Origin: Prorocentrum cordatum
Lineage: Eukaryota; Sar; Dinophyceae; Prorocentrales; Prorocentraceae
Assembly: GCA_963575745.1 (NCBI GenBank)
Contig: CAUYUJ010019862.1
Span: 97,001-161,000 of the forward strand
Direction of reading: 5' to 3'
Length of the DNA stretch: 64,000 nt
Positions 1-64,000 of this stretch are shown one piece after another. The notes under the pieces are model-generated. The model saw only the letters and a program-made list of their open reading frames with translations. It did no database searches and had not been told where the DNA came from. Every line of letters begins with the position of its first letter. Within the stretch, counting starts at the first letter, position 1. A program made the position numbers and the translations under genes.

Positions 1-1620
1 GCGACAGTTGAGGGCGCGCCCATCCCCGAGCCAAAGGATCAGGAGACCTCCTGGCCGGCAAACAGCTTGGCCCCCTTCCTGGCCAGGATGGCTCGCAAAT
101 GGCTCGCCGCCACACGTCAACTGGGACGGCAAGCGCTGGGCGGCCGCCAGCGTGGTGACGCACCTCACAGCCCACGACGCATCGATGCCTGGCAGCGGCA
201 CTACACCTCCTTGGTGCGAAGCGGAGGGCCCAGCCCATCCTGGCACGAGCCCCCGGCACTCGCCTATTTCCCGTTGGGCCTTGACGCGAGCGCCTTCGCG
301 ACAGCCACCATCACAAACCTGGCGCGCGATGGCCCAGTCACTAGCTTTGGCGGCGAGGCGCCTCTGCAGACAGCAGCATGCAACCCTGGCGGGGGCGACC
401 CAGCGGCGCTTTCTGGACCTGGCCCCAGGCGGCTCAGGGATGGGGCCGCCGCCCCCCCGCGGCCAGCAGGGGGGCCACATGGGCGGTAACGCACCCGCAG
501 ACTCGGTCAGGGGCGAAGAAGAGGAGCTCGACCCACCAGGCACCGCAAACGACGTCGAGGTACACGACGGCGCCAGCGGCACTACCACGGAAAGGGATCA
601 TTCTGTGGATTTCGGCGGCCCGCGACCAGCATCCCCAGCAGAGTCGCCGAGCGGGCGCGCAGAAGCGAGCGAAGGTCCTCAGCAGCTTGGCAGCTCGTTC
701 CCACCCTCGCTCGAGTACAGCCGCGAGGACAAAAGCGAGGACGTCCCAGAAGCTAGCCCAAGCCCTGGCGACGATCGTCCTGGCGCCGTCTGGCCGCAGG
801 ACCCACTAGCGCCTTCCGCCGCAGGTGCCGCGGCGGCCACCAGTTCCAGCGGTGATTCGCCTCCGCCGAGGCGCGGCAATGCCATCAGTGATAGGGGCGC
901 GCCTGGCACCCGGGCTGAAAACAAGCACGCACCGCCCCCCGGCGCCAAAGGCAGCGGGCGCCCCTTCGACCCCCCCTCGCAGCGGCGGCGCGCGAAGGGC
1001 CTTCGTCCATCTCCTGGGCCCCGTTACAGGCGGAAGCATGCATCGCGAACACCTGGGCAGCGTCAACCTGGATCACCACGGAGAGCCCCCAGCGAACAAG
1101 ATCGCGCGCCTCCAGAAACTTCGAGGAGGCAAGTTCAACGGGATCTGTAACGGCCACGCGCAGCAGCACCCTAACCGCTCCACAGGGAAGTCCAAAAGCA
1201 ACCGCCTTTTTGAACGACGAGGCCACGTGCAAGGGCTTCTGGACGCCCGGCGCAGATGCGGCTTCGACGCCTGCGAGATGGATCGGCAGCTGGATCTCGA
1301 AGTCGACTGGCATGCCATGCGCGAGAGGCATATCAGGGCGACCTCTGGCAAGGGGTCCCACCAGTCAGTGGGGCGGAGCTCGCTCCCAGCACCAGTCCTG
1401 GGATTCTCGGGAGGGGCGGTCCTGGCACGGCCCAGGGCAGTCTCGGCACGACAATGGCAGGCATGACGGAGGCAAGAGAGGCAGACGGAACAGCGACGGT
1501 GCAGACCACGACGACAAGCGGCCCAAGTCGTCGCGATCTCCTTAGCACAGTCGCTGGATGCGCCAGAAGCGCCACCAGAAGGCATGGCCGTCAGCCAGAC
1601 ACCAGAGACCAGAAATCGTG
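1..1620 (+). other. Unassigned GC-rich segment with overlapping open frames
   Basis: Several overlapping frames are open here, mainly 8-1150 and 825-1466 on the plus strand and 885-1361 on the minus strand. The 8-1150 reading is rich in Pro, Ser, Arg and Gly and shows no domain I recognise. The 825-1466 reading has a less biased stretch around 1040-1350 (FERRGHVQGLLDARRRCGF, then DLEVDWHAMRERH). That could be a decayed retrotransposon N-terminal region or an exon remnant, but I cannot prove either. High GC keeps frames open by chance, so length alone is weak evidence. Confidence 0.25.
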
Positions 1621-1744
1621 GCCGTTGGCCACCTCAATACCGGCCCCTTTTCCTGGCATCACGTTCAGCGCTTCCCCTCCCTTTTCCTTCTCCTGTGTGC
1701 CACCTGACTGCGCGGCGGCCGTTAGCCGCATGCGTTCCCCGGCG

Positions 1745-1782
1745 TCGCCCCCCCCCCCCCCACCACCACCACCACCACCCCG
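1745..1782 (+). repeat. C-tract and CAC microsatellite
   Basis: A run of about 14 C followed by CAC/CCA triplets. It is simple-sequence DNA with no gene. Confidence 0.9.
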
Positions 1783-1835
1783 CCTCTCCTATTCCGCCGA
1801 CCGGTTCCGGTCCCAGCATAGCGCCTGGCTCGACC

Positions 1836-2270
1836 CTCGCCCGTGGGGATCAGGCCCCATGGCGCTGTCAACACCTGGCGCGATGCCCTTGCTGGGCCGG
1901 GGCGCAACGTGCCATCGCGCGGCCATTGCCGTTTGCCGTGGCTGTCCTCGCCCTGGCCTTCCCCCGCACCTGGCCGCAGCCTGACCCGGCACCCTTGGTC
2001 AGCGGGCCTCGCGACGACCAGCGGCGGCACCGACATGCGCTTGGCTTCGCCCCCCGCCCTTGGGGATCAGGCTCCACGGCGCTGTCAATACTTGGCACGA
2101 TGCCCCTTGCTGGGGCGGGGCGCAGCGTGCCACCGCGCGGCCCTGGCCGTTTGCTGTAGCTGTTTTCACCCTGGCCTTCTCCCGCACCCGGCCACAGCCT
2201 GGCTTGGTATCCTTGGTGAGTTGGCCCCCTCTCCGTGGCGTCACTTGACTCACCCACGCCGCGCCGCTGG
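1836..2270 (+). repeat. 217-bp tandem duplication
   Basis: Two diverged copies lie head to tail. The GGGGATCAGGC landmark falls at 1845 and 2062, giving a 217-bp period. Both copies then run through TGGCGCTGTCAA, a CGGGGCGCA block and a CACAGCCTG-like end. Weak similarity continues near 2330-2400, so a third, badly decayed copy is possible. Between 2400 and 2900 I see neither a gene nor a clear repeat. Confidence 0.75.
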
Positions 2271-3014
2271 CACGTGGCCTGAGGTACTATCAGCCCCCAG
2301 CTGCTTGCTGCGCCGCCCGTCTTGGTGCTGTTTGGCCCCCCCTGGCCACTGCCGCCCTTACGCCGACCACAGCCTGGTTGCGGCTTCTGGGCCCTCGCCC
2401 TCCGTCCCTGGCGTCCGGTGGCATCCGTGCTGGCTCCGTTGAGCCTGATGAGGTCACAATGGCGTCCCAGTGACTCGCACGTCGACCAGCTCCAGCTAGT
2501 ATGCCTGCATGCTCCTTGCCCCTGGTCTTCAGACACTGCCACAGCCTGTCCGTGTTTGCAGCTGCCGCCTGCAATGGTGGGATGCACCTCCAAGTGGATT
2601 GCTCATGAGTGGCTTACCTTTCCTGTTCAGCCACTTGAGGTTGCCACAGTTAACATGCGTCACAGGTGCGCTGGACTGCTTGCACAGCCCCGCGCTATGC
2701 CGTGCTCTGCTCGGTGGCACGTTTACCTCTCGCGCTTGGCGGTCTCGCCCCTGGGACGGTTGCACTACAGCCGCCTGGTACACCTGGCAGCTCTTGCAGC
2801 CCGCCTTCGGCCCCCGGCGCCGCCCGGCGTCCCTCGGCGGCAACTCCGGCAGCCGTGAGTGCGCGCTAGGTAGTTTCGCTCGTAGCCCGCGCTGACTTCG
2901 GACGCCGTTTGCGCCTTCGCTTGCGGCCGCGACCAAAAATCTCACCAGCCCATCCAGAAACGATGCCCATGAGAGTTGACGAGGGGCGAGAGGAAGAGAC
3001 AGGCATAGTCAAGC

Positions 3015-3310
3015 AGCGAGGGAGGCTTGGGAGGCTCCGTGGCCATGTGGAGCCGTCTTGGAGCAGTCTTGGGGCCGCTTGGAGCATCTTGAGAGGCATA
3101 TTGAGCCAGCCTGGGCTATCTGAGCCATCTTGGAGGTCATTTGGGGCTCTCTCTCGGGGGCCGTTCGGGGGTTTCTTGGGGGCCTCTCGGGTGTCTTTTT
3201 TTTTGTCGGAGGCCTGTTGGAGCTTCTTGGGGCGCTCTTCGGGCCCTCTTGGGAGCCTCCTCGGAGCCCTGGAGGGCCTTTTGGGGCCATCTTGGAGGCG
3301 GTCGGTCAAA
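3015..3310 (+). repeat. Degenerate CTTGGGGCC-type minisatellite
   Basis: Imperfect units of 9-12 bp built on TCTTGGGGC/TTGGAGGC. This family recurs at about 4190-4690, 7130-8045, 8380-8830, 20870-20960, 21260-21650, 22800-23000 and 26530-26650. Long Leu/Gly/Trp-rich open frames across it are a by-product of the repeat. Confidence 0.8.
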
Positions 3311-3495
3311 ACAGTTGTGGTTGTAGATGTGCGTCCCCCCCTCGGGGGCAACGATCCTCGTGAGGGGTGGCAGAAAATGGCCCTCACATTGGCCGAAAAA
3401 GGAGCCTCCGACACATCGCGACCCCCTCCAAAAAAGAAACCATGGAGGGGAGAGAGAGGGTTCGCCTCCCCGAAGGGAAGAGGGCTTGTGGAACG

Positions 3496-3826
3496 CAACA
3501 TAATTTACAAGGGATCGTGGCCTTGGGAGCGCGGACGCAGCTTCATTTACGATGGATCGTGGCCCTGGGAGCGTGGACGCAACGTAATTTACTAAGGATC
3601 GTGGCCCTGGGGGGGCGGACGCAATGTAAATTACTGGGGATCGTGGCCCTGGAAGCGCGGACACGCCGCAATTCATCATGGAGCGCGGCCATGGGAGCGC
3701 GGACGCAGCGTAGTTTACAAGGGATCGTGGCCCAGGGAGAGCGGACGCAGCGTATTTTTCTATGGATCGTGGCCCTGGGAGCGCGGACGCAGTGTAATTT
3801 ACAATGGATCCTGGCCCTGGGTCAGG
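3496..3826 (+). repeat. 42-bp tandem array
   Basis: About 7.5 copies of a 42-bp unit: GGATCGTGGCCCTGGGAGCG, then a GGACGCA box, then an AT-richer GTAATTTAC-like end. Because 42 is a multiple of 3, the minus strand stays open as 14-residue repeats with the core ASALPGPRS. Only the repeat supports that reading, so it is annotated as a minisatellite. Confidence 0.9.
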
Positions 3827-4060
3827 GACGTCCCGTAGCACGTTCGTTGACGCGTTCCTTGGCACGTTCCTTGGCGCGTCGCCTGGCACGTTCCCTGGCA
3901 CGTTCCGTGGCGCGTCCCGTGGCGAGTCCCCCTGGCAAGTCGCGCGGCCCGTCTCTTAGCACGTTCCATGGCACGTCCCGCGGTGCGTCTTTATGACACG
4001 TCCTCTGGCACGTTCCCTGGCGCGTCCTTTGGGACGTTCCGCGGCGCGTCCCGGCCTGAT
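3827..4060 (+). repeat. 12-bp minisatellite (CGTTCCNTGGCR)
   Basis: Short units alternate CACGTTCCNTGG with CGCGTCCCNTGG. The array directly abuts the 42-bp array. Confidence 0.8.
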
Positions 4061-4189
4061 TCGTGTTACCTTGAAGTGGAACAGACGTCCAGCAGGCCGT
4101 AACATGCGAGACCTCTCGTCTCTATTCTTTGAAGGGATTTCTAGGGTAGGCGCCATGGCCTTTTCAAAGACGAGACTCTGCTCCTGCAG

Positions 4190-4690
4190 GGCCGTCATGG
4201 AGCCATCTTGGGACCTCCTGGTCCATGTTGGGGCCCTCTTGTGTTGTGTTGGGCCATCGTGTGGCCTCTCTTGGCCGTCTGGGGAGTGGCTGGCGGCCGT
4301 CTTGGCAACCTCGTGGGGCCCTGTTGGGCCATCTTGTGACCCTCTTGGAGTGTATTGGGGCTCTTTTGGTAGGAGGGGCGCTTGGGAGTCTTACGAGGAC
4401 AGTTTGGGCTGCTATCTGGTTCCTCCGAGGTCCTCTTGGAAGGAACCTTCGTGAACTGAGAGTCCTGAGTAATCAATCATCATCAGGAACAGAAGGAACT
4501 CCTCAAGTGCCTGAATGGTGTTGGCCCTCCTGGGGATCCTCTTTGCCTTCCCTTTGGTGTCGTGGGAGCATCTCGGGGCCCCTTTGGCTCTTCTTGGGCT
4601 CTTTTCGGGGGTTTCTCGGTACCTCTTGAGGCCATGTTAGACTGCCTTGGCAGCCTTTTCGGCTTTCCTGGACCATCTTGGAAGCCTTGT
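4190..4690 (+). repeat. Degenerate CTTGGGGCC-type minisatellite
   Basis: Same G/T-rich family as at 3015-3310. It ends about 370 bp upstream of the NUDIX-IP6K start. Between 4690 and 5061 I see no repeat or clear promoter element, which is normal for dinoflagellates because they lack TATA boxes. Confidence 0.75.
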
Positions 4691-5061
4691 AGAGCACGGG
4701 AACGTATCGCTCCGCCCAGGAAACCCCGAGGAGGAGGGGATGCATACAGGTGGGCGTGGGGCCTCAAGAGACTGGGCATTCTGCCTCGCCTCAGCGTGCT
4801 ATGGGGCACGGTGGCAGATCAGGGCCACCATTGCGCCCTTTCCCAGTCGGCCAAGCCTCAGCCAGAAGCTGCAGATCCTAAAGCTGTTGGCCCTGATGTC
4901 GCTGCGGCGTGGGGGCGTGGGCGTCCAGGGGTCTTGCACCCTTGCCTTGCACCTTTGCCGTGGATGTTACCGCGCTCCTGCGCCGCAACTGCGCCCCCGC
5001 CGCCAGGCCTGTTTCTTCGCGTCCCGCAGCGCCGTCCAATGGCGCGCGCCCAGCCCGCGAG

Positions 5062-6141
5062 ATGATGTGCGACGGGCGGCCTCCCGTGGGCGACGGCGGC
5101 GTGCTGGCCAAGCGCCGGGCGGGCGTGCTGTGCTTCCGGGAGGTGGCCGAGCTGGATGCCGGAGCGGAGTTTTTGGTCGTGAGCCGACGCAGCCGCTCGC
5201 ATGTCGGGGACACTGGCGCGGAGCCAGGCCGCGACCGGTACACTTTGCCGGCGGGCAAATTCGAAGAAGCATTGGACTCGTCGTGCGAGGACTGCGCGCA
5301 GCGGGAGGCGCTCGAGGAAGCTGGCGTGGAGTGCCAGATAGTGGAGGATCTCGGGTGGTACGCATCGAGCAGCAAGCTTGGAGACCCCATCCAGACGAGG
5401 TATTTCCTGGGCCGCTGCGTGCGCCTGCTTGACCGCTGGCCGGAGGAAGAATCACGGGACCGGCTGTGGGTGCCACCGCTGGAGGCGCTGAGGGTGGTCA
5501 GCTACCGAGAGGACTTGGCCGCCGTTGTTCTCCGAGGGATGCAGGTCCTCGGCGCCGCCAGCCCCAGCGCGGCGGTGCCTGCTGGCCATGACACGTCGCA
5601 GCCTCCGCTAGACAGCGCGGGGGAGGTGGCCGAGGAGGCCGTCGGCGGCGAACGTTTCGTGAGCTACTCGCACCAGTGCGGCGGCCACTTCCGGCTGGTG
5701 AAGCCCGCGCCTGGAACCCGCTTGGAGGTGGAGTTGCCTTCTCGCCCACGGCGAGAGCTCGCCGACCAGCAGCAAGCGCTCGCGAGGTCGAGCGCCTGCT
5801 CTGGGGACAGCTGCTTCGTCAGTGGTAGCCGGGTGGTGCTGAAGCCGTTCGACGCCCACGAGGAGCAGTTCTATTGCCACAGCTTGCTCGACGAGCGCCT
5901 TTCGCCGCTCCTGCCCTTCGTGCCCCTCTTCTACGGCACGAAGAAGCTCAATCGGGAGCAAGTCGAGGACCTGGCCTTCAACGGGGCGGACGCCACTGAC
6001 ACGGCCCCGGGGCACAGCGCAGCGCCTGGCGTCAACGCAGCAGACCGCGAGTCGAAGTACGCTTCGCAGCGCTTGCGCCGCTACCTCGTCCTCGAGGATC
6101 TCGGCGGCAGCGCCTCGCAGCCTTGCTTCCTGGACCTCAAG
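5062..6141 (+). CDS. NUDIX hydrolase-IP6K fusion protein, exon 1 (residues 1-360)
   Basis: The first in-frame ATG is at 5062; the frame is open from a stop at 4894 but offers only a GTG before that. An AG sits directly before the ATG, a possible spliced-leader acceptor. Residues about 17-165 are a NUDIX domain of the diphosphoinositol polyphosphate phosphohydrolase kind, with the box at 65-89 (LPAGK, then REALEEAGV). The loop between the box Gly and REALEE is two residues longer than the G-x5-E-x7-RE consensus. A Ser/Pro linker follows. An inositol polyphosphate kinase domain then begins: HQCGGH at 204-209 matches the IP6K glycine-rich entry, VVLKPF (Lys261) is the ATP-binding lysine strand, EEQFY follows, and PCFLDLK at 354-360 is the start of PxxxDxKxG. 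The exon ends in phase 0 at CTCAAG|GT. Reading on would add about 106 unrelated residues, so a splice is required to complete the kinase. Confidence 0.87.
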
Positions 6142-6552
6142 GTCGAAATGGGGGACAGACAGTCAGGGAACAGACACAGTCAGCAGCAAAGACATGGTTA
6201 TTGTCCTGGCCCCCCCGGCACGTTGTCCCGCAACGGGGTGCGATTTGTAGTCCCGCCTCCTCCGCCGCATTTTGGGCATCTCTCTGTCAGAGTTCATTTG
6301 AGCATCCAGCCACCCAAACCGATCGCGGTCGAACAGTCTACAAGAAGGCCCAAACAATCGACAAAGGGTTCCCAAGAGACGCTCAGGAGATCCTTAGAGA
6401 GGCGTCCACTACTCTCCAGCTGGCCATCGCGAGGTGCCACTTTGAACACTAACACACATTAACGTGTCCGATGTTTGCTTGAACAGCTGGTATGTAAGAG
6501 TCTTGTATAACATCTTCGACTGCCCGACGTGAGGTCCCCCAGATCCGGAATC

Positions 6553-6668
6553 GGTGGCCCGTGGTCTCCAGTATGGCATTCCGTATTGTCTCCGGTATGG
6601 TCTCCCGTACGGTCTCCCGTGTAGATGGTTTGCCGAATGGTTTGTCGTATGGTCTCCTCTAATTGTCT
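6553..6668 (+). repeat. Degenerate 10-12-bp GGTCTCCNGTA repeat
   Basis: Imperfect GGTCTCC(C/G)GTAT-like units fill this stretch of the intron. From 6670 to 7060 I see no gene or repeat. Confidence 0.7.
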
Positions 6669-7070
6669 CCCTGTGGTCTTCCTTCGTCTCTTTTATGGTT
6701 CAGTTGCGTCACGTGCGTGTCGCTCTCCGAGTGCGCCAGGTACGCCAGCGCAGGTCACAGCGCACATCGGGCAATGCCCCCCACCACCCTTCTCACAAAC
6801 CAATGTCAAGCAACTGCGGGTTTGACTATCGTGTGTGCACCCGCGATTACTTTGCATTGGTTTTCGACAGGGATGTCGGGCCTGCGCACAGCGGACAAAT
6901 GACGACCCCCCCGCTGTCCTTACCCTTGGCTTGGTTCCCTCAAAAGGCAGGTGCCCAGGGCTTTCTTTTAGGATGGTAAACCTGTCCCGGGTGCCAGGTT
7001 CGAAGAGGTCCGGCGGGTTAATGTGCGATAGATATCGGGATCGAAGAGGGCCAGCGGATTAAATTTTGAA

Positions 7071-7104
7071 AATGTCCGAAGCGAAACGTTGGTTTTTGAA
7101 ATTC
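7071..7104 (+). repeat. Dispersed repeat, copy 1
   Basis: GTCCGAAGCGAAACG followed by TGGTTTTTGAAATT recurs almost unchanged at about 8290-8322. The pair is about 1.2 kb apart in the same orientation and both copies border CTTGGGGCC-type minisatellite DNA. Confidence 0.7.
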
Positions 7105-7129
7105 TTTTCGCTTCGCGGGTTGCACGTCC

Positions 7130-8045
7130 GGAAGCCTGTTTGGGGCCTTTTGGAGGCCTTTTGTGGACTTCTTGGGGCCGGTTGGGGGCTTCTTTAGGGC
7201 CTCTCGGGGGCGTCTTGGGCCGTTTTGCGGCGTTCTTGCGCCGTTCGGCGAGTTCGCCGCCTGCTGTGCCCGCACTATCGCCCGAGCCCTTGGCGACCGC
7301 ACCCACGAGAAAAACAGCATGGGAAGAGAAGACGCGCAGTCCAGTCGTTGGCTCTCTCGCCTTTCTTGTCGGAGCCCAGCACGTGCAGTAAGGATGTCGT
7401 TGTGGAGCCGTGCCGTTCGGCCCGCCCGAGAACGTGTTATCGTATACGCAGGCGTCTGCATAGTTTCTCGAAGCCTCTTGGGGGGAGGCTTCTTGGAGGA
7501 GCCTCGTGGGAGCCTCCTGGGGGCTTCTTCTGAGCCGCTTGGAAGCCTCTAGGGGGCCTCTTGGGGCTTCTTTTGGGCCTCTTTGGGGCCTGTTGGGTAC
7601 GTCTTGGGCCGTCTGGGAGCGCTCGTACGCCGCCTGGCCCCTTCAGAGGCCATCTTGGAGGCATCTCGCCGTCGCCTTGGGGCTCTCTTGGGGTCCTCTT
7701 GGGCCGTCTTGAGGGCCGTCTTGGGGGCCTCTTTTGGCCGTCTCGGACCCCTTTTGGGGCCGTGTTTGGGGGCCTTCTGGGCAATCTTGGGGCATCTTGG
7801 AGGCTGCTTGGGCCGTCACGGCCTTCGGAGAGCCGAAGAAACACGAGAACGCTAAAATCTGTCAAAAACCATAAGAAATCATCGATTTTGTCTTTTGGAA
7901 GAGTCATTGGGGGTCCTCTTGGGGCGTTCTTGGGCCGTCTTGTGGGCCGCATGGGCCCCCTTGGGGCAATTTTCGGCCGTCCTGGGGCCGTCTTGGGCCG
8001 TTTTGGGGCCATCTTGAGGCCCTCGTGGAGTCCCAGGAGGCCCCG
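7130..8045 (+). repeat. CTTGGGGCC-type minisatellite block
   Basis: Long imperfect array of GGGGCCTTTTGG / CTTGGGGCCGT units interrupted by unique sequence near 7230-7480 and 7830-7900. Its Leu/Gly/Arg-rich open frames, such as minus 7437-8126, are repeat artefacts. No coding family is recognisable. Confidence 0.75.
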
Positions 8046-8289
8046 GAGGTCGATATCATAGATGTTCCATGCGTTTTGGTATGTTTTTTCGCCCCACGGA
8101 GGGGGGGGGCAGTATGGTACGGTCATGTGTCATGTGGCGCGGCTCCAGGGGGGTAAGGGGGGGAGACATACTAATGTAACGCTATACAAGATGTACCAAT
8201 TGTGTAATAATGGACTACATTGGATACGTTGCATTATCGCCTTCGGAGAAAACGATGCCGCTCAGCACGTCACTTATGGACGTGGATTC

Positions 8290-8322
8290 CGTCCGAAGCG
8301 AAACGCTGGTTTTTTGAAATTC
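8290..8322 (+). repeat. Dispersed repeat, copy 2
   Basis: Second copy of the GTCCGAAGCGAAACG element, with one substitution and an extra T relative to 7071-7104. Confidence 0.7.
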
Positions 8323-8379
8323 GGCTGAATCCTTCGGCTTATGCCACACTGCCGACCCTTTTGGGAACGGGCTGTCGTG

Positions 8380-8830
8380 GCGTGTTGTTTGGGAGGGCCT
8401 ATTGGGCAGTTTTCGAATGTTTCTTGGTGCCCTTTTGGGCGCCGCGTAGGGGCCCACGGGGTGCCTCTTAGAGCTTCTTGGAGGCCGTCTGTGTGGCTGT
8501 GTGGGGGTTCTCTTTGTTTGTTTAGGGGCCTTCTAGGAAGCCTCTGGAGCCCTTTGGGGAGATCTTGGGAGCCTCTTGGGCCGTCGTGGAGCGTCTGGAA
8601 ACCGAAGAGGCGCGACTGCTACAGTTTTTCAAGAACGGATTGAAAATCAATGAACGATTCCTCGTGGCCGTTTTGGAAAGGCTCTTGGAGGTCTTTGGGA
8701 GCGTTTGGGGGACGTCGTGGGCCGTCTGGAGGCTACTTGGCCGTCCTGGAGGAGCCTTCGGGGATTGGGGGCTCTCTTGGACTGTCTTGGGGCCCCTTTG
8801 GGGCCCTCTGGGCTCGTTGTGGGGGCCTCT
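8380..8830 (+). repeat. CTTGGGGCC-type minisatellite block
   Basis: Further copies of the same G/T-rich degenerate unit. The stretch 8830-8995 is unremarkable. Confidence 0.7.
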
Positions 8831-8992
8831 ATCCTGCCAAGATGCGTTGGGGCCGTGCCGGTGGGATCCGGGCGGACCCCTTCCCTTCCAAATCCACCGG
8901 GCCAGGGTACGGGGTGACGGGCCGGGAGGGAAGTAAGCATCTCACACGCAGAGGACACTCCAAGGGTTCGTGGGATGTCGCCGACACGTTAA

Positions 8993-9044
8993 CATTGCAT
9001 ATATCTGTATATATACACACATATAGATATACATATGAGAGAGA
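8993..9044 (+). repeat. AT-rich TATATA/CACATA microsatellite
   Basis: A short AT-rich island in otherwise GC-rich DNA. From 9050 to 10140 I find no gene and only scattered T-rich or G-rich tracts. Confidence 0.8.
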
Positions 9045-10139
9045 AGGATGGTGGGCCTGCACACAGGAGGTAATTTGATACCCCTGCCGTCGTGTAACAG
9101 ACCAATACACAGTGAGGGTGTGACGCCCGATGATGATCCAGGCCATCTCGCAAATCGCATGCTTTTTCATAATTATCGTGATGAGGATGGTTGGGTGGGT
9201 TGTCTTTGACTCGGGTCGGCCGTCGGTCGAGTGGGCGGGTGTGTACGAATACGGAGCAGGGGTAAATAATTCCCCGAAAGGGCAGAAAATGTTTGGAAGA
9301 CAGGCTCCCCGATGTCCAGATGTATGGTGGGATGTTGGTTGCCGGCGTTGTTGTTGGTTTCGTGTAGGCCGCGAGAGGGCCTTCGTCGCAGGAGTTTAAA
9401 CTCGTTTTGAAAGCTTGGTAGGGATGACGTTCAGGAGGAGTTTGCCGGGGAGGTGGTTGAAGGGACGAAAGGCAGGCATCTCTTAAAAAACGTTTTGGAG
9501 CCGTCGGGGGTGTCTTTAAGGGAGATTTGGGCCGTGCCGTGGCCCTTTTGCACAAGCGACCGCGCGTCCGCCAAAGGTTTCCCCGGGCCCACATCAATCG
9601 CGGCACAACCCGCACGGGCAATCGTGAATTCTGCGGCTGACATTCTCAGTTGTCGTTGTGCACGCACAGGGGCACGGGCGAGAACCCATGTCTACGAACG
9701 GCGGGTATTTGTCTAAATGCCAGAAGAGTGATTGTCGAGTGGCCTTCGGCACATCCCGCCACCGTGCCTGGGCTCTGGGCCTGGGGCCATGCGGATGGCA
9801 GAAGGGGTCTCGTCGGAGGCGTCTCGTGGGCGTCCGGGAAACAGTTTTTTAATCGCTACGGGAGCCTCCTGGGGGTTTGGATTTTTTTGTTGTTGTTCGG
9901 GTCTTTCGGAATTCCTGGGGAGAGTGTCGGTGGTTTTTTGGGGCAGCCCGGGGGCGGTTTGCAGTCGAAGGCCCGACATGGTCGTTCGGGTTCCTTTGCT
10001 GAGTCCCCTCTTGGGGTTTTCTCGGGGCCCCCCTGGACCGCCTCAGGGGGTTTTCTTCAGCTGTTTGGCAGCTCGGCGCGGCAGCTTGGAACGTAAGTCA
10101 GAGACTGCGGGATCAGAAAAAGAGAGAGGGGCACGCTCA

Positions 10140-12180
10140 TATGCCCTTGTGGCTCGGCAGCGCGCCGAGCCCCCCTTTCCCTTCGAAAGAAGGGCCCCCC
10201 CCCGCCGCTTGGCTTGCTGCCCTGGCTCTAGCTGCCGCCCTGCGCTGGGGCGCGGGAGCGGCCGCCGCCGCCGGGCCGCGCCCGCCGGTGGGCCCCCGCC
10301 CCGCGGCACCAGACGCCCAGCCGCCCCCCGCCGCGCGGCGCACCGATAAGGCCGCGGCGCCCATCCTGGACGCGGTCTAGCTCCACGCCTGGGCCGAAGA
10401 AGTCACGGAGGCGAGAGATTCCATGTGCGATGACGTCGATCATATCGCCGCTGCGGGGGCTTCACGAGGCCCGACGACGCGGTCCACCTGGCGGCCACTC
10501 CCGAGGGTTTCGAGGGGCCAGCAGCTGTTGAACTCGCTCGGGGAGTCGAGTAGAGGCTGGAGTTCCCCAGGGCCGCGCCGCCCACCGTGGCGACGCCATC
10601 GTTCCAAGTGGCCGCCCAGCGGCCGCAGAGTACGAAGGAGATTGCGGATATTACCTCGAGGCAGAGCTGGGCCCTCTGCAGCTGAGCGCGGCCCAGTTCG
10701 CCAGACACCACGGTCGACATCATCGTCGAGGACGACGAGGACGACGGCAACGGCGACGTGGACGAGGAGGAGGAGGACGGCCACGAGGAGATGGGAGCGC
10801 CGGCCGCCGTTGGCCCTGGGCCCGCACCGCCGTCCCGGATGGAGGCAGCCATCGGGTCGTTGCCCGCCTGGAGACAGGCGCCCGCCCCCTCCGCGGCTTG
10901 CCCCGTCGCTGCCCAGAGCTGGCCCGCCGCGCCGCGGGCCCGCAGGGGCCGCGCCGTCGCCGCGGCAAATCCCGCGGCGGGGCTCCTCGGGGCACCCCTC
11001 CGTTTAGCTTGGGACCTCGTCTGAGCCTCCGTTCTCGTGGCCCTAGGATGTGTGCAGGTCTCGATCGGGGACCGGGGGTATCTGGATTTCGCCGTCGCAG
11101 TCGACGCCCTCGCCTCCAGCCGCGAGCGGGCAATCCTCGGGCGCCGCAGCCGCCGCCGCCGCCTGGCCCCCCCCCAGGGCCGCCCCTCCGCCGCCGCTGG
11201 AGCTGGGTCGGGCCAGGGGCTCCGCGCCCGGACGACCGCGCGAAGTGCAGCGAGGCGCGGGCCTGCGGGGCTACCAGCCACCCGCCGCATATCATCTTCG
11301 TCGCGAAGGGCCAGGCCGCGCGCGCCAGCCGAGTTTCGGGGGCGGGGGCCCCGGCACGCGCCTCAGGCCTCATCCGCGCCTGCGAGACCGCCGGGGGATC
11401 GACGTCGGGGCGCCCGCGCCGCTGCCTTGAGAAGGCGCCTGCCAATAGGCCCCACCTGCGCCGCGCGGCGCCGTGCCGAGACCTGCGAGAGTACGCGCTG
11501 CAATTCGACGCCTGCGCACCACGTGGACGCGGGCGACCGAGTCGAATTTAGCCGGTTCGCCGACGCAGGGCTTGGGCGGAGTCAGCAGCTGGGGCAGGTC
11601 GTTCGCGCCGCTTGCCGCGCGCGCGGAGCCGCCGGTCGCCGGCCGGGTCTTCGCGGCCGCCGGCGCCTAGCTGGGAGCCGCGGCTGCGCCGGGCGCCGGG
11701 CGCCCGCAGGACAACATCTGCAAGGCGGGGGCGGCCGGGGCACTAAGAGCCGAAGGAGGAGGAGAGGACTTGAAAACAAGGAAGCATCAAGGACACTGCA
11801 ACGCACACACAAGCGCCCTGAGATCCCCCCCCGCAGATCCCTACAAGCCATTATTCCCAGGCCGCACAGAACGTTCGCGCTGGCCTGCTCGAGATATCTG
11901 GCCAGGTTTGCGGCCCGCCGCTGCCGACCCCGCCCGGCCCCTCCCGGGGCCCGTCGCGCGGCTGGCGATGCGGAAGCGGACGCCCGCGCTGGGCCGCCGA
12001 GGCCCCGAGGCGCCCGCGGCGCCTCCGAGCGGCCCCCAACCCCTCGCAGCAGAGCAGGGCGAGGGGCGCGTCGCGCTGGTCGCCAGCCGCGGCGACGAGC
12101 AGGTCAACGGCGCTCTCAGAGCCGCGCCGATTACCGCGCGCCGCCAGCGGCTAGGATGGGACAGGCCCCCCGCGCTCGAC
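10140..12180 (+). other. Very GC-rich segment upstream of the LINE, unassigned
   Basis: Several frames are open in both directions because of composition. One short reading (about 10685-11024) contains a strongly acidic run, VEDDEDDGNGDVDEEEEDGH, and then an Ala/Pro-rich end. I recognise no domain. It may be the 5' part of the adjacent LINE or unrelated intron DNA. Confidence 0.3.
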
Positions 12181-12186
12181 TGAACG

Positions 12187-13234
12187 ATGGAGATGCCGCG
12201 CGAGATGGAGACCCCCGCCAGCAGCCGCCGCGCCGCGGAGGCCCGCGCCGCCGGGGCGCCGCTGCTCATCGCGCCTGCCCGCGCAGACCGCGCCCCCCAA
12301 GGCGCGGCGGCGGGCGGCCGCAGCGCGTGGCGGGCGGGGGTCAGCCCCCTGCGGGTGCACGAGAGGCTAGGCCGCCTCAAGCACGCACGATTGAGCTTCC
12401 CCGACGAGGAGGACCACGCGAGTGGAGCAGCGGCGGGCGGAGACTTCGAGGATCGGTTGGGGGCGTCGGCGCCGCGGGCCCCTTGGGCCGGAGCCGCGGC
12501 CCCGACCGGCGACGACTTGATCGACCCGCTGCGAGAACGACAGCCAGAGCCAAACGCCCTGGACCGAGAGGCCCTGCGCGCCCTCATCTCCGAGAAGGAC
12601 TTTCACATGGCGCAGCAGCGGGGCCCGGTCGCCAAGCTCACGGATGAGCTCGACGAGGCGGAAAAGGAGCATCGGCGCTTGGCGCAGTCGTTCCACGCGT
12701 CGGTCGAGCCCCCTTCCAACGAGCCAGAGGCCGGGCTTGCCGTCCCTCTTGCGTCCATTCTGGACGGTGGCTTCACGAAGGCTCTTATCATTGACCTTGC
12801 TGAGCCGTTGTGCTCTCGCGACGACTGCGAGCTCTCCGAGCCCGATAAGAGAGCTTGAGCAGCGGGGGGAACAGCTCAAGGCGGGCATCCAGCAGCTCGC
12901 CGACACTCTCTTCAGCAAGGCGGTTGAGGGGGCGGAGAAGATCAAGAAGGCCCACCGTGGTCACGTCGCTCGGCCCACCAAGAAACGCAAGGACAGCGCT
13001 GCGGCGAAGAGGCTGGCGCGCCAGAGGGCGGAGCTGCCGCTGTTGCGGCCGCTGGCGGAGGCGAAGGGGCCGGGGGGCAGGCAGAGGGCCAGCCTTCTGA
13101 GCCGGCAGGGGAATCCCGCGGCGAACCCGGCGGGGGCGGCCCCCCGGCCCCCCAGCGCCACCAGGCCCCTCTGCGCGAGCACGGACTGCCGAGATCATGC
13201 TTCAACAAATAGAGCCCCCTGCAGGAGCGACTGA
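12187..13234 (+). pseudogene. LINE ORF1-like region, frameshifted
   Basis: Two overlapping plus-strand frames carry one apparent protein. The first (12187-12858) contains a Glu/Arg-rich helical part, EALRALISEKD and ELDEAEKEHRRL, then PLASILDGGF and an acidic CELSEPDK. The second (12644-13234) continues as RELEQRGEQL, QQLADTLFSKA and a basic AKKRKD-like region. The switch falls near 12850. A coiled-coil segment followed by a Lys/Arg-rich tail suits a LINE ORF1 RNA-binding protein, and the position upstream of the RT agrees. The assignment rests on resemblance and context. Confidence 0.45.
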
Positions 13235-13616
13235 CCAGTCCCGTTGAAGTTGACCTGCAGGGGGGTAGCCATCATTCTCAGGATCCAGCTGCCACGGCTT
13301 CTCTGCGCTCTCCGAAGGCGGGGGGCCCTCATCTTGGCCGGCCAGAGCACGCCTTGAAGGAGAGTGAACTTTCTCTTGGGCGCGTGCACAGTCTGGCTCT
13401 TTTGACGCGTTTGATAATTCTTTTCAGAGGCTGTCGAGGCGCCTGCGGGGCCCCCGAGCGCCGCGGGCTCGCGGGCCCGCCTGCGGGCCGCAGCTGGTGC
13501 GGGGGCGGGGGAACGAACCGCTGTTGGGGGGCCTGCACGGGCGGGGCCTCGGCATCCCAGGGTCGCGGCGCGTTGGCCGGGAGGGGGCAGGGGCGCAGCT
13601 CGCCGAGCACCCCGCC

Positions 13617-13632
13617 CCCCCCCCCCCCCCTT
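13617..13632 (+). repeat. Poly-C tract
   Basis: Run of about 15 C between the ORF1-like region and the endonuclease-like region. Such a tract is a likely place for length errors. Confidence 0.8.
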
Positions 13633-13831
13633 CCTCGGACAGGCGCAGCCACGCGACCGCTCCATTGACATCAGATGCCCCGCGCTAGAGCTCGCCAGTG
13701 GCCCCTCGGATCAGGCCTCTCGGCCGCCCCGCTGGACCCCGCCCCGCGTCGGCCGCCGCCCGCCCCCCAAGCGTTGCAAAGCCTCGCTGCGCGGTGCGGT
13801 TAGGCACTCGCCCTGCGGGCTCGTCGATCGA

Positions 13832-14578
13832 TTGCCTGTGGGGCCGCTGGCTTTCAGAAGCCCTCGTTCAGTAGCCCTTCCGTGCCTGCCATGTTTGGAA
13901 GTTTTGCGTCTCCGAGTCCGATGCGCCATGTCTGCGTCAGTTCAGAGCCCTGCTGCCCCCTCGAGTAATTACATGTCTGGCCCAGGGGGCCCTGCCTCGA
14001 GCTACGTCGGGCCCCTTCCCACTCGGGCCCTTCCGCTGCGCATTCGGGTTCGCTCGAGCTCTGTTTTCGCGCGGTCAACTGCAACGGTCGAGCGACCACG
14101 AAGAAGCTGTTGGCCGACGCCCCCGGCCAGGGATTTCCTGGACTCTGATGGGCCCCCTGGAGGGTCGGAGGTTGAAGCTGGACGCGCGGTCTCAGGCGTC
14201 ACCAACCCCTCTCGGGGGAATCGTTTTCTCGACCATGTTGCGCATCTTCGCCGCTCGGAAGGATTATCGGAGAGAAATGTTGATCTGTTGGTTCAGGTTT
14301 GTGAAAGCTGTTCCTCTGCCTCTCTTTCCTTCTGCACTGGTGCCAATTTTATCGCGTCGCCTCGAGTTCTCGGTCAGCGTTCGTTTGCCGAGAAGCTTCT
14401 CGGCATACACATCACGCCTGATGGGAGCGCTCGCTTTGGAGAAGGACCCCCATTCGGCACTTTAGACCATTCCGTTTTTGTTGTCCCGGGGGTCTGGGGA
14501 AAGCCGTTAAATCGTGCGAAGTGTTGCCAGGCTTGCCCAGGTGATCTTGCACCCTTCTTGCTCGGCTCCAATGTTTGA
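13832..14578 (+). pseudogene. Possible LINE endonuclease (EEP-type) remnant
   Basis: A 248-codon frame sits between ORF1 and RT, where LINEs carry an apurinic-type endonuclease. Its C-terminal half has weak likenesses: CTGANFIASPRVL in the place of the GDFN-P strand, and FGTLDHSVFVVP in the place of the terminal (I/L)D-x-(F/V) strand. The catalytic Asp and His are not convincingly preserved, so it would be inactive. It may instead be random open frame. Confidence 0.3.
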
Positions 14579-14788
14579 ATTTCAGGTTGCCTTCCCACCC
14601 CCACCCTTGCGCCCGCCGCGTTCAGCCCAGCCCCCGAGCCCCCCGATTCGCCCTACCCTCGTGCATTGGCTTTGTGCGAGGGGAGGCGGCATTGTGGGGG
14701 CGGCTGTCCTTCCTGGCCCTTGCTGCGCTGCGTGGGCTGACAAGGTGAGGCGGGGCTTGCGCCGCTGCTTGGAGCCGACCCCCCAGTC

Positions 14789-16351
14789 GTGGGCGCGCGT
14801 TCCAAGATACCCCAACTGGCGTGGAAAACGCTCTTGGGCAGGGACATCCATAGTCATGATCCAGATCAGCATGCGGCGCGCTGGCATAACTCCCAAGTCC
14901 ACGCTTTGGCTGCTTTACGCGCTGCAAGCCTTAGCCGCGGAGACCTGGCTCAGAAGTTAGTTCGTTTGCTATATGCGCCACCAGCAACAGTTCAGGTGCC
15001 GGATGGACTTCGCAAACTGTTTGAAGACGTTGCTGGCCCTGCTCGCGGACATTCTGCGCCCGAGGCTCTCTGGGGCAGGCATTGCGCGACAAGTTGGATG
15101 CAGCTGCGGATCTCGCCAGCAAGGCGGATGCTCACGCGTCCCAAGAGTTGGCAGGCTTGGATTCGCGAGGGGCTTGATTGATGAGGGGGCCAAGAGGATG
15201 GATTCAGCCACTGGAGACTCGACCCCCTGGCGTCCCACCGCCACCTGAGCCGCCGACGGATCGATCGCGCCAGACCCCTCGTCTCTTCTGGCCGCTGAAG
15301 GTTTCAAATTATCTTCCTTTCAGGGCGAAGGCATTTGGGCTCTTTGTTCGTCGGGGCCGACGTCGGCGGATCCCTTGCCCCGCTTGTCGCTTGTCCGCGG
15401 AAGCCATCACGAAGGTGCCCAAGAAATGCCCCAAAAAAGATGGTTTCAATTGCCGCCACTTTCAATAGTTGTGTGACTCTGCCTTGGACACCTCAACCAT
15501 GGCGTTCGAAGTCATGGGAGCCCTCGGCGAGCTTCCCGAGCAGATCTCGGCTGTTCTTTTAGCGCTGCTGTCCATGCCGTCTGGTGGCTACAGGCCGATG
15601 GGAGTGTTCTTCGCCTGGTACAGAGTCCGGGGCAAGTGCCGTCGCCCCCCGCTCTGCTCTCGGAGACTGAGCACCCCCGTCGGTACTGGGCTGTTGGGGC
15701 GCACAGAGGAGCCTCGGATGTCGCGCGGCGGCAACGCGCCAAGGCCGAACACGGAACGGCCAAGAAGGATGTCAGTTGCAGTGCGTGTGTGTGTGTGTGT
15801 TTTTTCGGTATGCTCCCGAATTATGAAGCGATCGACCTTTTTGTCCTCGAAGGTAAATGCCACAAGCATGGGTTTCCTGTGCCCATCGCTCGCCCTTGCA
15901 GCTTTGCTTTCCGGCGTGGCCGTTTCTTGTCCTTGGGCGGCATTTCTGCGGGGCCGATTTTGTTGAGAGAGGGGTGGCTGGCTGCAGCATGGCCACCGCC
16001 CTTATCAGTGTGTTTGCGGTCGACGCTTTCGACACAATTGTGTTTTCGCTTCGCCGGAACAGTGACACTTACATGGATGATTCTGGGTTCTCGAGTATTG
16101 GGCCCAAGCAACTCGCCATTGACAGCACCGTGATTTGGACGCAAGCGCTGCGCCATGCTATCACCGAGCTGCTTGGCTGCATTGTTGCTCTTGATAATGT
16201 CTGCATGGTGGTTTCCAGCAAAGCGGTGGCGACTGAGTTGTCTGCGCAGCTTGTTGCCTTAGTTGGCAGCGTGGAGGATTCCACCGTCAACCTAGGCGGA
16301 GACTTCGCCGCTGGGAAGTCCGCCAGGATGCTGGCAGGCGCTCGAAGCTGA
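14789..16351 (+). pseudogene. LINE reverse transcriptase, broken by frameshifts
   Basis: Pieces of one RT lie in successive frames. A tryptophan-rich connector (SWQAWIREGLD, then GAKRMDSATGDSTPW) covers about 15140-15240. Fingers/palm motif PEQISAVLLALL, PSGGYRPMGVF and YRVRGKCRR lies at 15530-15640. Then come WAVGAHRGASD and a Lys-Ala-Glu segment, then YEAIDLF, HGFPVPIAR and RRGRFLSL at about 15820-15940. A third frame holds VAGCSMATALI and the catalytic box YMDD at 16070-16081, followed by LGGDFAAGKSARM, the LGVDF-like strand. At least three frame changes are needed, and a TG microsatellite interrupts the gene. Polymerase activity is lost. Confidence 0.75.
15783..15806 (+). repeat. TG microsatellite plus T run inside the RT
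   Basis: A GTGTGT tract followed by six T interrupts the RT between the WAVGAHRG and YEAIDLF segments. It is probably associated with loss of reading frame. Confidence 0.85.
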
Positions 16352-16969
16352 AGGCCAGGATCGCCCACATGTGCCGTTGTAGGAAGCGTCAGGAGGCTTC
16401 GGATCTCTGCCGCTGGGCCGTTGGTTGGAGGGTCCTATGGGGCCGGAATCCTGGGCGCCTCCGGTCATGATTCATTCCAGATGCGCTGAGACGTTTTTTC
16501 GCAGGTTCGTCCTGTCGCTCCGTCTCTGAGTTTAATTGCCTGCTGCATTTTATATTTAGCCCCCACTGGGGGGCGGCCACCGCCCCGATCATGAGGCGGG
16601 GCAGTGCAGTTTGGTTGGCACAGACTGGCCAATTTCACGGCTCTCTCACCCACGGGGCCCTTCGCCAGGCTTGGCCCGCGGTGTGGGATCCGCCTCGTTT
16701 TATTTGGGTTTTTGTTGCTGGCCCTTTGTCTGCTCTGCGTCTTACTTTCGTCGGGCTGGGTTGGCATATGCTACGAAATCCCCCCGTGCGTTACCTCTCC
16801 CGAGTTGTTGGCTATCCATTGCCGCAGGGCACCGCGACGACAAGTGGCGCCGGGAGGGGAGTTTGTGTTTGGGCGTGGTTAGGGGAGCCCTTAAAAAAAA
16901 GAATCGCCCCTGGAGAAAGGGGGCGATTAGGGCTTTAGCCTGCAGCGCGTTTTGGACCCCTAACAGAGC

Positions 16970-17795
16970 CATGCAGCGCGCGCACCAGCTTGACCCTAGG
17001 CGTATTCATCGTGGCCTTCCTGATTATCTTCGCCATCGGCTGTGGGATTGCAATCGCGTTGGTGAGCTTCGGGCTCAGTGGGCCGACGCCTGGGTGATTG
17101 CTGCAGCTTTGGACGCTGAGGCCGATGGGTACTCGCTCGTCCTTTTCTGTCATGGAGCTATCGGTCATCCCGCCGATGACCTGCCTCGTCCGTGCTTGGA
17201 AGGCACGGTCCAATATGCGTGGCATAGGGAAGTCCTGGAAGGTCCTGGAGGCCCTGAAGTTCCTCAAGGCGGGGTTCTTTGGGGCCATTTGTTCCTCGAT
17301 GGTTCCTGCCGGCGACGCGTCGTCAGGGAACTCGGCAGGTCTGTTTGGGCTGCCACTATGCATGACGACTCGGGAGATGCTTTAGGGGGAGAGCGAGGGC
17401 TTGCGCGGGCCCAGCATCCGCGGACCCCCCAAGCGGGTGAATGTTTAGCGAGGGGCATGGCTGGACTTTTAGCCAAGTACCCCTTCGGTCCTCTATATGT
17501 TGCCAAGCATTCCAAGCTCCCCTTTCCTGAGCGCCTCTCGGGCAAGACAGCCCACAGTGGACTCATCATGGAAGCGAACGCTCGCGAAGCCAATGTTATT
17601 TCTGACGCGGTCAAAGCTGCTGCCCACAATGACCTTCACTGGGAATGCGTTGACGAGCAGAAACGGTTCGATATTAAGTGTAACGATGATGCCGAGATTG
17701 CGGCGAAGCATGCTATTCACTTGCGTCCCGCAGACGTTGCGCTGTTGGGCGAGGTTGACGGGCTCGCAACGATTTCCCGCATGGCGCCATGCTAG
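16970..17795 (+). pseudogene. LINE RNase H domain
   Basis: A single open frame carries RNase H landmarks in order: GHLFLDGSC (first catalytic Asp), ELGRSVWAATM, HPRTPQAGE (second acidic site), ANVISDAVKAA (third) and DDAEIAAKHAI with LRP (the final Asp and its helix). It follows the RT pieces and precedes the zinc tail, the order found in RNase H-bearing LINEs. This domain is in better shape than the RT, but because the element is frameshifted on both sides it cannot be made as part of an intact polyprotein. Confidence 0.7.
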
Positions 17796-17796
17796 C

Positions 17797-18243
17797 GGCC
17801 AAACTGTTGCTAGAATGGCCTCGCTTGGAGCTCTCTCTCGCCCCGAAGGTTTCTACTGTTGTGCCGTCGCTTTCCTTTGGCAACCATCACGACTGGCAAG
17901 TTTCGTCAGGCTTGTGGAGGTGCAGGGAGTATGTTTGGTAGGTTGTCGGCAGCAGGAGGAGCCCGCGCCAGGCCGCCGAGCAGGGAAAAGCAAGCTTGAC
18001 GTGGAGGTGCTGTGTGAGCTGGGCCACAAAGTCATTGCATTTCCCCGCGGTGATGGGAGTCATGTTTTTGTTTGCACCAAGTGCAGTTTTCACAGCAATG
18101 GTGCGCGCATTGACGGGCTGGGCAGGAGATGCGATGGACATCCCACCAGGAACGTTGAACAACATTGGCGCTACCTGTATATAGGGATGCACCCGAAACC
18201 CCCGCAGGCGCCACGTGTCGGTGGACGTTGGCGCTGTCTATGA
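17797..18243 (+). pseudogene. LINE C-terminal Cys/His-rich tail
   Basis: In another frame from the RNase H, the sequence reads LGHKVIAFPRGDGSHVF, then VCTKCSFHSNGARIDGL and RRCDGHP. These give a CxxC pair, a later Cys and His residues, followed by YIGMHPK. This matches the short zinc-binding tail that ends many dinoflagellate LINE proteins. The minus-strand element at 23.3-23.7 kb has the equivalent CNACGSFAAEQL. Confidence 0.6.
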
Positions 18244-18659
18244 GCTTTTTGGCCATCGGCACGTCGTGGCTCAGCCTGCCGTCTCACGTTCGACCAGTGC
18301 TGGCTCGTCGAGGCAGCCTGCTAGTGTCACTGGAGCCCGTCGTGGGGAGGACGATTCGAGGCCCCATTGCCAGCAGAGGCGACAGTGATGACTCGGACTG
18401 AGTTTTTCATTGTCTTGGTCTGTGTCCTTCAGTTGCTAATCGCGCCTGCTGTGTGTCTCAAGTATCTGACTTCAGCCTGCTTCGTTCAGTAGCGAATCTC
18501 GCTTGCTGGTTGTCACAGGTCTCTGGCAGCTGTGCACCCCTCCCGGGGCCAGCTGACACCTGTGGTGAAGCGGCGCCGTCGCCGCTTTGCCCAGTTCGTT
18601 TTGCGCCCCTTCTTGGGCGCAGCTTGCAGTGGTTCCAGCCGCCGCTCCTTGCACTGTTT

Positions 18660-18960
18660 CGTTCTCTGTGGAGTGTGGAGCTCCAACAAAAAAACGAAAG
18701 GCACCCACGTGTTTTCGCGTTTGTTCCGCTCTGGGGCGAAAGGGACCCATGTGTTTTCCTTCTTTTTCCAGTTTGGGGCGAGTTTGTTCTGCTCTGGGGC
18801 GCAAGGAGCCCATGTGTTTTCACGCTTGGTGCGTTCTGGCACGAGAGGGGCCCACGTTGCGCCCACCCAAAACGCGACAGGTGCTAGGATTCCGAGCCTC
18901 TGAACCTTCTCCCTCGTGTTCCGCCCCCTCCCGAACGCGACACTTGCTCGGATTATACGC
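18660..18960 (+). repeat. Diverged tandem repeat (CCCAYGTGTTTTC units)
   Basis: Three or four diverged units share CTCTGGGGCGNAAGG, CCCA(C/T)GTGTTTTC and a CGCTTGGT-like spacer. A related AACGCGACA/CTCGGATT pair follows. No gene is seen between 18270 and 19660. Confidence 0.6.
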
Positions 18961-19087
18961 CTCTGGATATCCTCCGGCGTGTTGCCACCCTCCCCCCCCG
19001 TCAGAGCGCAACAGTCGCGAGGAGTCAGAGTTTTTGTGCCTCCATCCGCGAGTTCCGCCCCTTCCACAGTTTCCCCTGGGGTTCTAA

Positions 19088-19350
19088 CATGGTGGTCCCG
19101 GGCTGAAGCCATGTGTTGTCACGTGTCCAGGCCACACAGGTGGATATCTGGCATGATGGTCTCGAGCTGGAGCCACGTGTTTTCACGTGTCCAGGTCGTC
19201 ACCCAGGGCGGTATCTAATATGATTGTGCCGAGCTGGAGCCACGCATGTTCACGTGTGCGTGTCCAGGCCGCCCAGGGGGATGACCTAACATTGTTGTCC
19301 CAAGCTGGAACCACGTCTTCAGCGTCCAGGCTACGCAGGGAGAGATCCAA
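19088..19350 (+). repeat. 64-71-bp tandem repeat, four units
   Basis: Each unit reads GTCCCGAGCTGGAGCCACGT, then TTCACGTGTCCAGG, then a CACCCAGGGNG-like box and ATCTAACA. Four diverged copies stand in a row 310 bp before the splice acceptor. Confidence 0.8.
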
Positions 19351-19660
19351 CATGTGGTCGTCTGGCTCTATGTCTAGGTGTCTCGAGTGAGGGCTGCGGA
19401 ACTGAATCGGATCTTGAGCTCGCTCGAGCTGGTCAAGCGCTCCGTGCGTTTCGATTGCAACTAGCCCGAGCTATGCGTTCAGGCAGCTTGAGTTTAAGAT
19501 CCAAATCAGTTCGGTCACAGCCCTTGGCAGAATACCATCATCATTGATATCTTCAGCATCGCCACTACCCGTCGGCCAATTGAGGTGCTTGGGTGCGTTC
19601 CCATGCCTCGCAGTTCTAAATCCCTTTTCGGGTTCGTGGGTCGGTCATGCTCCCTAAAAG

Positions 19661-20530
19661 GTGGGTTGCCGTCAACGCTCTGCGCGCCACAACACGCAGA
19701 AGCGGACGCACATGGCCGCGAAGGCCGCGCAGTCCACGTCTGCGATCCTGGGCTTCCGGGTCTGCGGCATGCAGGGGTTCGACCGCGTGACGGGCCAGGT
19801 GAAGCGCCACGACAAATATTGGGGCCAGAGGGTGACAGTAGAGTCCATGAGTAGGACATTAGCCATGTTCTTCAGCCTGGGGCTGGACCGCCCGCACGGT
19901 TCGCTTGCAGGCGTCAGCGCCACTCTGGTGGAGGTTGTCGTCAAGAAGCTCGAGAGGCTAGAGTCTTTGCTGAAGCAGCTGTCTGGAATGCGCTTTTGGG
20001 GGAGCTCAGTGCTCATCTTCTTCGACGCCGGGGTCGTTGATGAGGACAGCAGAGAGAGCTGCCTAAGGTCTGTGCAAGTGAAGATCATCGATTTCGCCAA
20101 TTTCCAGGACGTAGGCGGCGAGCTGCCAGACCAGGAGTACCTGTGCGGTATCTCCAACCTGCGGATGTTTCTAGAGGCGCTGCTGCGGAACCCTTCCCTG
20201 GACGGTCCGCCTGCTAGCAGCCTGGTGCCGCCGCCGCCGTCGGAAGTTCAGGACCTTGAGCAGGAGCGTGCGCGGCAACGCCTGAAGCAAGTGAAGTCCG
20301 CTCCCGCCCAGGAGGGCTCCACGATCGGGACGGGCACGGACGACGAGACCAACCTCGCGGCCAACGCCCAGACAATCTCCGGGGCCACTGGGCGCACGCT
20401 CCTGCGGGAGATTGCACCCCGCCACTTGTTGAGGCCAGACGGTGGCTCCAACTCGGGTGCGAATAGCCGTTCGGGGACCCACCGTCAGAGCGGCGGCAGC
20501 TTGGACGGCCTCTTCGAGTCGTTCGAGTGA
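19661..20530 (+). CDS. NUDIX hydrolase-IP6K fusion protein, exon 2 (residues 361-649)
   Basis: Begins at the AG acceptor with GTGGGT (Val-Gly), finishing PxxxDxKxG, and ends at TGA 20528-20530. It holds the C-terminal half of an IP6K: AAQSTSA and LGFRVCGMQ at about 380-398 match the human IP6K stretch that follows DLKMG; HDKYWGQ follows; FWGSSVLIFFD (Ser465-Ser466) is the SSLL strand; KIIDFAN (Asp494) is the metal-binding IDF motif; and DQEYLCGISNL (Asp507-Leu517) is the DxGYxxGLxxL helix. All hallmark catalytic elements are therefore present across the two exons. The last 120 residues are Pro/Ser/Gly/Gln-rich and probably disordered. The expected reaction is phosphorylation of InsP6 or InsP7 to a pyrophosphate by ATP, opposed by the N-terminal NUDIX domain. 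Substrate preference cannot be read from sequence. Confidence 0.88.
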   Translation: MGCRQRSARHNTQKRTHMAAKAAQSTSAILGFRVCGMQGFDRVTGQVKRHDKYWGQRVTVESMSRTLAMFFSLGLDRPHGSLAGVSATLVEVVVKKLERLESLLKQLSGMRFWGSSVLIFFDAGVVDEDSRESCLRSVQVKIIDFANFQDVGGELPDQEYLCGISNLRMFLEALLRNPSLDGPPASSLVPPPPSEVQDLEQERARQRLKQVKSAPAQEGSTIGTGTDDETNLAANAQTISGATGRTLLREIAPRHLLRPDGGSNSGANSRSGTHRQSGGSLDGLFESFE

Positions 20531-21240
20531 CCCGCGCGCACGGCGCAGTTGGCGGAAAGGCCGGAAACGGCGTCCTCCCTCTGCTCCTAATCTTTCGCAT
20601 CTTGCGCCGCTTCGCCTGTCCGTCCTCCCCCCCTCTTCCTCTGCGCTTTCCTCCTAGCTCGTAAGGGGCACGCTCTCGGGCTGGGGGTAATCCTCAGTCT
20701 GGTGGAAGTTGGCAGGTACCGGGTTTTCCCTGGAGCGCCATCGGCTTGTAGTCCGTTCGTGTGTGATTTGTCAGGGCAGTTGCACGTTTGATTTCACGGG
20801 TTTACGCCGCACCGCCGACCATTATGGGGCCAAGTTGTGGGACCAACAACAAGCGACGGTTTGGAAGCCTTTGGGTGCCTTTTTGGAGGCCTTTTGGGGG
20901 GTCCCTGGGGCTTCTTCGTGGCCTCTGGGCGGTCTCTGGGCCTATCTGGGCCTCTGGGCACCTTCGCTTTTCCCCTCTTGGTTGAAAGGTCAATCCTTTC
21001 AACATAAACGGCAAAGTTCCGCGTCGAACCACAGGTGCGCAGTTTGACGCGCAGTACCAGCCGCGTGCCAGCAAACATCTGCATGTGCAACACAGCACTG
21101 TGCGAAACCCACTGCAAGTTCTTCACGCTTCCACGCTTCGCGTATCCTCACCAGCCCATTCAGAAATGTTGTCCATGACAGATGACGGGAGAAGGGATGA
21201 AGAGACGCATATCGTGAAACAAAGCGGGCAACCACGATGA
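20531..21240 (+). other. Downstream region without a gene
   Basis: Just after the stop codon there is a C/T-rich stretch and no AATAAA signal, as is usual for dinoflagellates. A short CTTGGGGCC-type minisatellite lies at 20870-20960. Nothing else is recognisable. Confidence 0.6.
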
Positions 21241-21259
21241 GCAGAGGGATTTTTCAGAG

Positions 21260-21650
21260 CAAGGGGGTGGCATTGGAGGGCCTCTTCAGGCCATCCCTGG
21301 GGCCCGCGAGAGAGCGAGGAAAGGAGGAGGAGCAGGAGGATGAAACCCGCCTCTTGGGGCCTTCGTGAGGCGTTCTTGGGCGCTCTTGAGACCATCTTGG
21401 GGCCGTCTTGTGGCCCTCTTGGGAGCCTTGGAGGGCCTTCTGGGGCCAACTCGGAGGCCATCGATCAAAAAGGGAGGGGGGCAGGGGGGGGGGGGGGGGG
21501 AGGGGGGCGATTTGCCACCCCCTTCTGGGGCCCTCAGAATCGCCTCCTCGGGCCTTCTTGGTGCCCTCTTGGGCACTCTTGGGCTGTCTGAGCAGCATTT
21601 GGAACCTCTCGTGGGGCTCTGTTGGGCCATCCTGGGGCAGTCTTCATGCC
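21260..21650 (+). repeat. CTTGGGGCC-type minisatellite with a long G run
   Basis: G/T-rich minisatellite interrupted at about 21474-21508 by nearly uninterrupted G. The minus strand yields Pro-rich readings that are not genes. Confidence 0.8.
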
Positions 21651-21848
21651 TCAAAAGAGCATCGGAAGCGAGAATGCTAGAAGGTAAGAATTATCCGTAA
21701 GGGTTTCGCCCCCTGCCGCCGGCCCCCTCTCTCGGAGAATGGGCCATGGAAGAGCTAAGTCATGAGGCCTTGGCGCTGTTGTGAAGCAGTATCGAAACTT
21801 CATGCGAAGCCGATTCGCAATCAGCAAAACCAACTGATCACAAGAGGG

Positions 21849-21962
21849 GTTACCACACCTGGCGATTGGTAAGACGTGTATGGTTTACGGGCTTGGTTAC
21901 CACACCTTGCGATTAAAGGGCCGAGGGAGTTCTCGCAGTTTGGGTTACCACGCCTTGCGATG
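21849..21962 (+). repeat. Three direct repeats of GGTTACCACACCTTGCGAT
   Basis: Copies start at about 21849, 21895 and 21943, 46-48 bp apart, with unrelated spacers. They immediately precede the 73-bp array. Confidence 0.8.
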
Positions 21963-21967
21963 GATGT

Positions 21968-22562
21968 GCGTGAAGGGTGGCACCGAATTTCAGAAATGTG
22001 CCAAATCCCTTGTGTTTTTGGACCCTGACCCCGCGGATCTGCGTAAGGGGTGGCGTCGAATTCAGAAAGGTGGCAAATCCCCTGTGTTTTTGGACCCTGA
22101 CCCGCGGATCTGCGTGAGGGGTGGCACCGAATTTCAGAAATGTGGCAAATCCCCTGTGTTTTTGGACCCTGACCCCGCGGATCTGCGTGAGGGGTGGCAC
22201 CGAATTTCAGAAATGTGGCAAATCCCTTGTGTTTTTGGACCCTGACCCCGCGGATCTGCGTGAGGGGTGGCACCGAATTTCAGAAATGTGGCAAATCCCA
22301 TGTGTTTTTGGACCCTGACCCCGCGGATCTGCGTGAGGGGTGGCACCGAATTTCAGAAATGTGGCAAATCCCATGTGTTTTTGGACCCTGACCCCGCGGA
22401 TCTGCATGAGGGGTGGCACCGAATTTCAGAAATGTGGCAAATCCCATGTGTTTTTGGACCCTGACCCCGCGGATCTGCGTGAGGGGTGGCACCGAATTTC
22501 AGAAATGTGGCAAATCCCCTGTGTTTTTGGACCCTGACCCCGCGGATCTGCGTGAGGGGTGT
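21968..22562 (+). repeat. 73-bp tandem array, about eight copies
   Basis: Unit: GCGTGAGGGGTGGCACCGAA, TTTCAGAAATGTGGCAAATC, CCNTGTGTTTTTGGACCC, TGACCCCGCGGATCT. The start-to-start distance is 73 bp in the well-preserved central copies, which are almost identical, so the array has expanded recently. Because 73 is not a multiple of 3, the unit is read in a different frame in each successive copy. A TGACGTCACGATCTGCGTGA fragment near 30760 recalls its junction. Confidence 0.95.
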
Positions 22563-22646
22563 CGATTTCGAGCCCCCCCAGCAATTCAGACAACGCGCCC
22601 AGGGGACGCTAAAAATCCCGTTTGGGCCTCCCCCCCCTCGCGCGGT

Positions 22647-22706
22647 CAATCAACTAGTTACAGTAACCAGCAAAAAGTCAACTAGTTACAGTAACCAGCA
22701 AGAAGC
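22647..22706 (+). repeat. Duplicated ACTAGTTACAGTAACCAGCA element
   Basis: Two head-to-tail copies. Each contains the palindrome ACTAGT overlapping the inverted repeat GTTACaGTAAC. Confidence 0.85.
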
Positions 22707-22799
22707 AGAATTGTAACATTGGAAACTACAAACTACAACTGGTACAGGAAACTGCGAATCACGCGCCTCGCAGCCTGGTGGCCCCACAAGGGGGCCGGC

Positions 22800-23010
22800 G
22801 GATTAATGTTCCTTGGGATGTTGAAGGATGTTGGCCTCTTTGGGGCGGCCTTGGGGGGGTCTCCGAGAGCACTTGGAATCGTCTTGTGGCCCTCGTCGGG
22901 CCTCCTGGAGGTATATCATGATGGAAGTTGTCTTGAACCATCTTCTGCCATGTTGCGCCGATTTGGAGCATCCGAGGCCGTCTTGGAGCCCCGGCCGCCG
23001 AGGACGTGGA
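22800..23010 (+). repeat. CTTGGGGCC-type minisatellite
   Basis: Imperfect G/T-rich units as elsewhere, with no gene. Confidence 0.6.
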
Positions 23011-23084
23011 TGAAGGCGCGCGCGCGTGAACAGAGCACTGTCATGCGTTACCCCACCAGGTGTTTCATTGATTTTGCCTCGATA

Positions 23085-23280
23085 AAGGGGGGGGGGCTGG
23101 TGGGGAGGAGGAGGAGGAGGAGGAGGAGGGGGAGGTGGAGGGGGAGGGAGAGCAGAAAGAGGAGGATGAAGAAGCGAAGTGGGGAGGCGGCGGGCGGCAG
23201 GACGATGAAGAGGAGGAGTGGGGCGGAGGAGGGGGGGAAGGGGGAGGAAGGAAGCGGGGGGGGGGTAAGGGGGGCAGGCG
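23085..23280 (+). repeat. Purine (GGA)n tract
   Basis: Almost pure purine on the plus strand, with GGA/GAGG units and G runs. Such DNA can form triplexes. Glu/Gly/Arg-rich readings across it are not genes. Confidence 0.9.
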
Positions 23281-23749
23281 TTACGGAGTTACGGGTATGG
23301 CGATTGGGTCGGTTACGAGTGGAAGCAGATTAGATTGACTGCGTCCTGGCTCTTCTGGCCTGTTCCCTCTTGCTGTAGACCTTAGGCCACAGCCCCTGGA
23401 GGATACGCTTACGATAAACAACTCGATTACCGTCGAGGGGCGTGCTGCATTCCTTTCAGAGTTGTGCAAGCTGTTCGGCTGCAAAACTCCCGCAAGCGTT
23501 ACAGAACCACAACCTTAGTCCCGTGTGATACCGAAGAGTGTGAGACTCATGAGCGTGCACCCCCATTACGTGCACCCTTTGCCCAGGAGGAGGTCTGCTA
23601 ATGACGCCGTCCACTCTAATTAAATCGAAGCATCGTGAGTTCAGCCGCTCGGTTTTACATGCGAGTGCGGTCGACCCCTTACAACGTGTACAACTACGGC
23701 CATTGTCACCGAGAAGATACGACGAGGCGAACATTGCACACACACACAC
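23281..23749 (-). pseudogene. LINE C-terminal zinc tail
   Basis: The minus strand reads SHTLRYHTGLRLWFCNACGS then FAAEQLAQL, with a CxxC pair like the tail of the other LINE. The reading shifts frame near 23470. Confidence 0.55.
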
Positions 23750-23753
23750 ACAC
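23738..23753 (+). repeat. CA microsatellite
   Basis: Eight CA dinucleotides inside the LINE tail. Confidence 0.9.
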
Positions 23754-23784
23754 TGACTGCAGGGGGGGGAACGACTAAATTAAA

Positions 23785-24532
23785 CTACTTTCGTTGCCTA
23801 CGACGAGCCCCGAAATTCTCGGCCTGGGACAACACATCCTCTGCATGAAGAGCTTCTAACGCGCTCTGTAAAATGCGCATGCGCACGGCGAACGCGAGAG
23901 ACTCAGCACTGTACACACGTGTGCGCGTGCTCTCAGACAAACGGGCGACCTGCGATCCAGCAGCTGCGAGCTCGTCGGCAATCTTGTTACCTACAATCAT
24001 CAGCCTAGGGACATGATCTCCTACCATGTGCTCTGCCTCAAAAGACGGTGCCATGCATACTGGGTTTACGCTCAAGCTCACGACCGATCCGATACCAAAG
24101 ATCAGCGTCGGGCCCCGATGGGGCAATCCACCTAGACTCATACAAACCCGAACAGACAGTAGAGTTGTCAGTGGTTGATATGATGTGACCTTCGCTCTCG
24201 CGTATGGACACCCACAAGCAATACAATTCGCCTCGAACGACTGTCTGCCGAGGCCCTGGGAGCGACGACCAACGTCCGAGAGATATGTTCATATCGTCAT
24301 CGAGGGTGCGGAAGAGGGCGATGCCGATACCAACGCGGCGAAGGCGAGGATGGTTCGTTTCTTTGCCTCCGCTGGCGTCGAACAAGAAGAGGGGATGTGC
24401 AGCGGTCTTCTCTCCAAATCCAGCGAACTCCTCCCCGAAGATCCTCCTCGAATTTCCTTCCGCCTCCTCCGAAAAATGCCACAGCTCTTGGCCGGGGGGA
24501 TCCTCGACTGCGACCCACGCCGACGGCAGCAA
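23785..24532 (-). pseudogene. LINE RNase H domain, frameshifted
   Basis: The first frame (24532-24038) has LFLFDASGGKETNHPRLRRV with GIGIALF (catalytic Asp and strand), LPGPRQTVVRGELYCLWVSI (the second acidic site), STTDNSTVCSGL (the third) and DADLWYRIGRELERK. A second frame (24141-23785) supplies VGNKIADELAAAGS, the last Asp and its helix. The frame changes near 24100. Confidence 0.7.
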
Positions 24533-24593
24533 CCCCCGTGTCCAGGAGCACTCATCGGCCTCAGCCTTGCCGTATGTCTTGGCGACGTACTTC

Positions 24594-25674
24594 TCACTCA
24601 GCTGGTAGACCGAGCTGTCGGACCTGTATCACGACCCCAGATCCTGTGGAAGGCTGTCTCGGGGGCGGCCCGACACCGCGGGCAGTCCTGGGGATCTGCT
24701 GCTTGCAGCGGGTCTGCCTCCTGGTCCTGGGCCCAGAAGCTATTGTCGCCGCCGCCAGCATGAGCCTTGCCAGACGAGGCCCGCCTGGGCCCTCTTCAAG
24801 CTGCTGCCGCAGTTGCCGATAATAATGATTGCATATACCATTTTCCGTTATGCTGCCTCCGAAATGATTGGCGGCTTGTTTCCAAAGATCAGTTTGCACC
24901 GTGGATTGAAATTTTTGAAAGAAATTTTCAGGAATATCGATGGCTGCACAACCTGTCAAATTGCTCTCTTTGAAATCCCAACTGCACGTGTCGTCCAGAA
25001 TAGACCAGGAGTTCGGTGCAGTAGGGTGCCAGCCCGCGTTCAGCAAGTAGGTGATGACGGTAGCCTGGGGCCCGCGGATCTTCCGACAGCGATGTGTTGT
25101 TGGGATGGCCGCAAGCTCCTGAACCAGGCTTTGCCACGTGCGGCCGATGCCTGCACGCAGGTGAGGCTCCGATACCCACGTCGCCAGCCACATCCTGAGG
25201 GTGTCCAGCGGCGCCGATAGGCGGGGTCGCGCTGCGGCGCCTTGAGGTCCAGCAAGGTGGTGACGCACCTGCCCGTCAACCTCGGGGCCGAAGCGTTGGC
25301 CAGCCGCCAAACACGCCGTGCAGCTGATGGGCAAAGAGCCCCGCGGGTGCTACACCCTGTTGCTCAAGTCGACGAGTGACTCGATAGCGCCGAAGGGCGC
25401 GAGCATACCTGGTGATCTTGACCGACATGCCGTAATGTTTGATGGCTCTGGATCGCCGCGAGAGTACTCCACCGGAGTCACATGCCAAAATTGTCGTGGC
25501 GTCCCATCCCAGTCCAAAATCGCGCGGGGCGAGGAGCACATGCAGATGGTCGCTGGGCCCAGCCCAGAAATCACGGGGAACGCCGCGCAAGCGCGCGCCG
25601 CGTTGCAGCGCAGGGTGCTTTTGCGCGGCGTGAGCATTTAGTGGTGGGACCGCAGCGCTACAACAGCAGAGCAT
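24594..25674 (-). pseudogene. LINE RT thumb and connector
   Basis: Two minus frames overlap. The first (25674-25276) reads ARAALRRY-like ALRRYRVTRRLEQQ after ARDFG-like APRDFGLGWDATT, the LGVD strand beyond the RT active site. The second (25334-24594) reads LRMWLATWVSEPHLRAGIGR, then TWQSLVQELAA, RGPQATVITYLLNAGWHP and NSWSI, the conserved connector seen in dinoflagellate LINEs. The YxDD palm itself is missing. Confidence 0.6.
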
Positions 25675-26140
25675 TCATGCATGCTCCAGTCTGGCGCGCA
25701 GCATCGCGTAGACAAGGCCTGAAACACAACGCTGCCACATTGAATTCAGGAGATCGCAACGAAACGCCGCGGCACTGGAATGATAAAATGTCTTGTGCAC
25801 AACAAGCTGTCTTGCTGTCTTGACGCGCGACACACTTTCCTCACCCGTAACTTATGTGAGCCCCCGACGCTACATATGAGATGCCATAGCACAAGACTTC
25901 CTGTTTGCATCGCTTGACCGAAGTATGCGACATCACTTTCGGTACCCATCAAAACCAGCACGAAACTCCTGTGTTATAGGGTTCGTGGATTTGATATCCA
26001 GGGCGAGCGGACTTGCGAACCGCACGAAGTACTTACGAAGTCGGCCATACGTTGCTGAGCTGAGTCATGTCTATCTCACTTGTGAATTACTTTGTGTGTC
26101 CAACAACCACGTATTGACTAGTTATCTAACTCAGCAAACC
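25675..26140 (+). other. Lower-GC spacer without a gene
   Basis: Base composition is more balanced than its surroundings. I see no domain-bearing frame and no tRNA fold. Confidence 0.5.
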
Positions 26141-26141
26141 A

Positions 26142-26232
26142 GTTAGTCACTGGCTTGCTAAGTACTTCGTAGGCGACTTAGCTAAGTAGGCGACAGCCGA
26201 CTTAGATAAGTACTTAGTTAAACATGATGATA
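26142..26232 (+). repeat. Degenerate ACTTAG/TAAGTAC repeat
   Basis: Overlapping GCTAAGTACTT / GACTTAGCTAAGTA units form short imperfect palindromes. Confidence 0.7.
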
Positions 26233-26261
26233 AGTAGTTCGTAGAAGGAGCGCGTTCTGTG

Positions 26262-26520
26262 GTCGCTTGGAAGGGGCGCGGGTGACACCGGACCCCCCCC
26301 CCCGCCCCATCCCCTTCCTCCCCTCCCCCTCTTCCCCTACTTCTCCTCTCTCCCTCTCCTCGGGCCGGCGCCTGCGTCGGCGGCGGCTGGCGGCGGCGGC
26401 AGGGAACGAAGACTTCCTTTTCTGGATCGGCACCGGCGCCTGCGGCGGCGGGCGGCGGCGGCGGAGAGCGTCGACGAGGACGACGGCGACGACGATGACG
26501 ACGACGACGCTCCACCACCG
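26262..26520 (+). repeat. Pyrimidine-rich then GGC/GAC-rich low-complexity DNA
   Basis: A CCCCTCCCC tract is followed by GGCGGC and GACGAC triplets. Simple sequence, no gene. Confidence 0.75.
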
Positions 26521-26647
26521 TGCCTTGGTTCTGGGCCAGAGTCCTACTTGATGCCTCTTGGGGTCTCGTCGGAGGGCTCTCGGGGGCCTCTGAAAGGCAT
26601 TTGTGCAGACTCCTGGGCCCCTCTTGGGCGCCTCTTGGAGCCTCTCT

Positions 26648-27800
26648 GAGGTGGTGGTGGCGGTGGGTTGTGGTGGTTGTGGCGGTGGTGGTGGTGGTGG
26701 TTGGTGTTGGTGGTGGTGGTGTTTGTGGTGGCAGGTGGATGTGGTCGCGGTGGTGGTGCTGCGGTGGTTTTTGGTAGTGGTGGTGGTGGTAGTGGTGGTG
26801 GTGGTGGTGGGTTGAGATGGTGGTGGTGGTGGGGGCGGTGGTGTTGTGGTGGTTTGGCGTAGTGGTTGTGGTGGTGGTATTGATGGTGGTGGTGGTGGTG
26901 GTGGGTCGTGGTGGTCGTGGTGGTGGCGGTGGTGGTGGTGGTAGTGGTGGTGGTGGTGGTGGTTTGTTGTGGTGGTGGTTGTGGTGGTTGGTGGTGGTGG
27001 TGGGTATGTGGTGGTTTGCGGTGGTGCTTGTAGTGGTGGTTGTGGCGGTGCTGGTGGTTGTGGTGGTGGCGTGGCGGTTTGTTGTGGTGGTGGTGGTTGT
27101 GGTGTTGGCTGTGGTGGTGGTGGTCGTGGTGGTGGTGGTTTGGTGGTGGTGTGGTGGTCGTTTGTGGTGGTGGTGGTCGTTTGTGGTGGTGGTGGTTGTG
27201 GTGTGGTTGTTTGTAATGGTGGTGGTGATGGTGGTTTGGTTAAGACGGCGGTAGTTTGTGGAGGTGGTGCTGCGGTGGTGGTGGTGGATGTTTTGGTGGT
27301 GGTGGTGTGGTGGTTTGTGGTGGTGGTGGTTTGTGCTGCTGGTAGCGGTGTTGGTTGTGGCGGTGGTACTGGTGGTGGGTTTTTGTAGCGATGGTGGTGG
27401 TAAGGTGTGGAGGTCGTGGTGGTTGTGGTGGTGGTGGCTGTGGTGGTGGTGGTGGTTGTGTGGTGGGTTGGTGGTGGTGGTGGTGGTGGTTTGTGGCGGT
27501 GGTGGTAGTGGTGGTGGCGGTGGTGGTGGTGGTGGCGTGGTGGTGATGGTGGTGGTGGTGCGGTGTGGTGTTGGTGGTGGTGGCGCTGCTGCTGGTAGCG
27601 GCGCTGGTGGTGGTGGTGGGTGGTGGGTGGTGGGTGGTGGTGGTGGTGGTGCGTGTGGTGGTGATGGTGATGTTGTGGTTTGTGGTGGTGGTGGGTTGTG
27701 GTGATGGTTGTGTTTGTGGCGGTGGTGGTGATGGTGTTGGTAATGGTGTGGTGGTTTGTGGTGCTGGTGCTGGTGCTGGTGGTTGTGTTGAGTTGTGGTG
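26648..27800 (+). repeat. 1.15-kb (GGT)n microsatellite
   Basis: Imperfect GGT/GGTTGT triplets run for more than a kilobase. The plus strand reads Val/Gly/Trp and the minus strand reads Thr/His/Pro for over 500 codons. Composition alone keeps these frames open. Confidence 0.95.
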
Positions 27801-27822
27801 GTGCTGGACGGCGCGGGGTCCT

Positions 27823-27995
27823 ACGGGAAGGGCGGAACGCACTGCGTGCGAGCGGGGGCGGGGGCAAGCCCAGCGGCGGCAAGCCCAGCGGCAAGGGCGG
27901 CGGGGGCAGCGCCGGGAAGAGCGAGGCGGGCGGCAAGGGCGGCGCCGTGGCGGCGCCGGAGCCGACGCACGCCGAGGCTGGCGACGACGACGACT

Positions 27996-28040
<45 letters not shown>

Positions 28041-28441
28041 GCGACCGCGTTGCACGAGGCGCCCGTCGTGCACCACGGCAAGGTCGTCACTTTCTCGGCG
28101 GAGATGTCCACCCCCGTCCTCGGCATTTTTGTTGACGAGGACGCGGGCGCGGAGTGCATGGGCGGGTCTGGCTACATCCAGAACGAGGACCCTGAACGAC
28201 GACGACGACGAAGACGACGACGACGACGACGGCAACGACGACGACGACAAAGACGATGAGCGAGGACGCTGGGCAGCGTCTCGTGCGCTACCGGTGCCGC
28301 TGGCCGACGCGCTTCGCCATCGGCGAGCGCGTCGTGTGCCAGCTGATGCGCAACAAGCGCGGGGATGTCATCGCGAACCGCGTGGAGTCCTGCTGGCACG
28401 AGAACGAGCGCGAGGAGATGGGGAAGGGGAAGGGCAAGTGA
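27823..28441 (+). pseudogene. Gly-rich/Asp-rich gene remnant with cold-shock-like fragments
   Basis: A Gly/Lys/Ser segment (GGGGKPSGGKPSGKGGGGSA) leads into a GAC-encoded Asp run at about 27985-28040. In a second frame comes HHGKVVTFSAEM and GSGYIQNEDPE (about 28070-28195). After another GAC tract, a 61-codon frame at 28256-28441 reads MSEDAGQRLVRYRC, FAIGERVVCQLMRNKRGDVI and ANRVESC. GKVVTF...GYIQNE resembles the first half of a cold-shock domain, and FAIGERV...NKRGDVIANRV resembles its last strands. The parts lie in different frames, so this is either spliced across the GAC tracts or broken. A near-identical Gly-rich segment stands at 56941-56998. Confidence 0.35.
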
Positions 28442-28559
28442 GCGCGCGTTCGGTTCGGTAGAGGGCGGTTGCGGCGGCGGTGGGCTCGTTTTTCGCGCAT
28501 GCGAAAGAGCGAGGAGGACGGCGGGGGGGAACGAGGAGAACGAGGGATTTCAGCGCGAG

Positions 28560-29560
28560 GGGACGATGCAGCTTCGTTGGTTTCTGACCGTTTGCGATCG
28601 CGAGTGGGCGACGTTTTCTAGTACAGATTTTTGATCAGAAAAGACGTTGTCGGGCGTCGCGGCGGTCGTCGCTACGGGTATAGAGAGCGCGATTCTTCCG
28701 GGACTGAACGCCGCGAAACGTGCGTTTCGGTGTGTGAATTCGCTTGAATTCACGAGTGGACGATAAAATTTTACCGATTTTTGGTTCGGCCAGAGGCGCT
28801 CGGGCGGCGCGGCGCACGCGTGGCGCCTCAGCAGTAGGATTGCGCTACCGTCGTCGCGAGCGCGATTCGCCCGTGTCGAATTGCCAGGGAACGCACGTTC
28901 AGGCGCATGGATAGCACTGAAATCGCGAGTAGACGCAATTTTGTTAAATCGATTTTGAGTCCGGCGAGAGGTGCTCGGGCGTCGCAGAGTTTCCGCGGTG
29001 CCTCGGCAGTGGGATTGTGCTACCGTCGTCGCGAGCGCGATCCGCTCGAGTCGAAATGCCGGGAAACGTGCGTTCAGGCGCATGAGTTGGATTGAAATCA
29101 CGAGCGGGCGCAAAAAAAATATCGATTTTTGGTCCGGCCAGAGGTGCTCGGGCGTCGCGGCGTTTCCGCGATGCCTCAGCAGTAGGATTGTGCTACCGTC
29201 GTCGCGGGCGCGATTCGCTCGTGTCGAAACGCCGGGAAACGTACGTTCAGGTGCATGAATTGGCTTTAAAAACGCGAGTGGGCGCAAAAAAATATAGATT
29301 TTTGGTCCGGCCAGAGGTGCTCGGGCGTCGCGGCCTTTCCGCGGTGCCTCAGCAGTAGGATTGCGCTACCGTCGCCGCGAGCGCGATTCGCTCGTGTCGA
29401 AGCGCCGGGAAACGTGCGTTCAGCCGCATGAGTGGGATTCAAATCGCGAGTAGACGCAAAATTTGTATCGACTTTTGGTCCGGCCAGAGGTGCTTGGGCG
29501 TCGCAGAGTTTCCGCGGTGCCTCAGCAGTAGGATCGCGTCACCGTTTAGGTGTCTGATCA
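28560..29560 (+). repeat. 173-bp tandem satellite, about 5.5 copies
   Basis: The landmark GGCCAGAGGTGCTCGGG falls at about 28788, 28963, 29136, 29309 and 29482, so the period settles at 173 bp. Each unit contains CAGCAGTAGGATTGCGCTAC, then CGTCGCGAGCGCGATTCGCT and CGGGAAACGTGCGTTC. Two further blocks of the family lie in unit X (54660-55060, 55745-56030). Confidence 0.9.
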
Positions 29561-29574
29561 GTTTGTTATCATGA

Positions 29575-29797
29575 GTAGACGAGAGAACCGTCGCGGTCGT
29601 CGTCGTGGCCCCCCGGGAGCGCCCGAGGGAACCATGTTGTCGTTGTCGTCGTGGCCGTCGTCGCGTGGCCCCTTGGGAGGGCGCTTGGAGGACAGACGTT
29701 GTCGTTGTCGTGGCTGTCTGGGAGCGCTCGAGGGAACCATCATGATCATCGCGCTCGTGGCTGACGTCGCGTGACTCCTTGGGAGCGCTCGAGGGAG

Positions 29798-29830
<33 letters not shown>

Positions 29831-30240
29831 GCGTGGTTCCCGGGGGGCGCTCGAGGGAGCGGACGTCGTCGTCGCGGTCGTCGTCGTGACCCCCGGGAGC
29901 GCTCGAGGGAACCTTTTTTATCGTTGTCGTCGTGGCCGTCGTTGTGTGGCTCATTGGGAGCGTTCGAGGGATTCGTCGTCGTCGTCGCCGTCGGTGTGGT
30001 TTCCTGGGGGCGTTCGAGGGAGCGGATGTCGCGGTGGTCGTCGTCGTGGCTGTCTGGGGGCGCTCGGAGGAACCATCATACTCGTCGTCGTCGTGGTCGT
30101 CGTCGCGTGGCTCTTTGGGAGCGCTCAAGGGAGCCGTCGTCGTTGTCGCCGTCAGTGTCGCCAGGGCTCCCGAGAGCGCTCGACGGAATCATGTTGTCGT
30201 TGTCTTCGTTGCTGTTGTCGCGTGGCCCCTTGGGACCTCA
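29575..30240 (+). repeat. GTC-rich minisatellite with GGAGCGCTCGAGGGA cores
   Basis: CGTCGTCGT tracts alternate with TGGGAGCGCTCGAGGGA boxes, giving irregular units of about 60-110 bp. The same family fills 54076-54660 and 55060-55745. Confidence 0.85.
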
Positions 30241-30417
30241 TGTGTGTGTGTGTGTGTGCGCGTGCGTGCGTGCGTGCGCGCGTGCGTGCGTGCGTGCGTG
30301 CGTGCGTGTGTGCGTGTGTGTGTGTGCGTGTGCGTGTGCGTGTGCGTGTGCGTGTGCGTGTGCGTGTGCGTGTGTGCGTGTGCGTGTGCGTGTGCGTGTG
30401 TGTGTGCGTGTGCGTGT
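30241..30417 (+). repeat. TG/CGTG microsatellite running into the gap
   Basis: GTGTGCGTGCG repeats continue up to the first N. This probably explains why the assembly stops here. Confidence 0.95.
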
Positions 30418-30517
30418 NNNNNNNNNNNNNNNNNNNNNNNNNNNNNNNNNNNNNNNNNNNNNNNNNNNNNNNNNNNNNNNNNNNNNNNNNNNNNNNNNNN
30501 NNNNNNNNNNNNNNNNN
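30418..30517. other. Assembly gap, 100 N
   Basis: Exactly 100 N, a conventional placeholder, so the true distance is unknown. Readings across it are meaningless. Confidence 0.99.
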
Positions 30518-30600
30518 TCCAGGACGCCCCAAAGGGTTCCAGGAGGCCGCAGGAGGCCCCAGGAGGTTCCAGGAGGCCCCCAAGAGGCTCCGAGGCGGGG
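30518..30600 (+). repeat. CCAGGAGGC minisatellite fragment
   Basis: Short CCAGGAGGCCCC units start directly after the gap. From 30600 to 30830 I see no gene. Confidence 0.7.
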
Positions 30601-30829
30601 TCTGGGGTACCAGAAGGCACGTCGGGGTTCGATTTTGGGAGAATGTCGCAGGCGAAATCGCCAATTTTGATAATCGGGGTCGACATCATTGAAATTGCCA
30701 TGTTGTTTTTTTATGAATTTTTACGTTCGAGTGTTGAAATTCCAATATTTTGTTTTGCCCCTGACGTCACGATCTGCGTGAGGGGCGCCGCCGGTCTTCC
30801 GCATTTCGAGGATGTCCATAGCGAAACGG

Positions 30830-30869
30830 TTTAGGGTTTAGGGCTTAGGGTTTAGGGTTTAGGGTTTAG
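30830..30869 (+). repeat. Interstitial telomere-type block, TTTAGGG orientation
   Basis: About six TTTAGGG copies, one altered to CTTAGGG. A second short one lies at about 31002-31018. These are the only blocks in this orientation; all later ones read CCCTAAA. Confidence 0.95.
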
Positions 30870-32250
30870 GGCCTGCATTGGCGCAAGCGCGCGCTGGCTG
30901 CGATTCCCCCCCACATCAAGATTGTTGGGGGGGATCGCTGCCCAAGCCGCGCGCGCCACGGTTAGTCGCACTCCCGCCCCAGACCACCCAGAGTGAAGCC
31001 TTTTAGGGTTTAGGGTTTCTCCCCCCAACCCCCTTATCACGGGGGGCTGTCGAAGTGGCGCGCGCAGGCGATCGCCAACGCGGCCGTGGCGCTGCGCATC
31101 CACGTGAGCACGCGCGCAGGGCGCGTGGCGTAGGCGGCGCTTCGGCTCGTCACCCCGTCGAAGAGGCAACCGTTGGCGATGGCGGTGATTAGCTTCGCCG
31201 TTGGGCTGCCGCTGGCGCAGCATGTCCATGCGTTGCCGCCTTTGCCTTCGGCACTGGGTTGTGACACTGGGCTGCGAATGCTGGGAAGCGCGCGCGGCCG
31301 CGGCCGTAGCAATGCGCGCCGATGCGAGCACGCGCGCAGGGTGCATGGCGCTGGCGCGCCAGCTCGCCTCGTCGATGAGGCAGCCGTTTGCGCCTTCGGC
31401 GTGAAGCTTCGCCGTTGGGCTGCCGCTGGCGCAGCAGATCCACCGGGGTCTGGCATTTGCCGTCGGCATTGGAAAGCAGCACTGCAAGGGCGCTGGCGTG
31501 ACAATACTATGGGTTCCCCTGCGCTTCAAGCGAGTGTTTGCGCTCTCGGGCTCCTCGCTGACGGCGACGCGCACGGCAGTTGCATTCGCCCGCGGCATTG
31601 GGTTTCGCCTTTGGGGTCGCCCCCCCGCTGAAGCGATTGCAATCATCGACGCAGCCGCCTTGGGTGCGAGCTTCGGGCGGCTGGAGGGGGAGCGCGAGGG
31701 GGTGGGTCTGGCACCCCCTCGCTACGATGCGCGCGCATGGCTGCGGCAGCACCTCCATGGCAGAGCTCGTGGAATGCCTTGGGGGGGCCCTCTGGCAGCG
31801 CTGGGAGGAGCCCTGGGACTGCCTGGAACTGCCTGGGCACGCTTGGGAGCGCGCGGGAGCGCATGGGAGCGCCGCGCGGCGCCTTGGAGCGTTTGTGGGT
31901 GCTGAAAAGCGCGTGGGAATGCTTGGGCGCTTGGGAGCACCTGGGAGCGCAGGGGAGCGCTTAGGAGCGCTTCGGAGTTGCGGCAGCGCTGGGAACGCTG
32001 GGGAGCGCCTGCGAGCGCCTGGGAGCGCGCCAGGAGCGTGCCGGGAGCGCTTGGGAGCGCTTGCGAGCGCCTGGGAGCGCCTGGGGGCGTGCCGGGAGCG
32101 CTGGGGAGCGCCTGGGAGCGTCTAGGAGCGCAGCCAGCGCGCGCCTGCGGGAGTGCGACTAACCGTGGCGCGCGCGGCTTGGGCAGCGATCCCCCCAACA
32201 ACCTTGATGTGGGGGGGATCGCAGCCAGCGCGCGCTTGCGCTAATGCAGG
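30870..32250 (-). repeat. Inverted type-A unit bounded by inverted terminal segments
   Basis: The left part is the reverse complement of the type-A body and tail: the C-tract hairpin at about 30900-30945, the CTTTTAGGG block, the GCGCAGGCGATCGCC region and the GATGCGCGCGCATGG box at 31730. GCGCTTGGGA minisatellite follows to about 32145. The right end (32146-32250) is a forward copy of the tail. The unit therefore begins and ends with the same roughly 115-bp segment in opposite orientation, each abutting telomere-type repeats pointing outward. Confidence 0.8.
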
Positions 32251-32271
32251 CCCTAAACCCTAAACCCTAAA
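32251..32271 (+). repeat. Interstitial CCCTAAA block
   Basis: Three copies separating the inverted unit from unit A1. Confidence 0.95.
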
Positions 32272-35011
32272 CTGCAAGCCACGGGCGGTGCATCGTCAGA
32301 AGCCCGTGGCGCCTGGCCGAGCGATCAGCGAGTCCGCCCATGCGCGCACGCCGCACCGACGAAGCGCGTAGCGCTGAGGAGGATGCGCTCCCCCGCGGGG
32401 ATGCCTCGTGAGTTCTGAGAGATGAATAGAACCCTTAACCCAAAACCCAGCCAAGGGGGTTCGCTGCGGTCGGTCCCATCCCCTGGGGCTCCAAACCTAT
32501 GAAAATACAGCATGCGGCGCTCTGTGGGCCGTCCGTGGGGCCGCAAACCATATGAAAATACAGCATGTGGCGTCCTTTCGGCTGGCGCACGTCCCAGGCG
32601 CTCCCAAGCGCTCCCAGGCGTTCCCAAGCGCTCCCAGGCGCTCCCAAGCGTTCCCAGGCGCTCCCAAGCGCTCCGAAGCGCTCCTTGGCGCTCCCATTCG
32701 GCACGCTCCCAAGCGCTCCCAAGCGCTCCCAAGCGCATGGCGCTCCCAGGTGCTCTCAGGCGCTCCCGGCACGCTCCCAGGCGCTCCCAAGCGGTTGCAG
32801 GTACTCCCAAACGCTCCCTGCACGCTCCCAGGCGCTCCCAGCCTGCTCAGGCGCTCCCTGCGCGCTCCGAAGCGCTCCCTGGCGCCTCCGAGCGCTCCGG
32901 GGCGCTCCGAAGTACTCCCAGGCGCTCCGGCGCGCTCCCAGGCGCTCCCAAGCGCTCCCAAGCGCTTCCAGGCGCTCCCCAGCGCTCCCGAGCGTTCCCA
33001 CGTGCTCCCAAGCGCTCCCCGGCGCTTTCGGCATGTCCCAAGCGCTCCCAAGCGCTCCCAGGCGCATGGCGCTCCCAGGCGCTCTCAGGCGCTCCCGGCA
33101 CGCTCCAAGGCGCTCCCAGGCGCTCCCTGGCGCTCCCAAGCGCTCCCAGGTACTCCCAAGCGCTCCCTGCACGCTCCCAGGCGCTCCCAGCCTGCTCAGG
33201 CGCTCCCTGCTCGCTCCCAAGCGCTCCCTGGCGCCTCCGAGCGCTCCGGGGCGCTCCGAAGCACTCCCAGGCGCTCCGGCGCGCTCCCAGGCGCTCCTGG
33301 CACGCTCCCAGCACGCTCCCAAGCGCTCCCAGGCGTTCCCATGCGCTCCCAAGCGCTCCCAAGCTCCCACAGGTGGTCCCAAGCGCTCCCCGGCGTTCCC
33401 AAGCGCGTTTAAGCAGTTCAAGCAGTCCCATGGCGCTCCCAAGCGTTTTCATGCATTCGCAAGCACTCGGCAGCGCTCCCTGGCGGCGCTCCCCGGCGCT
33501 CCCCCGCAATGCAGGTGCTGCCGCAGCAATGCGCGCGCATCGTAGCGAGGGGGTGCCAAACCCACCCCCTCGCGCTCCCTCTCCAGCCGTCCGAAGCTCG
33601 CGCCGAAGGCGGCTGTGTCGACAATGCAATCGCTTCAGCGGGGGCGAAGCCAACGGTCCTGCCCAATGGACAACCCACGGCCCGCACTCGCGGTGCACTC
33701 TGCGTGTCCTGTCACGCTCCCAGACGCTCCCACGTGCTTCCATCCTGGGAAAACCTCGAGGCGCTCTCTCAGCGCTCCCAGAGAGCTCTCCCAAGGCATT
33801 CCAAGATCTGCCATGGAGGTGCTGCAGCAGCCATGCACGCGCATCGTAGCGAGGGGGTGCCAGACCCACCCCCTCGCGCTCCCCATTCCAGCCATGCGAA
33901 ATTCGCGCCGAAGGCGGCTGCGTCGACAATGCAATCGCTTCAGCGGGGGCGACGCCAACGGTCAAGCCCAACGGGCAATTCACGGCTCGCGCTCGCGGAG
34001 CACTCTGCATGTCCTGTCGCGCTCCCAGACGCTCCCACGTGCTTCCATCCTTGGGAAAGGTCGAGGCGCTCCCCCAGCGCTCCCAGAGAGCTCACCCAAG
34101 GCATTCCAGGGGTCTGCCATGGACGTGCTGCCGCAGCCATGCGCGCGCATCGTAGCGAGGGGGTGCCAGACCCACCCCCTCGCGCTCCTCCTCCCGCCTT
34201 CCGAAGCTCGCGTCGACATCGTCTGCGTCGATGCTTGCAATCGCTTCAGCGGGGGCGACCTCAAAGCAAAACCCACAGCCGCGGGCGAATACAACTGCCG
34301 TGCGCGTCGGCGTCAGCGAGGAGCCCGACGGCGCGGCTACTCGCTCGAGGCCACGGGGGCCCATGGGATTGCCGCGCCAGCGCCCTCGCAGTGCTGCTTT
34401 CCAACGCCGAAGGCAAATTCGGACCCCTGTGGATGTGCTGCGCCAGCGGCAGCCGTCTACGACGGCGGCTGCAAGGGCAGCCAGGCCAACGGCAAAAGCC
34501 AATGCAGGAGGCCTACTGGAACCAGAGGCAATGCTGCGTCTGCGACAGGCCAACGCCGTAATTCAAAACCTCATGCGGCGACGCCTGGCCTTGAGGCCTC
34601 TCCTGCGCCTTCTGATTGCAATGAACACCCGCAGGAGAAGAATCCGTTCTTCGGCAAAGCCATGCGCCAACTGGGAGCCAGCCGAATGCAGCTAAACCCA
34701 CGGCAAAGATTGTTGGCCATGCGACGACGCTGGCTCTTGCGCCTGCGCAAAGCGCTTTGCGTGCGTACCAAGGACGCAATGCCAAAACCGCGTTGTCGTG
34801 CTCCCCGCGGAATATTCGCATTCGCACACAACACGAAAGCCCCCCTTGATAGGGGGGTTGGGGGGAGAAACCCTAAACCCTAAAGGGCTTTACTGTGGGT
34901 GGTCTGGGGCGGGAGTGCAAGTTCATAGCGCGCGCGGCTTGGGCAGCGATCCCCCCCAACAACCTTGATGTGGGGGGGATCGCAGCCAGCGCGCGCATGC
35001 GCCAATGCAGG
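32272..35011 (+). repeat. Composite unit A1
   Basis: The head (32272-32580) holds GCCACGGGC...GCCCGTGGC and the hairpin AGCGC-GTA-GCGCT at 32363-32375. Then comes (GCGCTCCCAR)n minisatellite to about 33510, and three roughly 305-bp body copies starting with GATGCGCGCGC-like boxes near 33528, 33835 and 34138. A diverged distal body leads to the tail with a GCGATCCCCCC/GGGGGGATCGC hairpin. Arg/Ala/Pro-rich readings in all frames come from the repeats. Confidence 0.85.
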
Positions 35012-35038
35012 CCCTAAACCCTAAACCCTAAACCCTAA
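35012..35038 (+). repeat. Interstitial CCCTAAA block
   Basis: Nearly four CCCTAAA copies ending unit A1. Confidence 0.95.
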
Positions 35039-35104
35039 GAACTAAGAGCCTATAAATATTTAAACCCTAAAACCCCTTGAGCGGCCCTTGAAGCGCCCTA
35101 ATGC

Positions 35105-35560
35105 CTAAACCCTCATTCCATGCGTGCAGGCACACGAATCGTGCCCCTCCCGCCTGGCGGCCAATTCCTAAACCCCCCATCGCATGCGTGCAGGCACACG
35201 GATCGTGCCCTTCCCGCATGGCGGCTAATTCCTAAACCCACATCGCATGCGTGCAGGCACACGGATCGTGCTCCTCCCGCATGGCGGCTAATGCTTAAAC
35301 CATCATTCCATGCGTGCAGGCACACGGATCGTGCCCCTCCCGCCTGGCGGCCAATTCCTAAACCCCCATCGCATGCGTGCAGGCACACGGATCGTGCCCC
35401 TCCCGCATGGCGGCTAATTCCTAAACCCACATCGCATGCGTGCAGGCACACGGATCGTGCTCCTCCCGCATGGCGGCTAATTCCTAAACCCGCATTCCAT
35501 GCGTGCAGGCACACGGATCGTGCCCCTCCCGCAAGGCGGCTAATTCCTAAACTCCATTGC
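35105..35560 (+). repeat. 63-bp tandem array with a 3-mer higher-order pattern
   Basis: TGCGTGCAGG falls at 35121, 35185, 35248, 35311, 35374, 35437 and 35500. Copies 1 and 4 share CATTCCATG and CCTGGCGGCC, copies 2 and 5 share CATCGCATG with CATGGCGGC, and copies 3 and 6 share GTGCTCCTCCC. A 189-bp three-unit period is therefore visible. Each unit includes CCTAAACCC, a decayed telomere-type motif. Both strands stay open because 63 is a multiple of 3. Confidence 0.9.
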
Positions 35561-35785
35561 GGGCGCGCAGCAGGTGGGACTGACCGCCACCGCAGGTGGG
35601 CTCGTAGGCAGGAGGGGATCATGGCCAGGCCTGTTATCGTGGCCAAAGCATGATTGAGCATCGAGGGGATCATCCTCGTCGCATGATTGAGCATCGACCC
35701 CTCATCGCCAATGAATTGAATGCGGTATGTCTAGGGTCATGGGTGGGTGGGATACATCCAGAAGGCTTCGAGTTGAGCTAGTGGA
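35560..35785 (+). other. Spacer between the 63-bp array and unit A2
   Basis: Contains a GGGGATCAT/GCATGATTGAGCATCGA duplication at about 35620-35700. No gene is seen. Confidence 0.6.
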
Positions 35786-35813
35786 CCCTAAACCCTAAAC
35801 CCTAAACCCTAAA
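35786..35813 (+). repeat. Interstitial CCCTAAA block
   Basis: Four perfect copies in front of unit A2. Confidence 0.95.
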
Positions 35814-37999
35814 CTGCAAGCCACGGGCGGTGCAACGTCCGTAGCCCGTGGCGCCTGGCCGAGCGCTCAGCGAGCCTGCCCATACGGCGTGCGCCGCACC
35901 GACGAAGCGGCGATAGCCGCTGAGGAGGACTTCGCACGCCGCGCGGTGCATCCCCGTGGTGTTCTCCCAAGAAAAGGAACCCCTAACCCTGAGCCCTAGC
36001 CTGCGGCTTCCCTGCGGCGGCCTACATCCCCTGGGGCTCCAAACCTATGAAAATACACCATGCGGCGCCCTTTCGGCCGTCCGTGGGGCCGCAAACCATA
36101 TGTAAATGCAGCATGCGGCGCCCTTTCGGCTGGCGCACGTCCCAGGCGCTCCCAAGCGCTCCCTGGCGCTGCCAGGCGCTCCCAGAAGCGCTCCCAAGCG
36201 TTCCCAAGCGCCCCCAAGCGCTCCCAGGCGCTCCCCGGCGCTCCCAAGCGTTCCCAAACGCTCCCAGGCGCTCCCGGCACGCTCCCAGGAGCTCCCGGCA
36301 CGCTCCCGGGCGCTTTCGGCACGCTCCCAAGCGCTCCCAGGCGCAAGGCGCTCCCAGGCGCTCCCAAGCGCTCCCGGCACGCTCCCAGGCGCTCCCTGGC
36401 GCTCCCAGCATGCTCTCAGGCGCTCCCAGGCGCTCCCAAGCGCTCCCACGCGCTTTCAGGTACTCCCAAGCGCTCCCGGCACGCTCCCAGGCGCTCCCAA
36501 CATGCTCAGGCGCTCCCTGCGCGCTCCCAAGCGCTCCTTGGCGCTTCCGAGCGCTCCGGCGCGCTCCCAGGCGCTCCGGCACGCTCCCAGGCGCTCCCGG
36601 CACGCTCCCAGCACGCTCCCAAGCGCTCCCAGGCGTTCCCATGCGCTCCCAGGCGCTCCCAAGCTCCCACAAGTGCTCCCAAGCGCTCCCTGGCGCTCCC
36701 AAGCGCGTTTAAGCAGTCCAAGCGGTCCCATGGCGCTCCCAAGCGTTTCCATGCATTCGCAAGCGCTCGGCAGCGCTCCCTGGCGGCACTTCCCGGCGCT
36801 CCCCCGCCATGCAGGTGCTGCCGCAGCCATACGCGCGCATCGTATCGAGGGGGTGCCAGACCCACCCCCTCGCGCTCCCCCTCCAGCCATGCGAAATTCG
36901 CGCCGAAGGCGGCTGCGTCGACAATGCAATCGCTTCAGCGGGGGCGACGCCAACGGTCAAGCCAAACGGGCAATTCACGGCTCGCACTCGCGGTGCACTC
37001 TGCGTGTCCTGTCGCGCTCCCAGACGCTCCCACGTACTTCCATCCTGGGGAAAGGTCGAGGCGCTCCCCCAGCGCTCCCAGAGAGCTCCCCCGAGGCATT
37101 CCAGAGGGTCTGCCATGGACGTGCTGCCGCGGCCATGCGCGCGCATCGTAGCGAGGGGGTGCCAGACCCACCCCCTCGCGCTCCTCCTCCCGCCTTCCGA
37201 AGCTCGCGCCGACAGCGTCTGCGTCGATGACTGCAATCGCTTCAGCGGGGGCGGCCTCAAAGGCGAAACCCAAAGCCGCGGGCGAATGCAACTGCCGTGC
37301 GCGTCGCCGTCAGCGAGGTGCCCAACGGCGCGGCCACTCGCTCGAGGCCCACGGGGACCCATGGGATTGCCACGGCAGCGCCCTCGCAGTGCTGCTTTCC
37401 TACGCCGAAGGCAAATGCCAAACCCCTGTGGATCTGCTGCGCCAGCGGCAGCCCAACGGCGAAGCCCCCTGCCGAAGGCGCAAACGGCTGCCTCATCGAC
37501 GAGGCGAGCTGGCGCGCCAGCGCCATGCTCCCTGCGCGCGTGTTCGCATGGGCGCGCATTGCCACGGCCGCGGCCGCGCGCGCGCTTCCCAGCATTCGCA
37601 GCCCAGTGTCACAGCCCAGTGCCGACAGCAAAAGCGACAACACATAAGCATGCTGCGCCAGCGGCAGCCCAACGGCGAAGCTAATCGCCGCCATCGCCAA
37701 CGGCTGCCTCTTCGACGGGGCAACGAGCCGAAGCGCCGCCTACGCCACGCGCCCTGCGCGCGTGCTCATGTGGATGCGCAGTGCCACGGCCGCGTCGGCG
37801 ATCGCCTGCGCGCAACACTTCGACAGCCCCTGTGATAGGGGGGTTGGGGGGAGAAACCCTAAACCCTAAAAGGCTTCACTCTGGGTGGTCTGGGGCGGGA
37901 GTGCGACTAACCGCGGCGCGCGCGGCTTGGGCAGCGATCCCCCCCAACAACCTTGATGTGGGGGGGATCGCAGCCAGCGCGCGCTTGCGCTAATGCAGG
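35814..37999 (+). repeat. Composite unit A2
   Basis: The head carries AGCGGC-GATA-GCCGCT at 35906-35921. Minisatellite (GCGCTCCCAR)n covers about 36140-36800, two 305-bp body copies start near 36828 and 37137, and a GCTGCGCCAGCGGCAGCCCA segment occurs twice about 215 bp apart (37440, 37650). The tail follows. It is nearly identical to A3 apart from insertions there, so the pair is a recent tandem duplication. Confidence 0.88.
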
Positions 38000-38027
38000 C
38001 CCTAAACCCTAAACCCTAAACCCTAAA
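38000..38027 (+). repeat. Interstitial CCCTAAA block
   Basis: Four perfect copies at the A2/A3 junction. Confidence 0.95.
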
Positions 38028-39280
38028 CTGCAAGCCACGGGCGGTGCAACGTCCGTAGCCCGTGGCGCCTGGCCGAGCGCTCAGCGAGCCTGCCCATACA
38101 GCGTGCGCCGCGCCGACGAAGCGGCGATAGCCGCTGAGGAGGAATTCGCACGCCGCGCGGTGCATCCCCGTGGTGTTCTCCCAAGAAAAGGAACCCCTAA
38201 CCCTCAGCCCTAGCCTGCGGCTTCCCTGCGGCGGCCTACATCCCCTGGGGCTCCAAACCTATGAAAATACAGCATGCGGCGCCCTTTCGGCCGTCCGTGG
38301 GGCCGCAAACCATATGAAAATACAGCATGCGGCGCCCTTTCGGCTGGCGCACGTCCCAGGCGCTCCCAAGCGCTCCCAGGCGCTCCCAGGCGCTCCCAGA
38401 AGCGCTCCCAAGCGTTCCCAAGCGCCCCCAAGCGCTCCCAGGCGCTCCCCGGCGCTCCCAAGCGTTCCCAAACGCTCCCAGGCGCTCCCGGCACGCTCCC
38501 AGGAGCTCCCGGCACGCTCCCGAGCGCTTTCGGCACGCTCCCAAGCGCTCCCAGGCGCATGGCGCTCCCAGGCGCTCCCAAGCGCTCCCGGCACGCTCCC
38601 AGGCGCTCCCTGGCGCTCCCAGCATGCTCTCAGGCGCTCCCAGGCGCTCCCAAGCGCTCCCAAGCGCTTTCAGGTACTCCCAAGCGCTCCCGGCACGCTC
38701 CCAGGCGCTCCCAACATGCTCAGGCGCCCCCTGCGCGCTCCCAGGCGCTCCTTGGCGCTTCCGAGCGCTCCGGCGCGCTCCCAAGCACTCCCAGGCGCTC
38801 CGGCACGCTCCCAGGCGCCCCCGGCACGCTCCCAGCACGCTCCCAAGCGCTCCCAGGCGTTCCCATGCGCTCCCAGGCGCTCCCAAGCTCCCACAAGTGC
38901 TCCCAAGCGCTCCCTGGCGCTCCCAAGCGCGTTTCAGCAGTCCGAGCGGTCCCATGGCGCTCCCAAGCGTCTCCATGCATTCGCAAGCGCTCGGCAGCGC
39001 TCCCTGGCGGCACTTCCCGGCGCTCCCCCGCCATGCAGGTGCAGCCGCAGCCATGCGCGCGCATCGTATCGAGGGGGTGCCCACAGGACCACCCTGCGCC
39101 TCCCCCTCCAGCCATGCGAAAATTCGGCGACGGCGGCTGGCGAACATAATGCAATCGCTCAGGGGGGATACATCGGCCAACGGTCAGCCACACGGGCAAT
39201 TCCCGGCTCGCACTCGCGGTTTGCACTCTGCCTCGTCATTTTTGTTGTTAGTTTTTGTGTTTTGGCTCCTTCCCAGACGC

Positions 39281-39326
<46 letters not shown>

Positions 39327-40366
39327 TTTTTTTTTTTTTTCCCACGTATGTAACTCCATCCTGGGGAAAGGTCGAGGCGCTCCCCCAGCGCTCCCAGAGA
39401 GCTCCCCCAAGGCATTCCAGGGGGTCTGCCATGGACGTGCTGCCGCAGACATGCGCGCGTATCGTAGCGAGGGGGTGCCAGACCCACCCCTCGCGCTCCT
39501 CCTTCCGCCTTCCGAAGCTCGCGTCGACAGCGTCTGCGTCGATGATTGCAATCGCTTCAGCGGGGGCGACCTCAAAGCAAAACCCAAAGCCGCGGGCGAA
39601 TGCAACTGCCGTGCGCGTCGCCGTCAGCGAGGAGCCCGACGGCGCGGCCACTCGCTCGAGGCCCACGGGAACCCATGGGATTGCCACGGCAGCGCCCTCG
39701 CAGTGCTGCTTTCCTACGCCGAAGGCAAATGCCAAACCCCTGTGGATCTGCTGCGCCAGCGGCAGCCCAACGGCGAAGCCCCCTGCCGAAGGCGCAGACG
39801 GCTGCCTCATCGACGAGGCGAGCGTCTATATTTTTTTGGTTTTTTGTTTTTTTTTGTTTTTGTTTTTTTCTTTCTTGGCGCGCCAGCGCCATGCACCCTG
39901 CGCGCGCGTTCGCATGGGCGCGCATTGCCACGGCCGCGGCTGCGCGCGCGCTTCCCAGCATTCGCAGCCCAGTGTCACAGCCCAGTGCCGACAGCAAAAG
40001 CGACAACACATAAGCATGCTGCGCCAGCGGCAGCCCAACGGCGAAGCTAATCGCCGCCATCGCCAACGGCTGCCTCTTCGACGGGACAACGAGCCGAAGC
40101 GCCGCCTACGCCACGCGCCATGCGCGCGTGCTCACGTGGATGCGCAGTGCCACGGCCGCGTCGGCGATCGCCTGCGCGCGCCACTTCGACAGCCCCCTGT
40201 GATAGGGGGGTTGGGGGGAGAAACCCTAAACCCTAAAAGGCTTCACTCTGGGTGGTCTGGGGCGGGAGTGCGACTAACCGCGGCGCGCGCGGCTTGGGCA
40301 GCGATCCCCCCCAACAACCTTGATGTGGGGGGGATCGCAGCCAGCGCGCGCTTGCGCTAATGCAGG
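38028..40366 (+). repeat. Composite unit A3 with T-rich interruptions
   Basis: Same layout as A2, with the head hairpin at 38120-38135. It is interrupted at about 39205-39350 and 39828-39876 by T-rich sequence absent from A2, with many small differences next to the first interruption only. The flanks resume exact A2 sequence. Confidence 0.85.
39284..39340 (+). repeat. Poly-T tract, possibly artefactual
   Basis: More than 50 T with one A. It sits inside a unit that is otherwise a close copy of A2, where this position has only ordinary GC-rich sequence. Confidence 0.9.
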
Positions 40367-40436
40367 CCCTAAACCCTAAACCCTAAACCCTAAACCCTAA
40401 ACCCTAAACCCTAAACCCTAAACCCTAAACCCTAAA
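40367..40436 (+). repeat. Longest telomere-type block: ten CCCTAAA copies
   Basis: Seventy bases of perfect 7-bp repeat at the boundary between type-A and type-B units. Nothing marks it as a chromosome end. Confidence 0.97.
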
Positions 40437-40782
40437 TTCCCAAGCACCTCGTTGTGCTTCTGCCCACCCCACCGCGCATCACCGTCGCCGTCTACGAGAG
40501 ACAGGGCATCTCTGTGATACTTCAGCAGGTAGCCAGAGTGGGTCGCCCATGCAGCCGTAGGCTGCCCCTTGGGAATCGCGATTCAAAGATAAACTTTCCC
40601 TTGATCCTCGAAGAGTATAACACCCTAAACCCGGGGACCTTTCGTCCTCGGGTCGGGCTCTACATGTCTCCGACACGTAAAAACACGTGTGGGGCGCTCC
40701 AAGCGCTTCTGGGCGCACTTGGGAGCGCTTGGGAGCGTCTGGGAGCGCCTAGGGCCCCCTGGGAGCGCCTGGAAGCGCTTGG

Positions 40783-40828
<46 letters not shown>

Positions 40829-41291
40829 CGGGGAGCGCCTGGGAGCGCCGGGGAGCGCCGGGGAGCGCCGGGGAGCGCTTGGGAGCGCCGGGGAGCGCCG
40901 GGGAGCGCCGGGGAGCGCCGGGGAGCGCCTGGGAGCGCTTGAGAGCGCCTGGGAACGCTTGGGACCGCTTGGGAGCGCCTGGGAGCGCTTGGGAGCGCTT
41001 GGGAGCGCCAGGGAGCGCCGGGGAGCGCTTGGGAGCGCCTGGGAGCGCTTGGGAGCGCCAGGGAGCGCCTGGGAGCGCTTGGAGCCATGTGGGAATTTAG
41101 GTGCCAGCGGCCCTAAACCCTAAAAGGCTTTAGTTTGGGAGGTCGCCGGCCATGCGGCCGGGGGTGGGAAGATGTTGCAACTCCTGCTCCCTTCGCCAAG
41201 CTTGCTCGGGTCGGCTAACCGCCCCCCCAATCAAGCTTGCCGAAGGGGGGGCAGCATTGCCTGGACTGTCGGCCGCTGCGCGCCCGTGAAG
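40437..41291 (+). repeat. Composite unit B1
   Basis: The head (to about 40690) has the hairpin GCAGCC-GTA-GGCTGC at 40551-40565 and an ACACGTAAAAACACGTGT box. The cargo is (GGGAGCGCCK)n, the reverse orientation of the type-A minisatellite. The tail has CCGGCC-ATGC-GGCCGG at 41146-41161 followed by GGGGTGGGAA, then the inverted pair CCTTCGCCAAGCTTG / CAAGCTTGCCGAAGG around a C-tract/G-tract. Confidence 0.88.
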
Positions 41292-41319
41292 CCCTAAACC
41301 CTAAACCCTAAACCCTAAA
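41292..41319 (+). repeat. Interstitial CCCTAAA block
   Basis: Four copies at the B1/B2 junction. Confidence 0.95.
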
Positions 41320-41631
41320 TCCAAGCACCTCGTTGTGCTTCTGCCCACCCCACCGCGCATCACCGTCGCCGTCTACGAGAGACAGGGCATCTCTGAGAAG
41401 CGTCAGCTGGTTGCCAGACTGGGTCGCCCATGCAGCCGTAGGCTGCCCCTTGGGAGTCGCGATTCAAAGATAAACTCCTCTTGATCTTCGAAGAATATAA
41501 CACCCTAAACCCAGAGACTTTTGACTTGTAATTCCCCCCTCTGCTTCTCCGACACGTAAAAACACGTGTGGAGCGCTCCGAGCGCCTCTGGACGCATGTG
41601 GGAGCGCCTGGGGGCGCCTGGGAGCGTCTGG

Positions 41632-41676
<45 letters not shown>

Positions 41677-42230
41677 TGCGGGAAGCGCCTGGGAGCGCCT
41701 GGGAGCGCTTGGGAGCGCTTGGGAGCGCTTGGGATCGCCGGGGAACGCCTGGGAGGGCTTGGGAGCGCCGGGGAGCGCCTGGGCAGCGCCTGGCAGCGCC
41801 TGGCAGCGCCGGGGAGCGCCTGGGAGCCGCCTGGGTGCGCCAGGGAGCGCCTAGAGGAGGCGCTTGGAAATGGGGGGGGGGGGGGGGGGGGGCCCGGGGG
41901 GGGGGGGGGGTGGGGGGGGGGGGGGGGGGTGGGGGGGGGGGCCCCCCCCCCCCCCCACCCCCCCCCCCCCCCCCCCCGGGGGGGGGGGGGGGTGGGGGGG
42001 GGGGGGGGGGGGGGGGGGGGGAAGGCATTGGGAATTTAGGGGCCAGCGGCCCTAAACCCTAAAAGGCTTTAGTTTGGGAGGTCGCCGGCCCTGCAGCCGG
42101 GGGTGGGAAGTGGTTGCAGCTCTGGCGCCCTTCGCCAAGCTTGATCGGGTCGGCTAAACGCCCCCCCAATCAAGCTTGCCGAAGGGGGGGCTGCCTTGCC
42201 TTGACTGTCGGCCGCTGCGCGCCCGAGAAG
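41320..42230 (+). repeat. Composite unit B2
   Basis: Head hairpin GCAGCC-GTA-GGCTGC at 41432-41446, cargo (GGGAGCGCCT)n, and tail hairpin CCGGC...GCCGG at 42085-42100 then GGGGTGGGAA. The cargo is cut by a G/C homopolymer block. A single CCCTAAA (42231-42237) separates it from B3. Confidence 0.87.
41873..42022 (+). repeat. G-run/C-run block, probably a sequencing or assembly error
   Basis: About 150 bases of G runs, then C runs, then G runs with a few T and A. Neighbouring B1 and B3 have ordinary minisatellite at the same point. Confidence 0.85.
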
Positions 42231-42237
42231 CCCTAAA

Positions 42238-42613
42238 TTCCCAAGCACCTCGTTGTGCTTCTGCCCACCCCACCGCGCATCACCGTCGCCGTCTACGAGA
42301 GACAGGGCTTCTCTGAGATGCTTCAGCTGGTTGCCCGTCTGGGTCGTCCTGGTAGCCTAGGGCTACCTAACCCCACGCTTGGGGATCTACGATGCAAAGA
42401 TAAACCATGCTTGATCTTCGAAGAGTACAACACCCTAAACCCGGGGACCTTTCGTCCTCGGGTCGGGTTCCTATTTCTCCGACACGTAAAAACACGTGTG
42501 GGGCGCTCTAAGCGCTTCTGGGCGCGCTTGTGAGCGCCTGGGAGCGCCTGGGAGCGTCTGGGAGCGCCTGGGAGCGCCTGGGGGCGCCTGGGAGCGCCTG
42601 GGAGCGTGCGGGA

Positions 42614-42648
<35 letters not shown>

Positions 42649-42772
42649 TTGGGAGCGCCGGGGCGCACCTGGGAGCGCCGGGGAGTGCCTGGGAGCGCCT
42701 GCGAGCGCCTGGGAGCGCCGGGGAGCGCCGGGGAGCGCCAGGGAGCGCCGGGTAGCGCCGGGGAGCGCCGGG

Positions 42773-42808
<36 letters not shown>

Positions 42809-43092
42809 CGGGGAGCGCCGGGGAACGCCTGGGAGCGCCTGGGGAGCGCCTGGGAGCGCCAGGGAGCGCCTGGGAGCGCTTCGAGCCATTTGGGAATTTA
42901 GGGGCCAGCGGCCCTAAACCCTAAAAGGCTTTAGTTTGGGAGGTCGCCGGCCATGCGGCCGGGGGTGGGAAGATGTTGCAACTCCTGCTCCCTTCGCCAA
43001 GCTTGCTCGGGTCGGCTAACCGCCCCCCCAATCAAGCTTGCCGAAGGGGGGGCAGCATTGCCTGGACTGTCGGCCGCTGCGCGCCCGAGAAG
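42238..43092 (+). repeat. Composite unit B3
   Basis: Same plan as B1, but the head hairpin reads GGTAGCC-TAG-GGCTACC at 42351-42367. Paired bases have changed together relative to B1 and B2. The tail is almost identical to that of B1. Confidence 0.88.
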
Positions 43093-43128
43093 CCCTAAAC
43101 CCCAAACCCTAAACCCTAAACCCTAAAC
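43093..43128 (+). repeat. Interstitial CCCTAAA block
   Basis: Five copies, one reading CCCCAAA, at the B3/A4 boundary. Confidence 0.95.
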
Positions 43129-43504
43129 TGCAAGCCACGGGCGGTGCATCGTCAGAAGCCCGTGGCGTCTGGCCGAGCGCTCAGCGAGCCTGCCCATACG
43201 GCGTTCGCCGCACCGACGAAGCGGCGATAGCCGCTGAGGAGGAATTCGCACGCCGCGCGGTGCATCCCCGTGGTGTTCTCCTAAGAAAAGGAACCCCTAA
43301 CCTTCAGCCCTAGCAAGCGGGTCCCCTGCGAGTCGCTACATCCCCTCAGGCTCCAAACCTATGAAAATACGGCATGCGGTGCTCTCTGGGTGCTCCAAAC
43401 GTATGAAATTACAGCATGCGGCGCTCCAAGCGCTTCCAAACGCTCCAGGCGCTCCCAAGGACTCTCCAAGCGCTCCCGGCACGCTCCCAAGCGCTCCCTA
43501 GCGT

Positions 43505-43537
<33 letters not shown>

Positions 43538-45072
43538 CAGGCGCTCCCAACCGCTCCCAAGCGCTCCCAAGCGCTTCCAAGCGCTCCCAGGCGCTCCCGG
43601 CACGCTCCCAGGCGCTCCACGGCGCCTCAGGCGCTCCACGGCGCCTCAGGCGCTCCCGGCACGCTCCCAGGCGCTCTCGGCACGCTTCCGCGCGCTCCCA
43701 GGCGCTCCCAGGCGCTCCCAAGCGCCCCCAAGCGCTCCCAAGCGCTCCCATGCGCTCCCGGCACGCTCCCAGGCGCGTTCCCAGGCGCGCGCTGGCTGCG
43801 CTCCCAAGCGCTCCCAGGCGCTCCCAAGCGCTCCCGGCACGCCCCCAAGCGCTTCCCAGGCGCTCGCAGGCGCCCCCAAGCGCTCCCGGCACGCTCCTGG
43901 CGCGCTCCCAGGCGCTCGCAGGCGCTCCCCAGCGTTCCCAGCGCTGCCACGATTCCGAAGCGCTCCTAAGCGCTCTCTGGCGCTCCCAGGTGCTCCCAGG
44001 CGCCCAAGCATTCCCACGCGCTCTGAAGCACCCACAAGCGCTCCAAGGCGCCACGCGGCGCTCCCATGCGCCCCCGCGCGCTCCCAAGCGTGCCCGGGCG
44101 GTTCCAGGCGGCCCCAGGGGGAAGCTCCAGGCGCTCTCCCAGCGCTGCCAGAGGGCCCCCCCGAGGAATTCCACGGGCTCTGCCATGGAGGTGCTGCCGC
44201 AGCCATGCGCGCGCATCGTAGCGAGGGGGTGCCAGACCCACCCCCTCGCGCTCCCCCTCCAGCCGTCCGAAGCTCGCGCCGAAGGCGGCTGCGTCGATGA
44301 TTGCAATCGCTTCAGCGGGGGGGCGACCCCAAAGGCGAAACCCAAAGCCGCGGGCGAATGTAATTGCCGTGCGCGTCGCCGTCAGCGAGGAGCCCGACGG
44401 CGCAACCACTCGCTCCAAGCCCACGGGGAACCATGGGATTCCCGCGCCAGCGCCTTCGCAGTGCTGCTGTCCAATGCCGAAGGCAAATGCCGGACCCCTG
44501 TGGAACTGCTGCGCCAGCGGCAGCCCACCGGAGAAGCTCCACGCCGAAGGTGCAAGCGGCTGCCTCATCGAGGAGGCGACCTGACGCGCCAGCGCCATGC
44601 ACCCAGCGCGCGTGCTCGCATCGGCGCGCATTGCTACGGCCGCGGCCGCACGCGCGCATCCCAGCATTCACAGCCCAGTGTCACAACCCAGTGCCGAAGG
44701 CAAAAGCGGCAACGCATGAACATGCTGCGCCAGCGGCAGCCCAACGGCAAAGCTCAACGCCGAAATCGCCAAAGGCTGCCTCTTCGACGGGGCGACGAGC
44801 CGAAGCGCCGCCTACGTCACGCGCCCTGCGCGCATGCTCAAGTGGATGCGCAGTGCCACGGCCGCGTCGGCGATCGCCTGCGCGCGCCACGTCGACAGCC
44901 CCCCGTGATAGGGGGGTTGGGGGGAGAAACCCTAAACCCTAAAAGGCTTCACTCTGGGTGGTCTGGGGCGGGAGTGCGACTAACCGTGGCGCGTGCGGCT
45001 TGGGCAGCGATCCCCCCCAACAACCTTGATGGGGGGGGGATCGCAGCCAGCGCGCGCTTGCGCCAATGCAGG
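43129..45072 (+). repeat. Composite unit A4
   Basis: Head hairpin AGCGGC-GATA-GCCGCT at 43220-43235, GCGCTCCC minisatellite from about 43430 to 44110, a single body copy (box near 44205), the duplicated GCTGCGCCAGCGGCAGCCCA region, and the tail. Confidence 0.87.
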
Positions 45073-45100
45073 CCCTAAACCCTAAACCCTAAACCCTAAA
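45073..45100 (+). repeat. Interstitial CCCTAAA block
   Basis: Four copies at the A4/A5 junction. Confidence 0.95.
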
Positions 45101-45635
45101 CTGCAAGCCGCGGGCGGTGCATCGTCAGAAGCCCGTGGCGTCTGGCCGAGCGCTCAGCGAGCCTGCCCATACGGCGTGCGCCGCACCGACGAAGCGGCGA
45201 TAGCCGCTGAGGAGGAATTCGCACGCCGCGCGGTGCATCCCCGTGGTGTTCTCCTAAGAAAAGGAACCCCTAACCCTCAGCCCTAGCCAGTGGCTCCCTG
45301 GTAAGCCGATGCTTTCCCTGGGGCTCCAAACGTATGAAAATACACCATGCGGCGCTCCCTGGTGCTCCAAACATATGAAATTACCGCATGCCGCGCTCCA
45401 AGCGCTTCCAAACGTTGCAGGCGCTCCCAAGGACTCTCCAAGCGCTCCTGGCACGCTCCCAAGCGCTTGCAAGCGTTCCCAGGCGCTCCCAGGCGCTACC
45501 AGGCGCTCCCAGGCGCTCCCAAGCGCCCCCAGGTGCTCCCAGGCGCTTCCAAGCTTCCCCAGGCGCTCCCGGCACGCTCCCAGGCGCTCCACGGCGCTTC
45601 AGGCGCTCCCGGCACGCTCCCAAGCGCTCTCGGCA

Positions 45636-45670
<35 letters not shown>

Positions 45671-46886
45671 CCAAGCGCTCCCAGGCGTTCCCAAGCGTTC
45701 CTGGGCGCTCCCGGCACGCCCCCAGGCGCGTTCCCAGGCGCGCGCTGGCTGCGCTCCCAGGCGCGCCCAGGCGCTCCCAAGCGCTCCCGTCACGCCCCCA
45801 GGCGCTCCCAGGCGCTCGCAGGCGCTCCCAGCGCTCCCGGCACGCTCCCAGGCGCGCTCCCAGGCGCTCCCCAGCGTTCCCAGCGCTGCCACAACTCCGA
45901 AGCGCTCCTAAGCGCTCCCCGGCGCTCCCAGGTGCTCCCAGGCGCCAAGGATTCCCACGCGCTCTTAAGCACCCACAAGCGCTCCAAAGCGCCCAAGCGG
46001 TTCCAGGCGGTCCCAGGGCTCTTGGGGGAAGCTCCAGGCGCTCTCTAAGCGCTGCCAGAGGGCCCCCCCAAGGCATTCCACGGGCTCTGCCATGGAGGTG
46101 CTGCCGCAGCCATGCGCGCGCATCGTAGCGAGGGGGTGCCAGACCCACCCCCTCGCGCTCCCCCTCCAGCCGTCCGAAGCTCGCGCCGAAGGCGGCTGCG
46201 TCGATAGTTGCAATCGCTTCAGCGGGGGGGCGACCCCAAAGGCGAAACCCAAAGCCGCGGGCGAATGCAACTGCCGTGCGCGTCGCCGTCAGCGAGCAGC
46301 CCGACGGCGCAGCCACTCGCTCGAGGCCCGCGGGAAACCATGGGATTGCCACGCCAGCGCCTTCGCAGTGCTGCTTTCCAATGCCGACGGGGCGACCTGA
46401 CGCGCCAGCGCCATGCACCCTGCGCGCGTGCTCGCATCGGCGCGCATTGCTACGGCCGCGGCCGCACGCGCGCATCCCAGCATTCACAACCCAGTGTCAC
46501 AACCCAGTGCCGAAGGCAAAGGCGGCAACGCATGGACATGCTGCGCCAGCGGCAGCCCAACGGCGAAGCTCAACGCCGAAATCGCCAAAAGGCTGCCTCT
46601 TCGACGGGGCGACGCGCCGACGCGCCTACGTCACGCGCCCTGCGCGCATGCTGAAGTGGATGCGCAGTGCCACGGCCGCGTCGGCGATCGCCTGCGCGCG
46701 CCACTTCGGCAGCCCCCCGTGATAGGGGGGTTGGGGGGAGAAACCCTAAACCCTAAAAGGCTTCACTCTGGGTGGTCTGGGGCGGGAATGCGACTAACCG
46801 TGGCGCGCGCGGCCTGGGCAGCGATCCCCCCCAACAACCTTGATGTGGGGGGGATCGCAGCCAGCGCGCGCTTGCGCCAATGCAGG
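45101..46886 (+). repeat. Composite unit A5
   Basis: As A4 but shorter. The head stem GCCGCGGGC/GCCCGTGGC has one pair changed from A-T to G-T, and AGCGGC-GATA-GCCGCT is kept at 45193-45208. One copy of the duplicated distal body segment is deleted near 46390. Confidence 0.87.
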
Positions 46887-46921
46887 CCCTAAACCCTAAA
46901 CCCTAAACCCTAAACCCTAAA
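46887..46921 (+). repeat. Interstitial CCCTAAA block
   Basis: Five perfect copies between A5 and D1. Confidence 0.95.
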
Positions 46922-47190
46922 CTCGCCCAGGGCCGCTTGGCCCGTATCCACCCACCCATTTAGGCGGCAAGCGCCCTACTGGCACCTCGCAGTCAGACTA
47001 CCTCACGGCCGTACGTGAATATCAGGCCAGCCCAAGCAGAGTCTCGGTTGCCGTCAGGCATGGCCCGCGAGGGCCTTATCTCATTATCAATGATGCGGCT
47101 TACGCGCAAGCGATAATCCTGTGCCCGCCTGGGCGATCGTCAAAGAGACTTATAACCCCAAAACTACAGCCCAATTCACCGTGGCGGGGG
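46922..47190 (+). other. D1 head: conserved hairpin-rich segment, candidate structured RNA
   Basis: About 270 bp conserved in three copies (here, 58034-58300 and 61810-62080). Short stem-loops follow one another: GGGCC-GCTT-GGCCC (46930-46943), GGCG-GCAAG-CGCC (46963-46975), GGCCC-GCGA-GGGCC with a GNRA loop (47062-47075), GCTT-ACGCGC-AAGC (47098-47111) and GCCC-GCCT-GGGC (47123-47134). The segment ends in AATTCACCGTG, the reverse complement of the satellite core found downstream. No RNA family I know fits. Expression is unknown. Confidence 0.5.
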
Positions 47191-47228
47191 CCCTGGCTCC
47201 TCCTGCTGCGTACGCGTCAAATCGCTAA

Positions 47229-47257
47229 ATATTTATTATTTTTTTTTTTTTTTTTTT

Positions 47258-47317
<60 letters not shown>

Positions 47318-47355
47318 TTTATTATTTTTTTTTTTTTTTTTTTTTTTATTTTTAA
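47229..47355 (+). repeat. Poly-T tract with scattered A
   Basis: About 120 bases, nearly all T. D2 and D3 have only 9-12 T at the equivalent point (before TTTTCGACCTCGAATCCTAA), so this is an expansion or an assembly error. Confidence 0.9.
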
Positions 47356-47399
47356 AAGACACGGATTGCCACTGGCATTTTTTTTTTCGACCTCGAATC

Positions 47400-49110
47400 C
47401 TAAAGTTTTCCAGAGTGGACCCCGCCGATCGGCTGGCTTCAAGAGACGTTTCCTGGCGACTCGGGCCCCCGCGGGGAGCTTCGGCTGGGCCCCCCAGGCC
47501 CCCGCCACGGTGAGTTCGCTCCCGCCCAAGTGCCATCAAGCCCCCTGAGGGCCCAAAGACGTTTCCTGACAACTCGGGCCCCCGCGGGAAGCTTCTGCTG
47601 GGCCCCCCAGACCCCCGCCACGGTGAATTTCCTCCCGCCCAGGGGCCTCGGGGCCCCCTGAGAGCCCAAAGACGTCTCCTGGCGACTCGGGACCAGCGGG
47701 GAGCGTCATCTGGGCGCCCCAGACCCCCGCCACGGTGAATTAGCTCCCGCCCACGGGCCCTGGACCCCTCTGAAAGCCCAAAGACGTCTCCTGGCGACTC
47801 CCGCCCCCGCGGGAAGCCTCTGCCGGGCCCCCCAGACCTCCGCCACGGTGAATTCGCTCCCGCCCAAGGGCCCTGAAGCCTCCTGAGTGAGGGCCCAAAA
47901 ACGTTTCCTGGCGATTCGGCCCCCTGCGGGAAGCTTCTGCTGGGCTCCCCCTCCCGCACAGGGGCCTCGGGCCCCCCTGAGAGCCCAAAGACGTCTCCTG
48001 GCGACTCGGGACCCGCGGGGAGCCTCATCTGGGCCTCCCAGACCCCCGCCACGGTGAATTAGCTCCCGCCCAGGGGCCCTAGGCCCACTTGAAGGCCCAA
48101 AGATGTTTCCTGGCGACTCGGGCCTCCGCGGGAAGCCTCTGCCGGGCCCCCCAGACCCCCGCCACGGTAAAATTCGCTCCGCCAGGGCGGCGACTCGGGC
48201 CCCCGCGGGGAGCTTCGGCTGGGTCCCCAGGACCCGCCACGGATGAATTCGCGCTCCCGCCCATGTGCCATCAAGCCCCCTGACGATATCCATGGGTTTC
48301 CTTGACAACTCGGGCCCGCGGGAAGCTTCTGCTGGGCTCCAGACCGCCACGGTGAATTTCCTCCGCCCAGGGGCCGCGGGGCCCCCTGAGAGCCAAAGAC
48401 GTCTCCTGGACCTCGGGAGGCGCGGGGGGAGCGTTCATCTGGGCGCCCCCCCCAACAAACCCAGACCCCGCCACGGTTGCAACTAGACTCCGCCCGGTCG
48501 CGGGACACCTCTGCAAAGCCAAAAAGGCGTTCTCCTTGCGACTCGGGCCCCGCGGGAAGCCTCTGCCGGGCCCCCCAGACCCCCGCCACGGTGAATTCGC
48601 TCCCGCCCAAGGGCCCTGAAGCCTCCTGAGAGCCCAAAGACGTTTCCTGGCGATTCGAGCCCCTGCGGGAAGCTTCTGCTGGGCTCCCCCTCCCGCCCAG
48701 GGGCCTCGGGGCCTCCTGAGAGCCCAAAGACGTCTCCTGGCGACTCGGGACCCGCGGGGAGCCTCATCTGGGCCCCCCAGACCCCCGCCACGGTGAATTA
48801 GCTCCCGCCCACGGGCCCTGGACCCCTCTGAAAGCCCAAAGACGTCTCCCGGCGACTCGGGCCCCCGCGGGAAGCCTCTGCCGGGCCCCCCAGACCCCCG
48901 CCACGGTGAATTCGCTCCCGCCCAAGGGCCCTGAAGCCTCCTGAGGGCCCAACGACGTTTCCTGGCGATTCGGGCCCCTGCGGGAAGCTTCTGCTGGGCT
49001 CCCCAGACCCCCGCCACGGTGGTAGCTCCGCCCAAGGCCTCGGGGCTCCATGAGATCCTAAAATTTTCCAGAATGGACCTCCCCGATCGGCTGGCTTGCA
49101 GAAGACGTTT
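47400..49110 (+). repeat. D1 satellite 1: about 110-bp units with CACGGTGAATT
   Basis: The unit runs AAAGACGTYTCCTGGCGACT, CGGGCCCCCGCGGGAAGC, TTCTGCTGGGCCCCCCAGAC, CCCCGCCACGGTGAATTNGC, TCCCGCCCANGGGCC. It repeats about 15 times with deletions in the middle (48170-48500). The Gly/Pro/Arg-rich minus-strand frames are artefacts. Confidence 0.9.
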
Positions 49111-50335
49111 CCTGGCGATTCGGGCCCCCGCGGGAAGCACTTGGGCCCAGCCCCTGGCGCGCGCCACGGTGAATTAGGTAGCGCGCAAGGGCCCAAGGCT
49201 CTCCTGGGCGCCCCAGAGACGCTCCGTGGCGATGCCGGCGCTCCTGAGGAGCCCGTGGACCCCCCTGGCGCGCGCCACGGTGAATTAGCTCCCGCCTGAG
49301 GCCGCCAGGAGCACCCCAGGAGCATCCCAGGAGCACCCCAGGAGCATCTCCCAGGAGCCCCCAGGGCCCCCTCCCAGGGCGCGCGCCACGGTGAATTAGC
49401 TCCCGCCCGAAGCACCCAAGAGCCTTCCAGGAGCACAGGGCCCCCCCCAGGGCGCGCGCCACGGTGAATTAGCTCCCGCCCGAAGCCCCCAGGAGCACTC
49501 CAGGAGCTCTCCAGGAGCCCCCCAGGAGCCCCCAGGAGCACCCCAGGGCACCCCCCAGGGCGCGCGCCACGGTGAATTAGCTCCCGCCTGAAGCCCTCCA
49601 GGAGCCCCTCAGGAGCTCCCCAGGAGCTCCCAGAGCTCCCTAGGAGCCACCCAGGGCCCCCCAAGGGCGCGCGCCACGGTGAATTAGCTCCCGCCCGAAG
49701 CCCTCCAGGAACCCCCCCAGGAGCTCACCAGGAGCCCCCAGGAGCCCCCCAGGGCTCCCCCAGGGCGCGCGCCACGGTGAATTAGCTCCCGCCCGAGGCC
49801 CTCCAGGAGCCCCCTCCCAGGAGCTCCCCAGGAGCCCCCCAAGTGCCCCCCAGGGCACCCAAGGGCGCGCGCCACGGTGAATTAGCTCCCGCCCGAAGCC
49901 CTCCAGGAGCACCCCCAGGAGCTCCCCAGGAGGCCCCCAGGAGCCCCCCAAAAGCCCTCAGGGCTCCCCCAGGGCGCGCGCCACGGTGAATTAGCTCCCG
50001 CCCGCAGCCTTCAGGAGCCTTCCCAGGAGCTCCCCCAGGAGCCCCCCAGGAGCCCCCCAGGAGCACCCCAGGGCCCCCCCAGGGCGCGCGCCACCGAGGC
50101 CCTCCAGGACCCCCCCAGGAGCTCCCCAGGAGCACCCCAGGAGCTCCCCAGGAGCCCCCCAGGGCCCCGCCCAGGGCGCGCGCCACGGTGAATTAGCTCC
50201 CGCCCGAGGCCCGCCAGGAGCCCCCCCAGGAGCTCACCAGGAGCCCACCAGGAGCCCCCCAGGAGCCACCCAGGGCTCCCCCAGGGCGCGCGCCACGGTG
50301 AATTAGCTCCCGCCCGAGGCCCTCCAGGAGCCCCG
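49110..50335 (+). repeat. D1 satellite 2: GCGCGCGCCACGGTGAATTA units
   Basis: About 11 units of roughly 95-115 bp. Each has GGGCGCGCGCCACGGTGAAT, TAGCTCCCGCCCGAAGCC and a CCAGGAGCCCC minisatellite stretch. Confidence 0.9.
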
Positions 50336-50439
50336 GAACGCCTGGGACCGCCTAGGAGCGCCAGGCCAGGCCAGGCGCCAGGCCAGGCCAGGCCCGCTCG
50401 TGACACCCCTACCCGCTCAGCCCGGGGTGAGCGCTGGGC

Positions 50440-50592
50440 AGGGCCTGGGAGCGCCTGGGAGCGCTTGGGAGCGCCTGGGAGCGCCTGGGAGCGCCTTGGA
50501 GCGCTGCTGGAACGCTTTGGAGCGCCTGGGGACGCTTCTGGAGCGCATGGGAGCGCTTGGAACGCTTGGGAGCGCCTGGGAGCGCCTGGGAT

Positions 50593-50625
<33 letters not shown>

Positions 50626-50640
50626 CTCGGAGTGCTTCTG

Positions 50641-50686
<46 letters not shown>

Positions 50687-50745
50687 TTGCGAGCGCGTGG
50701 AAACGCTTGGGGGCGCCCGGGATCGCCTGGGAGCAGACCGCCGGC
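50440..50745 (+). repeat. GGGAGCGCCT minisatellite inside D1
   Basis: Same 10-bp family and orientation as the B-unit cargo, inserted between two CACGGTGAATT satellites. Confidence 0.9.
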
Positions 50746-50789
50746 GCGCCTAAGTACGGAGCGCGTGTGTCGATTGGCAGCCGCCCAGG

Positions 50790-51590
50790 GCCCAGGGCGC
50801 ACTTGAACACTCTCCAGGGCCCTCCCAGGGCCCTCCCAGGGCACCCCATGCGCACATCACGGTGAATTGGCAGCCGCCCAAGGCACAGGGCGCACCTGAA
50901 CCCTCCCCAAGGCATTCCCAGGGCCCTCCCAAGGCTTTCCCAGTGCACCCCAGGCGCACATCACTGTGAATTGGCAGCCGCCCAGGGCCCAGGGCGCACC
51001 TGAACCTTCACCCGAACCTTCCCAAGGCCCTCCCAGGGCCCTCCCAGGGCACCCCAGGCGCACATCACGGTGAATTGGCAGCCGCCCAAGGCCTAGGGCG
51101 CACCTGTGGCAGCCGCCCAAGGCCCAGGGCGCACCTGAACCCTTTCCAGGGCCCTCCCAGTGCCCTCCCAGGGCACCCCAGGCGCACATCACGGTGATTG
51201 GCTGACGCCAGGGCCCAGGGAGCCCGGACACCTTCCAGGGACTCCCTCCCGAGGGCCCCCTCCAGGGCACCCAGGCGCACATCACCGGTGAATTGGCAGC
51301 CCGCCAGGCCCCAGCGCGCACTGGACACTCCCCAGGGCCCTTCCGCTTCCCAAGGCCCTCCCAGGGGCACTCCAGGGCGCACATCACGGTGGGAATTGGC
51401 AGGCCCGCCCAGGAGCCCAGGCGACTCAAATGTAGACCAGAAGGGCCCTCCCATGGCACCCCAGGCGAACGCAGAGACGTTGGATTGGCCGCCGACCGAA
51501 GCCCGAGAGCTCACCTGAACCTCCCAGGGCCCTCCCAGGGCACCCCAGGCGCACATCACGGTGAATTGGCAGCCGCCCAGGCCTTTGAAA
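50790..51590 (+). repeat. D1 satellite 3: CACATCACGGTGAATTGGCA units
   Basis: About nine units of roughly 85-115 bp with CACGGTGAATTGGCAGCCGC, CCAGGGCCCAGGGCGCACCT and GAACCCTTCCAGGGCCCTCC. The 51190-51500 part is degenerate. Confidence 0.9.
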
Positions 51591-52143
51591 GCATTTCTTC
51601 ACTGTGAATCAGCTGCCGCCCAGTGCCTAGGGCGCTCCTGGGCGCGCCAGCTGGATTTCGTAGTTCCAGAGGAGCGGTATCGGCGGAGCGAGCGAAGCGA
51701 GCGGAGCCGGCGCCACAAGCGCACAATCAAACGCCCGCGCGGCGTTTCACCCCAAACCCTTTCCCCCGACGTAAAGCGTCAACCCTAAACCCAGGATTGC
51801 GCATATCTTAAGACTCAAGAGGGTTTCTGTGTACGTGCGATACACAAAGCATTATTTGTCGTACATATGAGAAAGATCGCCTAACCGACTGGAATCGTGG
51901 AGCCCTAAGAGAAAGAGAACCTCGACTACCGAATGAACCCTAAACCCTAATAGAGAAAGCCGTGGGTGGTTCGCCGCCCTAACGGGCGCGGGGTGGGAAT
52001 GTGAAAAGGGAGCTGGCCCCATAGCCGAAACATGATTCCGCTCAACATGATGTCACCACAACACGACTACCCCACCCCCACTCCATTTTATGGGTGGGGG
52101 TGGTCTTACACGAATGATGATCAGCAAGCGCTGACAGAGGACA
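51590..52143 (+). repeat. D1 tail (conserved tail C)
   Basis: Starts with a diverged core, TCACTGTGAATCAGCTGCCG. Then come GCGAGCGAAGCGAGCGGAGC, CCCTAAACCC, a moderately AT-rich middle, the hairpin CGCCC-TAAC-GGGCG at 51975-51988 directly before CGGGGTGGGAATG, and the stem CCACCCCCA...TGGGTGGGGGTGG near 52070-52102. Copies stand at 61190-61786 and 63480-64000. Confidence 0.85.
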
Positions 52144-52192
52144 CCCTAAACCCTAAACCCTAAACCCTAAACCCTAAACCCTAAACCCTCAA
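52144..52192 (+). repeat. Interstitial CCCTAAA block, seven copies
   Basis: Six perfect units and one ending CCCTCAA, at the D1/X boundary. Confidence 0.95.
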
Positions 52193-52965
52193 GTCGAAAA
52201 GCACCACGTATTGAGCAAGCTCGAGCGATATCTCGACGAGCGATGGAAGCAATGCTGACGGCCACGATAACGCGTGAAGGCATTGTAGGCCCCGATCAGC
52301 AAGCCCAAATGTGATCTTTCGTCGGGCGCTCCCAGGCACTCCCAGGCGCTCCCAGGCGCTCGCAGGCGCTCCCAGGCGCTCCACCGAGGCAGGTGAGCTT
52401 GGGTTTCCCAGGTTCACCCAGCCAGGTGGCGCTGGGTTCCTAGGTGCACTCAGGCAGGTGGGATGGGTTTCCCAGGCCCAGGCGCTCATTTTCCCGGATA
52501 GCTCCTTGGAGAGCTTAGGGTTTCAGAGAAGAAGCCGGCGGTGGGCGGTGAGGAGGACACGCCCACCTCCGCCGGTCCACGATTCTCGCAGAAACTTGCC
52601 GGAGCTTGCAGCGGGTCCGGGAGCGTGGCTTCCTAGCGTTTCCCAATACGCGTGGCTCCAGGGTGCGCGAAGCGCTTCGGCAGAGCTTCAGAAGAGCTTC
52701 GGCAGTTCTTCCAGGCTCCTAGGCAGATCTTTCTTGCGCGCTTTGCAGGGCCCCACGCATCGTAAACGGCGCCCCTGCAAGCGTCTCCTGCGAGGTTTCC
52801 AGCGTCCCGCGCATCGTTTCAAGCGGCCTGGCAGAGGTCCCCGTGCGACGTTCCGCGCTTCGCTTCGCTATCCGGGTTTTGAACGCTTACAAGTGGCGCT
52901 CGGTTTTCTCGCGCGCGACATGTAAAAGCGGCGGCGCGGTTTGGCCCGGGCGCTTCCGACCCCTG
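52193..52965 (+). other. Start of unit X
   Basis: Includes GCTCG...CGAGC around CGAG-CGATAT-CTCG near 52220, a short GCGCTCCCAG stretch at 52326-52383, a CAGGTGGGNTGGGTTTCCCA repeat at 52385-52480, and GCTTCGGCAGAGCTTCAGAA repeats near 52670. No gene is recognised. Confidence 0.6.
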
Positions 52966-54075
52966 GCTTCGCGCTGAAATGCTCAAATTGGTTTGCGGCG
53001 TTTCGGTCTTCAAATTTGGGTCGCGGCGCTTCGGTGTTTGAAATTGTTGTTTGTACCGTTCTGGTGCTCAAAATGCTTGAGAATTCAGCTCGGGCTCCTG
53101 TTTCCAGCGCTTCGGTGCCTAAATTTGCCGTTTGCGGCGTTTGGGTGCATAAATTTGTTGTTTCCCGCGTTTCGGTGTTCGAGTTGGTTGTTTTGACACT
53201 AGAATTTGCCGTTTGTGGCGCTTCGGTGCTCAAATTTGGTGTCTGCGGCGTTTTGGTGCTCAAATGTTTGCGGCATTTCGGTGCTCAAATGTGGTGTTTG
53301 CGGCATTTCTGTGCTCAGATTTGCTGTTTGCGGCGTTTAGGCGTTTAAATGTCCCGTTTGCGGCGTTTCGGTGCTCAAATTTGCTGTTTGCGGCGTTTCG
53401 GTTCGAATCTGCTGTTTGCGGCGTTTCGGTGTTCACATTTGCTGTTTGCGGCGTTTTGGTGCTGAAATGTGCCGTTTGCGGCGTTTCGGTGTTCAAAGTT
53501 GTTGTTTGCGGCGCTTTGGTGTTCTAATGTGCCGTTTGCGGCGTTTCGGTGTTGAATTTTTTTGTTTGCGCGCTTCGGTGCTCACATTTCTATTTGCTGC
53601 GTTTCGGTCGTCAAATTTGCTGTTTGCGGCGTTTCGATGTTCAAATTTGCTGTTTGCGACGTTTCGGTGCTCAAATTTGCTGTTTGCCGCGTTTCGGTGC
53701 TCAAATTTGCTGTTTGCGGCGTTTCGGTGCTGAAATTTGCTTGTTGCGGCGTTTCGGTGCTCAAGTGTGTCATTTGCGGCGTTTCCGTGCTCAAATGTGC
53801 TGTTTGCGGCGTTTCGGTGCTCAAATTGGCTGTTTGCTGCGTCTCGGTGCTCAAATGTGTCGTTTGCTGCGTTTCAGTGCTTAAATTTGCTGTTTGCGAC
53901 GTTTCGGTGATCAAGCGTGTCGTTTGCAGCGCGTCGATGCTCAAATGTGCCGTTTGCGGCGTCTTGGTGCTGCAATTTGGTGTTTGCGGCGTTTCGGTGC
54001 TCAAATGTGCTGTTTGCTGCGTTTCGGTGCTCAAAATTGCCGGTTGCGGCGTTTCGGTGCTCGAATGTGGCGTTG
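52966..54075 (+). repeat. 30-bp tandem array, about 37 copies
   Basis: The unit is TGCTCAAATTTGCTGTTTGC plus GGCGTTTCGG. It is exactly ten codons, so different frames give endless CSNLLFAAFR, VLKFAVCGVS and, on the minus strand, NLSTETPQTA. Nothing favours one reading, and no codon-position bias is visible, so I treat it as a satellite. Confidence 0.93.
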
Positions 54076-54660
54076 TCGTGGTCGTCGTTGTGTGGTTATT
54101 TGGGCGCGCTGGAAGGAGCCGTCGTCGTCGTCGCCGTCGCCGTCCATGAGATCTCAGGGAGCGCTCGAGGGAGCGGGCGTTGTTGTCGCGGTCGTCGTCG
54201 TGGCTCCTGGAGCGCTCGAAGGAACCATCATAAGCGTCGTCGTCGTGGTCGTCGTCGTGTGGTTCCTTGGGAACGCTCAAGGAGCCGTCGTCGTCGTCGT
54301 CGCCGACAGTGTCGTCGGGGCTCCAAGGAGCGCTCGAGGGAATCGTTTTGTCGTTATCGTCGTGGCCGTCGTCGTGTGGGTCCTTGGGAGCGCTCGAGAA
54401 AGCCGTCGTCGTCGTCGTCGCCGTCGGCGCGGTTTCCCGGGAGGGCTCGAGGGAGCGGACGCCGTCGTCGTCGTCGTGGCTGTCTGGGAGCGCTCGAGGG
54501 AACTCTATCATCGCGGGCGTCGTCGGGTTGGCTCCTCGGGAGCGCCCGAGGGGACCTTCGTCGTCGCCGTGGGTGTGGTTTCCTAGGAGCGTTCCAGGGG
54601 GCGGACGTCGTCGTCGTCGTCGCCGTCGTTGTTTTCGGAAGCGCTCGAGGAGAGCAACGC
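54076..54660 (+). repeat. GTC-rich minisatellite, as at 29.6-30.2 kb
   Basis: CGTCGTCGT tracts and GGGAGCGCTCGAGGGA boxes. Confidence 0.85.
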
Positions 54661-55060
54661 CGGGCTACATAGGATTAGGTGTTCGAATCGGCTTGTAATT
54701 ACGAATAGACGATACAATTTTACCGATTTTTGGTGCGATCGGGGGCGCTCGGGCGTCGCGGCGTCTGCGTGGTGACTCAGCAGTAGGATTGCGCTACGGT
54801 CGTAGCGAGCGCGATCCATTCGGGTCGAGACGCCGTGAAACGTACGTTTCGGTGTCCGAATTGGTTTGTAATCACGAGTAGACGATAACATTTTACCTTA
54901 TTTTTGGTCTGGCCAGAGGCGTTCGGGCGATGCGGCGTATGCGTGGTGCCTCAGAAGTAGGATTGGGCTACCGTCGTCGCGAGCGCGATTCGCTCGTGTC
55001 GATGCGCCGGGAAACGCATGTTTAGGTGTCTGAATCGGCTTGTGATCACGGGTAGACGAT
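54660..55060 (+). repeat. 173-bp satellite family, about two copies
   Basis: Shares CAGCAGTAGGATTGCGCTAC, GCGAGCGCGAT and the GATTTTTGG...GGGGCGCTCGGGCGTCGCGG order with 28560-29560. Spacing here is about 180 bp. Confidence 0.85.
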
Positions 55061-55745
55061 GGGGCTTCGCTCGAGGGAGTCGTCTTCGTCGTCGTCGTCG
55101 GCGTGGTTCCTTGGGAGCATTCGACGTTCGAGAGAGCGGACGTCGTCGTCGTGGCTCTCTAGGAGCGCCCGAGGGAACCAACATAGACATTGTACTCGTG
55201 GCTGTCGTCGTGTGGCTCCTTGGGAGTGTTCGAGGGGGCCGTCGTCGTCGTCGACGTCGACGTCGCCGTCGGTGCGGTTCCCTGGGAGCGCTCGAGGGAG
55301 CGGACGTTGTCGACGTGGGGCGCTCGAAGGAACCATTTTGTTGTTGTCGTCGTGGCCGTCGTCGTGTGGCTCCTTGGGAGCGCTCGAGGGAGCCGTCGTC
55401 GTCGTCGTCGTCGCCGTCGGCATGGGTCCTTGGGGGCGCTCGAGGGAGCGGACGTCGTGGTCGACGTGGTCGTCGTGTCTGTCTGGGAGCGCTCGAGGGA
55501 ACCATCATAGTCGTCGTTGTCGTCGTGGCCATCGTCGTGTGGCTCTTTGGGAGCGCTCAAGGGAGCCGTCGTCGTCGTCGCCGTCAGCGTCGTCGGAGCT
55601 CCTGGGAGCGCACGAGGGAACCATTTTGTCGTTGTCGTCGTCGTCACCGTCGTCGCGTGGTTCCTTGGGAGCGCTCGAGAGAGCCGTCGTCGTCGTCGTC
55701 GTCGGTGTGGTTCCGTGGGGGCGCTTGAGAGAGCGGACGTCGTCG
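55060..55745 (+). repeat. GTC-rich minisatellite
   Basis: Third block of the same family. Confidence 0.85.
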
Positions 55746-56030
55746 TCGTCGTGGGCTACGGTCGTAGCGAGCCGAATCCATTCGGGTCGAAACGCCGTAA
55801 ATCGTACGTTTCGGTGTCTGAATCGGTTTGTAATCACGAGTAGACGATTACATGTTACAGATTTTTGGTCCGGCCAGAGGCGTTCGGGCGTCGCGGCGCA
55901 TGCGTGGTGCCTCAGCAGTAAGATTTTGCGACCGTCGTCGCGAGCGCGATTCGCTCGTTTCGACGCGCCAGGAAACGCATGTTCAGGTGTCTGAATCGGC
56001 ATGTAATCGCGAGTGGACGATGAGGTTTCG
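55745..56030 (+). repeat. 173-bp satellite family, about 1.5 copies
   Basis: Continues the family as at 54660. Confidence 0.8.
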
Positions 56031-56069
56031 AAGGGGCTGCGTCGTCGTCGCCACCGCTCCCATCAGTCC

Positions 56070-56350
56070 AGGGAGCGCTCCTAGGTGTTCCCAAGCGCCC
56101 CCAGTGCTCCTGGGCGTTAACAAGTATTCCCAAGCGCTTCCAGGCGCTGCCAAGCGAACCCAGGCGCCGCGAGGTGCTCCAAGCGCTCCCAAGCGGTTCC
56201 CGTCGATTCCAAGCGCTCCCAGGCGCTCCCCGGCGCTCCCGAGCGCCCTCTAGCGCTCCCAGGCGTTCCTCGGCGCTTCCAGGCGCTCAGAGGCGCTCCC
56301 AGGCGCCCCCGCGCGCTCCCAGGCGGTTCCAGGCGCCCTGGGGCAGTTCG
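56070..56350 (+). repeat. GCGCTCCCAR minisatellite inside unit X
   Basis: Type-A orientation of the 10-bp unit, with more sequence variation. Confidence 0.85.
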
Positions 56351-56424
56351 CAGGCGCGCGCAAGAGCGCGGGGGCGGACGTCGTCGCCGTCGTCGTCGTC
56401 GTCGCCGAAGAATTGCTCCGCGTT

Positions 56425-56650
56425 CGTCGTCGGGAGGAGGAGGAGGGGGAGGGGGAGGAGGAGGAGAAGGAGGAGGGAGGAGGAGGAGGAGGAGAGAGAA
56501 GGAGGAGGAGGAGGAGGAGGAGGAGGAGGAGGAGAAGGAGGGGGGTTGAGGAGGAGGAAGAGGAGGAGAGGGGGAGGAGAAGGAGAAGGAGGAGGAGAAG
56601 GAGGGAGAGAAGGCGAAGGAGAGGGAGGAGGAGAAGGAGGATGAGACGAC
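56425..56650 (+). repeat. (GGA)n purine tract
   Basis: Over 200 bases of almost pure purine, followed by GACGAC triplets to about 56712. Confidence 0.93.
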
Positions 56651-56793
56651 GGAGGCGACGAAGACGGCGCAGACGACGATGACCACCCAGACGACGACGA
56701 CGAAGACGAGAGACGGGGCGATTGCGCCCGCGCCGAGCGCGCGCCACCAGCGAACACTTTTCGCCGCCCTCCCTCCCCTGCCGCTCGCGCGCC

Positions 56794-57942
56794 ATGCCGC
56801 GCGCTGGTGTCGGCCGAGTTCGCGACCCCGCCAACCGCGCCCTCCCTTACGGGGGGGGCAAAGCGGGCGGCGGGGGCCAGGCAGGGGGAGGGAAGGGCGG
56901 CGGCGGCGGCGGCATGCCCAGCGGAGGGGGCAGCGCCGGGAAGAGCGGGGGCGGGGGCAAGCCCAGCGGCGGCAAGCCCAGCGGCAAGGGCGGCGGGGCA
57001 CGCACGGAAGCGCTTTCTGGGCGCGCCAGAGTGCACTGCGTGCGAGCGGGCGCGCACGGGGGCGCTTTCGAGGCGCGCCAGAGTGCGCCGAGTGCGAGCG
57101 GGCACGCACGAAAGCAAGTTCGGCGCGCGCCAGAATGCGCCGCGTGCGAGCGGGCACGCACGGAAGCGCTATCTAGGCGCGCCAGCGTGCACTGCGTGCG
57201 AGCGGGCACGCACGGGAGCGCTTTCGAAGCGCGCCAGAGTGCACCGAGTGCGAGCGGGCACGCGCGAAAGCAAGTGCGGCGCGCGCCAGAATGCGCCGCG
57301 TGCGAGCGGGCACGCACGGAAGCGCTTTCTGGGCGCGCCAGAGTGCACTGCGTGCGAGCGGGCACGCACGAGAGCGGATTCGAGGCGCGCCAGAGTGCAC
57401 CGAGTGCGAGCGGGCACGCACGAAAGCAAGTTCGGCGCGTGCCAGAATGCGCCGCGTGCGAGCGGGCACGCACGGAAGCGCTTTCTGGGCGCGCCAGAGT
57501 GCACTGCGTGCGAGCGGGCACGCACGGGGACACTTTCGAACCGCGCAAGAGTGCACCGAGTGCGAGCGGGCACGCACGAAAGCAAGTGCGGCGCGCGCCA
57601 GAATGCGCCGCGTGCGAGCGGGCGCGCACGGAAGCGCTTTCTGGGCGCGCCAGAGTGCACTGCGTGCGAGCGGGCGCGCACGGGGGCGCTTTCGAGGCGC
57701 GCCAGAGTGCACCGAGTGCGAGCGGGCACGCACGAAAGCAAGTTCGGCGCGTGCCAGAATGCGCCGCGTGCGAGCGGGCACGCACGGAAGCGCTATCTGG
57801 GCGCGCCAGCGTGCACTGCGCGCGAGCGGGCACGCACGGGAGCGCTTTCGAAGCGCGCCAGAGTGCACCGAGTGCGAGCGGGCACGCACGACACGTTATT
57901 TTTCCCATCCGAATGGGCCGATACGTCGTGTTTCTACGATGA
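56794..57942 (+). CDS. Doubtful ORF: Gly-rich head fused to 52-residue satellite-encoded repeats
   Basis: From ATG 56794 the frame encodes MPRAGVGRVRDPANRALPYG, a Gly/Lys/Ser-rich stretch with GGGGKPSGGKPSGKGG, and then the 52-bp satellite read as 52-residue periods with Cys-Glu/Cys-Val motifs, ending at 57942. The non-repetitive start looks like genuine coding sequence and its Gly-rich part is shared with 27.84-27.97 kb. The rest is open in all six frames, so it gives no support. The likeliest view is a gene 5' end that runs into a satellite. Confidence 0.25.
   Translation: MPRAGVGRVRDPANRALPYGGGKAGGGGQAGGGKGGGGGGMPSGGGSAGKSGGGGKPSGGKPSGKGGGARTEALSGRARVHCVRAGAHGGAFEARQSAPSASGHARKQVRRAPECAACERARTEALSRRASVHCVRAGTHGSAFEARQSAPSASGHARKQVRRAPECAACERARTEALSGRARVHCVRAGTHESGFEARQSAPSASGHARKQVRRVPECAACERARTEALSGRARVHCVRAGTHGDTFEPRKSAPSASGHARKQVRRAPECAACERARTEALSGRARVHCVRAGAHGGAFEARQSAPSASGHARKQVRRVPECAACERARTEALSGRASVHCARAGTHGSAFEARQSAPSASGHARHVIFPIRMGRYVVFLR
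56998..57881 (+). repeat. 52-bp satellite with 156-bp higher-order repeat
   Basis: Seventeen monomers of exactly 52 bp in strict order A-B-C, six A, six B and five C. All end in GTGCGAGCGG. A has GGAAGCGCTTTCTGGGCGCG and CACTGCG; B has CTTTCGAGGCGCGCCAGAGT and CACCGAG; C has GAAAGCAAGT(T/G)CGGCGCG and GCCGCG. Variant bases recur every four triplets, suggesting a 624-bp super-period. Confidence 0.95.
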
Positions 57943-58005
57943 AACCCTATTTCGGGCACCGAGGGGACCGCAGCACACCCCGCAGACCCTAATACGTAGT
58001 GTAAA
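57882..58005 (+). other. End of unit X
   Basis: The satellite breaks off in the first 9 bp of a C monomer. Then comes a less GC-rich 110-bp stretch with TACGTCGTG and no gene. Confidence 0.7.
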
Positions 58006-58033
58006 CCCTAAACCCTAAACCCTAAACCCTAAA
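58006..58033 (+). repeat. Interstitial CCCTAAA block
   Basis: Four copies at the X/D2 boundary. Confidence 0.95.
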
Positions 58034-58300
58034 CTCGCCCAGGGCCGCTTGGCCCGTATCCACCCACCCATTTAGGCGGCAAGCGCCCTAACTGGCACCT
58101 CGCAGTCAGACTACCTCACGGCCGTGCGTGAATTCACAGGCCAGCCCAGTTGAGTCTCGGTTGCCGTCAGGCATGGCCCGCGAGGGCCTTATCTCATTAT
58201 CAATGATGCGGCTTACGCGCAAGCGATTATCCTGCGCCCGCCTGGGCGATCGTCAAAGAGACTTATAACCCCAAAACTACAAGCCTATTCACCGTGGGGT
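58034..58300 (+). other. D2 head: conserved hairpin-rich segment
   Basis: Near-identical to the D1 head with all listed stems kept. The last stem lengthens to CGCCC-GCCT-GGGCG by a T-to-C change. It ends in TTCACCGTGGGGTTGG. Confidence 0.5.
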
Positions 58301-58399
58301 TGGTCTGGCCCTTTCTGGATCGTCAACATAAAATCGCTAAAAGGCATGATTTGCCACTGGCAATTTTTTTTTCGACCTCGAATCCTAAAGTTTTCCAGA

Positions 58400-59600
58400 G
58401 TGGACCTCCTTCTGGCTGGAAAAGACGTTTCCTGGCGATTCGGGCTTCCCTGGGGGTCTCCCAGGGCTCCCCAGACCAACCCCACGGTGAATTGCCGATC
58501 GCCCAGGGGCCCAGGGCCCCCTTGGGGGCCAAAAAACGTTTCCTGACGACTCGGGCCTCCCTGGGAGTCTCCCAGGGCCCCCCAGACCAACCCCACGGTG
58601 AATTGCCGATCGCCCAGGGGCCCAGGGCTCCCTTGGGGGCCAAAAGACGTTTCCTGACGACTCCGGCCTCCCTGGGAGTCTCCCAGGACCCCCCAGACCA
58701 ACCCCGCGGTGAATTGCCGATCGCCCAGGGGCCCAGGGCCCCCCTGGAGGCCAAAAGACGCTTCCTCACGACTCGGGCCTCCCTGGGGGTCTCCCAGGAC
58801 CCCCCAGACCAACCCCACGGTGAATTGCCGATCCCTGGTGAGCTCCCAAGGCCCCCAGACCAACCCCACGGTGAATTGCCGATCGCCGACAGGCTCAGGG
58901 CCCCCCTGGAGGCCAAAAGACGTCTCCTGGCGACTCGGGCCTCCCTGGGGGTCTCCCAGGACCCCCCAGACCAACCCCGCGGTGAATTGCAGGGGCCCAA
59001 GGGCCCATGGCCCCCCTAGAGACCAAAAGACGTTTCCTGGCGACTCGGGCCCCCCTGGAGAGCTCCCAACGCCCCCAGACCAACCCCACGGTGAATTGCT
59101 GATCGCCCACGGATTCAGGCCCCCCCTAAAGGCCAAAGACGTCTGCTGGCGACTCCGGTCTCCCTGGGGGTCTCCCAGGACCCCCCAGACCAACCCCACG
59201 GTGAATTGCCGAGCGCGCCAGGGCGGGGCCAAAAGACGTTTCCTAACGATTCTGAGCTTCCTGGGGGAGCTCCCAGGGCACCCCAGACCAACCCCGCAGT
59301 GAATTGCAGATCGCCCAAGAGCCCAGGGCCCCCCTAGGAGCCAAAAGATGATCGCCCAGGTGCCCAGGCCCACCTTAGGGGCCAAGAGACGTTTCCTGGC
59401 GACTCGGGCCTCCCTGGGGGTCTCCCAGGGCTCCCCAGACCAACCCCACGGTGAATTGCCGATCGCTCAGGGGCCCAGGGCCCCCCTGGGGGCCAGAAGA
59501 CGTATCCTGGCGACTCGGGCCTCCCTGGGAGAGCTCCCAAGGCCCCCAGACCAACCCCGCGGTGAATCGCCGATCGCCCATGGCAGGCTTCCTGGCGATT
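58400..59600 (+). repeat. D2 satellite: about 115-bp units with AACCCCACGGTGAATTGC
   Basis: Eleven or so units: AAAAGACGTTTCCTGACGAC, TCGGGCCTCCCTGGGRGTCT, CCCAGGRCCCCCCAGACCAA, CCCCACGGTGAATTGCCGAT, CGCCCAGGGGCCCAGGGC. It shares the GACGTTTCCTGGCGACTCGG and CACGGTGAATT boxes with D1 satellite 1 and differs elsewhere. Confidence 0.92.
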
Positions 59601-59609
59601 TGGGTTTCC

Positions 59610-60340
59610 CTGGGGAGCTACCAAGCGCCTCCCAGGAGCCCGCCAGGAGCGCCCAGGGGCACCCCAGGAGCGCTCCCGGAGCCTCCCAGGAGCACTCCAG
59701 GAACCCGCAAGGAGCCCCCAGGAGCTCCCCAGGAGCCCCCCAGGAGGCCCTCCAGGAGCTCTCCCAGGAGCTCCCCAGGAGCCCCCCAGGAGCACCCCAG
59801 GAGCCCCCCAGGGCCCCCCCCAGGGCGCGCGCCACGGTGAATTAGCTCCCGCTCGAGGCCCTCCAGGAGCCCCCCCAGAAGCTCCCCAGGAGCCCACCAG
59901 GAGCCCCCAGGCCCCCCCCCAGGGCGCGCGCCACGGTGAATTAGCTCCCGCCCGAGGCCCTCCAGGAGCTCCCCCAGGAGCCCACCAGGAGCCCCCCAGG
60001 GCGCCCTTCCAGGGCCCCCCCCAGGGCGCGCGCCACGGTGAATTAGCTCCCGCCCGAGGCCCTCCAGGACGCCCCCCAGGAGCCCCCCAGGAGCTCCCCC
60101 AGGAGCACCCCAGGGAACACCCCGGGCGCGCGCCACGGTGAATTAGCTCCCGCCCGAGCCCTCCAGGAGCCCCTCCAGGAGCTCCCAGGAGCCCCCCAGG
60201 AGCCCCCCAGGGCCCCCCCCCAGGGCGCGCGCCACGGTGAATTAGCTCTTGCCCGAAGCCTTCCAGGAGCCCTCCCAGGAGCTCCCCAGGAGCCCACCAG
60301 GAGCCCCCCAGGAGCCACCCAGGGCCCCTCCAGGGCGCGC
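59610..60340 (+). repeat. D2 satellite: GCGCGCGCCACGGTGAATTA units
   Basis: Six or so units of the D1 satellite-2 family, preceded by a CCAGGAGCNCC minisatellite run. Confidence 0.9.
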
Positions 60341-60344
60341 GCCA

Positions 60345-60705
60345 TGGGAAGCGCCCGGGAAGGCGCTCGGGAGATCCCTGCGGGAGCGCGCGGGAAGGCA
60401 CTCGGGAGGTGCCTGCGGGAGCGCCGGGGAAGGCACTCCGGAGGTCCCTGCGGGGGCGCCCAGGAAGGCACTCGGGAGGTCCTTACGGGAGCGCCCGGGA
60501 AGGCGCTCGGGAGATCCCTGCGGGAGCGCGCGGGAAGGCACTCGGGAGGTCCCTGCGGGAGCGCCCGGGAAGGCCCTCGGGAGGTCCCTGCGGGAGCGCC
60601 CAGGAAGGCACTCGGCAGGTCCCTGCGGGAGCGCCCAGGAAGGCACTCGGGAGGTCCCTGCGGGAGCGCCCGGGAAGGCACTTCGGAGGTCCCTGCGGGA
60701 GCGCA
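60345..60705 (+). repeat. 36-bp tandem array, ten copies
   Basis: Unit GCGCCCGGGAAGGCACTCGG plus GAGGTCCCTGCGGGAG. It is a multiple of 3 and open in several frames (GKALGRSLRERP). Found only in D2. Confidence 0.93.
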
Positions 60706-61190
60706 CATCACGGTGAATTGGCAGCCGCCCAAGGCCCAGGGCGCACCTGAACTCTTTCCAGGGCCCTCCCAGTGCCCTCCCAGGGCACCCCAGGCGCACA
60801 TCACGGTGAATTGGCAGCCGCCCAGGGCCCAGGGCGCACCTGAACCCTTCCCAGGGCCCTCCCAGGGCCCTCCCAGGGCACCCCAGGCGCACATCACGGT
60901 GAATTGGCAGCCGCTAAGGGCCCAGCGCGCACCTGAACACTCCCCAGGGCCCCCCCAAGGCCCTCCCAGGGCACTCCAGGCGCACATCACGGTGAATTGG
61001 CAGCCGCCCAGAGCCCAGGGCGCACCTGAACCCTCTCCAGGGCCCTCCCAAGGCACCCCAGGCGCACATCACGGTGAATTGGCAGCCGCCCAGGGCCCAG
61101 GGCGCACCTGAACCTTCCCCAGGGCCCTCCCAGGGCCCTCCCAGGGCCCCCCAGGCGCACACCACGGTGAATTGGCAGCCGCCCAGGCCT
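60706..61190 (+). repeat. D2 satellite: CACATCACGGTGAATTGGCA units
   Basis: Six units of the D1 satellite-3 family. Confidence 0.92.
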
Positions 61191-61786
61191 TTGAAAGCAT
61201 TTCTTCACTGTGAATCAGCTGCCGCCCAGTGCCTAGGGCGCTCCTGGGCGCGCCAGCTGGATTTCCACATGTTCCAGAGGAGGTCGGTATTGGCTTGAGC
61301 GAGCGAAGCGAGCGTAGCCGGCGCCACAAGCATCTGAGTAAACGCCCGCGCGAGCGTTTCACCCCAAACCCCTTTCCCCCGACGGTAAAGCGTCAACCCT
61401 AAGCCCAGGATTGCGCATATCTCGTCTTAAAAACTCAAGAGGGTCACAGATTGTTGCGATACACAAAGCTTCTTTGTCGACATATGAGAAAAGATATCGC
61501 CTAACGCCTAACCGACTTTAATCGTGGAGCCCTAAGAGAAAGAGAGCCCCGATTACCGAATGAACCCTAAACCCTATAGAGAAAGCCGTGGGTGGTTCGC
61601 CGCCCTAACGGGCGCGGGGTGGGAATGTGAAAAGGAGAGCTGGCCCCGTAGCCGAAAACATGAATTCCGCTCAACTTGATATCACTTCAACCACGACTTC
61701 CCCACCCAATTCCATTTTTAATGGGTGGGGGGTGGCTACACGAAATGATGATCAGCAAAGAGCAAGCGCTTGACAGAGGCGCCCCG
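61190..61786 (+). repeat. D2 tail (conserved tail C)
   Basis: Same order as 51590-52143, with small indels. The CGCCC-TAAC-GGGCG hairpin and CGGGGTGGGAATG are unchanged. The terminal stem near 61695-61735 carries extra bases. Confidence 0.85.
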
Positions 61787-61809
61787 AAACCCTAAACTAA
61801 ACCCTAAAC
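61787..61809 (+). repeat. Interstitial CCCTAAA block, imperfect
   Basis: Three units, one shortened to CTAAA. Confidence 0.9.
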
Positions 61810-62080
61810 TCCCCCAGGGCCGCTTGGCCCGTATCCACCCACCAATTTAGGCGGCGAGCGCCCTAACTGGCACCGCGCAGTCAGACTACCTCCCGGCCGT
61901 ACGTGAATATCAGGCCAGCCCAAGCAGAGTCTCGGTTGCCGTCAGGCATGGCCCGCGAGGGCCTTATTTCATTATCAATGATGCGACTTACGCACAAGCG
62001 ATTATCCTGTGCCCGCCTGGGCGATCGTCAAAGAGACTTATAACCCCAAAACTACAGCCCAATTCACCGTGATGTGGCCC
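61810..62080 (+). other. D3 head: conserved hairpin-rich segment
   Basis: As D1 and D2. The loop of the second stem changes from GCAAG to GCGAG while the stem GGCG/CGCC is kept. Two other stems lose one outer pair. Confidence 0.5.
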
Positions 62081-62259
62081 TGCTCCTCCCTGTGATAATC
62101 ACATAAATCGCTTGAAAATAACACGGCTTGCGACTGGGCAGTTTTTTTTTTTTTCGACCTCTAATCCTAAAGTTTTCAACGTGTATCAATCGGCTGGCTT
62201 GCAAAAAGGACTTTCCTGCGATCGAGCTCGAAGAGAATTTCCCACGAGAGCAACTCGCA

Positions 62260-63060
62260 CAGTGCGCACTCACGGTGAATTGGCAGCCGCCCAAGGGCCC
62301 AGGCGCACCTAACGCTCCCCAGGGCCCGCCCAGCCCCTTCCAGGCCCGCCCAGGGCATCCCCAGGCGCCACCCGGTCCGCTGCAGCCGCCCAATGCCCTG
62401 CGCGCACCTGAACCTTCCCCAGGGCCTTCCCAGGGTCCTCCCAGGGCACCCCCAGGGCACCCCAGGCGCACATCACGGTGAATTGGCAGCCGCCCAGGGC
62501 CCAGGGCGCACCTGAACCCTTGCCAAGGCCCCCCCAGGGCCCTCCCAGGGCCCTCCCAGGGCACCCCAGGCGCACATCACGGTGAATTGGCAGCCGCCCA
62601 GGGCCCAGAGCGCACCTGAACCCCTCCCAGGGCCCTCCCAGGGCCCTCCCAGGGCACCCCAGGCGCACATCACGGTGAATTGGCAGCCGCCCAGGGCCCA
62701 GGGCGCACCTGAACACCCCTCCAGGGCCTTCCCAGGGCCCTCCCAGGGCCGTCCCAGGGCACACCAGGCGCACATCACGGTGAATTGGCAGCCGCCCAGG
62801 GCCCAGGGCGCACCTGAACACCCCCCCAGAGCCTTCCCATGGTCTTCCCAGGGCACACCCAGGGCACCCCAGGCGCACATCACGGTGAATTGGCAGCCGC
62901 CCAGGGCCCAGGGCGCACCTGAACCCTTGCCAAGGCCCCCCCAGGGCCCTCCCAGGGCCCTCCCAGGGCACCCCAGGCGCACATCACGGTGAATTGGCAG
63001 CCGCCCAGGGCCCAGAGCGCACCTGAACCCCTCCCAGGGCCCTCCCAGGGCGCACCTGAA
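62260..63060 (+). repeat. D3 satellite: CACATCACGGTGAATTGGCA units
   Basis: Eight or so units of the satellite-3 family. Two multi-unit segments, 62440-62640 and about 62860-63060, are nearly identical, indicating duplication within the array. Confidence 0.92.
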
Positions 63061-63480
63061 CCCCCCCCAAGGCCCAAAGACGTTTCCTGGCGACTCGGGC
63101 CCCCGCGGGAAGCCTCTGCCGGGCTCTCCAGACCCCCGCCGCGGTGAATTCGCTCCCGCCCAAGGGCCCTGCGCCCCCCTGGTGGCCCAAAGACGTTTCC
63201 TCGCGACTCGGGACCCCGCGGGAAGCGTCTGGTGGGCTCCCCGAACCCCCGCCACGGTGAATTAGCTCCCGCCCAAGGGCCCTGCGCCACCCTGGTGGCC
63301 CAAAGACGTCTCCTGGCGACTCGGGCCTCCCTGGGGGGCTCCCAGGGCACCCCAGACCAACCTCATTGTGAATTGCCGATCGCCCAGGAATCACCCAGGA
63401 GCCCCCCAGGAGCCTTTCAGAAGCCCCCCTGAGGGCCTTCCAGGGCCCTCCCCAAGTTCTCCAAGGCACCCCAGGCGCCC
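63060..63480 (+). repeat. D3 satellite: GACGTTTCCTGGCGACTCGG units
   Basis: Three or four units mixing the D1 satellite-1 type with one D2 type (GACCAACCTCATTGTGAATT). Confidence 0.9.
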
Positions 63481-64000
63481 TTCACGGTGAATCAGCTGCC
63501 GCCCAGGGCCCAGGGCGCTCCTGGGCGCGCCAGCTGGATTTCGTAGTTCCAGAGGAGCGGTATCGGCGGAGCGAGCGAAGCGAGCGGAGCCGGCGCCGCA
63601 AGCGCACAATCAAACGCCCGCGCGGCGTTTCACCCCAAACCCTTTCCCCCGACGTAAAACGTCAACCCTAAACCCAGGATTGCGCATATCTTAAAACTCA
63701 AGAGGGTATCTGTGTACGTGTGATACACAAAGCATTGTATGTCGAACCCATGAGCAAGATCGCCAAACCGATTGGAATCGTGGAGCCCTAAGAGAAAGAG
63801 AACCCCGATTACCGAATGAACCCGAAACCCTAATAGAGAAAGCCGTGGGTGGTTCGCCGCCCTAACGGGCGCGGGGTGGGAATGTGAAAAGGGGAGCTGG
63901 CCCCGTAGCCGAAACCTGATTCCGCTCAACATGATACCACCACAACACGACTACCCCACCCCCACTCCATTTTATGGGTGGGGGTGGTCTTACACGATTG
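63480..64000 (+). repeat. D3 tail, cut by the window end
   Basis: Third copy of tail C, with the CGCCC-TAAC-GGGCG hairpin at about 63858-63871 and CCACCCCCA...TGGGTGGGGGTGG just before the end. The closing CCCTAAA block would lie beyond 64000. Confidence 0.85.

Follow-up and report, generated by a model that had tools for sequence, protein, structure and literature searches.

A predicted NUDIX-inositol phosphate kinase fusion protein in the dinoflagellate Prorocentrum cordatum

Does a single gene of Prorocentrum cordatum encode both an enzyme that could make inositol pyrophosphates and one that could destroy them? A preliminary description of the window, by which we mean the whole 64,000-nucleotide stretch analysed here, had placed a NUDIX domain and an inositol hexakisphosphate kinase (IP6K) in one polypeptide at 5062-20530, and a sequence check found all the motifs it quoted there and in frame. 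The predicted fusion protein of 649 aa is encoded by two exons on the + strand, as are all features given below. Exon 1 (5062..6141, 360 codons, GC3 0.836) begins at the ATG at 5062, directly followed by a second ATG at 5065, and contains the NUDIX domain, a linker and the kinase N-lobe up to PCFLDLK; its motifs are REALEEAGV, HQCGGH, VVLKPF and PCFLDLK. A single phase 0 intron of 13,519 bp (6142..19660, GT...AG) runs from the donor CAAG/GTCGAA (6141/6142) to the acceptor TAAAAG/GTGGGT (19660/19661) and falls inside the PxxxDxK/xG motif, as judged from the joined peptide in homologues. Exon 2 (19661..20530, 289 codons plus the stop codon at 20528-20530) contains the kinase C-lobe (VGCRQRS...), with the motifs VG, LGFRVCGMQ, SSVL, IDFAN and DQEYLCG, and a C-terminal tail in which homologue alignments reveal the conserved motif NAQTISGATGRTLLREIA (20363..20416).

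Both domains scored above their Pfam gathering cut-offs: NUDIX (PF00293) in exon 1 with an E value of 9e-9 and 35.9 bits against 21.1, and IPK (PF03770) in exon 2 with an E value of 1.9e-32 and 113.1 bits against 22.2. The exon 1 and exon 2 queries overran into the intron by 21 bases (6142-6162) and 3 bases (19658-19660), respectively. The exon-1 kinase part alone (5560-6162) gave no Pfam match, although homologues align through it. GC content at the three codon positions was 0.72/0.49/0.84 in exon 1, with a like pattern in its NUDIX and kinase parts, and 0.63/0.48/0.80 in exon 2; because this departs from the 0.53-0.63 at each position in two 870-base intron stretches, the open frames are not due to chance. 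In protein searches of the organism's own genome, each exon was its own only match, and the 61-aa C-terminal tail had no second match. The spliced leader had no match in the window when as many as 4 mismatches were allowed, and its last 12 bases had none at up to 1 mismatch. Pfam searches of 20 of the 139 window frames of at least 180 aa, 4 of the 20 lying wholly within the intron, returned nothing above a curated cut-off.

Of 31 proteins retrieved, 27 were of the dinoflagellate type, one being the window's own exon 2. Among the remaining 26 independent homologues, 15 carry NUDIX and kinase on one open reading frame (ORF) and 11 are one-sided records with the NUDIX or the kinase part alone. 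Eight of the two-part homologues have the exact junction peptide PCFLDLKVGC, and the other 7 carry substitutions in it; P0001, a protein of 642 aa with 85% identity across 98% of exon 1, crosses the exon junction with no residues gained or lost. Among the two-part records, P0009 (Trinity), P0012 (Trinity) and P0015 (MMETSP, Kryptoperidinium foliaceum) are transcriptome ORFs by record name, and P0014 is a Polarella glacialis genome record. At least two named dinoflagellate orders thus include relatives that keep the pairing. Its two halves are equally conserved, with a mean identity of 52.5% in the NUDIX domain and 52.2% in the kinase C-lobe, while the linker between them (aa 161-203, 5542..5670) has a mean pairwise identity of 23.7% and a low pLDDT in the P0001 model. 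Almost all catalytic residues are retained in the 15 sequences counted, which are the window plus 14 two-part homologues (all but P0002, which is truncated). The NUDIX residues R81, E82, E85, R132, R134 and W136 and the kinase residues K261, D358, K360, S476 and D504 occur in 15/15, NUDIX E86 and G65 in 14/15 each, and R19 in 13/15 (the exceptions are one gap and one Gln). Trees of the NUDIX and kinase domains both group the window with P0001 and P0003, and P0013 with P0014; 9 of 12 inner branches of the NUDIX tree are open, and it is too poorly resolved to prove common descent with the kinase.

The kinase certainly belongs to the IPK family. Motifs and alignment place its N-lobe at 5671..6141, with HQCGGH starting at 5671, the Lys codon of LKPF at 5842 and PxxxDxK at 6121-6141. 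In the C-lobe, sequence and alignment locate GSSVL (20000..20014), which we take to be of the SSLL type, and IDFAN (20087..20101), with the Mg-binding Asp of the IPK [V/I]DF motif. IPK family motifs are given as D[I/V]K[I/L]G and [V/I]DF (PMC10897400); the fusions carry DLKVG, with Leu and Val where those brackets give Ile/Val and Ile/Leu, and IDF, and all 15 sequences have both the Asp and the Lys of DxK as well as the IDF Asp.

As for the subfamily, the family part of the earlier IP6K assignment stood, and an IP6K rather than an IPMK type is tentatively favoured by sequence, with P0028 speaking for it and the solved IPMKs and the kinase tree not doing so. P0028, named an inositol-hexakisphosphate kinase by its source, was the best kinase-profile match outside the dinoflagellate-type set at 119 bits, and the next matches reached 89, 89 and 79 bits, the first two being unnamed proteins taken for fungal IPMKs and the third an IPMK-named cotton protein. 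With the C-lobe only, P0028 scored 125 against 82-88 for the IPMK rows, though EhIP6KA scored 69. P0028 also shares [HN]Q.GGH with those fusions that reach this region, whereas P0031, named an IPMK, has HQVAGH. We consider it unlikely that the protein is instead an IPMK-type multikinase (InsP4/InsP5/InsP6) joined to a DIPP, an arrangement that would couple the early synthesis of inositol phosphates to the removal of pyrophosphates and would not make and break the same bond. Human IPMK (64.8 bits) and yeast Ipk2 (61.6) did outscore EhIP6KA (55.3) among solved kinases in the profile search, human IPMK ranked above EhIP6KA in structural comparison too, and the TSxxLGFRICGM of yeast Ipk2 is common to the fusions; the C-lobe subfamily tree, with long branches and unsettled bootstrap, does not separate IP6K from IPMK. 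However, the order in which solved structures score cannot tell the subfamilies apart, because IP6K-named P0028 used as the query likewise preferred human IPMK (64.6 bits) to EhIP6KA (60.5), and this ranking was dropped as a subfamily test.

The NUDIX domain (aa 16-160, 5107..5541) is DIPP-like by sequence and structure model, and its nearest characterised relatives are the DIPPs, in line with the preliminary description. Human DIPP1 was the first match in the profile search (E 9e-11), and DDP1 came first when the model (aa 1-166, mean pLDDT 88.8) was submitted to Foldseek; in a second structural comparison MutT1 tied. Among the 16 best PDB sequences by profile, 15 bear DIPP1, 2, 3 or DDP1 labels (11 are DIPP1 variants) and the remaining one, 2duk, carries the label MS0616. 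The Nudix box, GKFEEALDSSCEDCAQREALEEAGV (5254..5328, from sequence and homologue alignment), has a loop two residues longer than the consensus GX5EX7REUXEEXGU, and the first consensus Glu is not conserved across homologues; RExxEE is complete in 14/15, the exception being P0003. The longer loop had suggested a CoA pyrophosphatase or ADP-ribose pyrophosphatase, a candidate rejected on NCBIfam scores far below the cut-offs and on the profile search, which puts DIPPs first. NUDIX R19 is matched in human DIPP1 by Arg20, which we take to be the counterpart of DDP1 R32; the alignment with DDP1 stops short of R19. In that alignment E82 and E85 fall on E80 and E83, and the mutations E80Q and E83A leave DDP1 with very low activity (PMC8064635).

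A somewhat less probable alternative than a multikinase is that the NUDIX domain has different substrates, such as Ap4A/Ap5A/Ap6A, polyphosphate, mRNA caps or nucleotides, and is joined to the kinase for another purpose, for example to tie messenger synthesis to nucleotide or polyphosphate turnover. The domain closely resembles MutT1, Ndx1 (an Ap6A hydrolase), Ap4A hydrolases and the decapping-type 8zjb in structure or sequence, and the substrates of DDP1 include dinucleotides and polyphosphates as well as diphosphoinositides (PMC8064635). Yet the human DIPPs scored 38-45 bits in the profile search against 31.8 for 8zjb, the first unrelated PDB match, which was level with DDP1, and the first Ap4A hydrolase reached 25.8; fusion to an inositol phosphate kinase would also argue for a shared substrate. 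That the NUDIX domain is a non-catalytic sensor, binding inositol pyrophosphates and regulating the kinase, seems very improbable: the loop is altered and P0003 has lost one catalytic Glu, but each of the three Glu of RExxEE persists in 14 or 15 of the 15 sequences, whose mean identity is about 50%. Two adjoining genes or a mis-assembly read as one can be dismissed with near certainty despite the long intron and the one-sided records, because NUDIX and kinase N-lobe occupy one exon, which makes the fusion independent of the splice model, because the two parts are joined in 15 independent records, 8 of them with the exact junction peptide, and because the mean intron of Prorocentrum cordatum is itself 4,709 bp (PMC10666404).

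Several known systems offer points of comparison, and the fusion resembles PPIP5K without implied homology. PPIP5K (Vip1, Asp1, VIH) is likewise described as a bifunctional inositol pyrophosphate enzyme with kinase and phosphatase on one chain. Its kinase domain is an ATP-grasp (PMC10897400) and its C-terminal phosphatase belongs to the histidine acid phosphatase family (PMC11836120, PMC10653929), whereas Pfam and fold matches give the fusion an IPK-fold kinase and, as its predicted phosphatase, an N-terminal NUDIX domain. A PF18086 (PPIP5K) search gave no match in the genome and none in any control genome either, and three PF00328 matches in the genome were unlike PPIP5K by eye. The DIPP/DDP1/Aps1 proteins are the closest solved NUDIX relatives by sequence, and the Glu residues that DDP1 needs for activity are kept; their solved chains are 136-194 aa and have no kinase, whereas the fusion has one, together with its longer Nudix-box loop and PAGKF in place of PGGGM in DIPP1 and PKGGV in DDP1. 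With IP6K and IPMK (PF03770) the fusion shares PxxxDxKxG, SS[VL]L and IDF, but it adds the N-terminal NUDIX domain and the conserved C-terminal tail, and its stretch from HQ.GGH to LKP is longer than in P0028. In Plasmodium HDAC2-IPMK, another alveolate protein, an IPK-family kinase is also fused to a different enzyme, but that partner is a histone deacetylase and so does not oppose the kinase (PMC12694804). Nine stretches of viral contigs matched the search pattern, none of them coding for a relative. The pairing of NUDIX and IPK-family kinase, for which the preliminary description knew of no described enzyme, had no account in the literature searched.

We infer the substrates, the activity of both sites and their reciprocal control; the protein is probably a bifunctional inositol-pyrophosphate kinase/pyrophosphatase that arose independently of PPIP5K. 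Its IPK-family kinase at the C-terminus, most likely an IP6K, would place a beta-phosphate onto InsP6 (or InsP5), and the N-terminal DIPP-type NUDIX domain would take it off. With both on one chain, net output (PP-InsP made or destroyed) would tilt towards the side that ATP, phosphate, Mg or a partner favours. PPIP5K is arranged likewise, but the fusion would use two unrelated catalytic folds. More tentatively, and with odds slightly against so specific a version, dinoflagellates may have a PP-InsP switch of their own, in which the IP6K makes 5-InsP7 and the DIPP domain removes the same phosphate, joined since before Prorocentrales, Suessiales and Peridiniales split; it would play for 5-InsP7 the part that PPIP5K has at the 1-position, having converged on its domain logic with unrelated folds.

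If true, both activities in one protein would mean that the PPIP5K design had arisen a second time, independently, and why opposing activities are tethered would become testable by comparison. Studies of phosphate sensing in bloom-forming algae would also gain a defined place to start. The product may feed SPX-domain phosphate sensing. SPX domains are inositol pyrophosphate receptors in phosphate homeostasis (PMC6731061), and such proteins are reported from dinoflagellates, where some of them vary with the phosphate supply (PMC12388464); IP6K does not occur in the main text of the latter report, and the literature searched held no account of dinoflagellate enzymes that make or break the inositol pyrophosphate signal. 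An SPX-type ORF is present in the Prorocentrum cordatum genome and was counted toward the bifunctional kinase/pyrophosphatase reading.

The fusion gene is carried on the plus strand by two exons. Exon 1 (5062-6141, +) stays open over 360 codons, and no earlier ATG lies between the upstream stop and its start; exon 2 (19661-20530, +) supplies 289 codons and a stop. Joined, they encode 649 aa. The exon junction lies within the catalytic PxxxDxKxG motif of the kinase rather than between the two domains, and the NUDIX domain and kinase N-lobe are therefore on one exon. The NUDIX part has a GC3 of 0.82, the exon-1 kinase part 0.85 and exon 2 0.80; the equivalent value in two intron stretches read in the same way is 0.53 and 0.57. 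Protein searches of the organism's own genome (a 4.13-Gb assembly of 21,875 contigs) found no second copy of exon 1 (69 of 69 candidates scored) or of exon 2 (best 135 of 210 candidates scored). The published Prorocentrum cordatum genome is reported as 4.15 Gb in 22,724 scaffolds, with a GC content of 59.7% and a mean intron of 4,709 bp (PMC10666404).

Three protein searches, each scoring only the approximately 8,000 candidates with the most shared words, retrieved 31 proteins: four outgroup proteins (P0028-P0031) and 27 others, one of which (P0022) is exon 2 of the window itself. The remaining 26 are labelled dinoflagellate-type by similarity, an organism being named in only four, all dinoflagellates. 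Both parts are present on one ORF in 15 of the 26 (14 by precomputed Pfam, P0003 by alignment), while nine records hold the kinase side only and two the NUDIX side only. Named two-part records come from Polarella glacialis (Suessiales) and Kryptoperidinium foliaceum (Peridiniales), while two Gonyaulacales, Alexandrium catenella and Protoceratium reticulatum, are represented by kinase-side records alone; with the Prorocentrum window included, three orders have the fusion. No two-part record named from another kind of organism appeared in these searches, which require shared 5-residue words and do not prove absence. The preliminary description had proposed one protein with both domains, and the shared exon and the 15 two-part ORFs bear this out. 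The fusion is almost certainly real and shared between dinoflagellates.

The kinase belongs without doubt to the IPK family, as had been proposed, and within it may be an IP6K. Outside the dinoflagellate-type set it matches P0028 best, an outgroup protein with the source name inositol-hexakisphosphate kinase, at 119 bits; a cotton protein with the name IPMK reaches 79 bits, and two unnamed proteins taken for fungal IPMKs reach 89 bits. For the C-lobe, P0028 scores 125 bits, the IPMK rows 82-88 and the solved IP6K EhIP6KA only 69. The fusion kinase could instead be an IPMK, as solved IPMKs score above EhIP6KA against it; however, the IP6K-named P0028 shows the same bias towards solved IPMKs, and it shares both [HN]Q.GGH and KxGx[RK]Q with the fusions. 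The kinase tree supports neither IP6K nor IPMK over the other.

When a profile of 11 NUDIX segments was compared with PDB sequences, human DIPP1 ranked first (E 9e-11), and 15 of the 16 best sequences are labelled DIPP1, 2, 3 or DDP1, although 11 of these labels are DIPP1 variants and the 15 are effectively four proteins. The first other family is represented by 8zjb (31.8 bits, level with DDP1 at 32.0), an oomycete Nudix protein whose title mentions decapping, followed by Ap4A hydrolase (25.8 bits). The window NUDIX segment alone places DDP1 first (E 0.00037), 8zjb second (0.0014) and DIPP1 third (0.0045). The DIPP1 alignment spans K.RA..LCFR at the start through W...R.R.W near the end. Within it, R19 of the fusion is aligned with DIPP1 Arg20, which we take to be the counterpart of DDP1 R32, and R19 is probably the equivalent of that residue. 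Fusion E82 and E85 are aligned with DDP1 E80 and E83, and Ala occupies the position of DDP1 Lys63. DDP1 mutants at E80 and E83 have very low activity, R32 is a third residue important in that enzyme, and human DIPPs also lack its Lys63 (PMC8064635). Judged by sequence, the NUDIX domain is likely to be DIPP-like, in agreement with the preliminary description.

In an alignment of 15 sequences (the window and 14 of its 15 two-part homologues, excluding the truncated P0002), the NUDIX domain averages 52.5% pairwise identity, the kinase N-lobe 43.8%, the C-lobe 52.2% and the linker 23.7%; the C-terminal stretch aa 601-625 averages 49.9% over the 55 of 105 pairs open to comparison. Of the 15 active-site or motif positions counted, twelve are invariant in 15/15 sequences; E86 and G65 are kept in 14/15, P0003 differing, and R19 in 13/15. 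Equal constraint on two domains flanking a free linker would be the pattern expected of two working active sites. In P0003, a fusion homologue of 629 aa, the Nudix box is disrupted (PAARF...REALEGAG), with Gly in place of the third catalytic Glu; this may be a dead-NUDIX paralogue or an assembly error. A C-terminal tail motif, NAQTISGATGRTLLREIA (20363-20416), is kept in many fusions, and a second match to this tail was not found in the own genome.

On balance, we favor the pairing of an inositol pyrophosphate kinase with its pyrophosphatase as the best explanation of the fusion. Its design and the precedent of PPIP5K suggest that it may act as a regulated switch. Consistent with the earlier statement that this pairing is undescribed, no NUDIX-IP6K or NUDIX-IPMK protein is described in the titles or abstract openings among the matches listed from the open-licence full-text literature, a body outside which most subscription papers and all preprints fall. 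The words dinoflagellate, NUDIX and fusion are all absent from the main text of a eukaryote-wide survey of inositol phosphate kinases (PMC8024741). An IPMK-HDAC2 fusion has been reported in Plasmodium (PMC12694804), and fusion of this family's kinases therefore does occur in alveolates.

Nine IPK-family frames were matched in the genome, the window's included, and no NUDIX profile match lies near the others in the stretches fetched (eight loci, one partly masked). A separate NUDIX fragment, KGGWENDETAEACAQREALEEAGVEG (L028, G000:C5936:151896-152063), is DIPP-like by eye; of the frames from the 30 other NUDIX loci that were retrieved, it matches the fusion NUDIX profile best. The genome also holds two frames of PF03162, the family holding PFA-DSPs, one with an internal stop, and an ORF with MKFGKELERLALPKWKNDYIQYKELKKAIK (L042, G000:C16297:169861-169989), which has an SPX-type N-terminus (best 59 of 281,952 candidates scored). 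Parts of a pathway around an inositol pyrophosphate messenger are therefore probably present.

Within the 13.5-kb intron, a GC-rich block at 10001-14000 (0.73 and 0.71 in 2-kb windows) has long open frames overlapping on both strands; neither of two frames searched against Pfam in this block (10406-11362, −; 13418-14575, +) had a match. Positions 26001-28000 show extreme strand asymmetry, with a GC skew of 0.50 and an AT skew of -0.52.
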